A stretch of DNA of 64,000 nucleotides from an uncultured Isosphaeraceae bacterium (GTDB lineage Bacteria; Planctomycetota; Planctomycetia; Isosphaerales; Isosphaeraceae). The position numbers and the translations under genes were made by a program. Each line of letters begins with the position of its first letter. Positions within the stretch are counted from its first letter, which is position 1. This document shows, piece after piece, positions 1 through 64,000 of this stretch. The notes beneath the pieces are model-generated. The model made no database searches. It was not told the DNA's origin and was given only the letters and a program-made list of their open reading frames with translations. Location of the stretch: positions 558,001 through 622,000 of the forward strand of contig CAMFLR010000004.1 of NCBI GenBank assembly GCA_945957605.1. The letters are read 5' to 3'.

Positions 1-218
1 GTGCGGTCCTGCGCTCGCATCGGCGGGCAAAAGTGAGAGTTAAACATTTTACAGTGTCGATGTGCGGCCGGCAAACGCTTCGGCCGGGAGCGGGCAAGGG
101 AATTCACAGGTGGGGCTTTAATCGGATTTGGCTATGCTGCTACAATGCTTGCATCTTGACCGGAAGTCGGCCGGATCGAACGACGGGCCGCCGGTGTCGG
201 GGGTGGGAGAAACCCGCG
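1..218. other. Upstream region of the DUF2135 gene, no confident gene
   Basis: No start-to-stop gene can be supported. Two forward frames stop soon after the window edge (around 36 and 46), so the tail of an upstream gene may be present but cannot be identified. An extended -10 element (TGC followed by TACAAT at 141-146) lies about 75 bases before the chosen start of the next gene and could be its promoter. There is no good -35 box at the right distance, so the promoter idea is weak. Confidence 0.35.
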
Positions 219-1160
219 ATGTCTTTGAAGCCTGGTATCGCCAAGCAGCCAATTCCCGTCGCCCAGCCCGCCCCCCCGCGCGTGAAGGTTGACGCCAACG
301 CCGAAAACGAAACCCCCGAAGAAGCCGTTCTGCTTACGCCAGCAGGCATCAAAGGTTGGGTTGTATCGGCCATCTTACACGGAATCTTGCTGATCATCCT
401 TGCCCTCTGGGTCTTCAGCCCACCGGGCAAAGCACCGCCACAGTTTGATACTCGCATCGCCGGTAGCGAATTCGGTGTGCCGGAAGGCGTGAACATGCTC
501 GGCGGCGTCGATACGCCCATCAACATGCCAACACCGATCCCCACGAGCGAACCCACGGCAACGAAGTTCGCCACGCTCAAAACCGATGATATCATGATCA
601 CAAATCCGTCCGCAGGATTCGCCGGCAACACCGGCAAGAATCCTGGCGCCGGATTAGGCGACGGCTTCGGCCTCGCGAAGCTGGGAAGCGGCAGTGAGAA
701 CGTGCGAGGCGTCGAAGTCAAAGTCGGCGATCCGCAGTTCACTCTCCTCTGGGATTCGAAGGCCGACCTCGACCTGCACGTGATCGAACCAGGCGGGAAA
801 GAGATTTACTGGCTCGACACCAAAGGCTCCTACAACGGCGAGTTGGACGTCGACAATCGCGAGGGTTTTGGTCCCGAGAACATTTACTGGCTCAAGCAAA
901 AAGATGACGGCAGCAAGGATCTTGGATTAGGCCCGGCGGGCGAATATCGCTGGTTTGTGCATTACTACCGCGGATTTGATGGTGCAAGCATCCCTACTCG
1001 CTGGAAGGTGCGCATCAAGCACAACGGCAAGGTTGATGTCGTTCAGGGTGTGTTGCAGGTCAAAGATGCGCGAAGCAAGGAATACGTGCTGAAAATCGAT
1101 CCGGCACCTGGACGAGAAACGGTTCGCGGCAGTGAACCGACTGCAACGAAGCGACGATGA
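219..1160 (+). CDS. Membrane-anchored DUF2135 (YfaP-like) protein
   Basis: 313 aa. The start is the ATG at 219, just after a GGGAGA-type ribosome site; the longer open frame back to 33 has no such support. Residues 1-45 are Pro-rich and cytoplasmic-looking, 46-68 form one transmembrane helix, 70-165 are a Gly/Pro/Thr-rich linker, and 167-300 carry a beta-rich domain with WDSKADLDLHV, LDVDN and GPENIYW. These are the hallmarks of DUF2135/YfaP proteins, which often accompany secreted or von Willebrand-type proteins. The domain should face the periplasm. Function is unknown. The Asp-rich motifs could bind calcium, which is inference only. Confidence 0.75.
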   Translation: MSLKPGIAKQPIPVAQPAPPRVKVDANAENETPEEAVLLTPAGIKGWVVSAILHGILLIILALWVFSPPGKAPPQFDTRIAGSEFGVPEGVNMLGGVDTPINMPTPIPTSEPTATKFATLKTDDIMITNPSAGFAGNTGKNPGAGLGDGFGLAKLGSGSENVRGVEVKVGDPQFTLLWDSKADLDLHVIEPGGKEIYWLDTKGSYNGELDVDNREGFGPENIYWLKQKDDGSKDLGLGPAGEYRWFVHYYRGFDGASIPTRWKVRIKHNGKVDVVQGVLQVKDARSKEYVLKIDPAPGRETVRGSEPTATKRR

Positions 1161-1190
1161 TTGACGGGGAATTCGGAAGCTGGAGGCACG

Positions 1191-1457
1191 ATGCGCTTCG
1201 ATTGGTTGGCGTGAAGCATCTGCGGCTTGTGCATTTGGCTGGCGTTGCTATCGTCCGCAATCACCTGTGTCCCTGAAGTCCAGTATTTGGGCGAGGTCTT
1301 ACCAGGCACCTTCTCGGGAGTCGCACTTTTAGCGTTCGGAGCGGCAATCGTGCTGAGCAGATTGCCTCGAACACATCGCATCCTCCAACCCAGGCCACTC
1401 TGGTCCGTCTTCTTTATGGTCGCAATCACCATTATGCTGCTGGCCCTATGCGGCTAA
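1191..1457 (+). pseudogene. Small membrane protein gene interrupted by an in-frame TGA
   Basis: An ATG at 1191 sits four bases after a GGAGG ribosome site (1182-1186) and opens MRFDWLA, then meets TGA at 1212-1214. The same frame continues without a stop to 1457 and encodes two to three hydrophobic segments (around LCIWLALLSS, SGVALLAFGAAIV and FFMVAITIMLLAL). Changing TGA to TGG would give an uninterrupted 88-aa hydrophobic protein. The only start after the stop is a TTG at 1227 without a ribosome site. A recent nonsense mutation or a sequencing error is most likely; a short protein from the TTG is the alternative. No family recognised. Confidence 0.45.
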
Positions 1458-1519
1458 CTACGAGATTCGCGGCTTGACCGCTAGTTGCATACGAGATTTC
1501 CACCGGAGGGCAAGTAGAA

Positions 1520-1792
1520 ATGGCGTCGTTTACGAAGAGCACGTACACGGATTCAGACGTCGAAGTTGATGGGAACGAATACCACGGCTGCACCTTCAAC
1601 AACACCGTATTGGTGTTTAAAGGCGTCGCTCCACCTTCATTCCTTGGTTGCACGTTCAACAACCATACGTGGCGTTTTGAAGATGCAGCGCTTTTGACTT
1701 TGCATTTGACCGTGCTTTTATATCGAGAAGACCCAGGATTCCGGGTTGGTCTCGATCAAGCCTTTCGTGGCGAAACGCCGCCTGTTGCGTAA
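1520..1792 (+). CDS. Small hypothetical protein with a duplicated GCTFNN motif
   Basis: 90 aa, ATG at 1520 after a GGAGG ribosome site around 1505. The protein contains HGCTFNNTVLVF and LGCTFNNHTWRF about 20 residues apart, a short duplication that resembles one turn of a pentapeptide-repeat or beta-helix fold. No signal peptide or membrane segment is seen. A strong intrinsic terminator follows at 1829-1863, which supports a real transcription unit. Function unknown. Confidence 0.6.
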   Translation: MASFTKSTYTDSDVEVDGNEYHGCTFNNTVLVFKGVAPPSFLGCTFNNHTWRFEDAALLTLHLTVLLYREDPGFRVGLDQAFRGETPPVA

Positions 1793-1828
1793 CTCAACAA
1801 TCACAGGCCACAGAAGGTATTCACGGCA

Positions 1829-1863
1829 AAAGGAGGAAGGGAAAACCCTTCCTCCTTTCTTTT
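1829..1863 (+). terminator. Rho-independent terminator
   Basis: Perfect 13-bp stem AAAGGAGGAAGGG (1829-1841) with an AAAA loop and CCCTTCCTCCTTT (1846-1858), followed by CTTTT. It lies 36 bases after the stop of the small hypothetical gene and probably ends that transcript. Confidence 0.85.
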
Positions 1864-1989
1864 GCACACTTCATTGAACCCGACAAAAACCCGACCGGTT
1901 CGCAACGCCTAATGGACAACTAGCGCGGTGCTTCTACTGGAGCAAAGGCCGGATCACCCGCCCCGGCCTTGCTCGCTTTTCCACTGAAG

Positions 1990-2772
1990 TTATCGCCCCA
2001 TCCGAACGTCCGAGCGAACGCGGACGACTGCGAACCGCAAGACCCACGACCGTTGTCGTGGCAGCGACAGTCGCACTGGCAGTTTCACAGGACGCGGAGC
2101 CGGCAGAGTCGCTGGAGCAGGGCGGCCAGGCAGTACAACCTTGAGCATGAACACATAATGCGTCAAGCTTCCCGCCATGACGAACACGTGGAACAGCTCG
2201 TGGTATCCAAACACCCCCGGCCAGATGATCGGCCAGCGGAGCAGGTTGAACACGGCGCCCACGGTATAGAGCACTCCGCCGAACACCAGTGGGAACAAGC
2301 GACGGTGCGATAAAAATCGTGCAAGCTCGATGTAGCAGAAGATTGCGCCCCAGCCCATCGCCAGGTAAATCGCCGTCCCGACCGCGGGCGGCAACACCCC
2401 GATGCTGAGATACAGCATTGAACCAACAGCCGCCACGCCCCAAGCCGAAACGAGAACTCCGTACTTCCAGCGCGGCTGCAGCATGTTCCAGGCGATCGGC
2501 GTATAACTGCCTGCGATTAACAAAAAGATGCCAATGTGATCAAGTCGGTCGTACACGTCCAAACCGGCACGGCTTTCGGCATGAACGCCGTGAAACAGGG
2601 CACTACCGGCGTAGCAGCATGCGAGACTCAGCCCGAAGACCAGGAAACTCATCCGTCTCGATCGGTCTGATCCGCAGCGCCTCCAGAGCACAAACGTCGC
2701 CGGTAATGACAACAACAACCACAACGCATGGGTGGCTGTGCTTACCGGCTCACGAAAATCGAAGAAGTTCAT
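1990..2772 (-). CDS. trhA: Hemolysin III / TrhA family (PAQR-like) membrane protein
   Basis: 260 aa integral membrane protein with seven hydrophobic stretches. It carries the family signature: SALFHGVH in the second helix region, DRLDHIGIFLLIAGSYTP, and GYHELFHVFVMAGSLTHY near the C-terminus, supplying the conserved Ser, Asp and three His that bind a metal in PAQR/TrhA hydrolases. The family includes bacterial YqfA and homologues of eukaryotic adiponectin receptors; TrhA in Firmicutes affects membrane energetics. The roughly 45-residue basic, Pro-rich tail after the last helix is longer than usual. It is transcribed alone and divides a non-coding gap from the preceding converging gene. Confidence 0.85.
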   Translation of the reverse strand: MNFFDFREPVSTATHALWLLLSLPATFVLWRRCGSDRSRRMSFLVFGLSLACCYAGSALFHGVHAESRAGLDVYDRLDHIGIFLLIAGSYTPIAWNMLQPRWKYGVLVSAWGVAAVGSMLYLSIGVLPPAVGTAIYLAMGWGAIFCYIELARFLSHRRLFPLVFGGVLYTVGAVFNLLRWPIIWPGVFGYHELFHVFVMAGSLTHYVFMLKVVLPGRPAPATLPAPRPVKLPVRLSLPRQRSWVLRFAVVRVRSDVRMGR

Positions 2773-3167
2773 CGTCGTCGCGCCTCGCCTGATCGCGTCT
2801 TGAGGTCTGTATTCCTCTCGTCACGTACGCGCACGCGGACCGTCCTCGGAGAAAGGGTTGTCCCCTTTCCTCCCGATGCGCCGGCATTTGCGTCATCTCG
2901 AGCCAGATTGGCTCAACTCACCGTAAAACGCGTAGACCTCTACAAACCTCTACGCATTTATTACGCCATTGTGAAACGCCTTGTTCATTCTGCACGCTTG
3001 CATGGCGACCCTATGAGAAGTGTAGGGCGCGCCGGCGTAGTCTCAAGGCATGGCGTCGTATTTTCAAACGTCGGAGATCGCGCAGGTCTTTCTTGAGACC
3101 GATTTTCAGATCGCAAGGCGACCGATTCGAAAGTGGATAGGCCGCCCTTCGTGTTTCCGATCTCGAC
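2773..3167. other. Non-coding gap between trhA and aroA
   Basis: 395 bases with no supported gene; open frames here are shadows with atypical composition. It should hold the trhA promoter (minus strand) and the 3' end of the aroA transcript. A short direct repeat (ACCTCTAC twice, about 2936-2955) is visible. I see no convincing promoter or terminator hairpin. Confidence 0.5.
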
Positions 3168-4460
3168 TCACCCTCGCAACCGCGCGAGGTCATCCCAGAA
3201 CCCAGGATAAGTCTTGGCCACGCAGCCAGGCTCAAGAATCGTGACGCCCGGAGCCTTCACTCCCGCCAACGCGAAAGACATCGCCATGCGATGGTCGTCG
3301 TAAGTCGCAATCTTCGCTGGCGTTATGCTCGGAGTCGGGATGATCACCAAACCGTCGGCATGCTCATCGACGGTCGCTCCGAGCTTGCGCAATTCAGTCG
3401 CGAGCGCGGCGATGCGGTCGGTTTCCTTGTGGCGGATATGGCCCACGTTGCGGATGCGCGTGATCCCCTGCGCGAACAGGGCGACGACGCCCAGCGTCAT
3501 CACGGTGTCGCTAATTGCGTTCATGTCGACGTCGATTCCACGCAACGGTCCGCCATGCACCGTGGTCGTGTCCTTCGTGCGCTCGACGCGACAACCCATA
3601 TGTTCGAGCAAATCGACAAATGCGACATCGCCCTGAAGGCTGGAAGTTCCCAAGCCCTCAACTGTCACACTTCCTCCTGTAATCGCCGCCAGCGCGAAGA
3701 AATAACTCGCGGCTGAGGCGTCAGGCTCGATCGCATAAGGCCGGCCGCGATACCTTCCGGGATCGACCGTGAAACGCTTGTCCGACTTGTGCCCGATGCG
3801 CACGCCAAAGGCTTCCATCACTTCGAGCGTCATAGTCACATAAGGCTTGGAAACGAGCGTCCCTTGAACCTCGACGCTCGTCGTGTCCTTGGCGTATGGC
3901 AAAACCATGAGCAAGCCGCTGAGGAACTGACTCGAAACATCGCCCTTCACGAATGCGTAGCCGCCGTCGAGTCCGCTCGCCTTGAGCGTCACCGGCGGAC
4001 AACCGTTGTTTGTATCGCTCTTGGCCTCTGCCCCCAGTCCGTTGAGCGCGGCAAGTAGGTCGGAAACCGGCCGCTGGCGCATCCGCGCGACGCCGTCTAG
4101 CTTGTATGTGCCGTGGCCAAGCGCGACCATCGCGGTGAGGAATCGCAGGCTCGTGCCGGAGTTCGCGACGAACAGCTCGACTTCTTTATTGGGTATCCGG
4201 CCGAGCTGGCCAACGACGTCGATTGTTGCATTCGCAGGATCGTGATTGACGTCGACGCCCAGACGTTGAAGTGACTCGACCATGACGCGTGTGTCGTCGC
4301 TGTCCAGTGCTCCGGTGAGATGGCTTTTGCCTTCCGCCAGCGCCGCGATGATGAGCGCGCGATTGGTGATGCTCTTGGAACCGGGAACGCGAACCTTCGC
4401 GCCGGTCGGCACGGTGGTCCAGGGCTCGATCGTCAGTTCCGCGGGGTACGAGGTCGTCAT
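3168..4460 (-). CDS. aroA: 3-phosphoshikimate 1-carboxyvinyltransferase (EPSP synthase)
   Basis: 430 aa, full length for the family. It makes EPSP from shikimate-3-phosphate and PEP, the sixth step of the shikimate pathway. Visible motifs: the N-terminal PGSKSITNRALI substrate loop, LFVANSGTSLRFLTAM (PEP binding), DASAASYFFALAA, RHKETDRI and DDHRMAMSFALAG near the C-terminus. The stop lies at 3168. No other aro gene is adjacent, so it appears to be a scattered single-gene locus. Confidence 0.96.
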   Translation of the reverse strand: MTTSYPAELTIEPWTTVPTGAKVRVPGSKSITNRALIIAALAEGKSHLTGALDSDDTRVMVESLQRLGVDVNHDPANATIDVVGQLGRIPNKEVELFVANSGTSLRFLTAMVALGHGTYKLDGVARMRQRPVSDLLAALNGLGAEAKSDTNNGCPPVTLKASGLDGGYAFVKGDVSSQFLSGLLMVLPYAKDTTSVEVQGTLVSKPYVTMTLEVMEAFGVRIGHKSDKRFTVDPGRYRGRPYAIEPDASAASYFFALAAITGGSVTVEGLGTSSLQGDVAFVDLLEHMGCRVERTKDTTTVHGGPLRGIDVDMNAISDTVMTLGVVALFAQGITRIRNVGHIRHKETDRIAALATELRKLGATVDEHADGLVIIPTPSITPAKIATYDDHRMAMSFALAGVKAPGVTILEPGCVAKTYPGFWDDLARLRG

Positions 4461-4554
4461 CGGCGGGTTCGCTCACTCATCGAAATCGGGTTGTCGGCTT
4501 CGTCGCGAAATCGTAAATAGCTCGCGTGAAACTCGATCGCACAGGAGGGATCTG

Positions 4555-5052
4555 ATGATCACGCGTCTAGAATACCTCAAAGCGGGCGTTGTGACTCTAT
4601 CGCTGTTGTCTGCGACTTTAGCAGCCGCGGCGGAAAAGCCTGGGCTCGCGATTCCGCCTTATCTTCCGACTCCTGGCTCGACCGTGATGATCGTTCTCAA
4701 AGCAAAGCCGACAAAGCCGAACACAACTGAAACGACGCAATACGAAGGCAAAGTGCTGGGAAGTTGCATCGAAGAGATGGATATCGCGGCCAGCACAGTC
4801 TCGAAACGATTTGTTTACACGCATCCCCTCGCGAATAAAATTCCCTTCGGCAATCGGCTGATGCGGAACGTCGGGATCGGACAAGAAGGACTGCCCGAAC
4901 AGCCGCTTAACCCACCAGTCAAAATCACGATCCCTGGTGACGCGATTCAGTCGATCAAGCTCATCAAAGGTTCGATGTCTGGCCAGGAAGCGGGTTGCGC
5001 ATTTTCACGCCAGGTTCCAGGAGAGTTCACCGTTCTTCGACGAAAGCCTTGA
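4555..5052 (+). CDS. Secreted hypothetical protein
   Basis: 165 aa. The ATG at 4555 follows AGGAGG (4543-4548) with six-base spacing, which decides the start over the longer open frame. Residues 5-24 form a signal peptide ending near AAAA. The mature part has Pro/Lys-rich beta-like segments and two Cys (around 66 and 150) that could pair in the periplasm. No family recognised. Its 3' end overlaps the convergent DUF167 gene by 26 bases (5027-5052). Confidence 0.65.
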   Translation: MITRLEYLKAGVVTLSLLSATLAAAAEKPGLAIPPYLPTPGSTVMIVLKAKPTKPNTTETTQYEGKVLGSCIEEMDIAASTVSKRFVYTHPLANKIPFGNRLMRNVGIGQEGLPEQPLNPPVKITIPGDAIQSIKLIKGSMSGQEAGCAFSRQVPGEFTVLRRKP

Positions 5053-5329
5053 TCCGGTCCGCCAAAGTGTCGTGATCTACACCCGCGATCAAAAACCGCT
5101 TATCGCGGGAAGTCTCGCCCGTCAGCAGCGCGATTTGCGACGACTTCACCTGAAGCGCCTTGGCGAGCACATCTGCAATCGCCTCGTTCGCTTTCCCTCG
5201 TTCGGGCGCAGCCGTAACGGCAACTCTCAGCGCCCCGGCTCGTTCACCGAGAATCGCATTCTTTTTGGCGCCTGGCTGGGCCTTCACGCCAATAACGACG
5301 CCCTGCGCGTGCTGGCCCAGTTCGATCAC
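5027..5329 (-). CDS. yggU: DUF167 / YggU family protein
   Basis: 100 aa, the usual size. The diagnostic pattern is present: VKAQPGAKKNAI near residue 15, LRVAVTAAPERGKANEAI in the middle and LLTGETSRDKRFLI towards the end. The fold is a small alpha/beta domain of unknown biochemical role. It begins with ATG overlapping the yggS stop by 4 bases (ATGA), so the two are co-translated; yggS-yggU pairing is common in bacteria. Confidence 0.9.
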   Translation of the reverse strand: MIELGQHAQGVVIGVKAQPGAKKNAILGERAGALRVAVTAAPERGKANEAIADVLAKALQVKSSQIALLTGETSRDKRFLIAGVDHDTLADRIKAFVEER

Positions 5330-6027
5330 GTTCCGACGCCTTCAAACAGCGCTGAGCCAACGCGTACGAGAGTCGCTCCTTCAGCAATTGCTGCCTCAAA
5401 GTCGGACGTCATTCCCATTGAAAGTTCGGGGAGGCTGCGATTGATCGTTTCGCTAAACCTGTCGCGTAACTCTCTGAGCTGTCCGAAGTAAGGCCGAGCC
5501 GCCTCGCCTTCTGCGCCAAGCGGTGCCATCGTCATCAGGCCGACGACAGGTATTCGCTTCACATCGACAATCGCGTCGGCATCGGAAAGCAGCGACTCGG
5601 CCGTCCAGCCGTGTTTGCTCGCTTCGGCCGATGTGTTCACTTGCAGGCAAACGGCCGGCGGATCCTTCAAATCGAGCGACGACGCGAGCTCGTCGAGACT
5701 GAGCAACAACTTCAGCGAATCGACGCCGTGGAACATCCGCACGAGCGGCAAAGTTCGCTTCGCTTTGTTTCCTTGCAGGTGGCCGATGTGATGCCACGTG
5801 ACCGGCATATCGGCGAGTTCTTCCGCCTTCGACCAGAGTTCCTGCGGATAGTTCTCGCCGAGCACTTTCACGCCGCAATCGACCAGTGCGCGAACCCACT
5901 CGACCGGGTGACGTTTTGTGACTGCGACGAGCGTGATTTCTTCAGGCTTGCGATTCGATCGCCGCGCGGCTTCAGAGATCCTCTCAAGCACGCGCTGGAC
6001 ATTCGCTTCAAGACGTTGCCAATTCAT
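5326..6027 (-). CDS. yggS: PLP homeostasis protein, YggS/PROSC family
   Basis: 233 aa from the ATG at 6027 (MNWQRLEANV), the usual family length; the open frame reaches back to 6135 but those residues do not match the family. A PLP-binding TIM barrel: the lysine lies in LVAVTKRHP, followed by LGENYPQEL, WHHIGHLQGNKAKR, VNTSAEASKHG, GLMTMAP and SMGMTSDFEAAI. It binds PLP without enzymatic activity and buffers vitamin B6 and amino-acid pools. It is the first gene of a two-gene operon with DUF167. Confidence 0.93.
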   Translation of the reverse strand: MNWQRLEANVQRVLERISEAARRSNRKPEEITLVAVTKRHPVEWVRALVDCGVKVLGENYPQELWSKAEELADMPVTWHHIGHLQGNKAKRTLPLVRMFHGVDSLKLLLSLDELASSLDLKDPPAVCLQVNTSAEASKHGWTAESLLSDADAIVDVKRIPVVGLMTMAPLGAEGEAARPYFGQLRELRDRFSETINRSLPELSMGMTSDFEAAIAEGATLVRVGSALFEGVGT

Positions 6028-6437
6028 AATCGCAAGGCCGGCCATTTCCGAAACAGGGTCAGATCCGACGTTATTGGGGTCCGACATCCTACCAGTTCTC
6101 GACACCAACTTCAGCCTCAAGTGTGCGGCCATCATGCAATCATGGACAGCTCGGATCTTTGGTTTCAGGCATCTGAATCGGTTTTGTTTCGGGAAAACAG
6201 CACGCGTCGAGAAACGTAAACTAGACTGAGCGCGGAGTTGCCGTGCGGGTGCTTTGGCAAGCCATTGCGTACACGCCGGTTCTTCGGCCAGAAAATTCGC
6301 GCGGACGCAGAGTTGTGTCCCATTTGGCTATCGCGCGAGTTACAATCGCCACAATGGTCGGCGAGAGGTCCGCCTTCCTTCATGGGGTTCTCCCCTTAAA
6401 AAGCAGGCAATCGCCCCTTAACCAAGGACAGATTTCC
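6028..6437. other. Divergent intergenic region yggS / tal
   Basis: About 410 bases between the divergent starts of yggS and tal. It must hold both promoters. A TACAAT element lies at 6341-6346 on the plus strand but has no -35 at a proper distance. The sequence AAGGA at 6424-6428 is the likely ribosome site of tal. No gene is supported. Confidence 0.4.
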
Positions 6438-7400
6438 ATGTCGCTGCTTGAGTCGCTCAAGAAATTCACGACCGTCGTTGCCGACACGGGCGATATCGAA
6501 GCCATCGGCAAGTACAAGCCGCAGGACGCCACCACCAACCCCTCGCTCCTGCTCGCCGCCGCACAGCAGCCGCGCTATTCGCACCTCGTCGAAAAGGCCG
6601 CGAAGGAAGCCGCCGGCACCGGTGCCAAGGGCGCCGATCTGATCAACGCGTTCATGGATTACCTCTCGGTCGACTTCGGCCTCGAAATCCTCAAGATCGT
6701 CCCCGGCCGCGTTTCGACCGAAGTCGACGCCGCGCTGAGTTTCGACGAGGAAGCCTCGTTCGCCAAGGGCAAGAAGCTGATCGGCCTTTACGAGGCCAAT
6801 GGCATTTCGCGCGAGCGAATCCTGATCAAGCTCGCGAGCACCTGGGAAGGCATTCGCGCCGCCGAGCGGCTCGAAAAAGAAGGCATCCATTGCAACCTGA
6901 CGCTGCTTTTCAGCTTCGCCCAGGCCGTCGCCTGCGCTGAGGCGCACGTCACGCTGATCTCGCCGTTCGTCGGCCGTATCTATGACTGGTACAAGAAAGA
7001 AAAGGGCGGCGCGGAGATTCCGGCCGACCAGGATCCGGGTGTCGAGTCGGTCACCAAGATCTACAACTACTACAAGAAGTTCGACTACAAGACCCAGGTG
7101 ATGGGTGCGAGCTTCCGCAAGGTCGAGCAGATCGCCGGCCTGGCCGGTTGCGACCTGCTGACGATCAGCCCCGACCTGCTCGAGAAGCTTGAAACTGGCT
7201 CGGGCGATATGAAGCAGGCCCTGTCGGCGAGCGCCGCCAAGTCGATGGACATCCCGCGCATCAACATGAGCGAAAAGCTCTTCCGCTGGATGCACAACGA
7301 AGACGCAATGGCCACCGAAAAGCTTGCCGAAGGCATCCGCAAGTTCAACGCCGACTCGCGCAAGCTCGAGAAGTGGGCCGAGAGCTTCATCAACAAGTGA
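6438..7400 (+). CDS. tal: Transaldolase (TalB type)
   Basis: 320 aa, starting at the ATG 6438 ([10 protein letters not shown]), which matches the family N-terminus; the frame upstream is non-coding. It transfers a dihydroxyacetone unit between sugar phosphates in the non-oxidative pentose phosphate pathway. DATTNPSLL lies at residues 30-38, the Schiff-base Lys131 in [16 protein letters not shown], then [11 protein letters not shown] and [11 protein letters not shown]. Strong codon bias (C/G third positions, more than its neighbours) suggests high expression. Two hairpins follow the stop. Confidence 0.96.
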
Positions 7401-7412
7401 AGTTATTCGCTA

Positions 7413-7475
7413 GCGATTTCCAATCGCTCGAATTCATGAGCGCCGGTCCCACACGGGGCCGGCGTTCTGCGTTTA
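7413..7475 (+). terminator. Tandem hairpins ending the tal transcript
   Basis: A GCGATT/AATCGC hairpin (7413-7427) is followed by a stronger one, CGCCGG-CCC / GGG-CCGGCG (7441-7464), then TTCTGCGTTT. The second resembles an intrinsic terminator with an imperfect U-tract. Confidence 0.5.
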
Positions 7476-7549
7476 CACACTTGCAAGTGATAATCCGTTA
7501 TCACGAGTAGCGCGAAACAAACGACGAGTTCGTTGTTGACATAAAAAGT

Positions 7550-7733
7550 CACGATCCGCCTCAATTGGTCGACGAAACGCGACCAACCGGACGGATCGTG
7601 CTTTATCGGGGGCTATGCTCCATCACGCCCCCGAAGAGTTGCCAGCGCGTGTTTTCCACGCGAGCTTAAAGCGAGGACGAATCGGTTGCGGTTCGACGGA
7701 TCGCCCGTACGGCTGAATTCCGATTCATCCTCG
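7550..7733. other. Non-coding stretch with four consecutive stem-loops
   Basis: Inside an 820-base gap (7401-8224) with no credible gene. Hairpins: A, CACGATCCG/CGGATCGTG (7550-7558, 7592-7600) enclosing TTGGTCG/CGACCAA; B, TCGGGGGC/GCCCCCGA (7606-7613, 7627-7634); C, CGCGTG/CACGCG (7646-7651, 7657-7662); D, a 14-position arm at 7672-7685 pairing 7720-7733 with one mismatch. The density suggests a structured RNA or mobile-repeat remnants. It lacks the conserved cores of RNase P, tmRNA or SRP RNA as far as I can read. Strand unknown. Confidence 0.4.
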
Positions 7734-8111
7734 TTCCGGTGCCGGAGTCCTCCGACGAGGCATTGAGTGCGAAACGTCAATTCTCACAACTTAAGCGGCA
7801 GCTCTAGGGACCGCCAAGTTTGAGTCTCGGGAGAGCTTTACTTCAACTTTTGTACCAGTCTGCCAGCTTCTTCGTTCTTTCAACCAAATAGAGACCAGTT
7901 TCACCTCGCGATTCTGCAATCGTCAACGAATTCTATCTTGGGAATTCTCCGCGTTGGCAAAAGGGAATGTGAATGCCCAACGTGAGGAAAGTCTGTTGAA
8001 TGATCCGGGCGAGTAATACCGGCTACTTGACGACTTTGCAAAGGATGGCGCGAATTCAGAAAAACAGGCAAAACAAGAGTATTCTCGGCGTGATTGACTG
8101 AGCGGCTTTGC

Positions 8112-8160
8112 CAGGCAGCGTTTCAATTTCTCGCAGCGCGAAGAACCGAAACGCTGCCTG
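8112..8160. repeat. Perfect 13-bp inverted repeat
   Basis: CAGGCAGCGTTTC (8112-8124) and GAAACGCTGCCTG (8148-8160) around a 23-base loop, 65 bases from the 3' end of the VOC gene. No T-tract follows on either strand, so it is not a standard terminator. The surrounding gap contains no supported gene. Confidence 0.6.
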
Positions 8161-8224
8161 AATTGAAGCCGTGATCTCTCAATAATCATGCCTAACGAAT
8201 GCTTAAATGATCATTAAATACGCA

Positions 8225-8614
8225 TCAAAACATTCTTTGAGCAATCTGAATCAAGTTGCCGCAAGTGTCGTCGAGCACGGCGGTCGTAACCGGCCCCATT
8301 GCGACTGGCGGTTGCGTGAAGACGACACCTGCTGCCTTGAGACGTTCGTACTCGGCCTGAACATCGTCCACACCGAATGAGGTCGCGGGAATACCGTCGG
8401 CAACGAGTGCTTGCTTGAACGGTTTAACGGCCGGGTGATTGTCGGGTTCCAGAACGAGTTCGACACCATCAGGCTGAAGAGGGCCGACGACTGTGAGCCA
8501 GCGAAACTTCCCCAGAGGGATTTCAGTTTTCTTCACGAAACCGAGCACATCGGTGTAGAACTTGAGCGCCTTGTCCTGGTCGTCAACAAACACGCTCGTG
8601 AGCACGATCTTCAT
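8225..8614 (-). CDS. VOC (glyoxalase/bleomycin-resistance fold) family protein
   Basis: 129 aa with two beta-alpha-beta-beta-beta modules: VFVDDQDKALKFYTDVLGF at the N-terminus and FGVDDVQAEYERLKAAGV then VLDDTCGNLIQI at the end. This is the pattern of small dimeric VOC proteins. Substrate is unknown. Its ATG overlaps the stop of the upstream arsR-type regulator by 4 bases (ATGA), and both share one promoter, so the regulator probably controls it. Confidence 0.85.
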   Translation of the reverse strand: MKIVLTSVFVDDQDKALKFYTDVLGFVKKTEIPLGKFRWLTVVGPLQPDGVELVLEPDNHPAVKPFKQALVADGIPATSFGVDDVQAEYERLKAAGVVFTQPPVAMGPVTTAVLDDTCGNLIQIAQRMF

Positions 8615-8901
8615 GAAACCTCGTCCTTTCCTTTGGGCGTAAGCCAGCGGTCCACGATCGCCTGCAAGGGCGACGTGTTCAGGAAGTGGTACTTGTAGCG
8701 GCTCTCCCGCTTTGTGGTGAGCAGACCGACCGACTCCAGCACGTCGAGATGTTGCGAGATCGCCTGGCGCGTGAGCGCAAGGTCGTGCTTCATCGCCAAA
8801 CGCGTGCAGAGTTCGAACAAAGTTTGACCGTCGCGCTCGCGCAACTCGTCGAGAATTGCCCGACGCGCCGGCGCACTCAACGCTTCAAACAGATCGGCCA
8901 T
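8611..8901 (-). CDS. ArsR-family winged-helix regulator
   Basis: 96 aa. Typical small HTH regulator: LFEALSAPARRAILDELRERDG at the N-terminus, recognition helix region TRQAISQHLDVLESVGLL, then wing TKRESRYKYHFLN and DRWL. No arsenic- or metal-type Cys pair is seen in the DNA-binding helix, and the pairing with a VOC gene is typical of the SdpR-like branch. It likely represses its own operon through the perfect palindrome at 8913-8932. The start codon lies about seven bases after the -10 box, so the mRNA may be leaderless. Confidence 0.9.
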   Translation of the reverse strand: MADLFEALSAPARRAILDELRERDGQTLFELCTRLAMKHDLALTRQAISQHLDVLESVGLLTTKRESRYKYHFLNTSPLQAIVDRWLTPKGKDEVS

Positions 8902-8907
8902 GAGTGG

Positions 8908-8937
8908 ACTATAGGCAAGTCATGACTTGCCTGTCAA
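8908..8937 (-). promoter_or_regulatory. Promoter and palindromic operator of the ArsR-VOC operon
   Basis: On the minus strand: -35 TTGACA (8932-8937), 18-base spacer, -10 TATAGT (8908-8913). A perfect 20-bp palindrome, AGGCAAGTCATGACTTGCCT (8913-8932), fills the space between the boxes. This is the classic position for a repressor that blocks RNA polymerase, and ArsR proteins bind such dyads. The predicted transcription start coincides with the A of the ATG at 8901. Confidence 0.8.
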
Positions 8938-8965
8938 GCGAGTGTTGGAAGCTGGGTTCATCAAC

Positions 8966-9004
8966 GCAAAAACCAACGCCAGACCGGTCGGTCTGGCGTT
9001 GGTT
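8966..9004 (-). terminator. Rho-independent terminator of pgi
   Basis: Perfect 15-bp stem (8971-8985 with 8990-9004) and a 4-base loop. On the minus strand it is followed by TTTTTGCG. It lies 27 bases beyond the pgi stop. Confidence 0.85.
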
Positions 9005-9031
9005 CTGAGATTGAAACAGCTTGGCCCAGGC

Positions 9032-10669
9032 TTACTTCGCCTTGCAGGAGCGATAGCGGCGGATCAGCGCGTTGGTCGAGCTATCGTGCTTGAGTTCGGC
9101 GGAGCTTGAGGCATCGAGTTCAGGAATGATCCGCTGCGCGAGGACCTTACCAAGTTCGACGCCCCACTGGTCGAACGAGCCGATCTCCCAGACCACGCCT
9201 TGCGTGAAGACGCTGTGCTCGTAAAGCGCGACGAGTTTGCCGAGCATTTCGGGCGTGAGGTGATCGGCCAGAATGACGTTACTCGGGCGGTTGCCTTCAA
9301 ACGTCTTGTGCGGAACAAGGGCGTCGGCAACGCCTTCCGCCTTCACCTGTTCGGCCGTCTTGCCGAACGCCAGCGCTTCAGCCTGCGCGAAGACATTCGA
9401 CATGAGAATGTCGTGATGCTTGCCGACCGGGTTGAGCGACTTGCAGAACGCGATCAAGTCGCACGGAATCAGCCGCGTTCCCTGGTGAATAAGCTGATAG
9501 AACGAGTGCTGGCCGTTCGTGCCTGGCTCACCCCAGTAGATCGGTCCGGTTTCATATGTGACCGTGCGGCCGTCGAGCGTTACGTGCTTGCCGTTGCTCT
9601 CCATCGTGAGTTGCTGGAGATAGGCGGGGAAGCGGCGAAGGTACTGGTCATAGGGCAGAACCGCGACGGTTTCAGCTTCGAAGAAGTCGGCGTACCAGAC
9701 TTCGAGCAAGCCCATGATGACCGGCAGGTTCTTCTCGAACGGTGTCGTGCGGAAGTGCTCGTCCATCGCGTGAAAGCCGGCGAGCATCGCGCGGAAGTTC
9801 TCGGGACCGATCGCGATCATGGTCGAAAGACCAATCGCCGAGTCCATCGAATAGCGGCCGCCAACCCAGTCCCAGAAGCCGAACATGTTCGCGGTGTCGA
9901 TGCCGAACTTAGACACCTCCTTCGCAGCCGTGGAAACAGCGACGAAGTGCTTGGCAACGGCCGCGTCGTCCTTCAGCTTCGCGAGAGTCCACGCCCGCGC
10001 CGAGTTGGCGTTGGTCATGGTTTCGAGCGTGGTGAACGTCTTCGATGCGACGATGAACAGCGTGTCTTCGGGATCGAGGTCCTGCGTCGCTTCGGCGAAG
10101 TCTGTGCCGTCGACGTTCGAGACGAAGCGGAAGTTGATCGAGCGATCGCTGTAATGCTTGAGCGCCTCGTACGCCATCACCGGGCCAAGGTCGGACCCAC
10201 CGATGCCGATGTTGATGACGTTTTTGATCTTCTTGCCGGTATAGCCCTTCCACTCGCCGCTGCGCACGCGGCCCGAGAAGGCGGCCATCTTGTCGAGCAC
10301 TTCGTGAACTTCCGGAACCACGTTCACGCCGTCGACAACGATCGACTGATCCTTCGTCGCCCGCAGCGCCACATGTAGCACAGCGCGATTTTCGGTGATG
10401 TTGATCTTATCGCCGCGGAACATCGCGTCGATGCGATCCTTCAAGCCCGACTCTTTCGCGAGTTGAAAGAGCAACTTGAGCGTTTCATCGGTGACGCGGT
10501 TCTTGGAGTAGTCGAGAAAAACCCCGGTCGCTTCGGCGGTCAGCCGTTCGCCGCGCGTGGCATCGGCGGCGAAAATGTCGCGCAGATGCTGTCCCTTGAT
10601 CGCCTGAAAATGAGCCTCGAGCGCCTTCCATGCCGGTCGACTGGTCGTGGGAGCTACGGCTTCACTCAT
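9032..10669 (-). CDS. pgi: Glucose-6-phosphate isomerase
   Basis: 545 aa, standard for the bacterial/eukaryotic type. It interconverts glucose-6-phosphate and fructose-6-phosphate. Signature regions: [74 protein letters not shown] and [10 protein letters not shown], which contain the catalytic Glu, His and Lys. Single-gene unit with its own terminator. Strong C/G-ending codon bias suggests high expression. Confidence 0.97.
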
Positions 10670-10965
10670 GGGTTTTTCTCGTCTCTTTGCGTTTGAGAAC
10701 CACGGCGCATTCGCGCATCGGCAGGTGTCAAAAAACGGTCAACCGCCGCGAGGGCGCACGACGCCCACTATGTTCCCCACCCTTGTACCTTAACGGTCTG
10801 CCAAGCGGGAGTTGCTTCCGCCATTTATAACCCTAGAACCAGTCACGACGTTTGGCTGACGGCGCGTCCGTCGGATTGGAGACGGCACAACGTTTGCAAT
10901 ACGCACAGCAACCTCGGGCGCCGCTGGCGGTCATCCATCCACGAACGGAATTGAGTCGGAAGCCG
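10670..10965. other. Divergent intergenic region pgi / metallopeptidase
   Basis: About 296 bases between divergent starts. A TTGACA lies on the minus strand around 10727-10732 but no -10 box follows at the right distance. No gene is supported; the open frame that begins at 10852 is the unneeded upstream part of the peptidase frame. Confidence 0.35.
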
Positions 10966-12072
10966 ATGAAGATCTTTCATTGCGACAACTGCGATCAACT
11001 TGTTTTTTTCGAGAATACGAAGTGTGTGTCATGCGGCCATCTGCTCGCGTTCCTGCCCGAATGCGCGGACATGGCATCGCTGGTGCCGGATGACGCCGGG
11101 GGATATCGCCGTGCAGGCTCGAAGTCGAATTCACCTCGTTACAAGCTATGCAGCAACTACGAAACACACGAAGTTTGCAACTGGGCCGTGCCGTTCGATT
11201 CGCCCAGCACTCTTTGCCGTTCCTGTGATCTAACTCGCACCATACCCGACCTCTCCGCGCCAGGCGCGCGTGATAGCTGGGCACGGCTCGAAGCTGCTAA
11301 ACGACGATTGGTCTACACGCTCGACATTCTGAAACTTCCCGTCGAATCCAAAACCGCGAACCCCGATCGCGGTCTGACATTCGAATTTCTTGCCGACTCA
11401 GACGATCCCGAGGCCCCGCCAATTCTCACGGGACACGCCGATGGTGTGATTACCATCAACATTGCCGAATCTGACGACGTCGAACGAGAGAAGCGCAAAT
11501 CGCAGTTCCAGGAAACGTATCGCACCGTTCTGGGTCATTTCCGGCACGAGATTGGCCACTATTACTGGGATCGCCTGGTTCGCGATAGCGAAGCGCTCGA
11601 ACCGTTTCGTGAGTTGTTCGGCGATGACCGGGCCGATTATGCCGGGGCACTTCAGAAGCATCACACGAACGGTGCGCCGGCAGACTGGAACACGTCGTTC
11701 GTCTCGGCCTATGCCAGTGCCCATCCCTGGGAAGACTGGGCCGAAACGTGGGCGCATTACATGCACATCATCGACACGTTGGAAACCGCCGACGCATCGG
11801 GCCTGGCGCTTCGTCCCCGTCGTGGCGATGAACCTTCGCTCAAGCCCGATCCCAAGGCAGTCGGCCGCCAGCCGCGGTCGTTCGACACCATGATCAAGCG
11901 ATGGTTTTCGCTCACCTATGTGCTGAACAACCTCAACCGCGGCATGGGATTGCCCGACGCTTATCCCTTTGTCCTGTCGACGGCGGCCGTTGAGAAACTG
12001 CGATTCGTGCACGACGTGATCGAAGCTGGAGACCGCACAGAATCACTTGCTCCCGCGGCCGCGCAAGCATAA
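10966..12072 (+). CDS. Zinc-ribbon putative metallopeptidase (COG4307 / Peptidase_Mx type)
   Basis: 368 aa from the ATG at 10966 (MKIFHCDNC). Residues 1-25 are a zinc ribbon (C6, C9, C20, C23), with further Cys pairs around 62-71 and 84-87. HFRHEIGHYYWDRL holds the HExxH zinc site (H194, E195, H198), and DWAETWAHYMHI downstream supplies a likely third ligand. This matches the zinc-binding peptidase family whose members are cytoplasmic and uncharacterised. There is no signal peptide. It stands alone, with divergent pgi upstream. Confidence 0.85.
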   Translation: MKIFHCDNCDQLVFFENTKCVSCGHLLAFLPECADMASLVPDDAGGYRRAGSKSNSPRYKLCSNYETHEVCNWAVPFDSPSTLCRSCDLTRTIPDLSAPGARDSWARLEAAKRRLVYTLDILKLPVESKTANPDRGLTFEFLADSDDPEAPPILTGHADGVITINIAESDDVEREKRKSQFQETYRTVLGHFRHEIGHYYWDRLVRDSEALEPFRELFGDDRADYAGALQKHHTNGAPADWNTSFVSAYASAHPWEDWAETWAHYMHIIDTLETADASGLALRPRRGDEPSLKPDPKAVGRQPRSFDTMIKRWFSLTYVLNNLNRGMGLPDAYPFVLSTAAVEKLRFVHDVIEAGDRTESLAPAAAQA

Positions 12073-12076
12073 CCGA

Positions 12077-12541
12077 TCAAGGACAGGGGCTGATGTCGAC
12101 AGGATCAACATCGCCTGACGTGACCGTACCGCTGCCATCCACTGTGAATGTGAAGGATCCGGTCGTAACGATCTTGGATCCTTCGCGTTTCTGTGCGTCC
12201 TTGGCAAAAAGCGAGAGCGGCGCCTCGAAAATTGCCGTGACGTGCTTGTGATCGGAGTCGTGAATGACAGGACTTCCCACGGCCGCAAGCATCGTCCCAG
12301 ACGTTCCCGCGCCCTTCCACGCTTTAACGACGACGTTGCCCGACAGCACATTCACGTGTTGAAGATGCACGATCACGCGATACTTTGACGTCGAGCCACA
12401 CCGCGCGTTCTGCCAGACAATGTTCTTGATCATCGGCCTCGACGGCGCGACATCTGCGGTTGCACGAGGCGTGCGGCTGACAAAAAAGATTGTTCCTGCG
12501 ATCGCCAGCAAACCAACTGCGACGAGCACTTTCCGCGGCAT
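12077..12541 (-). CDS. Exported hypothetical protein
   Basis: 154 aa from the ATG at 12541, preceded by GGGAGA. Residues 5-22 form an N-terminal signal anchor or signal peptide (VLVAVGLLAIAGTIFFV). The rest is beta-rich, with two Cys (one in NARCGSTSKYR, one three residues from the end, ISPCP) that might form a disulfide. No family recognised. The stop is 4 bases from that of the convergent metallopeptidase. Confidence 0.6.
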   Translation of the reverse strand: MPRKVLVAVGLLAIAGTIFFVSRTPRATADVAPSRPMIKNIVWQNARCGSTSKYRVIVHLQHVNVLSGNVVVKAWKGAGTSGTMLAAVGSPVIHDSDHKHVTAIFEAPLSLFAKDAQKREGSKIVTTGSFTFTVDGSGTVTSGDVDPVDISPCP

Positions 12542-12733
12542 CGGCGTTCTCCCTAACAGAATCAATGTGAGACATCTGGATTTGGCGAAGATCTTTTCTA
12601 TTTCAAGGCACAAGCGCGACTCAGTCAATCCGCAACATGAGGATAACGGACCAAACAGTTGACGAACGCCCTGCACTCGGCCACCATCATCGCTCGTTGA
12701 TTCTTCGCGTTTCCGACGATCTTCGAGCGAACC

Positions 12734-13453
12734 ATGATCGACTCCGCAATTGTTCACGCCACCCGCCGCTGGCTATTCACGTTCCTTCTCGTCGCGATGC
12801 CAGCGAGTTTTTCCCAGGCACAAACGCCTTCAAAGCCCGATACATCGCGACCGACTCGCGTGCTCTTCCTGGGCAATAGCATCACGCTGCACGGTCCGTC
12901 TGAAGCGATCGGTTGGAGCGGCAACTGGGGTATGGCTGCGAGTTCGGCCGAGAAAGACTATGCGCATCTCTTGCTGGCGCGCATCGCGAAAAAGTCAGGA
13001 AAAGCGCCTGAATCGCAAATCACCAATATCGCCGATTTTGAGCGGAATTCAGCGAGCTTCGACATCAAACAACGACTCAAACGCGAATTGGCGTTCGCTC
13101 CCGATCTGATCATCGTGGCGATCGGTGAAAACGTGCCTGCGCTTGCGAACGACGATGCACGCAAAGCATTTCGTGCGGGATTCACTCGACTGATCAACGA
13201 ACTGAAAACAACCGGAAAGCCGCGAATTGTAGTTCGAAGCTGCTTTTGGGCCGATGCAGCGAAAGACGACATTATGCGAGCCGTCGCGCAGGAGTCGGGC
13301 GCTACGTGGGTCGATATTTCGGCACTGGGCAAGTTCGAAACGAATTTCGCGCGTTCCGAACGACCGTTCAAACACGAAGGTGTCGCCGGTCATCCTGGCG
13401 ACCGGGGCATGCGCGCAATCGCCGAAGCACTGTGGTCAGCGATTGAGAAATAA
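12734..13453 (+). CDS. Secreted SGNH/GDSL-type hydrolase
   Basis: 239 aa with a signal peptide (residues 1-30, ending ...SFSQAQ). Block I RVLFLGNSITLHG carries the nucleophile Ser in the GNS form of GDS; block III is IIVAIGENVPAL with the GxN motif; block V lies in HEGVAGHPGDRGM with the catalytic Asp and His. The fold deacylates or de-esterifies polysaccharides and lipids; the substrate here is unknown. Length and order fit the family. A hairpin (13471-13499) follows the stop. Confidence 0.85.
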   Translation: MIDSAIVHATRRWLFTFLLVAMPASFSQAQTPSKPDTSRPTRVLFLGNSITLHGPSEAIGWSGNWGMAASSAEKDYAHLLLARIAKKSGKAPESQITNIADFERNSASFDIKQRLKRELAFAPDLIIVAIGENVPALANDDARKAFRAGFTRLINELKTTGKPRIVVRSCFWADAAKDDIMRAVAQESGATWVDISALGKFETNFARSERPFKHEGVAGHPGDRGMRAIAEALWSAIEK

Positions 13454-13470
13454 AGAGATTCGATGTGATC

Positions 13471-13499
13471 GTCTCCCCGAACTTAGTGGTCGGGGAGAC
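13471..13499. terminator. Hairpin between convergent SGNH and DUF1080 genes
   Basis: Perfect 10-bp stem GTCTCCCCGA/TCGGGGAGAC with a 9-base loop, 17 bases after the SGNH hydrolase stop. There is no clear T-tract on either strand, so it may act as a bidirectional processing or weak termination signal. Confidence 0.5.
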
Positions 13500-13578
13500 A
13501 CACTTCGAGTCAATCACGTGTAGCCAAACTTTTGAGACTTTCTTGCAGAACGTGCTCGCGGTTCGCCTCGCTACCCAT

Positions 13579-14265
13579 TCACAATGTTTTGAGCATCACT
13601 TTTCGAAACTCAACGCGATATCCTTCCGCTTCCAACCCGACATATCCCTTCAAAGCTTCGCAATCGGTCCACTCGACGGTCGTGAATCCATTGATCCAAA
13701 GCCGAACGTCCTTTCCCTTGCATGTGACTTCAAACGTGTTCCACTCGCCCGGTGGCTTCACTGTCTTCGCAAGCGTTTTCTTGCTGAAATCAAAACGCGT
13801 CAGCTTGCCATTCACCGGCGATTCGCCGAATAGCCATCCGCCGGGCCCGGGCCCGGTCTGTGCCTGAATCCAGGTTGATGCATCCTTTGAATTGCGTGCG
13901 TAAATGCCCGAGTTGTACCCCTTCTTGCCCGATGTTACCGGGATGAATCGCCACTCGACGTGATAGATAAAGTCGCCAAGTTCCTTTTCGTACCGCAGCC
14001 ATTCGTGCCCTTTGTCACCGGCGCAAATGAGCACACCGGTCGCAGGATCGAACGACCATTGATTATCGGCGTTGAGTTTATCCTTGGCGTGCAAAGTGGC
14101 GCGGGTCCAGTTCTTCAAATCGGGACCGGCTTCCTTGAGCAGGTCAGTCCAGCCGTTTGGCTTTGCCTCAAGAGCGCTCTTCGACGGTTCCTGGGCTCGC
14201 GCATCGACTGCAAAAACAAGGACAATTCCCGCGAGAATCGTCGCGAAACGAAGGCCCACGCGCAT
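13579..14265 (-). CDS. Secreted DUF1080 (3-keto-disaccharide hydrolase-like) protein
   Basis: 228 aa; signal peptide at residues 1-25. The concanavalin-like fold is shown by GWTDLL, WSFDPATGVLICAG, FIYHVEWRF, KKGYNSGIYARN, PPGEWNTFEVTCKGKDVRLWINGF and GYVGLEAEGYRVEFRKV. DUF1080 proteins are abundant in planctomycetes, and characterised members cleave 3-keto-glycosides. It starts 112 bases from, and divergent to, a Tat-exported Gfo/Idh/MocA oxidoreductase, a pairing that fits 3-keto-sugar metabolism in the periplasm. Confidence 0.88.
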   Translation of the reverse strand: MRVGLRFATILAGIVLVFAVDARAQEPSKSALEAKPNGWTDLLKEAGPDLKNWTRATLHAKDKLNADNQWSFDPATGVLICAGDKGHEWLRYEKELGDFIYHVEWRFIPVTSGKKGYNSGIYARNSKDASTWIQAQTGPGPGGWLFGESPVNGKLTRFDFSKKTLAKTVKPPGEWNTFEVTCKGKDVRLWINGFTTVEWTDCEALKGYVGLEAEGYRVEFRKVMLKTL

Positions 14266-14377
14266 GGAGAGACTCCCAGGACAATGCCGGTAGAGACTTG
14301 AGGTTCGAGCGTCGGTCTGTTAGACACTGTTGAACAATTTGATCTCGCAGTCCCACCCCAGGCAAGGGCCCACCGAT

Positions 14378-15661
14378 ATGCAGTTTCCCACCCGCCGCGA
14401 ATTTTTGGCGACTTCGGCGCTAGCCGCCGGGTCGGTCGCCCTGGGGCAAGACAAACCAGCGCCTCCGTCCGAAAAAATCCGCCTTGGCTTCATCGGCGTC
14501 GGCGGGATGGGCAGCGGACTCCTGAACATATTCAAGTCCATGCCCGACGTCAGCGTCGCTGCGGTTTGCGACGTTTACGACGCCCACCTTCAAAAGGCGA
14601 AAGCGGCCGCCGGCGGCAAGCCTGACACCTACGTCGACTTCCGGCGCGTGCTCGATCGCAAGGATATCGACGCCGTCGTGATCGCCACGCCCGACCACTG
14701 GCACGCGATTCCCGCCATTCTCGCCTGCCAGAGCGGTAAGGACGTCTATTGCGAAAAGCCGCTGGCTTATCGTATTTCCGAGTCGCGGGCGATGGTTAAC
14801 GCCGCGAACAAATACAAACGCGTTACTCAGATGGGGAACCTGATTCACGCCGGCGAGAATTACCACCGAGTCGCCGAAATCGTGCAGTCGGGCGTCCTTG
14901 GCCGGATCATGAAGACGCGCGTTTGGATGTCGGCAGATCGCAAGCTGATCGGCGATCCTTCAGACACCGCTCCGCCGCCGGGCGTCGACTACGATCTCTG
15001 GCTTGGCCCAGCGCCCAAGCGGCCGTTCAACCCGAACCGCTTCACATTCAACTGGCGGTACTTCTGGGACTACGGCGGGGGTTACCTCACCGACTTTGTG
15101 TGCCATATTGTTGACTTGGTACATTGGTCGATGGAGGTCGACGCCCCGACGACCATCGCCGCCACGGGCGGGCGTTACATTACCGGCGACAACGGCGAAA
15201 CGCCCGACACTCTTGAAGTGATTTATCACTACAAGAAGAAAGACGGCACTGAGTTCGACATGATCTGGAGTCAGATGGATCATTCGAGCTTCGCGCCTCA
15301 GGGGAAGAGCCCAGGCGCCATGTTCCAGGGTACCAATGCCACACTGGTTGCCGATTACGGCTCGTTCAAGATTTTCAATGAGAACGGCAACGAGATCAAA
15401 CTCCCCGAGAAAACGCTGCCGCGCTCACCGGGGCACCATCGCGAGTTCCTGAACGCGATCAAGTCGCGCGGGAAGACGTCGTGCCACTTTGAATATGGGC
15501 ACCGGCTGTCGAGTGTCGGACACCTCGGCAACATCTCGCTCTGGACGGGCGAAACGCTGAAGTGGGACGCGAAGTCTGAGCGGGTTGTGAACCATCCCGA
15601 GGCGAACGTACACCTGGCCCGCCAGGAATACCGCAATCCCTGGTCGATTCCGCAGGTTTGA
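14378..15661 (+). CDS. Tat-exported Gfo/Idh/MocA family oxidoreductase
   Basis: 427 aa from the ATG at 14378. TRREFLATSALAAGSVALG is a Tat signal. Then come the NAD(P) Rossmann motif LGFIGVGGMGSG, the CEKPLAY motif with catalytic Lys, and a C-terminal substrate domain (NWRYFWDYGGGYLTDFVCHIVDLVHW) with His residues. These proteins oxidise or reduce sugars and inositols with a tightly bound cofactor. It is the first gene of a unit with the 104-aa acidic-tail protein (3-base gap) and the FG-GAP protein, ended by the terminator at 17247. Confidence 0.93.
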   Translation: MQFPTRREFLATSALAAGSVALGQDKPAPPSEKIRLGFIGVGGMGSGLLNIFKSMPDVSVAAVCDVYDAHLQKAKAAAGGKPDTYVDFRRVLDRKDIDAVVIATPDHWHAIPAILACQSGKDVYCEKPLAYRISESRAMVNAANKYKRVTQMGNLIHAGENYHRVAEIVQSGVLGRIMKTRVWMSADRKLIGDPSDTAPPPGVDYDLWLGPAPKRPFNPNRFTFNWRYFWDYGGGYLTDFVCHIVDLVHWSMEVDAPTTIAATGGRYITGDNGETPDTLEVIYHYKKKDGTEFDMIWSQMDHSSFAPQGKSPGAMFQGTNATLVADYGSFKIFNENGNEIKLPEKTLPRSPGHHREFLNAIKSRGKTSCHFEYGHRLSSVGHLGNISLWTGETLKWDAKSERVVNHPEANVHLARQEYRNPWSIPQV

Positions 15662-15664
15662 ACG

Positions 15665-15979
15665 ATGATTGAGCTACTGGCCATACCCGCGTGGAACACG
15701 GCAGGGACAACGCTCGAAGCGTGGATTGCTGCGCTCAGCGCACAGGCGGGCGAGCAGGTTCAGCTTGATAGCGACCCGCCGCAAGGGGCGTGGATCGAGT
15801 TGCCCACGCTGCGGATTCGCGGATATGCCATGTTCGCGGATTCGCACGTTGAGGCGATCAACTTCGAGCTGTATGCACCCGAACCTGCCGCAGCAATCGC
15901 GCTGTTGGAACAGACCGCCGCGGGGCTTGCGTGGGAAATTCACCCCGACGATGAAGACGAAGAAGAAGACGACGACTGA
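15665..15979 (+). CDS. Small hypothetical protein with acidic C-terminal tail
   Basis: 104 aa, ATG at 15665, three bases after the oxidoreductase stop. A compact alpha/beta domain (LEAWIAALSAQ, LRIRGYAMFADSHVEAINFELY, AAIALLEQTAAGLAWEI) ends in a run of Asp/Glu. No signal peptide, so it should be cytoplasmic, unlike both neighbours. An overlapping frame (15669-15983) is also open but lacks protein-like composition. Function unknown. Confidence 0.6.
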   Translation: MIELLAIPAWNTAGTTLEAWIAALSAQAGEQVQLDSDPPQGAWIELPTLRIRGYAMFADSHVEAINFELYAPEPAAAIALLEQTAAGLAWEIHPDDEDEEEDDD

Positions 15980-16009
15980 TTGATTCCAACACCAGGGAGC
16001 TTTTTAGCG

Positions 16010-17224
16010 ATGATTCGACGCCATATGTTTTTCGCAGTACTCGTTGGCGCGTTGATGACGCAAGCCGCTAGCGCCGAGGGCGTGAAGTGGAAGAAGCACG
16101 ACATCAATCCCAAGAGCATCAACGAGGCCGCCGGCGCACTTGATGTTGATAACGACGGCAAGATCGACATCATTTGCGGCGACACCTGGTACAAGGCGCC
16201 GAATTGGACTCCGCACCCGACCTGGAAGGTGAAAGTGCAGGGGACCTACACCTTCGACTTCGCCAACATGCCGCTCGACGTGAATGGCGACGGCAACACT
16301 GACATCGTCACAGTTTCCTACTTCGGCAAGAGTGTTGCTTGGGTGGAAAACCCGGGCGTTACCGGCAAGGAATGGACGTACCACGAAATCGGCGTGCCAG
16401 GCTCGAGCGAGTGCGCGGTGCGCGTCGATCTCGACGGTGACGGCGTTGGCGACATCCTTCCGAACACCGTTTCCGCGCTGGTCTGGTACTCGGTCGAGAA
16501 GAATCCCAACGGTAAGGGCGTGGTCTTCAAGGAACACAACTTCTCGAACCATAAAGGCTCATGGGGACACGGAGTAGGCTCGGGGGACATCAACGCTGAC
16601 GGCCGCATCGACATCCTCACGCCGAACGGCTGGTTCGAAAGCCCGGCCGATCCCAAGCACGACACCTGGACGTGGCACGCGGATTGGAACCTGGGTCAAA
16701 CGGGTATTCAGATCCTTGCTCGCGACCTCGACGGCGATGGCCTTGTCGACCTGATTTACGGCACGGGTCACGCGATCGGCCTGTACTGGGCGAAGCAAGA
16801 GAAGTCGGCCGATGGCAAGGTGACCTGGAAGAAGCAGCTGATCGACGACGAGATTTCGTCGGTTCACACGCTGCTCTGGGCCGACCTGGACGGCGACGGC
16901 AAGGCGGATGAACTGATCAGTGGCAAGCGGGTGTATGCTCACGAGGCCGAGCCGGGCGACATCGAAGCGCCGATTATTGCCTATTACAAGTTCGACAAGG
17001 CCAAGGGCGGCTGGGATCGGTCGATCATTTCCAAGGGCAAGAAGGCGACGAACGCTCCCAAGGACGCCAAGCTGCGGAACGCCCAGGTCGACTTCGAGGC
17101 CGGCACCGCTGGCACGGGTCTTGAAATGACGGCGATCGACATCGATGGCGACGGCGATCTCGATCTTGTCGCGCCCGGCAAGAGCGGGCTGTACTTGTTT
17201 GAGAATCTTACGAAGTCGAAGTAA
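16010..17224 (+). CDS. Secreted FG-GAP/VCBS-repeat protein
   Basis: 404 aa from the ATG at 16010, after a GGGAG ribosome site. Residues 1-22 form a signal peptide. The rest holds calcium-type FG-GAP repeats, seen as DVDNDGKIDI, DVNGDGNTDI, DLDGDGVGDI, DINADGRIDI, DLDGDGLVDL, DLDGDGKADE and DIDGDGDLDL, spaced to fill a beta-propeller. Such proteins are extracellular and very common in planctomycetes. Role unknown. Same transcription unit as the Gfo/Idh/MocA gene. Confidence 0.9.
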   Translation: MIRRHMFFAVLVGALMTQAASAEGVKWKKHDINPKSINEAAGALDVDNDGKIDIICGDTWYKAPNWTPHPTWKVKVQGTYTFDFANMPLDVNGDGNTDIVTVSYFGKSVAWVENPGVTGKEWTYHEIGVPGSSECAVRVDLDGDGVGDILPNTVSALVWYSVEKNPNGKGVVFKEHNFSNHKGSWGHGVGSGDINADGRIDILTPNGWFESPADPKHDTWTWHADWNLGQTGIQILARDLDGDGLVDLIYGTGHAIGLYWAKQEKSADGKVTWKKQLIDDEISSVHTLLWADLDGDGKADELISGKRVYAHEAEPGDIEAPIIAYYKFDKAKGGWDRSIISKGKKATNAPKDAKLRNAQVDFEAGTAGTGLEMTAIDIDGDGDLDLVAPGKSGLYLFENLTKSK

Positions 17225-17246
17225 GCGATTGAACCTCGGCGCATGG

Positions 17247-17282
17247 AAAAGGCCGACCCCGGGTTGGGGTCGGCCTTTTTTG
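17247..17282 (+). terminator. Rho-independent terminator
   Basis: AAGGCCGACCCC, 5-base loop, GGGGTCGGCCTT, followed by TTTT. It closes the three-gene unit 14378-17224. Confidence 0.92.
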
Positions 17283-17314
17283 TTTCATGTCGTGACGCGA
17301 GGCCGTCGGTCAGA

Positions 17315-17548
17315 TCAAGGACCGACGCCACCGTGGGTACGGAACGGCGTCATGTGCGACGGCTGGTCGAGGAACCAGAAACGGTCCCAGTCGTCCCCGC
17401 CGAGACGGAGGTTTTCCGAGTCATTGAGCAACTGCTCAACGCGCTTCGGAGGATAGGCCGCATAGTGCGGCAGGGGGACCGGAGCACAGCCTTCGCCGAA
17501 GGCCATGACCACCCCCAGGAATAGCAGGGCTAGCCAGGGTTTACGCAT
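17315..17548 (-). CDS. Small conserved-looking lipoprotein
   Basis: 77 aa. Residues 1-21 are a lipoprotein signal, LLFLGVVMAFGEGC, with the lipobox Cys at 21. The mature part is short and hydrophilic, and ends with ERF-like aromatic pattern DWDRFWFLDQPSHMTP and HGGVGP. I believe this C-terminal pattern recurs in small planctomycete proteins, but I cannot check it. Transcribed alone. Function unknown. Confidence 0.65.
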   Translation of the reverse strand: MRKPWLALLFLGVVMAFGEGCAPVPLPHYAAYPPKRVEQLLNDSENLRLGGDDWDRFWFLDQPSHMTPFRTHGGVGP

Positions 17549-17591
17549 TCAGGGGATCCTCCCGCATTTCGTGCCTGGGGGTCGGCCAAAC

Positions 17592-17661
17592 CGCGACGCT
17601 CCGTCGCACAGTTCAAATCCCGAGGGGCGCTCCGCGCCAAATTCTCGGGGACCAACCCAGT
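17592..17661. repeat. Two small GC hairpins with CTC/TCC loops
   Basis: GCGACG-CTC-CGTCGC, then GGCGC-TCC-GCGCC nested in a CCGAG/CTCGG arm. They lie in the gap after the HU gene (minus strand) and might slow or end its transcript. No T-tract. A TTCAAATCC string here resembles a tRNA T-loop but has no matching stem. Confidence 0.4.
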
Positions 17662-17746
17662 TCACTCACGTCGGGTCCCGCCAGCGTTTTTCCCTGATTG
17701 CCCAGTCTTCCGGGTCGCGGAAAACTCGTGTTTCAAAGAGAAACGC

Positions 17747-18091
17747 TCAGACGGGTCCGTTAGTTTCTAGATCGGCATCTGACTCGTCTTCCAACAGCGG
17801 AAGATTTTCCGGATTCATCTTTCGTACCAGTTCTTCCATTTCTTTGCCCGGCTTGAACGTGACGACGTTCTTCGACGGCACATACACCTTATCACCGGTG
17901 CGTGGATTGCGTGCCTTGCGCGGAGCGCGCCGCTTAACTTCGAACACGCCGAAGTTGCGGAGCTCGATTCGGCCTTCTTCGACCAACGTTGCGATGATGG
18001 CATCCAGCGTCCGCTGGACGATGTCCTTGGTCTTGAGCTGAGTGAGGCCGATGTCCTCAGAAATCTTCTTCACGATTTCCTTTTTCGTCAC
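17747..18091 (-). CDS. hup: HU/IHF family DNA-binding protein
   Basis: 114 aa, starting with GTG at 18091. The full HU core is present: [70 protein letters not shown]. The tip of the arm has RNPRTG, the DNA-intercalating region. An extra C-terminal acidic tail of about 20 residues ([11 protein letters not shown]) is longer than in the usual 90-aa HU. It bends and compacts DNA. It has a good sigma70 promoter at 18152-18180. Confidence 0.94.
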
Positions 18092-18151
18092 GATGTCGGT
18101 CTCCCAAGGGGGCGATCACTCAGCCCGGTTCCGAAGCGGCGAATGGGCTCA

Positions 18152-18180
18152 ACAGTAGACCTAGCATGGAGTAATGTCAA
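18152..18180 (-). promoter_or_regulatory. Sigma70-type promoter of the HU gene
   Basis: Minus strand: TTGACA (18175-18180), 17-base spacer, TACTGT (18152-18157). The HU start is about 55 bases downstream. Confidence 0.75.
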
Positions 18181-18215
18181 GTGAAAAGAGATCCCGTTTT
18201 CCGCACCGAATGGAG

Positions 18216-18668
18216 TTACGGCAAATCGCGTTCGCGTTCGAACACGTCTTGAAGTGCACGTAAATGACGGTGCAGGGGCGCGTAATTCCAGGGTAAGTCG
18301 AAGCGATCCGCGAGCGATTTGAGCCGCTTGATGAATGTCTCGCTTAACTCTGGCGCGTGGTCAGCATAGTTCGGATCGCAATAATAGACACGGCATCCCA
18401 TCGGCCGGGCCTCGCGTGCGGTGCAGCGTCCTGCATTGTCTTGCCACGGGCAGGTTTCACCGTCGTCGAGCGGGCGCGAAGGCTTGGGCGCTTCATTTAC
18501 AAGCACCAGCGCCTCCGGCTCGGAGAGAAAAAGTGTGTGTCCATACTCATGAAAGCGACAACAGCGCCCACTTAACTCACAAACCGGACCAAGTTTGCGG
18601 ATTTCCGCATCGAGGTCGCGGTAGAGAGTGCTCAGTTCCTCGCGAAACGCTGGGTCGAGCGTAGTCAT
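18216..18668 (-). CDS. YkgJ-family cysteine cluster protein
   Basis: 150 aa. Cysteines are arranged CELSGRCCRFHEYGHTLFLS, then ETCPWQDNAGRCTAREARPMGCRVYYCD, the pattern of the YkgJ family, which probably binds zinc or an Fe-S cluster. Biochemical role is unknown. It follows a second YkgJ-type gene with a 4-base ATGA overlap (18665-18668), so both are co-translated. Confidence 0.85.
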   Translation of the reverse strand: MTTLDPAFREELSTLYRDLDAEIRKLGPVCELSGRCCRFHEYGHTLFLSEPEALVLVNEAPKPSRPLDDGETCPWQDNAGRCTAREARPMGCRVYYCDPNYADHAPELSETFIKRLKSLADRFDLPWNYAPLHRHLRALQDVFERERDLP

Positions 18669-19087
18669 TCGTGATGGACCTGGCTCGCCTGGTTGAGAAT
18701 TTCCTCAACCGAATAAATTCGGCCCTGGCCGGCTCCAGGGCAACCGCGTTTCACGCCTTCCCAGGCCGCTGGCGTCTCAACGTTCTCAGACCAGAACGGC
18801 CAGGTGCGACACTGAACCGGCCTCGTCTCATAAACCGTGCAACCGCGGCCTTTTTCCCAGAAAATGCAATCGCCGCCGGGTTTTTCGATCAAACTGAAGC
18901 TTCCGCCGACCTGTCGAACAAATCGCTTGCAGAATTGCTCAATTGTTTCACCACGAAACTTGGCGAGCTGGGCGATTTCCTCATCATTGACCCAAACATA
19001 TCCCGGCGCCCCCGTGCAGCAAGCACCACACCGAGTGCAGCTAAAAGCGAGTCCATCGGCATACCAGGGCTCTTCCGTAGACGCCAT
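18665..19087 (-). CDS. YkgJ-family cysteine cluster protein
   Basis: 140 aa with FSCTRCGACCTGAPGYVWVN, then GGDCIFWEKGRGCTVYETRPVQCRTWPFW and a late Cys (RGCPGAG). These are the typical CxxCxxCC and CxxY..RPxxCR motifs. It is the upstream partner of the other YkgJ gene. The two share only family motifs and differ in length and in spacing between clusters, so they look like distinct subfamilies rather than a recent duplication. Confidence 0.88.
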   Translation of the reverse strand: MASTEEPWYADGLAFSCTRCGACCTGAPGYVWVNDEEIAQLAKFRGETIEQFCKRFVRQVGGSFSLIEKPGGDCIFWEKGRGCTVYETRPVQCRTWPFWSENVETPAAWEGVKRGCPGAGQGRIYSVEEILNQASQVHHE

Positions 19088-19333
19088 AACTCATCCACTT
19101 GCAGTCAATGAAGTTGCGTTCCGTTGCATTCAGAAGACTGATTCTAGCCGCCCGATTGCCGGTTCTCAACCCCGTTCGCCCCAAAGCTCTACCTCAGGCG
19201 ATCTTGTGAAGATACTCGACTGCGGTTTTAGCTTACCCTCGTCTGCGTAGTTGACCCGCCTCGCCGTCCTCGTTATCACCATTCCTGGTCCGTGCGAGCG
19301 AAACCCTCCTCACCAACCGCGCAAAGGTCAGCC

Positions 19334-20290
19334 ATGAATCGTCGCCAGCTTCTCCGCAACACAGCAGCTTGTGTTGCGCTCGGATCCATTGCGGAGTCAG
19401 TCTCAGAAGCCAAAGCGGAGGAGGAAGCAATGATTCCGATCATTGATACACATCAGCACCTATGGGATTTGAAGAAGTTCAAACTCGCGTGGATCAAGCC
19501 GGGCGAACAACCGCTCGACCGCTCCTATCTGCCCGCCGATTACGCCGCGGCGACAAAAGGACTCGGCGTGACCAAAACCGTCTACATGGAGGTCGACGTC
19601 GTCCCCGAACAGCAGGTCGCCGAAGCCGAGTATGTGCTGGCGATGATCGAACGCGGCGATTCGCCGATGGTCGCGGCCGTCATTTCCGGGCGGCCCAATT
19701 CTGATGGATTCGCCGCCTATCTCGCTCGATTCCGCGACAAGAAGGCGATCAAAGGGATTCGCCAGGTGCTCCACGGCGAGGGAACGCCGGCGGGGTACTG
19801 TCTCACGCCCGAGTTCATCAAAGGGATTAGATTGCTGGGCGAGGCTGGCATGAGCTTCGACCTTTGCATGCGTGCGCCCGAGTTGGGCGATGCGGCAAAG
19901 CTCATCGAGAATTGCCCCGGCACGCGATTCATTGTCGATCACTGTGGCAACGAGCCGGTCTTGCAGAAAGACCACACGCAGTGGAAGAAGGATCTTGCCC
20001 TAGTCGCGAAGGGGGGCGGCGATCGTGTGGTCTGCAAGGTGTCGGGCATTGTCGCATCGGCGAAGGGAAAGCCTTGGACGGCCGGTGATCTCGCGCCGGT
20101 CGTCAACCACGTGCTCGACACATTCGGCCCCGATCGCGTGATGTTCGGCGGCGATTGGCCCGTTTGCACGCTCGCCGCTAGCTATCGCGAGTGGGTCGAA
20201 ACGCTGCGGACGATCATCAAGAATCGCCCTGAACGCGATCAGCACAAACTCTTCCACGAGAACGCCGCGAGGTTCTACGGGCTTTCCTAA
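19334..20290 (+). CDS. Tat-exported amidohydrolase (COG3618-type)
   Basis: 318 aa from the ATG at 19334. NRRQLLRNTAACVALGS is a Tat signal. The TIM barrel begins with IIDTHQHLWD (metal HxH), then IKGIRQVLHGEG, MSFDLCMRAPEL, FIVDHCGNEP (His), VVCKVSG, and FGGDWPVCTL (Asp). This is the layout of lactonase or decarboxylase members such as L-fuconolactonase. Substrate unknown; export suggests sugar-lactone work outside the cytoplasm. Divergent from the YkgJ pair, across a 245-base gap without a recognised promoter. Confidence 0.87.
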   Translation: MNRRQLLRNTAACVALGSIAESVSEAKAEEEAMIPIIDTHQHLWDLKKFKLAWIKPGEQPLDRSYLPADYAAATKGLGVTKTVYMEVDVVPEQQVAEAEYVLAMIERGDSPMVAAVISGRPNSDGFAAYLARFRDKKAIKGIRQVLHGEGTPAGYCLTPEFIKGIRLLGEAGMSFDLCMRAPELGDAAKLIENCPGTRFIVDHCGNEPVLQKDHTQWKKDLALVAKGGGDRVVCKVSGIVASAKGKPWTAGDLAPVVNHVLDTFGPDRVMFGGDWPVCTLAASYREWVETLRTIIKNRPERDQHKLFHENAARFYGLS

Positions 20291-20368
20291 AATGTCGCGA
20301 CGGCGGTTGCGAGTTCGAAAAGATGATTGAGGAATCTTCGATTTCGAATTCGCAACCGGCTGTTCGTA

Positions 20369-21568
20369 ATGACTGAAAACTGGCCGAAAACCGCGCATCA
20401 TATCCCCACGCTCGATGGCGTCCGCGGCCTGGCGATTCTCATGGTGCTGACTTTTCACTTCACCGACTGGTGCAGCGGTGCGTCTCAATGGCTCCGCGCC
20501 GGCTGGATTGGTGTCGATCTCTTTTTTGTTCTCTCGGGCTTTTTGATCACCGGCATTTTGCTCGACACAAAAGACGCTGCGAACTATTTCTCGTCGTTTT
20601 ACACTCGTCGAGCCCTTCGCATTTTCCCGCTCTACTTCGGTGTGCTCGCAGCCGTCTTTTTGATTGGTCCCACTCTTGGCTTGACCGATTTCCCGACGCT
20701 CGCCAGCAAACAAGGCTGGCTATGGAGCTATTGTTCAAACATCTATCTTTCGATCGACGGCCGAATCGACCTCAACGCCGACTGGCTCGACCTCAACCAT
20801 TTCTGGTCGCTCGCGATCGAAGAACATTTTTATCTCGTCTGGCCCGCGGTTGTGCTGGCGCTAGGGCGTAAGGGGCTCATTCGCGCCTGCCTCGGTTGCA
20901 TCGCGTTCGCAATCGTTTCCCGAACACTGATGATCGCAATCTGGTCGCGTCCCGCCGGAACTTATTTCCTCACATTTTGCCGGATCGACTCACTCGCGCT
21001 GGGCGGGCTCATGGCGATTCTGGCTCGCTCACCCGAAGGAATTGCCGGGCTCTCAAAGCACGCAAAACTGATGCTGCTTTGGGGTGGAGTGGTTGTAACA
21101 CTACTAGGACTTCGGAGCGGCCGTATCGCGGCCGCCGATCGCGTCATGCAGGCGATCGGCTTTACGGCTCTTGCCGTATTCTTCGCGGGACTTGTAGCCC
21201 TTGCAGCGTCTGCCAAGCCGACGGGAATCTGGCACCGCATCTGGACAAATCGGATCCTTACCACGATCGGCCGTTACAGTTATGGCATTTATGTCTACCA
21301 CCAACTCTTTGGCCGACCACTTGCGCTGACGGTCTCAAACGCCTTGAGTTGGGTTGGCCCGACCGCGGCAAATCTTGGAACGATTGTGGCTGGCGTGATG
21401 GTTAACACCGCGGTTGCTGCGATCAGCTACCACGTATTCGAGTCGCGGTTCTTGCGACTCAAGGGCCGATTCGCCCCGCGATCAGCCGCCGATCGAGTGC
21501 ATCAACCGCTCGGGTTTGATGAACCGGGCGGTGTTGATCTCGTGCCCTTCCCACTTCGCAGCCACTGA
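20369..21568 (+). CDS. Acyltransferase 3 (OafA/YrhL-type) membrane protein
   Basis: 399 aa from the ATG at 20369 (MTENWPKTAH). About ten membrane helices. N-terminal HIPTLDGVRGLAILMVLTFHF has the family RGLA and catalytic His; GVDLFFVLSGFLITG and FYTRRALRIFPLYF follow, then HFWSLAIEEHFYLVWP. These enzymes O-acylate cell-surface glycans. The family C-terminus should end near FLRLKGRF (about 21470), but the frame runs 87 bases into the opposite-strand moaA, adding a tail of low family likeness. Confidence 0.9.
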   Translation: MTENWPKTAHHIPTLDGVRGLAILMVLTFHFTDWCSGASQWLRAGWIGVDLFFVLSGFLITGILLDTKDAANYFSSFYTRRALRIFPLYFGVLAAVFLIGPTLGLTDFPTLASKQGWLWSYCSNIYLSIDGRIDLNADWLDLNHFWSLAIEEHFYLVWPAVVLALGRKGLIRACLGCIAFAIVSRTLMIAIWSRPAGTYFLTFCRIDSLALGGLMAILARSPEGIAGLSKHAKLMLLWGGVVVTLLGLRSGRIAAADRVMQAIGFTALAVFFAGLVALAASAKPTGIWHRIWTNRILTTIGRYSYGIYVYHQLFGRPLALTVSNALSWVGPTAANLGTIVAGVMVNTAVAAISYHVFESRFLRLKGRFAPRSAADRVHQPLGFDEPGGVDLVPFPLRSH

Positions 21569-22480
21569 TTCGCAAAGCGCCCGCACGAGTTCGTCATCAC
21601 TCGCGCCCGCGCGGATCAGAGTGCGCACATCGGTCTCATCGAGCGCGAAAAGGCAGTTTCGTAGCTTGCCGTCGGCAGTGAGACGCACTCGGTTGCACGA
21701 CATGCAAAACGGCCGGCTGACCGACGCAATCATCCCCACGCGCCCGCCGCCGTCGACGTAGTCGTAATCGAGTGCAGGCGCTTTGGGATCATGATCTGCC
21801 GCCGGCGCGAGCGGGCCGATGCCCTGAGTCAGCAGGTCGAGGATCTCGTGCGCATAGAGAACCTTGTCGCGTTCCCAGAGATTGCCGGCGTCGAGCGGCA
21901 TGTACTCGATGAACCGCAGTTCCAGCCCATGTTTGCGACAAAACTCGCCAAGCGGCACGACGTCAGGCTCGGTGACGCCTTTGATCGCTACCGCATTGAT
22001 TTTCACGGGATCGAATCCCGCCGCTTTCGCCGCAAGAATGCCTTCGATCACCTGTTCGAGCCCAGTGCGACGGGTGAGTTCCAAGAAGCGATCTGCATCG
22101 AGCGTGTCGAGGCTGATGTTGATCCGCCGCAGCCCCGCATCCCATAGCGCCTGGGCCATGGGCGCCAGGAGAATACCGTTAGTCGTGAGGCCGACGTCCT
22201 TGATTCCCGGAATATTTGCGAGCTGTTCAACCAAAACCGGCAAATTGCGGCGAACGAGTGGCTCACCACCGGTGAGGCGAATTTTGTTGATGCCGACGCG
22301 CGTGGACGCCCGAACAAACTGGGCAATTTCCTCGAAGCTGAGCAAGCTTGTCTTGGGCAGAAACTCCACATTCTCCGGCATGCAGTAAACGCAGCGGATA
22401 TTGCAGCGGTCGGTGACCGAGATTCTCAAATTATTGTGGACCCGACCGAAGCGATCGATCAGGCGGTCAGGCATGGTCAT
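21482..22480 (-). CDS. moaA: GTP 3',8-cyclase (molybdopterin biosynthesis protein A)
   Basis: 332 aa radical-SAM enzyme. SAM cluster CNIRCVYCMP near the N-terminus; TGGEPLVRRNL; a C-terminal cluster CMSCNRVRLTADGKLRNCLF; and the conserved terminal Gly-Gly (SIGG). It converts GTP to 3',8-cyclo-7,8-dihydro-GTP. It follows moaE and moaD on the same strand. moaC, needed for the next step, is not in the window. Its 3' end overlaps the acyltransferase frame. Confidence 0.96.
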   Translation of the reverse strand: MTMPDRLIDRFGRVHNNLRISVTDRCNIRCVYCMPENVEFLPKTSLLSFEEIAQFVRASTRVGINKIRLTGGEPLVRRNLPVLVEQLANIPGIKDVGLTTNGILLAPMAQALWDAGLRRINISLDTLDADRFLELTRRTGLEQVIEGILAAKAAGFDPVKINAVAIKGVTEPDVVPLGEFCRKHGLELRFIEYMPLDAGNLWERDKVLYAHEILDLLTQGIGPLAPAADHDPKAPALDYDYVDGGGRVGMIASVSRPFCMSCNRVRLTADGKLRNCLFALDETDVRTLIRAGASDDELVRALCESVAAKWEGHEINTARFIKPERLMHSIGG

Positions 22481-22591
22481 GAATGCAACTTCTGCTGGGC
22501 GTTTTGAATCGCCGGGGAAGCAACGCTGAACATCGCGATTTCAGTCGACACTCATTATACGCAATCACATCAAGTGGTAACAAATTCGGGA

Positions 22592-23008
22592 TCAGGCCAT
22601 TCCGGGGTGCACCCATTCTTCCGAGCCATCGGCGTACACTTCTTTTTTCCAGATCGGCACGCGTTCCTTGAAGGTGTCGATAAGCCAGCGACAGGCTTCA
22701 AATGAGTGGCCCCGATGAGGACAGCTTACCGCGACGACGATGCTAATCTCGCCAAGATCGAGTCGTCCCACACGATGAACAATTGCCGCCTCGATAACCG
22801 GCCAGCGCTCTCTGGCCTCGGCCTCAAGCGCGGCCATCTCCTTCAAAGCCATTTCAGGATAAGCTTCGTAGTCGAGCAGCGACGTGCGGCGATCGCCCGT
22901 AATTTCCCGCACTGTCCCCAGAAACGAGCAAACCGCGCCCGCGAGGTTTGACCGTACGCGATCGGTAATTTCAGCGTGATCCAGCGCTTCGTGGGTGATC
23001 TCGATCAT
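22592..23008 (-). CDS. moaE: Molybdopterin synthase catalytic subunit
   Basis: 138 aa from the ATG at 23008; an in-frame GTG four codons upstream is less likely. GAVCSFLGTVREITGDR, LDYEAYPEMALKEM, HRVGRLDLGEISIVVAVSCPHRGHSFEACRWLIDTFKERVPIWKKE are the family blocks; the active-site Lys lies in PIWKKE. With MoaD it inserts two sulfurs into precursor Z. Middle gene of moaD-moaE-moaA; 31 bases downstream of moaD. Confidence 0.95.
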   Translation of the reverse strand: MIEITHEALDHAEITDRVRSNLAGAVCSFLGTVREITGDRRTSLLDYEAYPEMALKEMAALEAEARERWPVIEAAIVHRVGRLDLGEISIVVAVSCPHRGHSFEACRWLIDTFKERVPIWKKEVYADGSEEWVHPGMA

Positions 23009-23039
23009 CCGGCAGGGCACCTGTTCAAGCTACGAGAAA

Positions 23040-23285
23040 TCAACCACCGCTCACCGGCGGAATCGCCGCAAGCTCGGCGTGAAGCGGGATCGGCGTGGCG
23101 TCATCGGCGTATTCGGCGTTCACCGAAAAACGAATCGCAGGCAGAGCTGGTATCAGGCCCGGAACCGCGGCTCCCAGGCTCGCCCGCAGGTCGGCAACGG
23201 TTGGATTCGCCGGAAGTTCCAGTTCGATCGTCGGCGCTCCCGCGCGTTCGCGAGCGATTGCAAAAAGCCGAACCGTCACGCGCAT
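23040..23285 (-). CDS. moaD: Molybdopterin synthase sulfur carrier subunit
   Basis: 81 aa from the ATG at 23285 (MRVTVRLFAIARERAG). Ubiquitin-like fold: LPANPTVADLRASL, AIRFSVNAEYADDATPI, ELAAIPPVSGG. The terminal Gly-Gly is the thiocarboxylated end that donates sulfur to MoaE's partner reaction. It heads the operon and lies back to back with uvrA, 149 bases away. Confidence 0.93.
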   Translation of the reverse strand: MRVTVRLFAIARERAGAPTIELELPANPTVADLRASLGAAVPGLIPALPAIRFSVNAEYADDATPIPLHAELAAIPPVSGG

Positions 23286-23434
23286 GTCTTTCGTTTCCTT
23301 GTGAATCTCTCCAGGCCGCTCCATTGTGACGCGTCGACGGCCCGCTGCCCAGCCCAGCCTCGCGGTTGCGGCCATGCATTGCTCAACGTTAGACTTTGGC
23401 TCGAAGGCAAGTAGCCACGAACGGGGCGTGCGGA

Positions 23435-26236
23435 ATGAGCGACAGGGACGACGTGATTTCGGTTCGGGGCGCCCGCGTTCATAATCTGCAAAACGTCTCG
23501 GTGGCCATTCCGCGCGACTCGCTTGTCGTGCTCACCGGTGTCAGCGGCTCGGGAAAAAGCTCGCTCGCATTCGACACGATTTATGCCGAAGGGCAGCGGC
23601 GTTACCTCGACGGCCTTTCGACCTACGCCCGCCAGTTTCTCGACCAGCTCAAACGACCAGACGTCGATGCCATCGACGGCCTGCCGCCAACCGTCGCGAT
23701 CGACCAGAAATCAGGCTCGGTGAACCCGCGCAGTACAGTCGCGACGATCACCGAAATTCACGATTATTTGCGTCTGTTGTACGCCCGCGTCGGCCTGCCG
23801 AGCTGCCCAAATTGCGGCTTGCCCATCGACCGCCGTACGCCCGAGCAAATCGTCGAAAGCGTGCTCGCGCTCGGCGAAGGCAAGAAGGTGATGCTCATGG
23901 CCCCGCTGGTTCGGGGTCGCAAAGGCGCGCACAAGGAAGCATTCGACGCGATCCGCCGCGCAGGACTGATTCGCGCGCGAGTCGATGGCGAGATCATCGA
24001 GATTCAAAACGAGCCAACGCTCGCGAAGACGAAAACGCATTCGATTGACGCTGTGATCGACAGGTTGGTTGTGCGCGAAGGGATTCGCCCCCGCCTCGCC
24101 GAAAGCGTGAACCTGGCACTCAAGCTGGGCGACGGCGTGATCACATTAGCAATTGCAAAAGGCGATGGCTGGGTCGATCGCATTCTCAGCGTGAAATACG
24201 CCTGCCCCGGCTGCGGCATTGGCTTCGCGCCGCTGGAACCTCGAAGTTTTAGCTTCAACAGCCCTTACGGCGCATGTCCGGAATGCAGCGGATTGGGTGT
24301 CCGGCTGGAGTTCGATCCAGAGCTCATTATTCCCGATCGCTCGAAGTCCCTCAAAGACGGCGCAATCGCCGCGTGGGCCGTCCTCAAGCCCGCCGCTCGC
24401 GACACCGTTGAGGACGATTCAGCACTCGCAGCGTTTTTGAAGGCTCACAAGCTCAGCCGTACATCCGCACTGAAATCGTGGTCGAGCAAGAACCTCTCGC
24501 TTTTGCTCAATGGAGATCCCTCGTCAGAATTCACGGGAGTGCTCGCTGGATTGCAGCGAGTGCGAGACGAATCGCGATCCGACGCACAACGCGCTGCGCT
24601 CGATGCATTTCGCATCGAAGTCACTTGCAATGCCTGTAACGGTACGCGGCTTCGGCCCGAATCGCGTGCAGTGACAGTCGCGGACACGTCGCTACCGGCG
24701 TTGCTCGCAATGACGAACGACCGCGCGCGCGAATTCCTGGGCACGATCACCTTCGAACCGCCTGCCGATTTGATCGGTCCGCCGCTCATCAAAGAAATAC
24801 GCACCCGGTTGGCCTTTCTCAGCCAGGTGGGACTTGCTTACCTCAGCCTCGATCGCTCGGCCGATACGCTTTCCGGTGGCGAACTACAACGCGTTCGGCT
24901 GGCATCGCAAATCGGCTCGGGACTTGTTGGCGTCGCCTATATTCTCGATGAACCGACAGCCGGCCTTCATCCGAGCGATACCGACAAGTTGCTGGGCAGC
25001 CTCTTCGGCCTGCGCGACGGTGGGAATAGTGTGATCGTCGTTGAGCACGATGAAGCCACGATTCGCTCGGCCGACTGGTTGATCGACATCGGCCCCGGCG
25101 CTGGGCCCAACGGTGGACGCGTTGTCGCCCAGGGTAAGCCCGAGCAAGTCATCACAACAAGCCAGTCGGCAACGGCTCGCTACCTTCGCGGCGAGACGCG
25201 TTCACCGGGACGAGAACTTGGTCGACTCGAACGAAGTCCAGGAGCCGTTGTCATCGAAGGGGCGTCGGAGCGCAATTTGAAAGGCGCGACGGCACGCTTT
25301 CCTGCTTCAACTCTCATCGGCGTGACGGGCGTCAGCGGCTCGGGCAAGAGCACGCTCGTGCACGAAATCCTGGCGCGAAGCGTTCGTCGACACCTCGGAC
25401 TGATCAGCCCGAAGCCGGGGTCGTGTGCGTCGATCACTGGTCTCGAACTGTTCGACAAACTCATCGAAGCCGACCAGACGCCAATCGGTCGCGGACCGCG
25501 ATCGACTCCCGCAACTTTCACCGGCGTGTTCGACGAAATTCGTCACGTTTACGCCCGTACGAAGGAAGCGAAAATCCGCGGCTACGGCGCAGCGCGGTTC
25601 AGCTTCAACGCGAAGGGCGGACGTTGCGAAACCTGTCGCGGCCAGGGCGCCCGGAAGATCGAAATGAAGTTTCTGCCAGATTTATTTGTCACATGCGAGG
25701 CGTGTGAAGGGCAGCGATTCAACCCGCCCACGCTCGAAATCAAATTCCGTGGCGCAACGATTGGCGATGTGCTTCAAATGCGCGTCGACGATGCACTCGC
25801 GATGTTCGAGAACCAGCCCAAAGTCAGGCGCAGCCTCGAAACCCTGCATGAAGCCGGGCTCGGTTACGTCGCTCTGGGACAATCGAGCACCACACTGTCC
25901 GGCGGCGAAGCGCAGCGCGTGAAACTCGCAAGCGAATTGGGCCGCGTGGGAACCGGCAAGACGCTTTACATCCTCGACGAACCGACAACCGGCCTGCATT
26001 TCTCCGACGTCGCGCGGCTGCTCGAAACGCTGCAAAAGCTGGTCGATCTGGCAAACACAGTCGTTGTGATCGAACACAACCTCGATGTCATTCGCGCCTG
26101 CGACTGGATCATCGACCTTGGTCCCGGCGCCGGCGATGCGGGAGGACAGGTGGTCGCAATGGGTACGCCGGACGAGGTTGCGGCGAATTCTGAAAGCCAA
26201 ACAGGAAAATGGCTGCGATTGCAAGAGATCAAATGA
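23435..26236 (+). CDS. uvrA: Excinuclease ABC subunit A
   Basis: 933 aa from the ATG at 23435 ([21 protein letters not shown]). Two ABC ATPase modules: Walker [15 protein letters not shown] near the start and [16 protein letters not shown] in the second half; signatures [14 protein letters not shown] and [15 protein letters not shown]; Walker [14 protein letters not shown] and [13 protein letters not shown]. Zinc modules [18 protein letters not shown], and CETCRGQGA...CEACEGQ. It recognises DNA damage in nucleotide excision repair. uvrB and uvrC are not here. Its stop overlaps the convergent sctQ-like gene by 8 bases. Confidence 0.97.
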
Positions 26237-27368
26237 ACACTGTTTTGATTCTCACACCAAGCTCGGTGTCAATTTGAACCAGTTCGCCCCGAGCAATCAG
26301 CTTGCCGCCTGCGACGAGTTCGATCGGCTCGTCGGTGTGGCGGAAAAGATCGACGACGTCGCCAACCTTGAGCTCAGCGAGTGCAGATACTGGCAGATGC
26401 GCCCGGCCAAGTTCGATCGTCAGCGTGATCGGCCCCTCGGTTGGCAATGTCTCCAGTCGCTCGGGCGCTGGGCCAGCGGTAATCCCAGATTGGACAGAAA
26501 CCTTGTGACACGAAGTGCCAGGAACGCCTTCAACCTGCATGATCGAGACGCTGTTTTCGCGGTCGCAGATAAGCCGAATCGTTCCCTTGGGCGAATCGAT
26601 GGCGCCAGACAGCGTCCCCCGATCGAGCGGCAGTACGCCACCGACTTTCACTCGCCCCAACCCGCGCGGGAGCGTGATCGTTCCCCCTTCCGCGCGCCAG
26701 GACGACTCGATCACGGTTTGATTTTCGCGTTCGGCGAGTGGGCTCGGCACCTCTTCGATCGCCACGCGGCTCAGCAAGGCTTCCGATAGCCAGAGCCTGA
26801 TCGCCCCTTGCACGCTCCCCATTTTTACCGGCAGGCGAAGCGTGACGAGCTTGCCAAGATCGTTCGACTTGAACGCATCGGGGCCGACGCGTTCGATCGT
26901 CATGTCCCACGGTCCCAGCGGTCCGGGACGGGCGTCCAGCCTGTCGAGTACACGCGCCGCCACGAACGTGAGAACGCCGAATTCGACGGGAGTTACCTGC
27001 CGGCTTGCCTCGACCGGCAATCGTGAGAAACCGAGAAGATGATCGACGATTGCATGTGAAATTGTGTTTTCGATGCCGACGCCAATGCGCGAGTCGAGGC
27101 GTGGCCAGGCGAGGTGGATAATTGTTCCAGGCCGGCCGAGACCGGTTCCTCGCCAGGTGACGTCGGGGGCACCAACTTCGACGGGAACGCCGTCGAGCAG
27201 ACTACGGATCAAGTCTGTCGGCGTTTGAAGGCGGTTGACGATCGTTTGAAGTCGCGCTTCGAAACGATTTGCGGCCGGCGCCTGATCCCAGGGCGCGGCT
27301 GCATCGTGCAGCGTCTGTTCGAGCTCGTTTTCCTCGGGTTCTTCCGGGAACTCGGCGTCAAAGCTCAT
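26229..27368 (-). CDS. sctQ: SctQ/FliM-N family C-ring protein
   Basis: 379 aa from the ATG at 27368; a GTG one codon earlier is possible. The last third holds two SpoA (surface-presentation) domains, around ITLPRGLGRVKVGGVLPLDRG and LTIELGRAHLPVSALAELKVGDVVDLF to the end. N-terminal part includes GVGIENTISHAIVDHLLGFSRLP, as in SctQ proteins. SctQ forms the cytoplasmic sorting platform of type III secretion systems; FliM/FliN build the flagellar switch. It is coupled to the 299-aa gene upstream. No other secretion or flagellar gene is in the window. Confidence 0.75.
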   Translation of the reverse strand: MSFDAEFPEEPEENELEQTLHDAAAPWDQAPAANRFEARLQTIVNRLQTPTDLIRSLLDGVPVEVGAPDVTWRGTGLGRPGTIIHLAWPRLDSRIGVGIENTISHAIVDHLLGFSRLPVEASRQVTPVEFGVLTFVAARVLDRLDARPGPLGPWDMTIERVGPDAFKSNDLGKLVTLRLPVKMGSVQGAIRLWLSEALLSRVAIEEVPSPLAERENQTVIESSWRAEGGTITLPRGLGRVKVGGVLPLDRGTLSGAIDSPKGTIRLICDRENSVSIMQVEGVPGTSCHKVSVQSGITAGPAPERLETLPTEGPITLTIELGRAHLPVSALAELKVGDVVDLFRHTDEPIELVAGGKLIARGELVQIDTELGVRIKTVFI

Positions 27369-28267
27369 CACGGCCGGTCCCCTCTGATTTCTAGGTCGAA
27401 TCGCCGACGAGCGACTTCGAACACCTGGTTTTCCCAGGCGATCACCGCGCGCACCTTGCTTTGTGGCTGCGCGGCAAGTCCGCGGATTCGCTTCACAACC
27501 GGATAAGGAATATGCTGAAGCGCCCAGCGCAGGCGATAATCGTCAACTTGCGCAAGCAAGCGTGACCAGGTGAATACCCCGAGCATTTCGAGCGAGTTTT
27601 GCTTCGATGTCTGCGTCAATTGCCGGTCGTGGCGGGCGACTTTGAGAACGCGCAAATCTTCCGGTTCGGCAAGTTGCGACGCGAACCAGGCGAGCCGGTC
27701 GCGATTGCGCGTGCGTAGGCTCGGCAAGTTCGCATCCAAACGTGAAAGTTTGCAGAGACCAGTCAGCCGGGCGAGCCGGCACAAACTGACGGGGTGAAGC
27801 GTCGTAACCGCTTGCACGATCGGCGCGTCGCCGGCGTGGGGAGGAATATCGCCGACAAGTCGCTCGGTCCAGAGCGATAACACAGCGTTCATCGCAAACG
27901 GTTTGGGTGCGTAATCGGTCTTGAGCGCATTACGATCGAGATGGCAAGCGTTGAGCAATCGAGATCGCAACGGCTCATCCTGAGAAGCCGCCACGATTCG
28001 TTGGACCGCGCCGGATTCGTCCTTGAGCGCTCGGACGAGCCACGTGAAGTGAACTCGACTGAGGTCGGGAAGCATTTGCGCCTTGTGGGCGGTGCGAAGT
28101 TGCTCGAGGGCCTCTTCGGCTGAAAGCGGCCGGCGCATTTCGAGTAGCTGGCGCGCTCGCTGGTGACCCAGCCGCAACAGGAGCGCGGGCTGCTCCGCGC
28201 CGGCCCAAAGTGCGAGCGCGGAGAGCAGGGCACGATTGGTCGGCGATTCGGTGCGCAACGTGGCCAA
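27368..28267 (-). CDS. Unknown protein translationally coupled to the SctQ-like gene
   Basis: 299 aa starting at a TTG (28267); the start is uncertain. All-helical and Leu/Arg-rich, without signal peptide, so cytoplasmic. Segments such as LLAQVDDYRLRWALQHIPYPVVKRI recall the helical repeats of FliG-type switch proteins, and the position just before sctQ resembles that of the sorting-platform accessory SctK; both ideas are inference. The stop TGA shares bases with the ATG of the SctQ-like gene, so the two products probably work together. Confidence 0.6.
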   Translation of the reverse strand: MATLRTESPTNRALLSALALWAGAEQPALLLRLGHQRARQLLEMRRPLSAEEALEQLRTAHKAQMLPDLSRVHFTWLVRALKDESGAVQRIVAASQDEPLRSRLLNACHLDRNALKTDYAPKPFAMNAVLSLWTERLVGDIPPHAGDAPIVQAVTTLHPVSLCRLARLTGLCKLSRLDANLPSLRTRNRDRLAWFASQLAEPEDLRVLKVARHDRQLTQTSKQNSLEMLGVFTWSRLLAQVDDYRLRWALQHIPYPVVKRIRGLAAQPQSKVRAVIAWENQVFEVARRRFDLEIRGDRP

Positions 28268-28348
28268 GAGGACAACTCCGCGACGACTCAGAACTCGCGT
28301 TTCCAGGTTATCGCGGAATCGATCGCCATACCAGTTGCGAACGCACGA

Positions 28349-29113
28349 TCACGAGCAAGGTAAGTCGCACGTGAGCCGCAAATCGCGCCCGTTGCAAAAC
28401 TCGACGCAATCGAACCCACCATCGGCGAGTAGTCGCGCGAGCCCATCTTCACGCGGGTCATCGTCGCGCAACCAACCCGAGTCATCATGAATCGTCAGCG
28501 CAACGTGATTCCGCTCGACCTCGACACCCAGCCGGGCGATACAATTGCAATTATTCTTTCGCCCCCACTCGACTCCCCGGTTGAGAATATCGACAAGGGC
28601 GCTATTCAGCCGGCCGATCGAAGGCTCATCAAGCGTCGTGCGAGAAAGCAGCAAACTACGGATATCCGACGCCTGCTGGAGATACGCTACGTCGTCGTCC
28701 GCCTTCACTTCGAGCACGGTTGAGCCCGGCAGCTCGCGCATGTGCGAACGCCAGTTGCTCGCCCGTTTCATCGCCTGAAAAATTTGGTCGGGTGTATATG
28801 GCTTCGGTACGTAATCAATCACCCCTGCGCGAAAGCCTTGAATGCGGTTTTCCGCCGCCAGCCGCGCAGTGACCATTACGACCGGAATCTCGTTGGTCGT
28901 CCGGCACTCTTTCAATGCTTTACAGACTTCGTAACCGTTGATGTCGGGCAGCATCAGGTCGAGAAAAACAACGTCGGGCCGCTGTTCTTCCGCCTTTTTG
29001 ATGGCATCCTTCCCGGTGAAGGCCGAATTCGTTTCGTACCCTCGCAACCCCACCAACATCGAAAGAAGTTGGTTCGCGGCGGGTTCGTCTTCGACGATCA
29101 GCGCGGTCGGCAT
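28349..29113 (-). CDS. Response regulator: receiver plus RsbW-like ATPase domain
   Basis: 254 aa. The receiver spans 1-120: acidic pocket E8/D9, phosphoacceptor D52 (VVFLDLMLPD), T82, K104 (VPKPY). Residues 155-252 resemble a compact HATPase of the anti-sigma (RsbW/SpoIIAB) kind: LNSALVDILNRGVEWG, VALTIHDDSGWL, GLARLLADGGFDCVEF...GRDLRLTC. The N-box is poorly kept (LVDILNRGVEWG lacks the usual EAxxNA) so ATP binding is uncertain. It belongs to the same-strand signalling row 33839 to 26229, 91 bases after the hybrid kinase. Confidence 0.75.
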   Translation of the reverse strand: MPTALIVEDEPAANQLLSMLVGLRGYETNSAFTGKDAIKKAEEQRPDVVFLDLMLPDINGYEVCKALKECRTTNEIPVVMVTARLAAENRIQGFRAGVIDYVPKPYTPDQIFQAMKRASNWRSHMRELPGSTVLEVKADDDVAYLQQASDIRSLLLSRTTLDEPSIGRLNSALVDILNRGVEWGRKNNCNCIARLGVEVERNHVALTIHDDSGWLRDDDPREDGLARLLADGGFDCVEFCNGRDLRLTCDLPCS

Positions 29114-29204
29114 GAGGTAATCCTCGAAACCTCGGTCGGAATGCAGCGGCAGGGCGGTTGCTCTGACGATTCGCGCATTGACGCGAACGAATCACCCGAG
29201 CGCA

Positions 29205-30473
29205 TCAGCCCAGGCCCACGTCCCCAGGGGCCTCGCCAACATCCGCTAAATTGAATTCTACATCAAACGATGGTTTTGGGAATGGCCGACGCGGGAGATG
29301 GATGGTGACCGTTGTCCCCTTACCCACTTCGCTTTCGGCCGAGATCTGTCCGCCATGCATGTCAATGAACTGCCGAACAATCGACAGCCCCAGTCCAAGT
29401 CCTCGCTTCTCGAAGCCAAAGTCGCCGGTTGAATGCCGGCTCGGGTCAAATTCCGTAAAAAATGGCTCAAATAAACGCTTCAAAGCCCTTGGTTCAATTC
29501 CGATCCCCTTGTCCCACACCAAGATTTCGGCCTGGTCGTACGAATTCAATCGCGCGGTCAGACCAAGCTCACCGCCGTCCGGTGTAAACTTCAGAGCGTT
29601 GGAGAGCAGGTTGATGATGGTGTCGCGAATCTTCGGCACGTCGATTAAAAACTCGCCAAGATCCGCCGGCACATCAACGCGAAACTGCATCTCGCGCTTT
29701 TGCACGAACGGCATCAGCCTATCTGCTGCTTCATGCAATAGTAATGCCAAATCAATGGGTGTGCGCTGCAGAGCTTGCTGAAAATTCTCCGCGTGCATCA
29801 TCGTTAACGTATCGGCAACGAGCTTCGCAAGCTGTCGCGCAGCACCCGAAATCTGGTTGACGACTTGTTGCTCGCCTGGGTCGCGATTTGGGTTGAGTAG
29901 CATCAGCAATTCGCTGAGCCCAAGCACCAGCGTAATCGGCGTGTTGAACTCATGGCTCGCAACTTCGATGAACGCGGTTTTTAGCTCGTTCGCCTCGGAG
30001 AGCCGCGAGTTCGCATTCACCAGGTTGGCGTTCGTTTCCTGCAGGCTGGCGATCAGCCGTTTTCGCTCGGCGAGAAGTTCGTACTGCTCGGTCGCCTGAC
30101 GGATGATCCACTCGAGCTCGACGGGATCCCACGGTTTGACGATGTAGCGAAAAATGTGACCTTCGTTGACCGCGCGGATCACCGATTCGAGGTCGGCGAA
30201 TCCCGTGAAGATCATCCGAACTGCGTCGGGATAGAGCTCGCGCACTCGTGAGAGGAACACGTCGCCGGTCATTCCCGGCATACGTTGGTCGGAAAGAACG
30301 ACGCTCACCGGCTCGCGTTTGAGCAACTCGAGCGCACTCGCTCCGTTCGAGGCTGTGAGCACGCGATAAGTGCGATGAAACAGGTGCCGCAGGCTGTCGA
30401 GGACGTCTGGCTCGTCGTCCACAACAAGCAGCGTGTGTTTCCCGCTAGATCGCACAGTTCCGCCTTCCGCCAA
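29205..30473 (-). CDS. Receiver-histidine kinase hybrid
   Basis: 422 aa, starting at TTG 30473, which is well supported by AAAGGAG five to six bases upstream. Receiver 12-128 (D62 in VVLSDQRMPGMTG, K113 in VKPW), a coiled coil 130-165 (LLAERKRLIASLQETNANL), HisKA with H174 (VASHEFNTPIT), then HATPase around 270-400 (NLLSNALKFTPDGG, VWDKGIGIEP, GLGLGLSIVRQFIDMHGG). No membrane helix. The receiver is of the same type as that in the neighbouring stand-alone regulator (SDQRMP, FTGFAD, KPWDP), so both may receive phosphate from the same kinase. Confidence 0.92.
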   Translation of the reverse strand: MAEGGTVRSSGKHTLLVVDDEPDVLDSLRHLFHRTYRVLTASNGASALELLKREPVSVVLSDQRMPGMTGDVFLSRVRELYPDAVRMIFTGFADLESVIRAVNEGHIFRYIVKPWDPVELEWIIRQATEQYELLAERKRLIASLQETNANLVNANSRLSEANELKTAFIEVASHEFNTPITLVLGLSELLMLLNPNRDPGEQQVVNQISGAARQLAKLVADTLTMMHAENFQQALQRTPIDLALLLHEAADRLMPFVQKREMQFRVDVPADLGEFLIDVPKIRDTIINLLSNALKFTPDGGELGLTARLNSYDQAEILVWDKGIGIEPRALKRLFEPFFTEFDPSRHSTGDFGFEKRGLGLGLSIVRQFIDMHGGQISAESEVGKGTTVTIHLPRRPFPKPSFDVEFNLADVGEAPGDVGLG

Positions 30474-30521
30474 CGCGCTCTCCTTTATCTCATAGCAAAC
30501 AAATCATCATGAATCAGAAAA

Positions 30522-31013
30522 TCAAACTCGCCCACCTAATCGTCCTACCTGATCTTCAAGCGACTTCACTCGCGATTGCAAGTCGGCGATCGTGCTCCTG
30601 AGTTGTTCGGCGTACTCTGCCTGCGAGACCAACCGCTCGTACTCGACGGCGGCTTGCCGGACGGCGTCGACCAGTTCTTCCGGCTGCCACGGTTTGCGCA
30701 GGAATTGGTAGATATGTCCCTGGTTGATCGCGGCGATGATCGACTCGAAATCGGCGTAGCCGGTGAAGAGCATGCGCACGGCGAGCGGATTGCGTGCCTT
30801 CACCTGTGTGAGCAGTTCCACGCCGGTGATTTGCGGCATGCGCTGGTCGGTCATCACAATGTGCACTTCTTCTTCGCGCATGATTGCGAATCCCTCCTGC
30901 GCATTGTGGGCGCGCAGGACGCGAAATTCGCGACGCAGCAGGTCGTGCACCGAGTCGCAAACGTCGGGCTCGTCGTCAACGATCAACAGGCAGTGCTTCG
31001 TGCTGGGAGGCAT
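30522..31013 (-). CDS. Stand-alone receiver with C-terminal coiled coil
   Basis: 163 aa. Receiver 6-125 with DDEPDV, D56 (IVMTDQRMP), LFTGYADFESI and RKPWQP. The C-terminal part 130-160 is a heptad-rich coiled coil (YAEQLRSTIADLQSRVKSLEDQV) and no output domain follows. It starts 6 bases after the PAS kinase gene stop, so it is its likely cognate regulator and may pass phosphate or oligomerise. Confidence 0.9.
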   Translation of the reverse strand: MPPSTKHCLLIVDDEPDVCDSVHDLLRREFRVLRAHNAQEGFAIMREEEVHIVMTDQRMPQITGVELLTQVKARNPLAVRMLFTGYADFESIIAAINQGHIYQFLRKPWQPEELVDAVRQAAVEYERLVSQAEYAEQLRSTIADLQSRVKSLEDQVGRLGGRV

Positions 31014-31019
31014 CGGCTC

Positions 31020-33839
31020 TCAGGCTTTCTCGGGAGTGAGCCCGGACTCGGATGGGAGAGAGTAATTCGGCCGGTGCGACGCGTCGAGCGGCAAATAGAT
31101 CGAAAACGTCGTACCGACACCCAGCGTGCTCTTCACTTCGATCCGTCCGCCGTGACCATTGATGATGCCGTGGCTGATCGACAGCCCCAGCCCAGTCCCT
31201 TCACCCACCGCCTTCGTTGTGAAGAACGGGTCGAACAGTTTTTCGAGATTCTCCGGAGCAATTCCCGAGCCATTGTCGCTCACCGAAAGGGCCAGCATCT
31301 CGCCACGAACTTCGCTAATCACCTCGACCTTGCCCCCCTCGGGCCGGTTCTGCATTTCAATCGCCTGGATCGCATTCACCAGGAGGTTAAGAATGACCTG
31401 GCTAATCTGCGACGTGACGCACGGGACACGAATCGGCGGCGGGTCGTGAACGATCACTTCGATATTCTTCCGCTTCCCGCGCCCGTGAATCATCTCGACG
31501 GCCGGGCCGATCAGGTCGCGCACGAGCGCGGGTTCGAGCTTGGGCGGCGACGTGCGCGCCAACCCACGCAGGTTTTGCACGATCGTCGCCACGCGCTGAA
31601 CGCCGTCACGCGTACGCGAGATCATTCGATCGAGATTCTGCCGAACGTAAGTCCAGTCGAGATCTTCCATCAAGGCGTCGACGCGAGCAAGTAAGTCGGG
31701 CGCAGCTTGCGCGAGAGCCTCGCGTCCGCCTTCGAACACGTCCATGATCTCGATCACGCCCTTGAGATCGCGATCGAGCACGGCGAGGTTGTTGCCGACA
31801 TATGCGAGCGGATTGTTGATTTCGTGCGCAACCCCCGCGCTCAGGAGGCCGATCGACGCCAATTTTTCCGATTGCACGAGCATCGCCCGCATCCGCTGGC
31901 GTTCGGTCTGGTCGCGAATCGAACAGATGTACTGCATTCGTCCTTCGAGTTCGAAAGCCGAAAGCGAAAGCTCAAGCGGAAATCGCTCGCCCGACTTGCG
32001 TCGTCCTTGCAACTCGAGCGTTCGGCCGACGATTCGCGCGTCGACGGTCGTCAGAAGGCGTTCCAATCCGCCAGCGTTCTCGGAGCGATCGTCGTCGAGC
32101 AAAAGAGTGCTCAGCCGCATGCCAATTGCTTCAACGGCGGCATACTCGAAAGTTCGCTCCGACGCCGGGTTGAAGAGCGTGATCACCCCTCGGTCGTCGG
32201 CGACAATGATCGCGTCGTGCGTGCCTTCGGTCAGTTGACGATATCGCGCCTCGGACGCCATGAGTGCGCGGCTTTTCGCCTCGAGCAGTTCGGCCGCACG
32301 AAGCTGAGACTCCGCGAACTTGCGCCTTGTTTCTTCGAGCGCGTGACGTTCGGTGACGTCGCGAATCACTGCGAGCACAGCGCGTTGATCTTCGAAGACG
32401 ATTGTCGAGGTATTGATCTCGACGGGTGTAATCTTGCCGTCCTTCGTGCGGTGTCGACCTTCGAATGAAAGATGACCGCGTTCGAGCTGGCGTTTCAGGC
32501 GATCTTCATAACCGGCGGCGAACTCGGGATCGTCGACATCCTTGGTATGAAGCGTGAGCAACTCATCGCGCGAGTATCCCAGTCGTCGACAGGCCGCGGG
32601 ATTGGCGTCGAGGATTTTCCCCTGGAAATCGTGGACAAAAACCGCGTCTTCAATGCCCTCAAAGAGAGCGCGGTTTCTTCGTTCGGACGCAATGAGCGCT
32701 GCCTCGGTGCGCTTCCGCTCGGTCACGTCTTGAAGCGTGGTGCGAATGCCGCAAACCTGCCCGCGGTCGTCGTAGCGAAGCCGCTCGTGGATCGCCATGA
32801 TCAAGCGGCGACCATCCTGAGTAATGTAAGGCCGCTCGGTCTGCCGCAGGCTTCGAATGCCGGCGATTTTCTCGCGGACGGCGTTGCGAGCCTGTTCGCG
32901 CTGCTCGGGCGCGACGAAGTCCACGACCGAACGCCCGAGCATTTCTTCACGTGCAAACCCGAGCATTTCGCACTCGGTGCGATTGATGCTCACGATCGTG
33001 CCGTCGAGATCAATTTCGTGATAGCCGACGGGCGCCTCGTCGTAAAGCCGGCGGAAGCGTTCTTCGGATTCACGAATCGCACGCAGGGTTTGCTGGCGTT
33101 CGGTGATGTCGCGGCCTTCGGGGATCAACATCACCACCTGGCCGGTTTCATCGAGCACGGGGGTGAGTGAAAAATCGACGACGATCTCGGTGCCGTCGGA
33201 CCCGCGGTGAGCGGCTTCAAACCGCGCCATTTCGCCGGCGCCTGCGGTGAGAATTGCTCCCTTCAACCGCTCTCGCAACTCCTCCGACTCCGACCACCAC
33301 GGACCTTCCCAGAACGGGCGACCGACGACGTCGTGCAGTTTTACGCCGACGAAATCAAGCGCGGTGCGATTGATTTCGAGCATCGTCCCTTTGGGGTCGA
33401 GCAGGCCGATGAACTGGAACGTGTGGTCGAAGATCGCACGGAAGCGGCGATCGCGCTCCCGCTTCGCTCGCTCGACTTCCAGACGCATGCGGCGATCGGA
33501 AATAAACGCGATGCGCAGCCCTTTTTCGCCGGTCGTGCAATCGAAGTCGAGCGTGACGTCGACGGGAATTGTCGCGCCGTTCTTGGCGAGCAATTCCTTC
33601 TCATAGCGCACTGGCTCGCGCGAGGCTTCGAGCAGACCATGCGCTTCGCGATCGGTCTCGCGCCAGCATTCGGGCGTCATCCGCGCTTCGGTGAGCTGCG
33701 CGGTTTCGGTGGTGTCGTAGCCGAGGAGCCGCACGAAGGCGCCGTTCGCGCGACGAACCTTGCCGTCGTGTTCGAAAACAACGACCGGCTGCGTGGCAAG
33801 CGTGTACGCTGGGAGGGCGTATTCGCTCGTCGAGTTCAT
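31020..33839 (-). CDS. Soluble multi-PAS sensor histidine kinase
   Basis: 939 aa from the ATG at 33839. Five PAS domains, beginning near residues 10, 131, 259, 386 and 530, several followed by DITERQQ, DVTERKR, DVTERHA or DQTERQR linkers. HisKA with H672 (LSAGVAHEINNPLAY), then HATPase (NLLVNAIQAIEM, DNGSGIAPENLEKLFDPFFTTK, GTGLGLSISHGIINGHGG). No membrane helix or signal, so it senses a cytoplasmic signal, perhaps redox or a small ligand. First gene of the signalling row leading to the SctQ-like gene. Confidence 0.93.
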   Translation of the reverse strand: MNSTSEYALPAYTLATQPVVVFEHDGKVRRANGAFVRLLGYDTTETAQLTEARMTPECWRETDREAHGLLEASREPVRYEKELLAKNGATIPVDVTLDFDCTTGEKGLRIAFISDRRMRLEVERAKRERDRRFRAIFDHTFQFIGLLDPKGTMLEINRTALDFVGVKLHDVVGRPFWEGPWWSESEELRERLKGAILTAGAGEMARFEAAHRGSDGTEIVVDFSLTPVLDETGQVVMLIPEGRDITERQQTLRAIRESEERFRRLYDEAPVGYHEIDLDGTIVSINRTECEMLGFAREEMLGRSVVDFVAPEQREQARNAVREKIAGIRSLRQTERPYITQDGRRLIMAIHERLRYDDRGQVCGIRTTLQDVTERKRTEAALIASERRNRALFEGIEDAVFVHDFQGKILDANPAACRRLGYSRDELLTLHTKDVDDPEFAAGYEDRLKRQLERGHLSFEGRHRTKDGKITPVEINTSTIVFEDQRAVLAVIRDVTERHALEETRRKFAESQLRAAELLEAKSRALMASEARYRQLTEGTHDAIIVADDRGVITLFNPASERTFEYAAVEAIGMRLSTLLLDDDRSENAGGLERLLTTVDARIVGRTLELQGRRKSGERFPLELSLSAFELEGRMQYICSIRDQTERQRMRAMLVQSEKLASIGLLSAGVAHEINNPLAYVGNNLAVLDRDLKGVIEIMDVFEGGREALAQAAPDLLARVDALMEDLDWTYVRQNLDRMISRTRDGVQRVATIVQNLRGLARTSPPKLEPALVRDLIGPAVEMIHGRGKRKNIEVIVHDPPPIRVPCVTSQISQVILNLLVNAIQAIEMQNRPEGGKVEVISEVRGEMLALSVSDNGSGIAPENLEKLFDPFFTTKAVGEGTGLGLSISHGIINGHGGRIEVKSTLGVGTTFSIYLPLDASHRPNYSLPSESGLTPEKA

Positions 33840-34016
33840 GTCGAGGCTGTGCGACGAGACTTCCACCGGGGGATCGCCCCTTCTGACGTGCCGGCACAAC
33901 TTGAACCTTCGAGATGACTTCGAGTATAACCCGGTTGCCACCGGCTAAATACGTGCGCCTGGCGAAAATCGAACCTAAATTCGGCATCCCTGGCAATTTC
34001 GGAACAACACTCGCAC

Positions 34017-34376
34017 ATGCCTGCATACACGCGTCACCTCTTCATTTGCGGCAACAAGCGAGCCGACGGCCACCCTCGAGGATGTTGCGACCCTTCTGGA
34101 TCAGCGGAATTACGCGACGCGTTCAAGAAGGAACTCGCTCGCGCGGGTGCGGGACCGCTCGTCCGCGCGAATGGCGCGGGGTGCCTCGACCAGTGCGAAC
34201 ATGGGCCGGTCGTCGTCATTTATCCCGAGGGAATCTGGTACGGCAACGTCACGACGGCGGACGTCCCGCGGATCGTCGCACGCACCGTGCTCGAAGGCGA
34301 GGTGATTGACGAACTGGTGATCGCCGACGAATGCTTGAACAATCCGTCGTGCCCGCATCGCGCACCGGCGAACTGA
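34017..34376 (+). CDS. Thioredoxin-like [2Fe-2S] ferredoxin
   Basis: 119 aa. Begins RHLFICGNKR with C11, then C23/C24 (HPRGCCDP), C56 and C60 (GAGCLDQCEHGPVVVIYPEG): the four-ligand set of thioredoxin-fold 2Fe-2S ferredoxins. WYGNVTTADVPRIVARTVLEG fits the end of the fold. Two further Cys (106, 112) lie in a short tail. Electron-transfer partner unknown. It precedes panC by 19 bases and may be in the same transcript. Confidence 0.88.
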   Translation: MPAYTRHLFICGNKRADGHPRGCCDPSGSAELRDAFKKELARAGAGPLVRANGAGCLDQCEHGPVVVIYPEGIWYGNVTTADVPRIVARTVLEGEVIDELVIADECLNNPSCPHRAPAN

Positions 34377-34395
34377 GTCAGAAGAGGAAGGGACG

Positions 34396-35253
34396 ATGTC
34401 GCTTACGATTGCCGAGTCGATCGAGGCTGTGCGGTCTCAGGTTGCGGTCGCCAAGGCGGCAGGACTGTCGGTCGGCTTCGTCCCCACTATGGGCGCGCTC
34501 CATCGCGGCCATGCGACACTCGTCGAAGAAGCAACCAAAGCGTGCGACTACGTCGTCGTCTCGATTTTCGTAAACCCAACGCAATTCGGACCTAACGAAG
34601 ACTTTAGCCGTTACCCTCGCACGTTCGTGGCCGACCGCGCCGTTTGCGAAGAAGCTGGTGCGGACCTCATTTTCCTCCCCGACGTCGCGACGATGTACCC
34701 GCCCGGCCCGCCCGCGACGTTCGTCGAGGTGCCAGGTCTGTCGGACGTTTTCGAAGGGGCAATCCGTCCCGGTCACTTTCGCGGCGTCGCAACGGTCGTC
34801 CTGAAACTTTTTGGCATCGTCTGCCCCAACCTGGCGTTTTTTGGTCAAAAGGACTTCCAGCAGCAGCTCGTTTTGCGGCGGATGGTCACCGATTTGAACT
34901 TTCCGGTTCAGCTCGTGACTGTCCCCACCGTTCGCGAGGACGACGGTCTGGCGATGAGCAGTCGCAACCGTTACCTCAGTGCCGAGGAACGGCAAGCGGC
35001 GCGGGTGCTGTCGCAAGCCCTTCGCCTGGCGGAAGATGCGGTGCGCAGTGGCGAGCGGTCGGCCGACCGGGTTCGACAGATTTTGGCGTCAACGGTACAA
35101 TCGGAAAGGTTGGCGACACTTGACTATGGCGACGTGGTCGATGCGCTGACGCTCGAACCGCTTACCGACTTGACGGGTCGGCGGGCGGTGGCCTTGCTGG
35201 CCGCCCGGGTCGGGCCGGCTCGGCTGATTGATAACGCGATCCTCCCGGACTGA
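34396..35253 (+). CDS. panC: Pantothenate synthetase (pantoate-beta-alanine ligase)
   Basis: 285 aa. It joins pantoate and beta-alanine with ATP to make pantothenate. Motifs: FVPTMGALHRGHATLVEEA (HIGH-like), SIFVNPTQFGPNEDFSRYPR, RPGHFRGVATVVLKLF, NLAFFGQKDFQQQLVLRRM and VREDDGLAMSSRNRYLS. The ATG at 34396 follows GAGGAAGGGACG. Next comes panD, nine bases on, so both halves of pantothenate synthesis from beta-alanine are together. Confidence 0.96.
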   Translation: MSLTIAESIEAVRSQVAVAKAAGLSVGFVPTMGALHRGHATLVEEATKACDYVVVSIFVNPTQFGPNEDFSRYPRTFVADRAVCEEAGADLIFLPDVATMYPPGPPATFVEVPGLSDVFEGAIRPGHFRGVATVVLKLFGIVCPNLAFFGQKDFQQQLVLRRMVTDLNFPVQLVTVPTVREDDGLAMSSRNRYLSAEERQAARVLSQALRLAEDAVRSGERSADRVRQILASTVQSERLATLDYGDVVDALTLEPLTDLTGRRAVALLAARVGPARLIDNAILPD

Positions 35254-35261
35254 CCGGTTTT

Positions 35262-35675
35262 ATGCGGATCAAGGCGCTCAAAAGCAAGCTTCACCTCGCG
35301 ACAGTCACGCGCGCGGATCTCAATTATCACGGCAGCCTCACGATCGATCCCGACCTGATGGAAGCGGTTGGTATCCTTCCTTATGAGGCGATTCTCGTTA
35401 GCAATGTTGCCACCGGCCAGCGCGCTGAGACGTACGCACTCGTCGGCACGCCCGGCTCGGGGCAAATCGAACTCAACGGTGCGATGGCTCGAATCGGCAC
35501 GCCCGGCGACCGCGTGATCGTGATGGCATTTGCCGAACTCGACCCTCACGAAGTCGCCTCGCACCAGCCCAGAGTCGTCGCGCTCGACGCTCAAAATCGG
35601 GTCACGGAACGGCTGGATTACCCGCCGATTGGCGAGGCCATGCCGGCGACACTTCCTCTGGCGGAGCCAGCTTGA
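35262..35675 (+). CDS. panD: Aspartate 1-decarboxylase proenzyme
   Basis: 137 aa. It makes beta-alanine from aspartate and is activated by self-cleavage. The cleavage site is Gly-Ser in LNYHGSLTIDPDLM (residues 24-25), giving a pyruvoyl group; VTRADL, ERYALVGTPGSGQIELNGA-like and GDRVIVMAFA follow. The C-terminal tail after the core is about 20 residues longer than in Escherichia coli. Its stop overlaps lgt by 4 bases. Confidence 0.96.
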   Translation: MRIKALKSKLHLATVTRADLNYHGSLTIDPDLMEAVGILPYEAILVSNVATGQRAETYALVGTPGSGQIELNGAMARIGTPGDRVIVMAFAELDPHEVASHQPRVVALDAQNRVTERLDYPPIGEAMPATLPLAEPA

Positions 35676-36511
35676 TGCACCAGGTTCTCTTCACGATTCC
35701 TGGACTGAATATCACGCTTTATGGCTTTGGTTTGATGTTGACGCTCGGCATGCTCGGCGGGATGAATCTCGCCGCCTGGCGTGCCAAGCGCGAAGGGCTC
35801 GACCCCGACCAGGTCTTCGACCTGGCGCTCTGGGTTCTGCTCGGTGGAATCATTGGCGCGCGGGCATTCTGGCTAATCCAGTACGGCCACAAGCTTAAGA
35901 GTTTCTTCGACATCTTCCGCGTCTGGGAAGGCGGCATCGTCTTCTACGGCAGCGCGTTCGGTGCCGGTGCAGCGCTGTTGATTTACCGGCACTTTCGGCC
36001 GTTTCCGCTGCTCCCGATGCTCGACGCGATTGCGCCGGGAATTGCGCTCGGGATCGCGTTCGGCCGAATCGGCTGTTTCCTCAACGGTTGCTGCTATGGC
36101 GATCTTTGCAACCTTCCCTGGGCGGTCACATTTCCGCGCGAAACGGCTCCCTGGGCGAATCAGGTCGACCACGGCTTGATTCAACTCGCGGCGCCGCGTT
36201 CGCTGCCGGTCCATCCCACGCAGATCTACTCCGCGCTCGACGGCCTGATCCTCATGTTCCTGCTCAACGCCTTCTATCCGTTGCGGAAGCGCGACGGTGA
36301 AGTCGTTTGCATGCTGCTACTGACATACCCCGTCACCCGATTCCTCATCGAGCAAATTCGCAACGACGAGGCCGGCATCCTGCTGGGCATGACGATCTCT
36401 CAGGTGATCAGCGTTCTCTTCTTCGCGGTCGGCCTGATCTTCTGGCGCTATTTGCAAACCCGGCCGGCGGAGCGATACGCTGACGCCGAACCAGTCGCGG
36501 TTGCCGCCTGA
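35672..36511 (+). CDS. lgt: Phosphatidylglycerol-prolipoprotein diacylglyceryl transferase
   Basis: 279 aa, seven membrane helices. It adds diacylglycerol to the lipobox Cys of prolipoproteins. Key blocks: YGFGLMLTLGMLGG, WEGGIVFYGSAFGA (the H/GG motif region), AIAFGRIGCFLNGCCYGDLC (Lgt signature) and VHPTQIYSALDGL. Read with panD through an ATGA overlap. Its stop sits in a 7-bp hairpin (36507-36524) shared with the stop of the convergent MoxR gene. Confidence 0.95.
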   Translation: MMHQVLFTIPGLNITLYGFGLMLTLGMLGGMNLAAWRAKREGLDPDQVFDLALWVLLGGIIGARAFWLIQYGHKLKSFFDIFRVWEGGIVFYGSAFGAGAALLIYRHFRPFPLLPMLDAIAPGIALGIAFGRIGCFLNGCCYGDLCNLPWAVTFPRETAPWANQVDHGLIQLAAPRSLPVHPTQIYSALDGLILMFLLNAFYPLRKRDGEVVCMLLLTYPVTRFLIEQIRNDEAGILLGMTISQVISVLFFAVGLIFWRYLQTRPAERYADAEPVAVAA

Positions 36512-36519
36512 TCAATCGA

Positions 36520-37488
36520 TCAGGGAACGGGAATCGTGTCGAGAATCCGACCAATCAGATCATCGGGGCCGAGCCCTTCGGCATCGGCCTCGTAACTTAC
36601 CACCAATCGGTGGCGAAGCACATCACGCGCCAGGCTTTTCACGTCGTGCGGTGTGACGTAGTCGCGGTCCGACAGCAACGCATGACCACGCGACGCTGCA
36701 ACAAGCGCTAGCGAAGCCCGAGGGCTTGCGCCAAGTTCGATGTACGGCGAAATGTCGAGACCGTAGCGTTCCGGGTCGCGAGTGGCACGCACCAGGTCGA
36801 CGATATAACCCTTGATCGCATCGGCAACACGCACTGCTTCGGCCTGCGATCGAAGTGCACGCACTTCGGCCGGGCCAACGAGCGGCGGTTCATCACCCCG
36901 CGCTTCGGGCGGGCTCAGGTCGAGCATCGCCAACTCGGCGGCGCGATCGGGATACGTCACCGTCAGTTTGAGCAAGAAACGGTCGAGCTGCGCCTCGGGC
37001 AGTGGGTATGTACCTTCATGCTCGACCGGATTTTGCGTCGCCAGAACCCAGAATGGATCGGGCAGACGAACGGTTTCGTCGCCGATCGTTACCTGACCTT
37101 CTTGCATCGCTTCGAGCAATGCGCTTTGCACCTTGGCCGGCGCGCGATTGATTTCGTCAGCCAGCAAAACGCTGGTGATGATAGGACCGGGCCGGACGTC
37201 AAACGTGCCCGTATCGGGGCGATAGATTTGCGTACCGGTCAGGTCGGCGGGGAGCAGGTCGGGAGTGAACTGGATGCGGCGGAACGGCAGATCTAGAGCG
37301 CGGGCGATCGAGCGAATCGCGCGGGTTTTGGCGAGGCCGGGTACGCCTTCGAGCAATACGTGCCCACCCGCCAGAAGCGCGATAATCAGGCGTTCAAGGA
37401 GCGGCCGTTGACCAACGACGTCGCGTTCCAGCCGATCAATGAGGTCGTGCAGCACGCGAGGGGCGGGGAGGGTTTCGCTCAGTGACAC
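36520..37488 (-). CDS. MoxR-family AAA+ ATPase
   Basis: 322 aa, GTG start at 37488. Walker A LLEGVPGLAKTRAI, Walker B VLLADEINRAPAK, sensor-1 ATQNPVEHEGTYPLPEAQLDRFLLKL, then sensor 2 and the lid (SPRASLALVAASRGHALLSDRDYV). MoxR proteins remodel or mature von Willebrand-domain partners. The DUF58/vWA genes that usually follow are missing here, so this is an orphan copy; a terminator lies between it and the FHA gene upstream. Confidence 0.93.
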   Translation of the reverse strand: MSLSETLPAPRVLHDLIDRLERDVVGQRPLLERLIIALLAGGHVLLEGVPGLAKTRAIRSIARALDLPFRRIQFTPDLLPADLTGTQIYRPDTGTFDVRPGPIITSVLLADEINRAPAKVQSALLEAMQEGQVTIGDETVRLPDPFWVLATQNPVEHEGTYPLPEAQLDRFLLKLTVTYPDRAAELAMLDLSPPEARGDEPPLVGPAEVRALRSQAEAVRVADAIKGYIVDLVRATRDPERYGLDISPYIELGASPRASLALVAASRGHALLSDRDYVTPHDVKSLARDVLRHRLVVSYEADAEGLGPDDLIGRILDTIPVP

Positions 37489-37497
37489 GATGGGCGT

Positions 37498-37535
37498 CCA
37501 AAAAAACGGCCCGCCTCGGTGTCCGGGCGGGCCTC
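37498..37535 (-). terminator. Rho-independent terminator of the FHA gene
   Basis: On the minus strand GGCCCGCC (37527-37534) and GGCGGGCC (37508-37515) pair around a GGACACCGA-type loop, followed by GTTTTTTT. It separates the FHA and MoxR genes. Confidence 0.85.
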
Positions 37536-37569
37536 GAAAGGTCGGATGACGAGCCGCGTCGATGTTCGA

Positions 37570-38361
37570 TCAATTCTGCTGTTTGCGGCGTTCCATCATC
37601 TTGCGGAGAATATCCTGCGCAGCGTCACTGGTGTCCTTGTAAACCGGCTTGGCAGGACCACCGGCGGCTGGCTCTTCTTTCTTCTTCTTGACGTAGAACG
37701 GGTTGCTCTCGTCGATGAATTCATCCGGCATATCGTCCGGATTCGGCGATTCGTTTTCATCGTCATCGCTGTCGGAATCGTCGTCGTCTTCATCGCTCGA
37801 GTCGAGGCGTTCGTACCCTTCGTCGTCGCTATCATCGGTCGTCTGCGCCGGTGCGGGAGTGGAAGCGGGCGCATTCTTCGCCGCGTTCGCCTCGGTCGTG
37901 AACGCAGCGATCGTGATGGTGTCGCCGCCGTACACGCCCGACGGGCTTTCGGGTGTCGGCTTTTGATTATCGGAGACGAGCCACGAGTCAATATCGTCGC
38001 TCGACGCATCATCCAGCGACTTAACGGTCTTAGGCGGCGGAGCCGGCTTGGCGACTTCGGCCGGAGCGCCTTGAATTGAGACGGCAAATGTCAAAGGGCC
38101 AACCTGCACAAGGTCGCCATTCTTGAGGTTAGCGGCGGCGGTGATGGCGCGGCCGTTGACCAAAGTGCCGTTACGACTTCCCAGGTCGGCAACCGATACG
38201 CCCGTCGGCGAGACCGTGAATTCCGCGTGTTCGCGGCTCACCTGTTCGCTATTCGGTCGAAGGTGGCACGTTTCGCCTCTGCCAATCTTGAAGCGGGGGC
38301 CGAGCAGAGGGATCGTTTTCCCCTCCGGCTTTCCCTGTACGACGACAAGTTGAACTTTCAT
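37570..38361 (-). CDS. FHA-domain protein with acidic linker
   Basis: 263 aa from the ATG at 38361 (MKVQLVVVQG). FHA domain 1-95: GRGETCHLRPNSEQVSREHAEF with the phosphothreonine-binding Arg, Ser and His, then DLGSRNGTLVNG. Residues 100-190 are Pro/Ala/Thr-rich, and 190-225 are a long Asp/Ser/Glu run. The C-terminus is a basic helix (AAQDILRKMMERRKQQN). Cytoplasmic adaptor that reads kinase-phosphorylated partners; partner unknown. Confidence 0.88.
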   Translation of the reverse strand: MKVQLVVVQGKPEGKTIPLLGPRFKIGRGETCHLRPNSEQVSREHAEFTVSPTGVSVADLGSRNGTLVNGRAITAAANLKNGDLVQVGPLTFAVSIQGAPAEVAKPAPPPKTVKSLDDASSDDIDSWLVSDNQKPTPESPSGVYGGDTITIAAFTTEANAAKNAPASTPAPAQTTDDSDDEGYERLDSSDEDDDDSDSDDDENESPNPDDMPDEFIDESNPFYVKKKKEEPAAGGPAKPVYKDTSDAAQDILRKMMERRKQQN

Positions 38362-38656
38362 GGTTTTCGTCCCGACCATCAAGGTCAACAACGGCGAAGG
38401 GTGGAGGAGATATCGCGCTTCACTGCCGGCGAATCTTCAAGGGAACCGCAAGACGCAACGTTCGACCCGGCCTGAATGGGAGGCGTCCGGCCGAATTGCT
38501 CGGGACCGGTGCACCATGACACGATAGCTGCATCATAGCCGCGAAGTCATAACCCAAACAAGCTATCACCGAAACATTGAAAACCTCACGTTTTCCCGCC
38601 GCAACCGCTCTTTAGGCATTCATCGGCAGATGCCGCGTCTCTGATACAACATACGT
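38362..38656. other. Gap between the FHA gene and the octanoyltransferase gene
   Basis: 295 bases. It should hold the FHA promoter (minus strand) and the 3' end of the gcv-ABC-LipM operon transcript. No hairpin with a T-tract and no supported gene were seen. Confidence 0.35.
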
Positions 38657-39403
38657 TTACCGTTTCTCAATCCAGGCGCGCGAACGGTAAATGTTCGCTT
38701 CGAGTTGCGCGGCGAAATCACGCATTTCTCGATCGATTTCGGCCTGAATTGGCGTGCATTCGAGCGCTCTCGGCAGCGCATCGGCCAACAGCCGTGCCCA
38801 GTAAAGCCTACCGGTCTCGGCAACCCCCAGTTGGGCAGCTCCGGCAAGCTCGGGCGTCGTCGCCGACTGTTCGAGCAAGAGCGAGCCATGTTGCAAAACT
38901 GCACCCGCGCGGCGACGCTGCGCGCTGCCCACAAGCTTCACCGGTCCGGCGACGACATCATTATCGTCACGATCGGCAAAACAGAGAAAGGGCTTCTCAT
39001 CAGACGCTTCGCCACCGCTCGAACCGCGACGATCGGCCGAAACGCCGTGCGCGGCAAGCAACGTGGCGATCTCCGAATGCACCGCGCGATAGAGGTCGTT
39101 CGTATGTCGAGCGAGTGGGTGCTGCTTGGGGATGACGATTGCGTACGTCACCTCGTGATCGTGCCAGAGCGCACCGCCGCCGGTCGGTCGGCGAACGACC
39201 GCAACTTCGCGCCAGCGATCTTCGCGTTCGATCAGATTTCGGCTTTGAAAGTAGCCGAGACTGAGTGTGGGCTCGAGCCAGCCGTAGATGCGGAGAATCG
39301 CGGCGGATGGATCGGCGGCGACGCGCTCCAGAAGCGCCTCGTCGAGAGCCATGTTTGCCGGACCGGTCGCTTCCTCGTACGGCAAAACGAGGCAGGGGAG
39401 CAT
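38657..39403 (-). CDS. LipM-like octanoyltransferase / lipoate-protein ligase family
   Basis: 248 aa BPL/LplA/LipB-fold protein. AVVRRPTGGGALWHDHEVTYAIV is the substrate-binding block. FLCFADRD (C141) followed by GPVKLVGSAQRRR (K156) matches the Cys-plus-Lys layout of LipM, which moves octanoate from acyl-ACP to GcvH. It has no C-terminal LplA adenylation domain. Last gene of the seven-gene row that begins with gcvT and includes gcvH, its likely protein substrate, 20 bases after the ABC permease. Confidence 0.85.
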   Translation of the reverse strand: MLPCLVLPYEEATGPANMALDEALLERVAADPSAAILRIYGWLEPTLSLGYFQSRNLIEREDRWREVAVVRRPTGGGALWHDHEVTYAIVIPKQHPLARHTNDLYRAVHSEIATLLAAHGVSADRRGSSGGEASDEKPFLCFADRDDNDVVAGPVKLVGSAQRRRAGAVLQHGSLLLEQSATTPELAGAAQLGVAETGRLYWARLLADALPRALECTPIQAEIDREMRDFAAQLEANIYRSRAWIEKR

Positions 39404-39423
39404 TCAGCAATTCCTTCCAAGAT

Positions 39424-41046
39424 TCACGCGGGCGTATCGCGCGCAACGTCATACCGCAGGAAGGCAAATGCCATCAGCGGGATCAAGATCGAGGCGAATA
39501 GACACGCCACAACCAACGCCGCCGCGAATCCAACAAACCTCCCCGCGCCGAAGAGATAGACGACGCCCACACCGACCAGCGCAGACACTCCCAGCGTAAC
39601 CGCGAGCGAGAAGATCTTGGCGAGCATCAGGAAAATCTGCCGTCCAAACGCCGAGACATCGGCCGGATTCGCCGCCGCCATCCGCGTTGGGAAGAACAGG
39701 AACAGCAGGTTTTCGATACCGATGAGGAGGAATATCGCTGGGAGTCCAATTGCGGCAGCGATGAGATGCTCGGCCTGAAAGCCTTCGCGAATCACCGCCA
39801 TGCACGCGACGCCCACCATCTGGGGAACCCAGATCATCAGCACAGGGGTGAGCACCTGGCCGATCACCAGCGCGATGGGAGAGGTTGGCAGCGTCTTCAA
39901 TACTTCCATGCGATCGACATCGCCGCGGAAGTCAAACGCGATCATCGGTGTCAGCATCACCGTGAACCAAAGGCCCATCCCCAGCGAGAGGAAAATCGAA
40001 TCCTGCGGGCGGTTCGGCATCGGTGGGATCAAGAAGATCGGCAGCAGCACGACGGCGAAAACGAGTAACATCCGCCAGGGGGATCGCAGGGCAGACGCGA
40101 GTTGCCGCCAAAGAATCGGCCCTGCGCCGCCCAACCAAGGCAGCATTGCCAGTTTGAAACCGGTTTTCACCGGCTTGGTACTCGAAGCAACAAGCCCACC
40201 CTTGCGGACGCGCAGCATGCGCTGATACATCTTCTCGCTACTCGCCGCCGAGCTTTCGAGATACTGCGCATCGGTGACGAAGACGAGCAAGCCCATCGCG
40301 AAGGTCATCGCCGCACAAACGGCAGCCCAGCCAATCATATCTGGCCAGATTCGCTCGGCGGTGAATGTCTCCACAAACGGCCGCATTGGCATCGACGCAT
40401 ACTTGATGACCGGCGATGCTTCCACTCGCGCCAGCATCTCGCTGGGCGTCAGTTCCATGAACGAACGTCCGAGGCTAATGAGCGCGGCGGCCAGAAGTAT
40501 CGCGACGAGGCCAAGTGCTAAGCGGCGACGAAATGTGCGCGCCATCGCGCCGAATGCTTCGGCGGCAAGGCTAACGGCCATCCCCATCAGATGGAAAAAC
40601 AGCAGGACGAAAAGCAGGCCAACGTATGCCTGCAACGGCCGCCGATTTCCTTGACCAAAGCCAACCGAGATGAAGATCGTCGAAATCGCGCAGCCAAGCA
40701 CCACGCCGATAATTTTGAATCGCAAAAGCGACTTGCGCGAAAACGGCGCGGGGAATAGAAACCCAATTTCGGCCGGCGTGAAATAGAGGACGCGCTCGCC
40801 CGTCGAGAGTGCGATCGACAGGATGGCGTACAGCAGCAATCCCAGCGGTCCAAAGCGCCGCATCGTGGCGGGATCGACGCTCGATTGGGATCGAGGCGCG
40901 AAGAAAACCGACAGAATCCAGGGCACAAAAACCAACATGCCAACGAGCGTGAAGAGGATCCCCTTCACGCTTCGCAGCGTTTTGCCCCAGCGTCTGAGCA
41001 GTCCCTTCGTGCGGAGAAAATGCAGCAGCAGTAGCGCTCGGTCCAT
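39424..41046 (-). CDS. ABC-2-type membrane protein (putative exporter permease)
   Basis: 540 aa from the ATG at 41046 (MDRALLLLHF). About twelve hydrophobic segments in two halves, separated by loops with LLPWLGGAGPILWRQL and DFRGDVDRMEVLKTLPTSP. The latter is a feature of the large two-half ABC exporters found in planctomycetes and some other bacteria. The ATPase gene lies 4 bases upstream. Substrate unknown. Its position between the glycine cleavage genes and the octanoyltransferase gives no obvious functional link. Confidence 0.82.
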   Translation of the reverse strand: MDRALLLLHFLRTKGLLRRWGKTLRSVKGILFTLVGMLVFVPWILSVFFAPRSQSSVDPATMRRFGPLGLLLYAILSIALSTGERVLYFTPAEIGFLFPAPFSRKSLLRFKIIGVVLGCAISTIFISVGFGQGNRRPLQAYVGLLFVLLFFHLMGMAVSLAAEAFGAMARTFRRRLALGLVAILLAAALISLGRSFMELTPSEMLARVEASPVIKYASMPMRPFVETFTAERIWPDMIGWAAVCAAMTFAMGLLVFVTDAQYLESSAASSEKMYQRMLRVRKGGLVASSTKPVKTGFKLAMLPWLGGAGPILWRQLASALRSPWRMLLVFAVVLLPIFLIPPMPNRPQDSIFLSLGMGLWFTVMLTPMIAFDFRGDVDRMEVLKTLPTSPIALVIGQVLTPVLMIWVPQMVGVACMAVIREGFQAEHLIAAAIGLPAIFLLIGIENLLFLFFPTRMAAANPADVSAFGRQIFLMLAKIFSLAVTLGVSALVGVGVVYLFGAGRFVGFAAALVVACLFASILIPLMAFAFLRYDVARDTPA

Positions 41047-41050
41047 CGCC

Positions 41051-41827
41051 TTACGCCCCTTCGCCGCTGGGTTCCACAACCGGCGTCTCTTCCTGCATCG
41101 GCGCTTCGATTAAGCGGAAGAACAGGTCTTCCAGCGTCTCATGCCGTCCCGAATCGTCGAGCTTGCTTCGCATCTCTGCGAGCGTGCCGCGCAGGAGCAT
41201 TTTGCCGCGATTCATGATCAGAAACGAAGTGCACAAATCCTCGACCAGCGAAAGCAGGTGCGAGCTGATCATGATCGCTGCGCCCGCCTCGGCGCGGCTG
41301 CGAATCGACGATTGCATCGTTCGAATCCCGCGCGGATCGAGACCGGTCAGCGGTTCGTCGAGCATGATCGCCGACGGGTTATGCAGATACCCGCAGGAAA
41401 TCGCCACCTTTTGCCGCATCCCGCGCGAGAGGCCGGCGGTCGCCTCGTTTTTCTTTTCGGTCAGCTCGAATTGTTCGAGTAAATCGTTGGCACGATCGGT
41501 CCATTCGGGACCAATCCGGTACGTCGCCGCGACGAACTGAAAATGCTCCCAGATCGTCAGGTTATCGAACAGGTGCGGGTCGTCGGGAACGTAGGCGAGT
41601 TCTTGCTTGGCCTTAACTGGGTCGTGGGCGACGTCATGACCGCCGATGAATAGCCGCCCGCGCGTCGGCTGGATAATGCCGGCGAGCGAGCGCATCGTGG
41701 TGGTTTTGCCCGCACCGTTGGGACCGCAGAGGCCGAGAATCTCGCCAGGCGCGACGCGAAATGTCAGCCCGGAAACCGCGACGGTCTTGTCGTAGATCTT
41801 GTGAAAGTCTTCAACCGCAATCGACAC
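41051..41827 (-). CDS. ABC transporter ATP-binding protein
   Basis: 258 aa, GTG start at 41827. Walker A GPNGAGKTTTMR, signature LSRGMRQKVAIS, Walker B AIMLDEPLTGLDPRG and the switch His in ISSHLL. The sequence is of the GldA/CcmA exporter type. A roughly 25-residue acidic tail follows the ATPase core. It pairs with the ABC-2 permease downstream and starts 42 bases after gcvPB. Confidence 0.93.
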   Translation of the reverse strand: MSIAVEDFHKIYDKTVAVSGLTFRVAPGEILGLCGPNGAGKTTTMRSLAGIIQPTRGRLFIGGHDVAHDPVKAKQELAYVPDDPHLFDNLTIWEHFQFVAATYRIGPEWTDRANDLLEQFELTEKKNEATAGLSRGMRQKVAISCGYLHNPSAIMLDEPLTGLDPRGIRTMQSSIRSRAEAGAAIMISSHLLSLVEDLCTSFLIMNRGKMLLRGTLAEMRSKLDDSGRHETLEDLFFRLIEAPMQEETPVVEPSGEGA

Positions 41828-41869
41828 CGGCCGCTCCTCGGGTTCTCCGGCTCGAAATCAGGTCGCATC

Positions 41870-43333
41870 TCAACGCGCGGGGGGCTTCCACGAGAGTATG
41901 GGATTCCGCGCGGCGGTGACCTCATCCGGCCGATTCACTGGCGTATTCAGGGGTGCATCATGCAACACTTCGGGCGATTCTTGCGCAATGGCGAGCAGCG
42001 CCTTGGCGAACGCGTCGAGCGTCTCGCGGCTTTCGGTCTCCGTAGGCTCGACCATCAGCGCCTCGGGTACGATCAGAGGGAAATAGACCGTCGGCGCGTG
42101 GTACCCATAATCAAGCAAACGCTTCGCAATGTCCATCGCCCGCACGCCGCGTTCTTTCGCGAGGCCCCGAGCCGTCGCAACAAACTCGTGCATGCAGCGG
42201 TCGCCATAGGGGACCGGATAGACGTCCTTGACGAGCGACATCAGGTAGTTCGCGTTCAGCACCGCATGTTTGGCAACATTTTTGAGACCATCCGGCCCCT
42301 GGCTGCGAATGTAGCAATATGCCCGGAACAGCACGCCGGTGTTGCCAAAAAATGCTCGCACGCGACCGATCGACTTGGGGCGATCGTAATCGAGCCGGTA
42401 AGTCTGGTCGGGACCTTTTGCCACGACCGGCGCGGGGAGATACGGAGCAAGGAAGTCACGAACCGCAATCGGTCCCGCTCCCGGTCCACCGCCGCCGTGC
42501 GGGCCCGAAAACGTTTTGTGCGGGTTGTAATGCATCAGGTCGGCGCCCATATCGCCGGGACGCACCACGCCGAGAATCGCGTTCATGTTGGCGCCGTCGA
42601 GATAGAGCAATGCGCCCTTCTCATGGAGCAATCGCGCAATCTCGCCAACCTGTGGGTCGAACAATCCCACCGTGCTGGGATTTGTGATCATAAAAACAGC
42701 GGTCTGACCGTCGATGTTTTTCTTCAGCTCGTCGAGATCGACAAATCCGCGGGCGTCGCTCTTGATCGTCTGCACTTCGAACCCGGCAAGCGTAGCCGAC
42801 GCGGGATTCGTGCCGTGCGAGCTATCGGGAACAAGCACCTTCGTGCGCTTCTCGCCGCGATCGCGGAAATACGCCGCCGCGACGAGCAGCGCCGTCATTT
42901 CGCCATGCGCACCGGCCGCCGGTTGAAGGCTGACCGCATGCAGGCCGGCGATTTCGGCGAGATACGATTGAAGATCGTAGAGGATCGCGAGCAGCCCTTG
43001 AAGCGTCGATTCAGACTGATAGGGATGTTGCGCGGCCATGCCGGGGAAATTCGCCAGCCGCTCGTTTCGCTTGGGGTTGTACTTCATCGTACATGAGCCA
43101 AGCGGATAGAAATTCGCATCAATCGACATGTTCAATGTCGACAGATTTGTATAATGGCGAACGACGTCGAGTTCGCTCAGTTCGGGAAGCTCGGGCGGGG
43201 CTTCGTCGCGAAATCCGGCTGGAATCAGCGCGTCGAGCGAGACTTCCGGAACGTCGAGCTTGGGGAAAATCGCAGTCGCGCGACCGGGCCGACTGGATTC
43301 GAACAAGAGCGGTACAGGATGAGGATTATGCAT
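41870..43333 (-). CDS. gcvPB: Glycine dehydrogenase (decarboxylating) subunit 2
   Basis: 487 aa; the C-terminal half of the P protein, split as in many bacteria. The PLP lysine is K273 in MHYNPHKTFSGPHGGGGPGAGP. Other blocks: LGSCTMKYNPKRNE, LQPAAGAHGEM, DSSHGTNPASATLAG and TNPSTVGLFDP. With GcvPA it decarboxylates glycine and passes aminomethyl to lipoyl-GcvH. Follows gcvPA, 48 bases away. Confidence 0.96.
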   Translation of the reverse strand: MHNPHPVPLLFESSRPGRATAIFPKLDVPEVSLDALIPAGFRDEAPPELPELSELDVVRHYTNLSTLNMSIDANFYPLGSCTMKYNPKRNERLANFPGMAAQHPYQSESTLQGLLAILYDLQSYLAEIAGLHAVSLQPAAGAHGEMTALLVAAAYFRDRGEKRTKVLVPDSSHGTNPASATLAGFEVQTIKSDARGFVDLDELKKNIDGQTAVFMITNPSTVGLFDPQVGEIARLLHEKGALLYLDGANMNAILGVVRPGDMGADLMHYNPHKTFSGPHGGGGPGAGPIAVRDFLAPYLPAPVVAKGPDQTYRLDYDRPKSIGRVRAFFGNTGVLFRAYCYIRSQGPDGLKNVAKHAVLNANYLMSLVKDVYPVPYGDRCMHEFVATARGLAKERGVRAMDIAKRLLDYGYHAPTVYFPLIVPEALMVEPTETESRETLDAFAKALLAIAQESPEVLHDAPLNTPVNRPDEVTAARNPILSWKPPAR

Positions 43334-43381
43334 GTCGATGAATGGGATTCGCCGGTGAATCGTGGGTTGTAAGCGATCGGC

Positions 43382-44728
43382 TTAGGCCAGGGCCGCGATG
43401 TACGCACGCACGAGCGCATCGATCTCGGCGCGGGTGCGTTTTTCGGTGACGGCGATCAAAATTCCATCGGGCATCTCGGGATACCAACCGCCGATCGCCA
43501 CGCCGCCGTGAATTCCCATCTTGCCGACATCGGCCAGCACGCGGTTGGCATCACGACCCACGCGAATGACGAATTCCTTGAAGAACGGCGTCTCGAACGC
43601 GAGCGAAACACCGGCGATCTTCGTCAATTGTTCGGCCGCGTAGTGAGCCTTGCGCGTCGATAACTCCGCCGCCTGCCGCAAGCCCGAAGGGCCGACAACG
43701 GCGAGATAAATCGCAGCGCGAAGCGCCAGTAATCCTTGATTCGTGCAGATGTTCGACGTCGCCTTTTCGCGACGAATATGCTGCTCGCGCGTCTGCAAGG
43801 TCAGCGTGTAGCACCGCTTGCCGTTGCGATCTTTCGTCTCACCAGCGACGCGTCCTGGCATCTTCCGAACATAAGCCTCTCGGCAGGCCAGAATCCCGAG
43901 ATACGGCCCGCCATAGTTGAGGTGATTGCCGAGCGATTGCCCCTCGGCCACCACAATATCGGCACCATAATCGCCAGGCCGTTTGAGCAAGCCGAGGCTG
44001 ATGGGATCGACACTCAGAACCGCGAGTGCACCGCGATCGTGCGCTGCTTTGATGAGCGCCTCGACATCTTCGAGGCCGCCGAAGAAGTTGGGCTGCTGGA
44101 TAATCACCGCGGCGGTTTCGTCGGTCAACGCGGCGGCCACGTCGGCCGGATCGATTCGGCCGTTGCGTGGTGAAACCGTAACCAGTTCGAGTTCAAGGTG
44201 AGCAAGATAGGTCGCAAGAATCTGGCGATACTCAGGGTGAACCGTTCCGGCGACGACGATTCGCCCATGGCGCTGGGTGACCGAAATGCTCATGAGCATC
44301 GCTTCGGCCACGGCCGACCCGCCGTCGTAAAGACTGGCGTTCGACACATCCATGCGCGTAAGTTGCGTAATCAGCGTTTGATATTCAAACGTCGCCTGCA
44401 ACGTCCCCTGGCTCGCTTCGGCCTGGTAGGGCGTGTAGGCCGTGTAGTACTCGCCGCGCGATGCGAGTTGATCGACCACCGCCGGAACGAAGTGATCGTA
44501 ACTCCCCGCACCCAGGAAGCACGGGCGTTTGTCGGCACCGATGTTCCGGGCCAGCAGGTCGCCGACTTCACCCGTTAGCTCCTGCTCTGAAAGGGCAGGG
44601 GGGATTGCCAGCGGGCGGTCGAGGCGAAACTCGGGAGGCACGAGGTCGAACAGGCCGTCGAGGGAGTCGAGACCGATCGCCGCCAGCATTTGCGCAACGT
44701 CGTCGTCAGTATTCGCGATATAAGCCAT
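43382..44728 (-). CDS. gcvPA: Glycine dehydrogenase (decarboxylating) subunit 1
   Basis: 448 aa, the N-terminal-half subunit of the split P protein. Blocks: MLAAIGLDSLDGLFDLVP, FLGAGSYDHFVPAVVDQLASRGEYYTAYTPYQAEASQGTLQ, NASLYDGGSAVAEA, HPEYRQI, QQPNFFGGLED, EGQSLGNHLNYGGPYLGILA. Its fold is PLP-enzyme-like but the cofactor lysine sits in GcvPB. Third gene of the gcvT-H-PA-PB row. Confidence 0.96.
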   Translation of the reverse strand: MAYIANTDDDVAQMLAAIGLDSLDGLFDLVPPEFRLDRPLAIPPALSEQELTGEVGDLLARNIGADKRPCFLGAGSYDHFVPAVVDQLASRGEYYTAYTPYQAEASQGTLQATFEYQTLITQLTRMDVSNASLYDGGSAVAEAMLMSISVTQRHGRIVVAGTVHPEYRQILATYLAHLELELVTVSPRNGRIDPADVAAALTDETAAVIIQQPNFFGGLEDVEALIKAAHDRGALAVLSVDPISLGLLKRPGDYGADIVVAEGQSLGNHLNYGGPYLGILACREAYVRKMPGRVAGETKDRNGKRCYTLTLQTREQHIRREKATSNICTNQGLLALRAAIYLAVVGPSGLRQAAELSTRKAHYAAEQLTKIAGVSLAFETPFFKEFVIRVGRDANRVLADVGKMGIHGGVAIGGWYPEMPDGILIAVTEKRTRAEIDALVRAYIAALA

Positions 44729-44779
44729 CGTAAATCAGCGTTCCTTCAGTGCGTCGTTCAACCTCGGCGATCGTGTCGG

Positions 44780-45169
44780 TCAATGAGCCTCGTCGGCAAC
44801 CTGACGGTCGTAGCTGGCGGCGTCAAGCAGCGCACTGACGCTCGAAGGATCGTCGACCTTCACCTTGATCAACCAGCCGGCGGTGTAAGGATCGTCCGCG
44901 AGCTTGGTCACGTCGGTCTTGATCGTGTCGTTGATCGCCACAACCTCGCCGCTCACGGGCGCATAAAGGTCGCTCACCGCCTTGACGCTCTCGATCTCAC
45001 CGAAGCTCTTGCCAGCCGTCAGTTTTTTGCCGACGGCGGGAAGGTCGATCATGATGAGGTCGGTCAACTGGTCGACCGCAAAACGGCTGATACCGATCGT
45101 GGCGATATCGCCCTCGAGTTGAACCCACTCGTGAGTCGCCGCATAGCGCAAGGTCTTCGGGTCGATCAT
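44780..45169 (-). CDS. gcvH: Glycine cleavage system H protein
   Basis: 129 aa. The lipoyl-bearing Lys63 lies in GEIESVKAVSDLYAPVSGEVVAIN. N-terminal LRYAATHEWVQLEGDIATIGIS and LIMIDLPAVGKKL complete the hammerhead fold. It shuttles the aminomethyl group between P, T and L proteins. Its ATG overlaps the gcvT stop by 4 bases. The octanoyltransferase at the end of the row could modify Lys63. Confidence 0.97.
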   Translation of the reverse strand: MIDPKTLRYAATHEWVQLEGDIATIGISRFAVDQLTDLIMIDLPAVGKKLTAGKSFGEIESVKAVSDLYAPVSGEVVAINDTIKTDVTKLADDPYTAGWLIKVKVDDPSSVSALLDAASYDRQVADEAH

Positions 45170-46290
45170 AGCGATGTGCCACTCGATGAAACGGGTCGAG
45201 AATAGAACGGTAGTTTGACGACGCGGGCCGGTTCGCGATGCCCGCGAACGTCGATTGTCAGTTCAGTGCCAATCGCGCTCGATGCGCGGTCGATAATCGC
45301 CATCGCCAGGCTCTTGCCCAGAGTCGGCGAATATGTTCCCGAGGTGACGGTGCCAATCGGCGAATCGCCGGCGAGCACCTCAGCGCCTTGTCGTGCGATG
45401 CGTTTGCCTTCGAGTTCCAGGCCAACGCGTTGCCGAAGCGAATTCGCCTTGAATTGAACGAGCGCGTCGCGGCCGACGAAATCACCCTTTTTCAGCTTCA
45501 CCGCCCAGCCGACGCCCGACGCGTATGGGTCGGTTGTGGAGTCGAGCTCGTGGCCGTAAAGCGGCATCGCAGCTTCGAATCGCAACGTATCACGTGCACC
45601 GAGACCGCATGGCTCGATTCCTTCGGACTGGCCGGCGTTCATCAACGCCTCCCAGATGAAGACGGCCATTTCCTCGGCAAAACTGATCTCGAATCCGTCC
45701 TCGCCGGTGTAGCCTGTGCGGCTGATCGTGCACTTGGCCTTGAGGACGTTGCCCGTGGTGACGTGGTAATAACCGATGTTCGCGAGCGGCACGTCGCACA
45801 GCGATTGCAGCACCTTCTCGGCCTTCGGGCCTTGAATGGCGATCATCGTCGTCGCGAGCGTCCAGTCGAGAAGCTGCGTCGCTCCGCCCGCCGGGGCATG
45901 GGCTTTGAGTTGGTCGAGTACGGCCAGCCGATTCGACGCATTGCACACGATCGAGTAATCGCCGTCGCCGCCGCGATAAACGAGAATGTCGTCGATCAAG
46001 CCGCCCGAGGCATTCGCCACCAGGCTGTACTGAATCTTGCCCGGTTCGAGTGCAGCGACGTCGTTCGTCGTGACCCGTTGGAGCCAGGGAAGCACGTCCG
46101 GGCCGGAAAAGACGATCCGTCCCATATGGCTGATGTCGAACAGCCCGACGCGATTGCGAACGGTTTCGTGCTCCTGCACGATGGTCGAATATTGCACGGG
46201 CATCGACCACCCGCCAAATTCGACAATTCGCCCCTGGTGCGACGAATGCCATGAATGGAGTGCGGTCTTAAGGGGCGCAGACGACGACAT
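45166..46290 (-). CDS. gcvT: Glycine cleavage system T protein (aminomethyltransferase)
   Basis: 374 aa. It moves the methylene carbon from lipoyl-GcvH to tetrahydrofolate and releases ammonia. Blocks: FGGWSMPVQYSTIVQEHETVRNRVGLFDISHMGRI, VASNR-type NASNRLAV, IAIQGPKAE, ISRTGYTGEDGFEI, GLGARDTLRFEAAMPLYGHEL (Asp), LTSGTYSPTLGKSLAMA. First gene of the row; the promoter is proposed at 46332-46361. No glycine riboswitch was recognised upstream. Confidence 0.96.
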   Translation of the reverse strand: MSSSAPLKTALHSWHSSHQGRIVEFGGWSMPVQYSTIVQEHETVRNRVGLFDISHMGRIVFSGPDVLPWLQRVTTNDVAALEPGKIQYSLVANASGGLIDDILVYRGGDGDYSIVCNASNRLAVLDQLKAHAPAGGATQLLDWTLATTMIAIQGPKAEKVLQSLCDVPLANIGYYHVTTGNVLKAKCTISRTGYTGEDGFEISFAEEMAVFIWEALMNAGQSEGIEPCGLGARDTLRFEAAMPLYGHELDSTTDPYASGVGWAVKLKKGDFVGRDALVQFKANSLRQRVGLELEGKRIARQGAEVLAGDSPIGTVTSGTYSPTLGKSLAMAIIDRASSAIGTELTIDVRGHREPARVVKLPFYSRPVSSSGTSL

Positions 46291-46672
46291 TTCAATGATC
46301 TCTGGGGCTCGTAATCGGCCAGATCGAACCGATTGTAGTCACCTCCCCACCCGTTCGACAACCACCGCGACACAAAGTTGCCCATAACGCAGAGTTGCGC
46401 ATTTGTTTGATCGTCGCATTTTGCTGAGACTGCTAGCAAGCGTCGCCCAGAAAACCGGCACGAGTCACGTTTTTATCAGCCGATGCCGATCCTATTCGGC
46501 ATAATTGTTGGAATTGGCACGGGGATCGCTCAACTGCAACCGGTCACGTAACGGTAACGCGTGCACAATTGCCGCGTATGTGTTACGCTGATGGTGTTTA
46601 AGTCGACTTCTCGCGTGGCATTGCTGCGCATTTTGAATTCATTCGCGGAGACGAGGCCGAACGTCGCCTGCC
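46291..46672. other. Divergent intergenic region gcvT / CNNM gene
   Basis: 382 bases. Besides the candidate gcv promoter it contains an ATGCCGA/TCGGCAT hairpin (about 46484-46503). The plus-strand promoter of the CNNM gene is not obvious. I did not find the paired aptamer motifs of a glycine riboswitch on either strand. Confidence 0.4.
46332..46361 (-). promoter_or_regulatory. Candidate promoter of the gcv operon
   Basis: Minus strand: TTGTCG (46356-46361), 18-base spacer, TACAAT (46332-46337), about 40 bases before the gcvT start. The -35 is a 4/6 match. Confidence 0.5.
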
Positions 46673-48001
46673 ATGGAAATCGCTGAGTTAGCCATCATCG
46701 CCGGGCTGATTTTCATCAACGGCTTCTTCGTCGCTGCCGAATTTGCGCTCGTCAAAGTGCGCACCAGCCAGATCGACCAGCTCGCCGAACAAGGAAACTG
46801 GGCTGCGAAGCTCACGAGCCGCGCACTCGACCGGCTCGACTCCTACCTTTCAGCGAGCCAGCTCGGGATCACCGTCGCCAGCCTCGCACTCGGGCAGGCG
46901 ATCGAGAAAATGGTCCATCCAATTGGCAGCGCACTCGAATCAATCGGCCTTAAGGGTCTTGCGCCGCTGCTCGCGCTTTCGTTCGTCACGTTCCTCCACA
47001 TGGCACTCGGCGAGCAAGCGCCCAAGAGCATGGCGATTCGCTCGGCCAAAACAGTCGCGCTCTGGACTGCGCCGATCCTGATCGCGTTCTACTACATCTT
47101 CTTTCCGATCATCTGGCTGCTCAATGCGGCGAGTAATTTGACGCTCTGGTGCCTCGGCCTTGGTGGCGGCAAATCGAGCCATCAGGAAGTGGCGCATACC
47201 GAAGAAGAGTTGCGGCATATCGTCGCCGAGAGTGCAGGCGGTGGGCATCTCTCGCGCCGCGAGCGCGTGATGATCGAAAACGTGCTCAACCTCGAAGATA
47301 AAATCGCCCGGCGCGTCATGGTCCCGCGGCCCGATGTCGTTTATCTCTCGCTTTCACGGTCGCTCGAAGACAATCTTCGAACTGTTCGTCAGGCCGGCCA
47401 CACGCGTTTCCCGCTCTGTGAAGACGATCTGACGACGACCATCGGCATGATCCACGTGAAGGATCTCATCCGCACGATGGCCGGAAATAACGCCCGGCCT
47501 GATCTACGCAAAATCGCGCGAAAAATCTCGTTCCTTCCCGAGACGCTTCGTCTCGACCACCTTCTCGTCGAGTTCCAGCGCGACCGCGTTCACCTTGCCA
47601 TGCTCCTCGACGAATACGGCAGCGTCGTCGGCATGGTTACAATGGAAAACGTGCTCGAAGAGCTCGTCGGCCCGATTCAAGACGAGTTCGACCGGGAAAC
47701 CCCGCGCATCACCGATCTGGGCGGTCAGGTTTTTGAAGTCGATGCCGCCTGCCCGCTCGACGAGCTTTCCGAAGCCTGCGGCGTGCCGATTCCGGAAACC
47801 GAAGCCGAAACCGCCGGTGGACTCGTAACCGACCTCCTTGGCCGGATGGCGCGACAGGGCGACACCGTCCGAATCGACGGCCATATTCTCACTGTTGTGC
47901 AGGCCGATCCGACTCGCGTTCGGCGAATTCGCGTCGAGCCCGCGCCAGAAGAGACGGTTCCCAACCGCGTCGGCACGAATACCAGTCGCGCTGGCGAGTA
48001 A
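46673..48001 (+). CDS. CNNM-CBS-CorC_HlyC membrane protein
   Basis: 442 aa. N-terminal CNNM domain with four membrane helices (LAIIAGLIFINGFFVAAEFALVKVR, FLHMALGEQAPKSMAIR), then two CBS domains (about 215-335: RRVMVPRPDVVYLSL, LAMLLDEYGSVVGMVTMENVLEELVG) and a CorC_HlyC domain (EVDAACPLDELSEACGVPIPETEAETAGGLV). The family moves or senses magnesium, despite the old hemolysin name. Transcribed alone. Confidence 0.93.
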   Translation: MEIAELAIIAGLIFINGFFVAAEFALVKVRTSQIDQLAEQGNWAAKLTSRALDRLDSYLSASQLGITVASLALGQAIEKMVHPIGSALESIGLKGLAPLLALSFVTFLHMALGEQAPKSMAIRSAKTVALWTAPILIAFYYIFFPIIWLLNAASNLTLWCLGLGGGKSSHQEVAHTEEELRHIVAESAGGGHLSRRERVMIENVLNLEDKIARRVMVPRPDVVYLSLSRSLEDNLRTVRQAGHTRFPLCEDDLTTTIGMIHVKDLIRTMAGNNARPDLRKIARKISFLPETLRLDHLLVEFQRDRVHLAMLLDEYGSVVGMVTMENVLEELVGPIQDEFDRETPRITDLGGQVFEVDAACPLDELSEACGVPIPETEAETAGGLVTDLLGRMARQGDTVRIDGHILTVVQADPTRVRRIRVEPAPEETVPNRVGTNTSRAGE

Positions 48002-48002
48002 G

Positions 48003-48031
48003 TTGGATTAACCACGCCTCGTCTCTATAAT
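48003..48031 (+). promoter_or_regulatory. Sigma70-type promoter of the DUF493 gene
   Basis: TTGGAT (48003-48008), 17-base spacer, TATAAT (48026-48031), about 90 bases before the ATG at 48120. Confidence 0.7.
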
Positions 48032-48119
48032 TGCACCAGGGTCGCGAACCGCTCGGCGCAAGTGTATCGGCCAGGCGATGTTCCTGCCCCCGGCCCGCCT
48101 ACGGAGAGAGCGCCCTCAC

Positions 48120-48404
48120 ATGGATCATCAAGCCTCAATCGACTTGCTCGAGTCGACTCACTCATTCCCCGGCGTTGTGCCGATCAAGGCGATTGGTTCC
48201 AACGAAAACGATTTTGCATCGCGCGTGATCGCCGCAGCCGCCGAGGAACTCGCATCGCCAGGCGAGATCGAAAGCCAGGTCCGCGCCACTCCGGGCGGGC
48301 GGCATGTCTCGGTGACGTTGCACGTCTCGGTTCAAACGCCGCAGCAGGTTCTTGCAATCTACGCGCGGATTCGCGAGGTTGAAGGGTTAACCTTGCTTTT
48401 CTAA
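48120..48404 (+). CDS. DUF493 (YbeD-like) family protein
   Basis: 94 aa from the ATG at 48120 (MDHQASIDLL). FPGVVPIKAIGSNENDFASRVIAAA and SRVRATPGGRHVSVTLHVSVQTPQQVLAIYARI-type segments follow the ACT-like fold of YbeD, where FP..IKAIG and the final LF are typical. Escherichia coli YbeD lies beside lipB; here the neighbour is a YrdC-phosphatase fusion and the lipoyl genes lie 2 kb away on the other strand. Role unknown. Confidence 0.85.
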   Translation: MDHQASIDLLESTHSFPGVVPIKAIGSNENDFASRVIAAAAEELASPGEIESQVRATPGGRHVSVTLHVSVQTPQQVLAIYARIREVEGLTLLF

Positions 48405-48484
48405 ACTCATGCGATCGGCCAAAGGCGTTAATCGTCAAACTCCCCCCGATCGCGCGGCGAGCCACGCGTTTCCGAGAGCCTTCC

Positions 48485-49633
48485 ATGCCTGAAACCCGTC
48501 CTCGTCCCGAGCGGATCGATCTCTCCCAGGCGGACGATATTCGCGACGTTGTCCATCGTGCTGTTGCATGCCTGGCGACTGGCGGAATCGCGGCGTTGCC
48601 GACCGAAACTGGCTTCGCGATCGCCGCATCGGCGCTTCATCCCGAAGCGGTCTCTCGCCTGATTGCTGCTGCGCGGGCCGTCGCTCCGCATCCCGACACT
48701 CCGCATCGTTCCGTCCTGCTCCTGCGCGGCGAGACCGAGGCCGTCGACTGGGCACCGGGACTCTCGCAGCTTGCCGGTCGCTTCGTCCAACGCGCCTGGC
48801 CTGGACCAATCGCGCTGGCACTGCCCGTCGGCAAGAACGCCGGCCTCGCGACACAACTTGCCGAGCCGGTTCGCAATGCGCTAATTGCTAACGATTCGAT
48901 CGCACTTCGAGTTCCAGCGAACGGCCTTCTCCGCGAAATCATGCGGCTGACGCCAGGACCACTCATCGCGATCGACCTTACCGACGCCGCGAAAGCTGCC
49001 GGCGGCTACGAGCGGCTCGCATCCGAGGAAGCGGCGATCGACCTGATCGTCGATCAGGGGCACACGCGCGACGACCAACCCGCGACGATCGTTGAAGTGC
49101 GCGACAACGCCTGGCAGATCGTCGCCCCAGGCGCGGCAAGCCGAGGTGATATCGCCTCGATGGCCGGAAACCTCTGGCTCTTCATCTGCACAGGAAACAC
49201 CTGCCGCAGCCCGATGGCCGAGGCGCTTTGCAAGGTGACGCTCGCCAAACGGCTCGGTTGCACCATCGACGAACTGGCCGAACGTGGCTACGTCATCATG
49301 TCGGCTGGTGTTTATGCTTCTGAAGGAATGCCGGCGGCGACTCATGCGGTCGACGTCGTGTCGATGCGTGGCGGATCGCTCAAACGGCACTCAAGCCGTC
49401 GAGTAAATGAAGCATTAGTTCAGCGCGCCGACCGGATTTTCGCGATGGCCGGCGAGCATTTGGAAGTCTTGCTCGACTACGCCCCCGAAGTCGCCGATCG
49501 CGCGCGGCTCTTGCATCCGCAAGGGCTCGACATCGCCGACCCCATTGGCTCCGACCGGGCGAATTACCAGGCCACAGCGCGTGAGATCGAAGAGGCGATC
49601 GCCGCCTTTCTCGACCGCCTCGGCATCAAATAA
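48485..49633 (+). CDS. Fusion of a degenerate YrdC/Sua5 domain and an LMW protein-tyrosine phosphatase
   Basis: 382 aa. Residues 15-215 align in order with YrdC/Sua5 (GGIAALPTETGFAIAASAL, FVQRAWPGPIALALPV, IALRVPANGLLREIM, PATIVEVRDNAWQIVAPGA), but the KxR substrate motif and the TSAN block are missing. Residues 229-382 are a low-molecular-weight phosphatase: FICTGNTCRSPMAEAL with C235-x5-R241 and the general acid in ADPIGSDR (D352). The phosphatase half looks active; the YrdC half may have another role. Overlaps the convergent protease gene by 8 bases. Confidence 0.88.
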   Translation: MPETRPRPERIDLSQADDIRDVVHRAVACLATGGIAALPTETGFAIAASALHPEAVSRLIAAARAVAPHPDTPHRSVLLLRGETEAVDWAPGLSQLAGRFVQRAWPGPIALALPVGKNAGLATQLAEPVRNALIANDSIALRVPANGLLREIMRLTPGPLIAIDLTDAAKAAGGYERLASEEAAIDLIVDQGHTRDDQPATIVEVRDNAWQIVAPGAASRGDIASMAGNLWLFICTGNTCRSPMAEALCKVTLAKRLGCTIDELAERGYVIMSAGVYASEGMPAATHAVDVVSMRGGSLKRHSSRRVNEALVQRADRIFAMAGEHLEVLLDYAPEVADRARLLHPQGLDIADPIGSDRANYQATAREIEEAIAAFLDRLGIK

Positions 49634-50609
49634 CCGACAGCCGCCGTCGGGCAACGATCAGTGCAATTCCAGCGAAAAGCAGCCCAGAACCGCCAGGTTC
49701 GGGGACCGTCGTAATCGCGTCGATGAACGCGGTTTTCGAGGAGACGCGCGTCGCGTAGAAACTCTGGCCGACCGGGTTCGGCAGCGCCGGATTGTTGTAA
49801 ACATAGGAATCCGCGCTGCCATAATAGAAGCCGCGGGTGTCGAACATCGCGCCAATGAACGTGTTCGTAAACGATGAGTCGAGCGAGTAGGGGCCGTCGA
49901 CACCATAGTTCACTCCCGCGAGTTTCCAGATACCATCGGTATCCTTGATGAAAACTCCACCGCCCGAATCCCCGACGGAAAGCGTGCTCGAAGGCTGACC
50001 GAGGATCGACGCGGCGGCGGTAAACGTGCCGCTCAGGAAGTCGCCATTCGGGCCGCCCGAAAACGACTCGATTCCCGATACCTGACTCGCGCCCCAGCTC
50101 AAATGACCTGTCGGCCCGCCGGCCCAGGCATATCCTTCGTTGCCTAGCGGCCCAACAATCGCATCGCCGCGCATCGTCCCCGCGCCAAAAACCGCAATCA
50201 CTTTTCCGCCACTGCTCAGTTCGTCGCCGTTGCGGTAGAGCTGAGCGTAACTCGTAAAAGCCTGGGCGACCTGAACCAGCGCAAGATCGCTGCCTGCTGG
50301 GTCGTTGTAAATCGCGGTGACGGTGTAACTCGCACCGTTCTGCACGAATGAGTCACCCAGGTTTCCGCCCAGATGTTTTGCCGTGAGAAAGAAATGCGGT
50401 GCGATCGCGGTCCCCGCGCCAACTTGCCACGTACCTTCGTACTGCCATCCGCTGTCTTGAAAGGAACCGTTCGGGGCCGACTGATTCTGGCCCTCGGAAC
50501 CGCCAAAAACGATAACAGCGTTCGCGGGCGAGACAACGATCAATCCAATACAAATCGGCAAAGAGAAAACGAGCATTCTCCGAACCGAGGCAAACAACGC
50601 GACTTTCAT
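49626..50609 (-). CDS. PEP-CTERM-anchored trypsin-like serine protease
   Basis: 327 aa from the ATG at 50609; a GTG at 50642 overlapping the kinase stop (GTGA) is the other choice. Signal peptide 1-31 (ending SPANA). Trypsin-like triad: H79 in FFLTAKHLGG, D108 in GSDLALVQV, S215 in SVGDSGGGVF. The C-terminus VPEPGGSGLLFAGIALIVARRR is a PEP-CTERM sorting signal: PEP motif, helix, Arg cluster. It is sorted by an exosortase, not seen here. It is coupled to the kinase gene. Confidence 0.85.
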   Translation of the reverse strand: MKVALFASVRRMLVFSLPICIGLIVVSPANAVIVFGGSEGQNQSAPNGSFQDSGWQYEGTWQVGAGTAIAPHFFLTAKHLGGNLGDSFVQNGASYTVTAIYNDPAGSDLALVQVAQAFTSYAQLYRNGDELSSGGKVIAVFGAGTMRGDAIVGPLGNEGYAWAGGPTGHLSWGASQVSGIESFSGGPNGDFLSGTFTAAASILGQPSSTLSVGDSGGGVFIKDTDGIWKLAGVNYGVDGPYSLDSSFTNTFIGAMFDTRGFYYGSADSYVYNNPALPNPVGQSFYATRVSSKTAFIDAITTVPEPGGSGLLFAGIALIVARRRLSVI

Positions 50610-50638
50610 TCGCGCCGACGTCGATTTGGGACTTTCGA

Positions 50639-53600
50639 TCACGACAGCACCGCCTGACCACTTATGACTTCCGTGATCGTGTTCGTGTTCGGTTGGCTCG
50701 CACCATTCAACTCGCCGAGCGGATATCGCACAACATAGTCACGTTCAAGTCCAGGAACCGCGAGCGACGCGATTTCGCCTTCCAATCCTCTTGCCTGCAC
50801 GATAGCTGCGACTGTCGGCTCATTGGCCAGCGCCGCGGTTAAAAGCACATCGCCAGGCTCACAATAACGTGGCAGAGTCGAAGCGATGCGCACCGTCGTC
50901 CCGAAATAATCGAGATGATCGTTAAGCGTCGCGACCATCGCCGAACCGCGATGTACGCCAACTCGCAACCTGAGATGCTTACCCGCCGAGTCGTGCAAGT
51001 TCGCAATCGCCGGCGGAATGGCGAGCGCAGCCTGCACGGCTCCTACTGGGTCCGTGAAGGCCGCAAAAATCCCTTCGTCGACAGTCTTGATCAGCGCGCC
51101 GCCTTCGCGACGAATGATCGAATCAACGGCGCGGAAATATTCATGGATGAGCGCAAATGCCTTGGCATCGCCCAGGTCGGCGTAGAGTTGTTCGGCGCCG
51201 TCAAGCTGTGTGACCAGAAACGTCGCCGTCGCCAGATTGACGAGTTGACCGGGCTCGAGCATTTCGCTTGGGAAAAGCTCGCGGAAAAGAGCAAGCGTTG
51301 AGGCGCGTCCCGCCGTGAGGGCATCCTCGCGCGCTGCTACGCGTTCGATCCGCACGACGACTTCGCGATCGAGATCGTTGCGCACGCTGAAGGCCTGCCC
51401 GCCGGTTCGAAGCGAGCGCGGTAGTTCATCGCCTGGCGGCCGGCTGAGCTTGAGATCCCAGCGATCGCTCGTCGCACGCGGTTCGACGCGGAAATCGACA
51501 GCGAAAGGCAACTGCGGACCGCGGAAACGATATTGCCCTTCGGTTAGCTCAAGGTCGAACTCCACTCGTTCACCAGGCCCGACACGCGTTTGCGCAGCAA
51601 CGTGCGGCGAATGAGCGGGACCGCCCACGCAATACACAGCGAGATCGGTGTGACGAATCGACGCATCGGCGCGGAAAATCAGCTCGACCGAATTCGCGAA
51701 ATCAAGCTCGTAATCGCTCTGGCATGCCTGGCAATTGCCGTGTTCGCGCATGGCCCGCAATGTATCGAGCACTTGCGAAGGAATTCGGCAAATCGGGCAG
51801 AGTAAATCCCAGTGCAGGCTGAGCACCCCATCCTTCGCGCCAAGGAGACACATCGTCACGATCGCGTTCGGGTCGACCGTCAACCTCCGCGCCAGTGCCA
51901 GGGGGCGAATTCGCGCGACCTCTTGCGAAGGGGCATGCGCGAGAAACTCTCCAAACTGTTCGACCGCGATCGGATCGAGCCCGCGCTGACTCATGCGATC
52001 GAGCCAAGCATCGAGCCGGGTTTGTTGCTCCTTTGGCAGTTCGGTGGCAACTTCAAATGGGTCGGTCGTCCCTTCGTTGCCGAGCTTGCCTGAAACCGCC
52101 ATGTCGATTCGGTGATAAACCCCGGTCACCGTCTTCTTACCACGCAGGCCAACTTCAACCGCCGCAATCGTTCGCCCTAACATCCCTCGGGCCGAGATAC
52201 GGACGCGATGATGCAGAGTCGTTCCACCGTTTGCCTTGGGCTCTAGCTCGACAATGCTCACAAACCAGCGAAATGGCCCTTCGGGATACTCGCGAACGAC
52301 CCCGAACCGACGACCTTCGATCCACTCAAACGGATGCTCGCGCCAGGCAACGTTCATCCCCATCTTGCGGAATTCGCCGATCCGCTTGAGTCCGCCCTCG
52401 CCATCGGATTCGAGCTTGTATTCAACGGCAGGAATCCCGACCGCCTTGTTCAGCCGTTCTGTGTTGGAGACGTGCGGCCAGAGCTTGGCGGGGCTCGCTT
52501 CAAGATCGAACCGCCAGTCGAATTCGACGAGGTCTTTTTTGTCGCTCTCAGGCAGCTTCGGGTGAACGGCAATCCCCGTCGGCTCGCCGCGCAGAAGGCG
52601 CTCGATATCGACGAGCATCGCGGCCGCATCGGCATATCGCTGACTCGGCAGCTTCGCGAGTGATTTGCTGATGAGTTGCGCCACACCGTCGCTCACTTGC
52701 GAGTTGAACGATTTCAACTCCGGCGGCGGCTCGTTGCGGTGCATGGCAATCACGGCGAGCGGCGTCGGCCCGAGGAACGGCGGCCGCCCGGCCAGCAGGT
52801 GGAACAGCGTGGCGCCTAGCGAATAAACATCGCTTCGCGCGTCGATCGCGCCGCCCATGCATTGCTCGGGGCTCATGTAAAGTGGCGTGCCGAGTATCGT
52901 TCCCGCCTGAGTCATCACCAGCGAATCATTCTCAATCACATGCCGTGCGAGCCCGAAGTCCGAGAGCTTTACCCGAGGCGCCTCTGCCGAATCTTCAGCC
53001 CCATTGCCAAGCATCAAGATATTTTCGGGCTTAACGTCACGGTGAACGATCATTCGCTCGTGGGCAATCGCCAGGGCGCGAGCAACCTCGGCGGCGATCG
53101 TCAGCGCGGCCGATTCGGAAAGCTTGCCGCGCTGCGAGACGTACTCGTGTGCGTTCACGCCACGCACGAATTCGATCGCGAGATAATGCAGCCCGTCGTC
53201 TTCATTCAACTCGAGAAAATTCGTAACGTGCGGGCTATTCACCTCGGCGAGCATCCGCGCTTCTTTCAAGAAACGCTTCAGCGACTCTGGCCGCGCGGCA
53301 TAGTTCGGGCTTAGAAGTTTGATCGCGACTTCTCGGCCGTCGGCCATGTCAATCGCACGATAAACGGCTCCCATACCGCCCTGGCCAAGCTTCTCCGCCA
53401 GTTTGTACCGACCCAGGCGTTGGCGATGCTCGATTGGTTCATCGGAAATGGGCGGCAGTGCGGTGGTTCGCGGCGGAATGAGCGGAATGCCCGAAGGATC
53501 GGTTCGCGCCACCGCGTTGATATCCGCCGTTTCGCCGCTGACTTCCATCGCCTTCCAGACGTCGAGCGCCATGGCAACTTCGCGCGCGGATGGACGTTCG

Positions 53601-54271
53601 AGCGGGTCGAGCGCCAGCATGCGCTTGGCGAGATGGTCGAGCGACTTTTCGCCGATCTGAAATTCCTGTTCCCAGGGCAGGCTGCCGGTAACAAGCCAGA
53701 TGAACACCACACCAAGCGCAAAAACATCGGCCGGCGGTTCGGCCACGTAGCCAGCCATGCACGCTTCGGGTGATCGGCATGCGGGAGTCAACTCGTTGAG
53801 TTCGAGAGTCGTATTGCCGACGTCGAGATGCGACCAATCAACCTTGGGACGCATCGAGTCAGGAAGAAGAACCGAGCTCGGGCTGAACGCCTCATGCACG
53901 ATCCCGAGCTTGTGAGCCGCTGCCATTCCGCAGGCGAGTTCGCGGACGAGCGAAACGGCCTGCGACCGATCCCAGGCGCGGCCGTCGTGGCGGTCGGCCA
54001 GGGTAGGAGCCTCAGCCCACTCTAAAACGGCGTAAGGGCGGTCACCTTCGGGCGCGAAGTCGATCAACCTCACACCGACCGGATCTTCCAGAAGTGCGAG
54101 CGTTTTGAGTCGTTTCTCGACGGCACCCCAGCGATCGGGCCGAGCCTTGGCGGCGGCGAGCACGCGGATCTCGACACGTTCGCGCGTCGATTCAATGTCG
54201 CCCGAAAAGCAAACACCATCGGTACCCGCGCCAAGCTGTGCGATTGCGCGATACCGGCCAAGGTTCATCAT
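50639..54271 (-). CDS. Pseudokinase-kinase-START-zinc-pseudocyclase protein
   Basis: 1210 aa from the ATG at 54271; the open frame begins at a TTG farther back. Residues 7-240: kinase fold without VAIK Lys, HRD or DFG (pseudokinase). 289-560: active Ser/Thr kinase with GQGGMGAVY, K318, HRDVKPEN (410-417), DFG (438-440) and SPE. 583-725: SRPBCC/START-like (FDLEASPAKLWPHVSNTERLN). 820-868: zinc ribbon CPIC (825-828) and CQAC (847-850), DUF5939-like. 1014-1145: class III cyclase fold lacking both metal Asp (Q1022, E1066) and the Asn/Arg pair (R1128, T1132). No membrane helix. Upstream of, and coupled to, the PEP-CTERM protease gene. Confidence 0.88.
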   Translation of the reverse strand: MMNLGRYRAIAQLGAGTDGVCFSGDIESTRERVEIRVLAAAKARPDRWGAVEKRLKTLALLEDPVGVRLIDFAPEGDRPYAVLEWAEAPTLADRHDGRAWDRSQAVSLVRELACGMAAAHKLGIVHEAFSPSSVLLPDSMRPKVDWSHLDVGNTTLELNELTPACRSPEACMAGYVAEPPADVFALGVVFIWLVTGSLPWEQEFQIGEKSLDHLAKRMLALDPLERPSAREVAMALDVWKAMEVSGETADINAVARTDPSGIPLIPPRTTALPPISDEPIEHRQRLGRYKLAEKLGQGGMGAVYRAIDMADGREVAIKLLSPNYAARPESLKRFLKEARMLAEVNSPHVTNFLELNEDDGLHYLAIEFVRGVNAHEYVSQRGKLSESAALTIAAEVARALAIAHERMIVHRDVKPENILMLGNGAEDSAEAPRVKLSDFGLARHVIENDSLVMTQAGTILGTPLYMSPEQCMGGAIDARSDVYSLGATLFHLLAGRPPFLGPTPLAVIAMHRNEPPPELKSFNSQVSDGVAQLISKSLAKLPSQRYADAAAMLVDIERLLRGEPTGIAVHPKLPESDKKDLVEFDWRFDLEASPAKLWPHVSNTERLNKAVGIPAVEYKLESDGEGGLKRIGEFRKMGMNVAWREHPFEWIEGRRFGVVREYPEGPFRWFVSIVELEPKANGGTTLHHRVRISARGMLGRTIAAVEVGLRGKKTVTGVYHRIDMAVSGKLGNEGTTDPFEVATELPKEQQTRLDAWLDRMSQRGLDPIAVEQFGEFLAHAPSQEVARIRPLALARRLTVDPNAIVTMCLLGAKDGVLSLHWDLLCPICRIPSQVLDTLRAMREHGNCQACQSDYELDFANSVELIFRADASIRHTDLAVYCVGGPAHSPHVAAQTRVGPGERVEFDLELTEGQYRFRGPQLPFAVDFRVEPRATSDRWDLKLSRPPGDELPRSLRTGGQAFSVRNDLDREVVVRIERVAAREDALTAGRASTLALFRELFPSEMLEPGQLVNLATATFLVTQLDGAEQLYADLGDAKAFALIHEYFRAVDSIIRREGGALIKTVDEGIFAAFTDPVGAVQAALAIPPAIANLHDSAGKHLRLRVGVHRGSAMVATLNDHLDYFGTTVRIASTLPRYCEPGDVLLTAALANEPTVAAIVQARGLEGEIASLAVPGLERDYVVRYPLGELNGASQPNTNTITEVISGQAVLS

Positions 54272-54385
54272 CGACGCGTTCCAGGGACAGTTAACGACCG
54301 CTCGTTTAACTGTATGAGACTCCAAACGGCAGGTCGCCGCAATGATCTACCCTTGTGGACGCCTGTCGATTGAATGCAACGCGCG

Positions 54386-54424
54386 TAAAAAACCCCGGAA
54401 CGCGACTGACCGCCGCGCCGGGGT
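54386..54424 (-). terminator. Rho-independent terminator of the COX24-type gene
   Basis: ACCCCGG (54392-54398) pairs CCGGGGT (54418-54424), with an inner CGCG/CGCG arm; on the minus strand TTTTTT (54386-54391) follows. Confidence 0.8.
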
Positions 54425-54495
54425 AAATTCCTGACCAACTACGAAACGAGCCGAACGCCAGCCACCCAAAACAGATGCCGCCGTCGGCCCGCCGC

Positions 54496-54585
54496 TTATT
54501 TCTTGCGGTGACGGATCCTGCTGCGCATACGGCGCTTCTTGCGACCGACCTTGCGGCGACCCTTACCTCGGCGACGGCTGGCCAT
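54496..54585 (-). CDS. Tiny Arg/Lys-rich AURKAIP1/COX24-domain (bS22-like) protein
   Basis: 29 aa, ATG at 54585, stop TAA at 54496. The peptide is almost all Arg, Lys and Gly: MASRRRGKGRRK, then GRKKRRMRSRIRHRKK. This is the pattern of the small AURKAIP1/COX24 ribosome-associated proteins (bS22 and mS38 relatives), and planctomycetes have very short versions. AGGAG lies about 11 bases upstream and a strong terminator follows. Too short for common gene finders, so it is often missed. It should bind 16S rRNA. Confidence 0.85.
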   Translation of the reverse strand: MASRRRGKGRRKVGRKKRRMRSRIRHRKK

Positions 54586-54838
54586 GCGTTCTCGTGCTCC
54601 TAAGCTCGAACCGGACCCGATTGATCCAATTTCGAAATCCCATTCTCTCCGCGGATGGGAAAGCGTCGACTGTACACCAACGCCCCCAAAGTCTCAAGAG
54701 CTTGTCTCGTCCAAAATGGATGTATTTGACCGGATTTGCGGCCCGGTTTGACGCCAAACCGCTGGTCGAATGCGCGCTCAATGCGTACCCTTGAACGGTG
54801 AAACCTGCCAGTACGCCCCGCGACCCGAGAACCTGCCG

Positions 54839-55666
54839 ATGTCAGCGAACGATGCGAATGACGGCGGCACGCCTCCCGCCAAGCCGTTCCCCACCCTGCC
54901 GATCATCACGCTCGACCCACCCCAGCCCACCGGCCCCAGGCTTACCCAGCAGCAGAAATACGGCGGTCTTTTCTGGCTAGGGATCGTCGGTCTCGTCGTC
55001 GTCGTCGCACTCGTCGGCTGGTTTGGCTGGAACGTTTACGCAATGCGCGACGTCTGGAACAACGTTTACGTCCTGCACGAAACGTCCAAACCAGAAGATG
55101 AGCGAATCCAAGCAGCATTTTCGCTCAGCCGAGACGTTCGCGTGAACGCTCAGCAGCGCTGGGATATCGCGCTTCGCAAGCCGCTGCCGCCCCTGGCGCG
55201 CTATGTGATCGCCGAGTCGTGGTCGGCCGAAATCCCCGACGCCGATCCCTCGCTGTACGCCAAGATGATCGCCTACAGCGAAGGCTGGCCGGGCTGGCTC
55301 CGTCTGCTGGGAGTCAGACTGATGGCTGTCGCCGCCAGCGAAGGCCTAGAATTTCCTAGCGCCGTGCTCGACGATCTCGCGAAAGATTCAAATCCAGATA
55401 TCGGCCTGCTGGCCGACTTCGTGCGAGTTTCCGCGCACAACGGCGACGACGACGCTTTGAAACGACTTCGCGCCGAAGCCGCCTCAAACTCTGCCCGCGC
55501 TGATCTGGCGCGCGAACTCATCGGAGCCCTCGACCCCGCAACTGCGGTGCGCAAAGAACATCTCAAGCGAGTGACCGAATGGCTCTGGAATCACGACACC
55601 GAAGCGATGCTGGTCACCCGCGGCTGGACGACCGCGAACGGCCGGCTCGAACGTACGCAGCCTTGA
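54839..55666 (+). CDS. Hypothetical single-span membrane protein
   Basis: 275 aa from the ATG at 54839 (MSANDANDGG). Residues 1-40 are Pro/Thr-rich; one transmembrane helix around 44-66 (FWLGIVGLVVVVALVGWFGW); the rest is an Ala/Leu/Arg-rich all-helical domain with HEAT-like pairs (LARYVIAESWSAEIP, LDDLAKDSNPDIGLLADFV). Function unknown. It stands between the COX24-type gene and the convergent DUF1501 gene, one base from its stop. Confidence 0.65.
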   Translation: MSANDANDGGTPPAKPFPTLPIITLDPPQPTGPRLTQQQKYGGLFWLGIVGLVVVVALVGWFGWNVYAMRDVWNNVYVLHETSKPEDERIQAAFSLSRDVRVNAQQRWDIALRKPLPPLARYVIAESWSAEIPDADPSLYAKMIAYSEGWPGWLRLLGVRLMAVAASEGLEFPSAVLDDLAKDSNPDIGLLADFVRVSAHNGDDDALKRLRAEAASNSARADLARELIGALDPATAVRKEHLKRVTEWLWNHDTEAMLVTRGWTTANGRLERTQP

Positions 55667-57121
55667 TCATGCAAAGAGCTTGGTAATCACCTTGCCGCCG
55701 ACGTCGGTGAGACGCTCGTCGCGGCCGTTGTGTAGGTACGTCAGCTTCGTGTGATTCAGCCCCATCAGATGCAGGATCGTGGCGTGAATATCGTTGACGT
55801 GCGCCTTGTCTTCAACGGCCCGGAAACCGATCTCGTCTGTTGAACCGACTGTCCGTCCCCCCTTCACGCCGCCGCCTGCCATCCACATCGTGAATCCGGC
55901 TGCGTTGTGGTCGCGGCCTCGGCCGCCCCCTTGGCAAACGGGTGTGCGACCGAACTCTGCTCCCCAAACCACGAGCGTATCTTCAAGCATTCCGCGGCGC
56001 TTGAGGTCGGTTAGTAGCGCGGCGATCGGTTTATCGGTCAGGCCGCACATTTTCTCGTGGTTGGCGTCGATGTCGTCATGCGCGTCCCACTGCATCGCAA
56101 CTGGGCCGCCACCTGAGTAAAGCTGAACGAATCGCACACCGCGTTCGAGCAATCGCCGCGCGAGCAGGCAGCGAGTGCCGAAATCCTGGGTGCGGGCATC
56201 GTCGATCCCGTAAAGCGACTTTGTTTCGGCTGATTCCTTCGAGAGATCGACTGCTTCGGGCGCTCGGCTTTGCATGCGATACGCCAGCTCGTAGCTCGCA
56301 ATTCGCGCAGAAAGCTCGGTGTCGAACGGGTCGAGATCGGCCTCGTTCATCGACTTGAGCAGGTCGAGCGTTTTCCGCTGCTGGCTCGTCGTGATCTGCT
56401 GCGGCGGCGTGAGATTGATGATCGGCGACGGTCCTGAACGGAACAAAGTCCCCTGATGGACGGCCGGCAAGAAGCCTGATCCCCAACAAGGAGCGCCGCC
56501 TTCGGGAGTGCCCTCAGGCTGCGTCATGACGACGAACGCCGGCAGATCTTCGCTTTCCGATCCAAGGCCGTAAGTCACCCACGAACCGAGGCTCGGAAAA
56601 CCCATGAACACACGGCCCGTGTTCATTTGATACATCGCCGGCGCGTGAATCACATTATCGGCGACGCACGAGCGAATCAGCGCGATGTCGTCCGCGTGCT
56701 TGTGCAGGTGCGGCACGAGGTCGGACATATCGAGGCCCGACTGGCCGTATTTCCCCCACTTGCGATGGCTGGGCAAGCAAAGCGGATCGGCCTCGAGGAA
56801 CTGGCTATCGATCTTGCCGAAGCTGTTGGGCAGCGGCTTTCCCTCGAGCTTGAGCAATTCCGGCTTGGGATCGAACAGATCCATCTGGCTCGGACCGCCC
56901 GTCATGAACAGGAAAATACACCGCTTCGCCTTTGCGACGTGATGTCCTGCGTGGGCTGCGAGTGGATTCACGCTATTCGGCGCCGAATCGGCGCGGATTT
57001 CTCTCTCGAGAAGCGACGCGAGCGCAAGCATGCCGAAACCGTTTCCGGCTTGCTTCAAGAACGAGCGGCGCGATGGGAATGTCGGCACCTGAGGACCGGG
57101 GCAGCGCTTCTGAGGATTCAT
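55667..57121 (-). CDS. DUF1501 protein (Tat-exported)
   Basis: 484 aa. A Tat signal near the N-terminus ([23 protein letters not shown]), then [70 protein letters not shown] and [21 protein letters not shown]. These are the alkaline-phosphatase-like DUF1501 hallmarks. Function is unknown; the family nearly always sits after a DUF1549/DUF1553 gene, as here (17-base gap). Confidence 0.92.
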
Positions 57122-57138
57122 CGACGGCTCCGGTCGGA

Positions 57139-59448
57139 TCAGGGAATGTAGAGAAACTCGTTGCGGTTGAGCATCGCCATACTGAAATCGACCCAGGCGG
57201 CCCCCTCGAATCGGTCGAGATTCGCAGGGGTAAACGACGGCTGAGCTAATCCACGCGACTTCGCCGAATCACGCAGAAATATCGCCTGATTCTTGACGAA
57301 CTGCTCGGCCTGCGTGCGCTCGGAAGCGCTCGGCTCACGCGCGAGAACCAGTTCATAGGCGCGATCGATCCGGTCGGTCGCATCGGCGGGACGATCGCGG
57401 AACAAACGCCCCGCAAGCGCTTCGGCGCGAGCCACCGCGAAGTCGCTGTTCAACACAACGAGCGCCTGTAACGCATGCGTACTCGTCTGCCGCTGCGGAC
57501 AGGCGGTTTGCGTATCGGGCGCGTCGAATGCGTCGAACATGGGATAGCGCACGTTGCGTTTGCGGAAGACGTAGAGCGAACGGCGCAGGTGCTCAGATTT
57601 GTCCGGCGTCACGGGCCACAGGTCGACGACCTCAGCCTCGGTGAAAATCAGGTCGCGCACTTCCTGCTCAATCGGCACGAGCACACCCGGGCCGCCACGT
57701 TTCGGGTTCAGTTCACCCGTGACGGCCAGCATCGCATCGCGAAGCCCTTCGGCGTCGAGGCGCCGCTTGTTCTGCCGCCAAAACGCGGTGTTTTGCGGAT
57801 CTTCCTTAGTCTGTAATCGCTCCGACCGGCTTTCCTGGCGATAGGTCGCCGAAGTGACGATCAGGCGATGAATCGGCTTCAATTTCCAGCCTTGAGCGAT
57901 GAGTTCCGTGGCGAGCCAGTCGAGCAACTCAGGATGAGTCGGCGCTTCGCCGCGCACGCCAAAATCACTCGGCGTGTTGACGATCCCTCGACCCATGTGG
58001 TGCTGCCAGAGCCGGTTGACGATCACGCGCGTCGTGAGCGGGTTGTCGGGACGAGCCAGCCAGCTTGCGAGGGCCGTACGGCGGCGCGATGTCTTGGCGT
58101 CGGAAGTCGGCGATTGAAATGCCTCCTTCGGCTGCGCAACCAGCACGATGCCAGGCGGACGAGGCGCGACTTTCGGCCCCTTCATCTTGGTGTCGCCGCG
58201 GCGAAACACAAAGGTTTCCGGTGAGCTCGCCGACTCGTCGATCAAAGCCATCGCGTGGGCGGGCGGACGAGGTAGCGTGATTTCCACCGCGTGAATCTGC
58301 CGCTTGAGTTGCTCGCGAATCGCGTGGTCTTTAGGATTCTTCGCCACCTCGTCGGCAACTTCTTCCCAGCGCAGGTTGAGACTATTCTTGAGTCCAGCCG
58401 CCATCCGTTTCTGAGCTGGCGTGCGATCCTTCTCGGGAATCGCCAGCAACGCCTTTTCGGCAGCGGTCAGGCTCGTTTGCCTCGCGTCGTTGAGCTTCTT
58501 GCGATACGGCACCTCAAGTGCCGCCATCTGCGCCCGGAACGGCGCGACCTTCGTCGCGATCTCGGCCTTCTTCTTGTCGTATGCTTCCTGCTCGGCCTTG
58601 GGTGCCGTGGGTACATCGACGAAATTGGCGCCGGCGAAGAAGGCCTGCAAGCGGTAGTAATCAGTCGTGGGCAGAGCGTCGAACTTGTGGTCGTGGCAGC
58701 GAGCACACGCCATGGTAAGACCAAGAAATACTGAACCAACTGTGCCGGTGACTTCCGTCAATTCCGACTGTCGTCGCACCGCAGGATCGATATTGCCGCC
58801 GACGACTTCACGCGGTCCACACCGGCCAAAGCCTGTGGCGATCAACGCATTCGTATCGCCGGGCGCAACCTCATCTCCGGCGATTTGCAGCGTCATGAAG
58901 CGGTCATACGGCATATCTTGATTGATTGCCGCGACAACCCAATCGCGATAACGCCAGGCGTCGGGACGTTCGGCATCGAGCTCGAAGCCGTTCGAGTCGG
59001 CATAATGTGCCAGGTCGAGCCAGTGCTGCGCCCAGCGTTCGCCGTAGGACGGGCTCGCGAGCAATCGGTCGACGACGCGTTCATACGCATCGGGTCGATT
59101 GTCGTAAATAAAAGCACGCGTTTCTTCGGGCGTCGGCGGCAGGCCGGTGAGGTCAAACGTCACGCGACGGAGCAGAGCGATCTTGCTCGCCTCGGCCGAT
59201 GGCGGGAAGTTCAGCGTTTCAAGCCCGGAAAGCACGAACCGGTCGATCGGGTTACGAACCCAGCTCACCCGTTTGACTTCGGGTGGATCGGTTCGCACGG
59301 GCGGTTGATACGCCCAGTGTTCGTGCTGTTCGGTCTTGAACGTTTCGTTAGGCGCAAATTCGGGATTCGGCTTGTCGGCAGCGTGGAGAGACACGCCGAT
59401 CGCAGAAACAAGAACGATCGCAAGCAATTCCCGATGCGAACGGAGCAT
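57139..59448 (-). CDS. DUF1549/DUF1553 protein
   Basis: 769 aa with a signal peptide (1-23). DUF1549: [59 protein letters not shown] and the heme-like [13 protein letters not shown]1553: [87 protein letters not shown]. It lacks the separate N-terminal PSC1/cytochrome-c domain common in this family. Exported protein of unknown function, probably partner of the flanking DUF1501 proteins. Confidence 0.93.
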
Positions 59449-59544
59449 GGCGGGTCGTCCCTCAAGGGGTGATGAGGCGTCGCGCCTTTTGGGCGATTAT
59501 CGCATGTCGCTCTGCCTCCGCCAAGGCAAAGCTATGGGTGGGAA

Positions 59545-60864
59545 TCAAAGCAGTTCGCGAATCACCCGTCCATCGTAAACAATCTGGACAGGCCGGCCAT
59601 CGGGTGTGTGGTGGGTCGTATTGAGCGGAATTCCCAACCGGTCGTAAAGCGTCGCGGCAAGATCCTCGGTAACGTAAGGCGCTTCCGTCGGCTGTTCGGC
59701 GAGCGCATTGGTCTGCCCGACGGTAATCCCTTGCTTCAACCCCGCGCCGGCAAGCAGGGCGACGCTCGCTGTTGCCCAGTGATCGCGCCCGGCCGAAGGG
59801 TTCACCTTGGGCGTGCGGCCGAAGTCGCTCATCACGATCACAAGCGTGCTTTCGAGCTGCCCGCGATCGGTAAGGTCCTGGAGAAGCCCCGAAACCGCAG
59901 CATCGAGCCGCGGCAAACCGCGATTGGCGAGCGACGTGAAATTGTTTTGATGCGTATCCCAACCACCATCGGTCACCGAGACAAATCGCACGCCTGCCTC
60001 GACGAGCCTTCGCGCCAGCAAACACCCTTGGCCCAGCGAATTCCTGCCATAGCGATCGCGAACGCGCGGATCTTCCGAAGCGATATCAAACGCCTTTTTC
60101 GCGCGAGGAGCCGTGATTAGGCTAAACGCTTTTTGATAAAAAACGTCGGTCGCCTCGATAACACCCGGCGACGACTCCATCTTCGCCTGCCAGGTATCGA
60201 CTGCGTCAAGCACCTTGCGACGGCGATCGAAACGGCTGCGGTCGATGCTCGATGGCAAAGTCACGTCGCGTACGGTGAAGTTCGGGCTCGAAGCATCGCC
60301 AGGCAAGACAAACGGGTTGTACTGCTCGCCCAAAAATCCCGCGACGCCGCCACCGAATCTCAGATCGACATTCGTGCCAATTTGCACATAGGGCGGCATG
60401 CTGGCGCGGTCACCCTTTTCCTTGGCGACGACCGCGCCATAAGACGGATAGGTGAGCGCCGGCGTAAACGGATGGCCCGACATCATGTAGGCATCGGCGA
60501 CGCCGTGTGAGCCGTTGCGTGGGTTGAGCGAGCGCAGAATCGAATACTTGTCCTGGTGCTGCGCGAGCTTGGGAAGATGCTCGGTCAGCCTGATGCCTGG
60601 AACATTGGTATCGATCACTCCGAATTCGCCGCGAATTTCGGAGGGGGCATCGGGCTTGGGGTCGAAGCTATCGATATGGCTCAGACCGCCCTGGAGCCAA
60701 ACGAGAATGCACGACATCTCGTTCGATCCGACTTTGGCAGCGGATTCGGCACGCAGAAGGCCGGGAAGCGACATGCCAAGCGCCGAGAGACTGCCCACCC
60801 GAAGCAAGTTGCGCCGCGAAATGCCATCGCATGTCCGGTTTGAACCCGTTTCGCGGTCAAACAT
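59545..60864 (-). CDS. DUF1501 protein (Tat-exported)
   Basis: 439 aa from the ATG at 60864, after GGGAGG (spacing 7), better than the TTG upstream. GISRRNLLRVGSLSALGMSLPGLL is a Tat signal. Then SCILVWLQGGLSHIDSFDPKPDAP, LLARRLVEAGVRFVSVTDGGWDTHQNNF, STLVIVMSDFGRTPKVN and GRDHWATA. It differs from the downstream copy in length and most positions, so it is an old paralogue. First gene of the trio; 96 bases before DUF1549. Confidence 0.92.
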   Translation of the reverse strand: MFDRETGSNRTCDGISRRNLLRVGSLSALGMSLPGLLRAESAAKVGSNEMSCILVWLQGGLSHIDSFDPKPDAPSEIRGEFGVIDTNVPGIRLTEHLPKLAQHQDKYSILRSLNPRNGSHGVADAYMMSGHPFTPALTYPSYGAVVAKEKGDRASMPPYVQIGTNVDLRFGGGVAGFLGEQYNPFVLPGDASSPNFTVRDVTLPSSIDRSRFDRRRKVLDAVDTWQAKMESSPGVIEATDVFYQKAFSLITAPRAKKAFDIASEDPRVRDRYGRNSLGQGCLLARRLVEAGVRFVSVTDGGWDTHQNNFTSLANRGLPRLDAAVSGLLQDLTDRGQLESTLVIVMSDFGRTPKVNPSAGRDHWATASVALLAGAGLKQGITVGQTNALAEQPTEAPYVTEDLAATLYDRLGIPLNTTHHTPDGRPVQIVYDGRVIRELL

Positions 60865-61291
60865 GTCAGGGCCTCCCAATGCGGCGGGGGTGAACCAACT
60901 TCGGTATGCGTGCAGGCGGGTATCTAACTAAAGTTTAACATCGTCTGTTTTCGAGCGAGAAGCAAGAGGATTTTTGTAGTTCGATTGCAAAGTGTGCTGC
61001 GTAACATCATCGAATTCATTCAAAGCCAAGCACGCGTATCATCTGACCTTCAGGGACGTTTCACGTAAACGACGCAGTTGTTCCTCAAACAAACCCAATC
61101 ATCATTATAAAACGAGCGATCGCTTGACCGGTGCGAGCCGCCCTGTTGAAATTCGGTAACCACAGACACCCACGCTGGTGTGAATGGTGTCATCGCGGCG
61201 ATTGCGGTAACTCCCATCTTTCCGATCGCAATCGAAGTCGAGTGGTCGCTCAGGGCTTCCCCTCCCACTTTCTCTTTCGAGAGCCAATTCA
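60865..61291. other. Divergent intergenic region
   Basis: About 427 bases between the DUF1501 start and the 172-aa membrane-protein start. TATAAA lies at 61106-61111 but has no -35 at a suitable distance. No gene, terminator hairpin or repeat was recognised. Confidence 0.4.
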
Positions 61292-61810
61292 ATGAGCAGG
61301 CTGACCTCACTCGGCGAAGGTCCCAATCAGCTCGGTAGTCTCGCGCAATCAGCGCGAATGAAGCACATGAATCAGGCGAAATGGACGCTGATCATCATCG
61401 GCGTTCTTACCGCTCTTTTGAACGGATTTATGCTTGCCCAGTCACAAAAGGAGGTCGATGATCTCATCCGCGCTGGTCAACTCGGTGCTGCAGACGCGGG
61501 TACCGTGCTCGGACTCGTCCGAGTCATCTACGGCGGCGCCTTGGCCCTCGGCGTCGTTTTCATCATCCTTGGTGCGTTAGTAAATCGGTTCCCAGTGCCG
61601 ACGACGATTGCTGGTCTCGTTCTCTACCTCGCGAGCACTGCGCTCTTTATGCTTCTGGATCCCTCGTCCATCGCGAAGGGAATCGTTATCAAGGTCATCA
61701 TCATCTACGGCCTCGTTCGCGCGGTGAATGCGGCGATCGCCTACAAGAAGGAATCGAGCCTCCGCACCGGATTCAAACCGCCGAGCCCGGGCCTGGGAGC
61801 CGACTTGTGA
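61292..61810 (+). CDS. Four-helix membrane protein of unknown function
   Basis: 172 aa, ATG at 61292. Four hydrophobic segments: WTLIIIGVLTALLNGFML, VIYGGALALGVVFIILGALV, TTIAGLVLYLASTALFMLL and GIVIKVIIIYGLVRAVNAAIAY. Short cytoplasmic ends. No family recognised. The stop overlaps the GTG start of the CPBP gene by 4 bases (GTGA). Confidence 0.75.
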   Translation: MSRLTSLGEGPNQLGSLAQSARMKHMNQAKWTLIIIGVLTALLNGFMLAQSQKEVDDLIRAGQLGAADAGTVLGLVRVIYGGALALGVVFIILGALVNRFPVPTTIAGLVLYLASTALFMLLDPSSIAKGIVIKVIIIYGLVRAVNAAIAYKKESSLRTGFKPPSPGLGADL

Positions 61811-62685
61811 GCGAAGGTATCGACGACGAAGGAATTCACTTCGAAGACGATCATGAGACGAGTAACTCAGCCGACGACATGCTCATTATCGATGAGCATG
61901 TCGAGGTTGCTCCCTGCTGGCGCTGCGGTAAAGCGTTCGACACTGCGATCCTGATTTGCCCTTATTGCCGCGCTTCGCGGGTGATCAGGTACAAGGAGCC
62001 CTATCGAAAGTCGGCAACGAACGCCGAGACCGGCTCAATTTCGCTCTTGATGTGGTTGTACGCCGGGATGCTCGCGAGTCTGATTTTCATTGGTGCAATC
62101 GTTCGGCTCGATCCCAACAAGAACCCGGTCGCAGATGAGGCGATCGCAATCGTCGTCGCTATCGCGATTGTCGAAATCTTTGATGCAATTCTCGTTGTAA
62201 TCGGCTGCGTGAAGGCTCGGCCAACTCTTAACCCGTGGTGGAAGGGTTATCGTCGCGCGGCGCTCGCCTGGCTGGGCGGAGCTGTCATGTTGGCGGCAAT
62301 GCTTGCCATCAATATCTGGTACCACGACTTTCTTAAAATACAATTGAAGCTGCCGGAAGATGGAAGCGGGCTCAAATCGCTCAAGGATTTCCCGTTTCTT
62401 GTGATCGTTCTGTTGTGCCTTCAACCGGCTGTGTTCGAGGAATTGTTTTTTCGTTACCTCGCACTCGGACATTTCCGGAGCGTCATGGGTGTGCATGGAG
62501 CGGTATGGATTTCTTCGCTGATGTTTGGGCTAGCCCACCTTGGGGCACCATTAAGCATGCCGATTCTGATCCTCCTCGGCGTTTTCCTGGGTTATGCTCG
62601 CGTCTCGGGCGGAACGCTTTTGCTACCGATGGTCATGCACTTCTTCCATAACTACACGGTTTTCCGGCTTGAGGGCGTCTTATGA
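61807..62685 (+). CDS. CPBP intramembrane metalloprotease with N-terminal zinc ribbon
   Basis: 292 aa, GTG start at 61807. A zinc ribbon at 37-54 (CWRC...CPYC) sits on an acidic N-terminus, then about eight membrane helices. CPBP motifs: PAVFEELFFRYLALGHF (EExxxR), WISSLMFGLAHLG (His) and MVMHFFHNYTVF (HxxN). The family includes the CAAX protease Rce1 and bacteriocin-immunity proteins. Its substrate may be one of the two membrane proteins coupled to it. Stop and next start overlap (ATGA). Confidence 0.9.
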   Translation: MSEGIDDEGIHFEDDHETSNSADDMLIIDEHVEVAPCWRCGKAFDTAILICPYCRASRVIRYKEPYRKSATNAETGSISLLMWLYAGMLASLIFIGAIVRLDPNKNPVADEAIAIVVAIAIVEIFDAILVVIGCVKARPTLNPWWKGYRRAALAWLGGAVMLAAMLAINIWYHDFLKIQLKLPEDGSGLKSLKDFPFLVIVLLCLQPAVFEELFFRYLALGHFRSVMGVHGAVWISSLMFGLAHLGAPLSMPILILLGVFLGYARVSGGTLLLPMVMHFFHNYTVFRLEGVL

Positions 62686-63695
62686 GCCGCGGCGATACTG
62701 AGGAACTGAGATTTGAGTCCGATGACCCAACGCCGCGTCCGGCGATCGTTTTCGGCCTCATCGCCGTCGGCCTGGCCGCGCTCGGTTTCATGTTCGAAGA
62801 AGCGAGGGCAGCACTCTGGATTGCGCTTATGCCCTTGAGTTGGGCGATCGCCGCAGCGATCACCAATCCCCGTGGAATGCGCGGCTCGATGAAGGGCGGC
62901 AGAATCACTGTCGAGAATCCGGAACGCGAAATTCCGATTGAGCGCATCCGCGGTATAACAGCCACAGGACGGCACTTGTTCAATCGATCACGCCCGTTCC
63001 ATATTACGATCCATTACGATATGGACGTGCTCACGATTCCGCCCCCGTCTAACATGACGTCTGACGACCTCTTTCGAGCAATCAATCGGGTTCTGCCAAC
63101 TCCGCTGGGACACGTCGCCTACACTCTTGCAGACCACCACAAACAGCAGACCGGGTTGTTCGGCGAAGACCGAGTTTTCTACTTTGGAGCGCTGCCAACG
63201 CAACGGGGTGCCAACCCGGGCAAAAAACTTGCGCGGGGATTGTTACTCGCGACAATGCTCACCGCGATTGTATACATGATCGCGAGCTATGTCGTACCCG
63301 TTTCGGAAGACCGATCGTGGCGCCTTTTCGGCTGGGGAATTGGTGTAACGATTACCGCGGGAGTCTTGTTCCTGATGAGCCTGGCGAATAGAAACGTCTA
63401 CGGAGTGAAAGACTGGGGACATTCCGGGATTGTCGTCTCGCCTCTGGGAATAGCACTCAAACAAGGTGATATCGAAGGCGAACTGGTTTGGGCTCACCTT
63501 CAGGCCGCCGAACTTCGTCCGGCAAGAGCACCGCGCTTGCTCAGGTTAAAAGTGCAAGGGGCGATCATCGATGTGCCCGACATCTATGATCGACCGATAA
63601 GCGCGGTTTACGAAGCGATTGCAGGCTATTTTGAAGGCCCCAACCGTCTCGCCATGGGTCGCTCATTCGATGAAGATGAGATTCTCGAACTGTGA
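62682..63695 (+). CDS. Membrane protein with PH-like segments
   Basis: 337 aa. Hydrophobic helices at about 20-60 (IVFGLIAVGLAALGFMF, ALWIALMPLSWAIAAAI) and 190-235 (LLLATMLTAIVYMIASYVV, GIGVTITAGVLFLMSLA). Between them and at the C-terminus are beta-rich stretches (GGRITVENPEREIPIERIRGI; HSGIVVSPLGIALKQGDIEGELVWAHLQAAEL, LRLKVQGAIIDVP) that resemble bacterial PH domains in order and spacing. That is inference. Third gene of the overlapping unit. Confidence 0.7.
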   Translation: MSRGDTEELRFESDDPTPRPAIVFGLIAVGLAALGFMFEEARAALWIALMPLSWAIAAAITNPRGMRGSMKGGRITVENPEREIPIERIRGITATGRHLFNRSRPFHITIHYDMDVLTIPPPSNMTSDDLFRAINRVLPTPLGHVAYTLADHHKQQTGLFGEDRVFYFGALPTQRGANPGKKLARGLLLATMLTAIVYMIASYVVPVSEDRSWRLFGWGIGVTITAGVLFLMSLANRNVYGVKDWGHSGIVVSPLGIALKQGDIEGELVWAHLQAAELRPARAPRLLRLKVQGAIIDVPDIYDRPISAVYEAIAGYFEGPNRLAMGRSFDEDEILEL

Positions 63696-63736
63696 TTTCG
63701 CAGACGCCGTCATCGGCGTGTGATGGGACGGTTTAC

Positions 63737-64000
63737 ATGACTACCCTGAACGTGGAACGCGGATCGGTCGAGCTCCGTGGTGTCAGCAAACGCTTCGATG
63801 GAGCGACCAATGCCGCGGTCACGCAGGTTGACTTGTCTGTTCAGGCTGGCGAGCGATTTGTGATTGTCGGCCCTTCCGGCTCGGGGAAAACAACCGTTCT
63901 CCGGATGGTCGCCGGCCTCGAATCACCGACGCACGGAACCGTCGCAATTGATGGCCGCAACACAGGACTCGTCGCACCTCACAAACGCGGCGTGGCGATG
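63737..64000 (+). CDS. ABC transporter ATP-binding protein (truncated at window end)
   Basis: First 88 codons, ATG at 63737. VELRGVSKRFDGATNAAVTQVDL, Walker A FVIVGPSGSGKTTVLRMVAGLE and the Q-loop region follow the sugar/polyamine-importer type (MalK/UgpC/PotA-like). Signature and Walker B lie beyond the window. The gene is 41 bases after the PH-like protein and may share its transcript. Confidence 0.9.
   Translation, partial: MTTLNVERGSVELRGVSKRFDGATNAAVTQVDLSVQAGERFVIVGPSGSGKTTVLRMVAGLESPTHGTVAIDGRNTGLVAPHKRGVAM

Follow-up and report, generated by a model that had tools for sequence, protein, structure and literature searches.

A modular two-component gene row leads into a C-ring-type gene pair in Isosphaeraceae planctomycetes

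Six minus-strand open reading frames, K, REC, RHK, RW, U and Q, were found in a row in the window, the 64,000-nucleotide stretch of DNA from an Isosphaeraceae planctomycete that was analyzed here. This row is an operon-like unit of the Isosphaeraceae, presumably transcribed as a single message, and at the same time a mosaic of three separable modules, K-REC, RHK-RW and U-Q; we consider this description of its anatomy and modules to be very probably correct. The best explanation overall, which is favored tentatively, is a modular row in which the relay may direct its output onto U-Q, a part of a reduced flagellar export apparatus. The original prediction of a same-strand row with short gaps was borne out, with intervals of 6 bases (K-REC), 48 bases (REC-RHK), 91 bases (RHK-RW) and 81 bases (RW-U) and an overlap of 4 bases between U and Q. 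Terminator-like sites were not in excess over shuffled sequences in the row. As had been predicted, Pfam searches found no DNA-binding output domain among the six genes; likewise, neither an Hpt domain nor a STAS or PP2C partner was found in the row by Pfam.

The first three genes carry the domains that had been assigned to them. K (31020-33839, minus strand; ATG start, with an alternative GTG start that extends the frame to 33941) encodes a soluble histidine kinase that carries five PAS domains, a HisKA domain (H in GVAHEINNPL) and a HATPase_c domain (Pfam, NCBIfam); most of the linked rows have an ortholog of K at this position. REC (30522-31013, minus strand) encodes a stand-alone receiver (Response_reg, Pfam) with a heptad-like C-terminal tail, and RHK (29205-30473, minus strand) encodes a Response_reg-HisKA-HATPase_c hybrid (Pfam). 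Alignments showed that the phospho-acceptor residues of REC are conserved among 16 orthologs, that the acceptor Asp and the DHp His (EVASHE[FL]NTP) of RHK are conserved, and that phospho-acceptor residues are kept in all three receivers, i.e., those of REC, RHK and RW. Since the row has no Hpt domain, the four-step phosphorelay of the original prediction is only putative.

RW (28349-29113, minus strand) encodes a receiver (Response_reg) followed by a degenerate RsbW-like domain, as judged by Pfam and by alignment with orthologs and paralogs. The match to HATPase_c_2 in Pfam is very weak (E 0.12). The C-terminal part of RW aligns with the paralogs at loci L149-L152, which retain intact N, G1 and G2 boxes of the RsbW type, as in RsbW/SpoIIAB anti-sigma kinases and receiver-RsbW fusions; unlike these, RW lacks the N, G1 and G2 ATP boxes as well as the lid, and the ATP boxes are lost in every row ortholog. 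The earlier assignment of RW as an RsbW-like ATPase was thus not upheld, and no kinase activity of the RsbW type is expected. Moreover, RW is reduced to a single-domain receiver in four relatives, namely two members of genus g14 (L154 and L155) and genomes G013 and G019. The latter two genomes prompted the idea that the C-terminal domain is retained only alongside U-Q, which was refuted by genus g14, where the domain is wholly lost, yet U-Q is still found downstream.

Q (26229-27371, minus strand) encodes a naturally occurring fusion of FliM and FliN, made up of a FliM-middle-like domain and two SpoA domains, and is the sole SpoA protein in the genome. Its FliMN_C match is above the Pfam cut-off (E 1.2e-18, 67.3 bits against 23.8) and is also found in 14 of 14 relatives. 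The FliM middle domain (PF02154) scored only 13.6 bits in the window's Q, below the cut-off of 27, and reached E <= 0.1 in 8 of 14 Q proteins (best 1.3e-4). In Foldseek, the AlphaFold2 model of Q matched the FliM middle domain 4gc8 (E 8.7e-7), whole FliM (E 2.8e-9) and a FliM(SpoA)::FliN fusion, and many residues are invariant across 14 genomes.

By comparison, U (27368-28267, minus strand; overlapping the start of Q by 4 bases) is all-helical with a weak FliG_C/ARM-like signal. The AlphaFold2 model of U has a pLDDT of 85, and no credible Pfam domain was found in the window's U. Only one of 15 U members scored barely above the cut-off for FliG_C (PF01706; 23.5 vs. 23.3 bits, E 6.8e-5), with no match in the other members. 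Hhalign against FliG (probability 0.5%) and Foldseek (FliG at rank 3, E 0.55) gave non-significant results, a custom FliG_C model did not distinguish U from shuffled sequences, and the sequence profile of U had no match among solved structures. We thus regard U-Q as a C-ring-type pair in which the identity of Q is certain and U is weakly FliG_C-like. U and Q occurred together in 34 of the 36 genomes that carry Q, the two with Q only being fragmented assemblies. In most relatives their reading frames share 4 or 11 bases, and the pair is probably coupled in translation.

A flagellar-type operon on another contig (C18) of the host genome encodes FliF, a mini-FliG, FliP, FliQ, FliR, FlhB, FlhF, FlhA and a FliA-type sigma factor (Pfam, NCBIfam). 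FlhA (G000:C18:89842-91812; 783.6 bits) is the only export gate of this genome, and the FliA/WhiG-type sigma factor gene adjoins FlhF-FlhA, after FlhA. The mini-FliG, which adjoins FliF, bears FliG_C without the middle domain; the idea that U is the sole FliG of this genome was therefore rejected. The export ATPase FliI was above the cut-off in none of 20 family genomes vs. 4 of 4 outgroups. No rod or hook proteins (PF00460) were found in the host genome or in 19 of 20 family genomes, whereas 4 of 4 outgroups have them. An FlhA tree did not resolve the backbone within the family and hence gave no order for these gains and losses.

The combination of FliM middle, FliM-SpoA and FliN-SpoA folds in Q with FliF, a FliG_C-bearing protein, FliPQR, FlhB, FlhA, FlhF and a FliA-type sigma factor resembles the flagellar switch complex (FliG, FliM, FliN) and its surroundings. 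It differs from that complex in that FliM and FliN form one chain without the CheY-docking peptide, the FliG lacks its middle domain, FliI, rod and hook proteins are missing, and the C-ring genes lie beside a two-component row on a separate contig. Like SctQ of non-flagellar type III secretion, Q combines an N-terminal domain and a pair of SpoA domains in one polypeptide. SctQ (TIGR02551) is also the model in NCBIfam that fits the window's Q best, and it has matches in each of the 14 Q proteins. However, the window's Q scored 70.2 bits, below the cut-off of 100.8, and its companions are of the flagellar type (FlhF, FliG_C, FliA) with no export ATPase above the cut-off, so the SctQ-like label of the original prediction was not supported. 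Reduced type III loci of Myxococcales also comprise export apparatus and ring parts without external parts, are found clade-wide and have unknown function (Abby and Rocha 2012, PMC3459982). The Isosphaeraceae set is similarly kept across a clade, but it retains FliG_C in a flagellar-type operon, whereas the Myxococcales loci lack FliG and fall on the non-flagellar branch (Abby and Rocha 2012, PMC3459982).

Further analysis of relatives showed that the order RHK-RW-U-Q is kept in 19 genomes of 9 genera, with K and REC mostly in front, as the original prediction had proposed to check; such recurrence is not due to chance. Cultured, non-pathogenic carriers of the row are Singulisphaera acidiphila, Paludisphaera soli and Aquisphaera insulae. 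A profile search of contigs with the Q alignment recovered 22 named loci, and the Q sequence alone recovered none. The modules are nonetheless separable. The K-REC pair was found on its own in an outgroup genome (G121, locus L201), RHK-RW paralog pairs occur beside unrelated genes, six genomes (genera g3, g6 and g17) carry U-Q without the relay, as represented by the RHK ortholog, five genomes (G004, G007, G011, G013 and G019) carry the relay without Q, and in another five (genera g9 and g21) both are present but apart. Co-occurrence of the relay and Q gave p values of 0.09 for all genomes, 0.03 for genomes that were at least 90% complete and 0.6 for genera (Fisher); because the genomes are related, the genome-level values were not accepted, and neither co-occurrence nor obligate coupling of the relay to U-Q was supported. 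As either half is also found on its own, regulation of the ring by the signalling genes is a possibility rather than an established fact.

Under the favored explanation, U-Q would supply the switch-ring layer of the reduced export apparatus, with U as a FliG_C-like protein and Q as the FliM-FliN fusion. Most likely, K would sense a cytosolic signal and phosphorylate REC, the RHK receiver or both, and RHK would in turn phosphorylate RW. RW, unable to use ATP as RsbW does, would then act by protein binding, and its likeliest partner may be U or the U-Q complex, presumably made from the same message. As the relay survives where U-Q was lost, it must also have another role. Direct action of a receiver on U-Q seems less likely than not, and it would not involve canonical CheY-FliM docking. 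The far-reaching version of this explanation is still less likely: in the Isosphaeraceae, the lost flagellum would have given rise to a compact machine of the inner membrane (FliF, mini-FliG, export gate and U-Q ring, without ATPase, rod or hook). By the binding of its pseudo-RsbW receiver protein to U, the two-component row on the same message would govern how the ring of this machine assembles or which state it takes, which would be a novel form of C-ring control that does not depend on CheY.

The alternative that survives best, and that could well be correct, is that the neighborhood was simply retained. The relay would then serve another process, e.g., budding, surface or stress control, with U-Q being no more than the next downstream transcription unit of an ancestral block that also kept panC-panD-lgt-moxR. 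The divergent block fdx-panC-panD-lgt-moxR-FHA, which has no plausible link to the row, is about as conserved beside it as the row itself, and adjacency may thus reflect retained synteny. The separate occurrences of the relay and U-Q described above fit this alternative as well, and REC, the best conserved of the six genes (approximately 70% identical between genera), and RHK (approximately 60%) evolve much more slowly than U (33%) and Q (40%). On the other hand, all genes lie on the same strand without an excess of terminator-like sites, several genera have a short or overlapping RW-U junction, and RW and U stay joined in genus g18 even though Q is on another contig in three genomes.

A CheY-like switch, in which phosphorylated REC, or RW as the single receiver of genus g14, would bind Q as CheY binds FliM and alter the state of the ring, is quite unlikely. 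Even though the FliM-like middle domain of Q (Foldseek), the conserved phosphorylation residues and the single-domain receiver immediately before U-Q in genus g14 would suit such a switch, the N-terminal CheY-docking motif of FliM was found in none of 14 Q proteins, as compared to 6 of 6 outgroup planctomycete FliMs and E. coli FliM, and Q has EWGV or a similar sequence in place of the CheC/FliY motif ExxN. The CheY analogy therefore does not hold in its canonical form. In addition, the Isosphaeraceae have been described as lacking motile swarmer cells (PMC5352709), and the FliI, rod and hook genes are also missing, which leaves no direction of rotation that could be switched.

It is similarly doubtful that the export gate, the mini-FliG and U-Q are decaying remains of a lost flagellum without present function. 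Loss of the ATPase, rod and hook, fragmentation of U in two genomes (G007 and G011) and absence of Q from 9 of 45 genomes could point to decay; against this, FlhA is full-length in 24 of 25 family genomes, the mini-FliG is 79% conserved across three aligned genera and Q keeps its many invariant residues. Least probable is transcription control by partner switching, in which the RsbW-like part of RW would respond to phosphorylation by sequestering an anti-anti-sigma factor or a sigma factor such as the FliA-type one whose gene follows FlhA: the alignment of RW with paralogs whose RsbW-like domain is intact and the FliA/WhiG-type gene next to FlhF-FlhA are outweighed by the loss of the ATP boxes in all orthologs, the loss of the whole domain in genus g14, G013 and G019, and a row without a sigma, STAS or PP2C partner.

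If the signalling row does not act on the ring, these genes would serve as a warning against inferring function from a conserved neighborhood alone; if it does, they would represent control of a C-ring that is independent of the CheY-FliM peptide. If the apparatus itself works, the Isosphaeraceae would possess a natural export gate and switch ring without an ATPase or rod, kept family-wide in bacteria that reportedly lack swarmer cells, which would bear on the use of half a flagellum and on the natural dispensability of the ATPase.

In the window, the six open reading frames of the original prediction were all confirmed on the minus strand. From 5' to 3', these encode a histidine kinase whose kinase core is accompanied by five PAS stretches (K; 31020-33839 with an ATG start, or to 33941 with a GTG start), a stand-alone receiver (REC; 30522-31013), a receiver-HisKA-HATPase hybrid kinase (RHK; 29205-30473), a receiver with an RsbW-like domain (RW; 28349-29113), a helical protein, U (27368-28267), and a FliM-FliN-like C-ring protein, Q (26229-27371), with Pfam assigning the kinase and receiver domains as well as a FliN-type SpoA domain in Q. 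Successive genes are spaced by 6, 48, 91, 81 and -4 bases, and the convergent genes Q and uvrA share 8 bases where their 3' ends meet (26229-26236). No DNA-binding domain was found in the row with Pfam, as had been predicted, and promoter-like and terminator-like sites in the row were not above the expectation from shuffled sequence. The proposed four-step phosphorelay would require a second histidine carrier, for which the DHp of RHK is the sole candidate.

RW had been described as carrying an RsbW-like ATPase. RW paralogs located next to RHK paralogs (loci L149-L152, from the window's own genome and an outgroup family) retain the N, G1 and G2 boxes typical of RsbW, whereas all RW orthologs of the row have lost them and also lack the lid; judged by these losses, RW is probably not an ATPase. 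In two genomes of genus g14 and in genomes G013 and G019, RW has lost the RsbW-like domain altogether, which leaves a lone receiver 121 to 131 residues long. At L149 (G000:C6:326000-345900, in the window's genome), positions 10806-12918 hold a pair made up of an RW-like gene with intact RsbW boxes and an RHK-like gene, and a comparable pair adjoins a uvrA-like gene at L151 and L152 in the outgroup family.

Further analysis, in which Q, the RHK ortholog and U were each located across 45 Isosphaeraceae genomes, upheld the expected gene order in part: 19 genomes from 9 genera have RHK-RW-U-Q unbroken, in most cases with K and REC ahead of it, but the relay genes and U-Q also occur separately. Both are present but apart in genera g9 and g21 (about 37 to 54 kb apart on one contig in three g9 genomes), while g18 has kept RW and U together, with Q on a separate contig in three genomes. 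U-Q is found without an RHK ortholog in six genomes (g3, g6 and g17), RHK without Q in five (G004, G007, G011, G013 and G019, with G004, G011 and G019 less than 90% complete), and neither RHK nor Q in four. In G007 and G011 (L082 and L084), U is present in fragments only and the adjoining relay genes seem intact. Since the genomes are related, co-occurrence of the relay and Q (p 0.09 across genomes, 0.03 when only those at least 90% complete are taken, and 0.6 across genera) was not counted as evidence of coupling. The row consists of three modules, K-REC, RHK-RW and U-Q; a K-REC pair without the remaining genes is found in outgroup genome G121, RHK-RW paralog pairs are found at other loci of these genomes as well as in outgroups, and U-Q stands alone in several genera.

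Because U and Q occur together in 34 of these 45 genomes, usually overlapping by 4 or 11 bases, they form a unit. U is predicted to be all-helical (AlphaFold2, pLDDT 85) and has no significant structural match in Foldseek, where FliG ranks third (E 0.55). The FliG_C cut-off was passed by one of 15 U proteins, by 0.2 bits, hhalign aligned that region of U with FliG_C, though not significantly, and a FliG_C model of our own could not tell U apart from shuffled sequences. On these results, a FliG_C-like nature of U is a lead, not a result.

The whole row may well be transcribed together, and RW would most likely act by protein contact. Its likeliest partner would be U, given that RW and U are separated by only a short gap or overlap, and remain neighbours even when Q is found somewhere else. 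Nearly as likely is the alternative that U-Q simply happens to follow the relay genes in a long-standing gene neighbourhood: the neighbouring fdx-panC-panD-lgt-moxR-FHA block is kept beside the row about as well as the row itself, and conserved adjacency is therefore weak evidence here. It had also been suggested that a receiver could act on the C-ring protein as CheY does. The phospho-acceptor residues are kept in all three receivers. The CheY-docking motif, found at the N-terminus of 6/6 outgroup FliMs and of E. coli FliM, is present in 0/14 Q N-termini, making canonical CheY-on-FliM control unlikely.

The predicted fold of Q (AlphaFold2, 14 orthologs) comprises a FliM-like middle domain and two SpoA domains, and its top Foldseek matches are flagellar C-ring FliM at E 2.8e-9 and, at E 1.4e-8, an engineered FliM(SpoA)::FliN fusion; on these models, Q is a natural FliM-FliN fusion. 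SctQ is the best named profile for Q, yet the window's Q falls under its cut-off. Among the Q-bearing relatives are Singulisphaera acidiphila DSM 18658, Aquisphaera insulae, Paludisphaera soli and Tautonia sociabilis, which puts the window's genome in the Isosphaeraceae. An Isosphaeraceae-type Q was also seen on CAMBEP010000005.1 (L188), titled Candidatus Kuenenia stuttgartiensis, a title that is probably wrong. Genomes of other planctomycete families (L124, L126 and L118) carry, besides true FliM and FliN, a third SpoA protein, about 300 residues long and with no FliM domain.

The window's genome (8.8 Mb, 33 contigs) encodes exactly one SpoA protein, Q, and exactly one FlhA/SctV. The latter lies on contig C18 in a single row with FliF, a FliG_C protein, FliP (assigned from translated sequence only), FliQ, FliR, FlhB, FlhF and a FliA/WhiG-type sigma factor. 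At 182 residues, this FliG (L004:1112-1660, G000:C18) is a mini-FliG, 79% conserved among three Isosphaeraceae genera, in which an N-terminal FliG stretch is joined directly to FliG_C without the middle domain. The export operon (FliF, FliG, FliPQR, FlhB, FlhA, FlhF and FliA-type sigma; L003 and L004 on C18) is family-wide, and in two relatives (L203 and L205) FlhF is followed by a MinD/FlhG-like gene. FlhA was found in 24/25 Isosphaeraceae genomes; FliI above the model cut-off was found in none of the 20 tested and rod/hook proteins were missing in 19 of 20, whereas both were found in 4/4 outgroup genomes. We found no paper describing this reduced apparatus in the open-licence literature. Given these counts and its gene content, the C18 set is flagellar-type rather than Sct-type, without ATPase, rod or hook, and since Q is the sole SpoA protein alongside a sole export gate, we infer that Q works with this set.

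Follow-up and report, generated by a model that had tools for sequence, protein, structure and literature searches.

One gene of the window (the whole stretch of 64,000 nucleotides of DNA analysed here, from an uncultured Isosphaeraceae bacterium) encodes a predicted protein in which a complete Ser/Thr kinase stands between a pseudokinase and a class III cyclase fold devoid of its catalytic residues. In the reading that we favour, to which a probability of about 60% can be given, this protein is a Ser/Thr kinase regulated by a former adenylate cyclase: an enzyme composed of START-like, DUF5939 and cyclase parts would have been fused to the kinase and, having lost catalysis, would now serve as its regulatory module. 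The architecture belongs to a family and is not a one-off.

Architecture of the window protein

The predicted protein has 1228 amino acids if translation starts at the TTG at 54325, and 1210 if it starts at the ATG at 54271. Residue numbers are counted here from the TTG; those of an earlier sequence-only reading, counted from the ATG, are lower by 18. According to family HMMs, the order of domains is: (i) pseudokinase; (ii) Ser/Thr kinase; (iii) START-like domain; (iv) DUF5939 with a CxxC/CxxC knuckle; and (v) class III cyclase fold (Table 1). Pfam recognises two Pkinase stretches, DUF5939 and Guanylate_cyc, with Polyketide_cyc2 below its cut-off. The sequence-only reading had listed pseudokinase, kinase, START-like, zinc and dead cyclase domains, and both the HMMs and the residue alignment bear out that list in detail.

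Table 1. Features of the kinase gene and of its predicted product (residues counted from the TTG at 54325)
Feature	Position in window	Strand	Basis
Whole kinase gene, from ATG	50639..54271	-	ORF open back to TTG 54325
Pseudokinase, residues 21-266	53528..54265	-	family HMM, AlphaFold model
Complete Ser/Thr kinase, residues 303-583	52577..53419	-	family HMMs, motif alignment
START/SRPBCC-like domain, residues 592-740	52106..52552	-	HMMs, model
DUF5939 core, residues 768-895	51641..52024	-	Pfam, family HMM
CPIC...CQAC, probable zinc knuckle, residues 843-868	51722..51799	-	pattern check
Beta-rich linker of the module, residues 896-1025	51251..51640	-	family HMM, AlphaFold model
Class III cyclase-fold domain without catalytic residues, residues 1028-1190	50756..51244	-	HMMs, alignment, fold match
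Q1040, at metal Asp 1	51206..51208	-	alignment
K1080, adenine-recognising Lys, kept	51086..51088	-	alignment to Ma1120
E1084, at metal Asp 2	51074..51076	-	alignment
D1139, adenine-recognising Asp, kept	50909..50911	-	alignment to Ma1120
R1146, at transition-state Asn	50888..50890	-	alignment
T1150, at transition-state Arg	50876..50878	-	alignment

The first domain has a kinase fold in its AlphaFold model (pLDDT 88) and lacks both the ATP-binding Lys and the catalytic Asp, as expected of a pseudokinase. In the alignment, the ATP Lys and the alpha-C Glu are both replaced by Arg, and HRD by HEA. Its DFG site most likely reads DWS, a call made by eye (the mixed family alignment puts the site elsewhere), so the Asp may remain and the motif alone be lost. 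Hence, of the Lys, HRD and DFG that were said to be missing from this domain, the loss of the first two is confirmed, but the Asp of the third is possibly kept. The second kinase was described as complete, and the alignment agrees: Lys, alpha-C Glu, HRD and DFG are all present, which suggests an active Ser/Thr kinase. The motif and residue alignments accordingly support a live-looking kinase with a pseudokinase on one side and a dead cyclase on the other. The same division holds across the family, where each catalytic residue of the second kinase is kept in 69-71 of 71 sequences, and Lys and Glu are absent from all 47 pseudokinases, with Arg for Glu in 41 (two of the 49 pseudokinases and one of the 72 second kinases were too short to be counted).

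HMM typing places the START-like and zinc parts in one module with DUF5939 and the cyclase; this module also exists without kinases, and the catalytic residues are then kept. DUF5939 (PF19363) scores 45.2 bits against a cut-off of 22.5. For the START-like part, PF10604 (Polyketide_cyc2, SRPBCC/START-like) reaches 22.1 bits, under its cut-off of 27.4, and matches 3 of 13 module sequences at E <= 0.01. In the AlphaFold model of the C-terminal module (pLDDT 81), the order of strands and helices in this region is, as judged by eye, that of a helix-grip fold. Structure prediction took as input 10 pseudokinase and 13 module sequences, from the window and the genome_contigs loci.

The cyclase domain scores 30.6 bits with Guanylate_cyc (cut-off 21.9). 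A fold search with the module model returned the class III cyclase fold, with Z 21.6 to both 1ybu and 4wp8 and an rmsd of 1.9, over 152 aligned residues of Rv1900c (1ybu) and 156 of Ma1120 (4wp8); these matches reflect the cyclase domain and are uninformative on the START-like and DUF5939 parts. Of the features of an active cyclase, the fold and the adenine-recognising Lys and Asp are present, and the metal Asp pair and the Asn/Arg pair are absent. The four losses reported earlier as Q1022, E1066, R1128 and T1132 are all correct, and correspond to Q1040, E1084, R1146 and T1150. By counting along the alignment, with residue numbers as given in PMC4215837, K1080 and D1139 correspond to K101 and D157 of Ma1120, which, according to that source, recognise adenine. 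The kept pair points to adenine nucleotides, as a class, as candidate ligands. The earlier suggestion that the dead cyclase might bind a nucleotide or act as a structural sensor is in line with this, and nothing contradicts it.

Searched against its own genome (8.8 Mb), the window protein has 115 matches, the majority of which do not extend beyond the kinase region. There is one full-length paralogue (L111:3395-7138, plus strand, equal to G000:C31) with 44% identity, and its cyclase is also dead, with AERR at the four catalytic positions. Among the named relatives of full length, almost all are planctomycete records; an Isosphaeraceae MAG, with 63%, comes closest. No plasmid record matches more than 80% of the whole protein or of its C-terminal module.

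Directly downstream of the kinase gene, and co-directional with it, lies a trypsin-like gene (49626-50642, minus strand) with a PEP-CTERM-like tail, whose first possible start overlaps the kinase stop by 4 bases. Its relatives adjoin the kinase in two further loci (L027 and L029). A conserved operon was rejected: these two loci also share neighbouring housekeeping genes, and no neighbour is common to all 10 loci compared. Just upstream of the kinase gene there is a tiny ORF (54496-54585, minus strand) of 29 residues, very basic and Arg/Lys-rich, which may resemble AURKAIP1/COX24-type small ribosomal proteins. A defence system was likewise rejected, since the kinase domain, a generic one, accounts for the PADLOC matches listed (best PD-T4-6, 7.4e-103).

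Kinase fusion and loss of cyclase catalysis

PF19363 is present in 17 of 59 close relatives, 49 of 392 phylum-drawn genomes and 66 of 397 class-drawn genomes, three draws that overlap. Altogether, 123 distinct DUF5939 ORFs were typed with HMMs built from the family; they include 14 named loci (two of them from Chloroflexi/Anaerolinea MAGs), and six of 47 later-collected ORFs that were identical to earlier ones were counted once. Three groups were distinguished: (i) 72 kinase-fused ORFs (two N-terminal kinases in 49, one in 21, and a C-terminal kinase in 2), the number of kinases in ORFs at contig edges (e.g., L036, L238) being a minimum; (ii) 47 un-fused ORFs with an intact N-terminus; and (iii) 4 ORFs truncated by contig ends and kept apart (L037, DEGL; L183, DDNR; L190, DDNR; L265, RENQ). 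A further cut ORF (L040, REMR) was dropped, as DUF5939 is no longer present in it. The cyclase domain is not readable in 5 fused and 3 un-fused ORFs. As for the earlier statement that no description of the five-part order was known, none was found, but the order is not unique, as the 49 ORFs with two N-terminal kinases attest; the many described proteins of exactly this order that had been named as evidence against it exist as sequences, with no descriptions found in the literature.

Among the kinase-fused ORFs, the cyclase domain is readable in 67, and none of these keeps both metal Asp; a separate pattern check found no fused ORF with both metal motifs. None of the four catalytic residues is left in 22 of the 67, one in 32, two in 12, three in 1 and all four in 0. 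By contrast, the full set is present in 43 of the 44 un-fused ORFs with an intact N-terminus (the exception, L165, reads DENR). The one complete un-fused ORF found in the class of the window's bacterium (L239, 612 amino acids) has the full set, DDNR. Both ORFs with a C-terminal kinase (L202:3540-6581, plus strand; L204, 1015 amino acids) consist of START-like, DUF5939, remnant cyclase and then kinase; their cyclase domains diverge strongly (family HMM scores of 47 and 37 bits, the domain of L202 being missed by Pfam), so their residue calls are weak. Two proteins with the full catalytic set, L194 (1517 amino acids) and L175 (890 amino acids), carry long extensions at the N-terminus, and no kinase was found there.

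It is very unlikely that the cyclase still works, whether with its altered residues or paired with another cyclase in a heterodimer. Unusual class III cyclases do exist, and Ma1120 is active although Ala replaces the Asn (PMC4215837), so the missing Asn alone is not decisive. Moreover, metal Asp 2 is replaced by Glu in 33 of 67 fused ORFs, a residue that might still hold one metal, and the same genome carries other cyclase domains, three of which (L001, L002 and L003, in 3.5-kb loci without a kinase match) keep all four residues as judged by eye. Against this, 50 of the 67 have Arg, Glu, Gln, Ala or Ser at the position of metal Asp 1, and the window domain lacks both the metal pair and the Asn/Arg pair; neither half of a composite site could be supplied by it, which makes a working heterodimer unlikely.

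The adenine-recognising Lys and Asp follow a different pattern, both being present in 39 of the 45 two-kinase ORFs, 8 of the 20 with one kinase, 0 of the 2 with a C-terminal kinase and 43 of the 44 un-fused ones. Catalysis has thus been given up in all fused members examined, and base recognition appears to be kept mainly in the two-kinase proteins. Since this is the group of the window protein, the pattern both motivates the reading of the dead cyclase as a nucleotide sensor and limits it: judging by the one-kinase and C-terminal-kinase ORFs, nucleotide binding would not be general. Alternatively, the dead module might be a scaffold, with the cyclase fold dimerising or docking, the START-like domain fixing location or substrate, and no ligand sensed by the cyclase fold. 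Five core positions of the fused cyclase domains are kept at 97-100% while the pocket residues drift, and the scarcity of the adenine pair among one-kinase members points the same way; its retention in the two-kinase members exceeds what a scaffold needs, unless Lys and Asp are kept for structural reasons, as they could be. We regard this alternative as rather unlikely, yet worth weighing.

Selection bears on whether the module does anything at all. The dN/dS of the cyclase domain is 0.09-0.21 (7 close pairs, not all independent, as three lie among L032, L033 and L034), that of the live kinase 0.05-0.19 (7 close pairs) and that of the pseudokinase 0.09-0.32 (five two-kinase pairs; in the two single-kinase pairs, the row for the first kinase refers to the live kinase and was left aside). 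The values for the cyclase indicate that the dead domain is maintained by purifying selection. They argue against the module being functionless baggage in decay after the fusion, as does the finding of no frame break in the 67 fused ORFs that reach through the cyclase domain. Likewise, the CxxC pairs are present in 70 of 72 fused ORFs, and both misses are cut at or near contig ends. Catalytic residues that drift freely, together with a mean cyclase-domain conservation of 0.42 in fused versus 0.60 in un-fused proteins, would fit such decay, which we nonetheless consider highly improbable.

The number of fusion events was estimated from trees of DUF5939 plus linker, with the cyclase columns left out, for 75 ORFs (without 41 ORFs added later). 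Fusion labels are clustered on the tree. With the contig-cut L037 uncounted, there are two label changes on a quick tree and one on a careful tree, where the support for a joint fused clade is 47/75. Two independent fusions were, therefore, not retained as a firm claim, and "one or two" is the appropriate wording. Because the careful tree allows all fused ORFs to form one clade, fusion and catalytic loss may be one historical coincidence: their link rests on few independent events, and the large contrast in counts reflects one or two events plus later drift of residues inside one clade. The link is, in consequence, an association and not a demonstrated rule. A wider rule, that a kinase joined to a cyclase means a dead cyclase, was rejected for want of cases: the one additional example in the same genome, a kinase-cyclase-AAA-TPR protein of 1454 amino acids (L279:1269-5630, plus strand), appears to be without metal Asp 1 and keeps Asp 2, Asn and Arg.

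A possible mode of regulation

Dimers are the working form of class III cyclases, and bacterial kinases of the PknB type become active when they dimerise. The regulated kinase that we favour would have arisen from a START-like, DUF5939 and class III cyclase enzyme, later fused to a kinase; in the fused line, cyclase catalysis would have been lost and the fold kept, together with the adenine pair in most two-kinase members. In the un-fused module, it is presumably the cyclase dimer that responds to ligand binding; in the fused module, it would be the kinase. A hydrophobic ligand in the START-like pocket may change the dimer of the cyclase-fold module; perhaps ATP, ADP, AMP or cAMP in the dead cyclase also shifts it. 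Such a change would bring two kinase domains together or apart and, in this way, control trans-autophosphorylation. The pseudokinase, which also stands before the kinase in most members of the subgroup of the window protein, might be a further brake or a dimer partner.

A more far-reaching version is put forward tentatively: a whole adenylate cyclase may have become an adenine-nucleotide receptor, discarding catalysis, keeping base recognition and having as output the gating of a Ser/Thr kinase instead of cAMP. In any case, the family presents, in nature, a before and an after (one module, whose cyclase looks live when it stands alone and is dead when joined to a kinase), in which the conversion of a signal-producing enzyme into a signal receptor can be studied directly. 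Besides, two dead domains around one live kinase provide a test of pseudoenzyme control in kinase-rich bacteria.

Comparison with known systems

No description of the architecture of the window protein was found in the literature searched on planctomycete kinases with cyclases, pseudokinases, inactive cyclases and SRPBCC plus cyclase, as judged mostly from abstracts. DUF5939 is not named in the literature searched, whose scope leaves out most subscription papers. The un-fused cyclases L038 (Chloroflexi MAG) and L239 (Planctomycetia) have the same C-terminal module in the same order as the window protein, but they are without kinase and keep all four catalytic residues. PknB/StkP-type kinases share the kinase domain: the match to PknB_PASTA_kin (NCBIfam; 335.6 bits, below the cut-off of 450) covers the kinase alone, and the window protein has a START/cyclase-fold part instead of an extracellular sensor. 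The TOMM kinase/cyclase fusion (TIGR03903) also joins kinase and cyclase in one chain; nevertheless, the window protein reaches 129.9 bits with it, missing the cut-off of 705.75, the best stretch lies in the kinase, and nothing indicates a DUF5939 module common to both.

Taken one by one, the ideas involved have analogous precedents in degenerate GGDEF receptors and in receptor guanylyl cyclases. LapD and FimX are degenerate GGDEF/EAL receptors in which a dead second-messenger enzyme acts as sensor; they differ from the window protein in messenger family and in output. In receptor guanylyl cyclases, a dead kinase fold controls a working cyclase. Like them, the window protein combines a kinase and a cyclase fold in a single chain, and one of the two is dead and putatively regulatory, but the roles are reversed: the cyclase is dead and the kinase complete, with a second, dead kinase added. 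If the tentative version set out above is true, these proteins would be a family of adenine-nucleotide-receptor kinases, the mirror image of receptor guanylyl cyclases.
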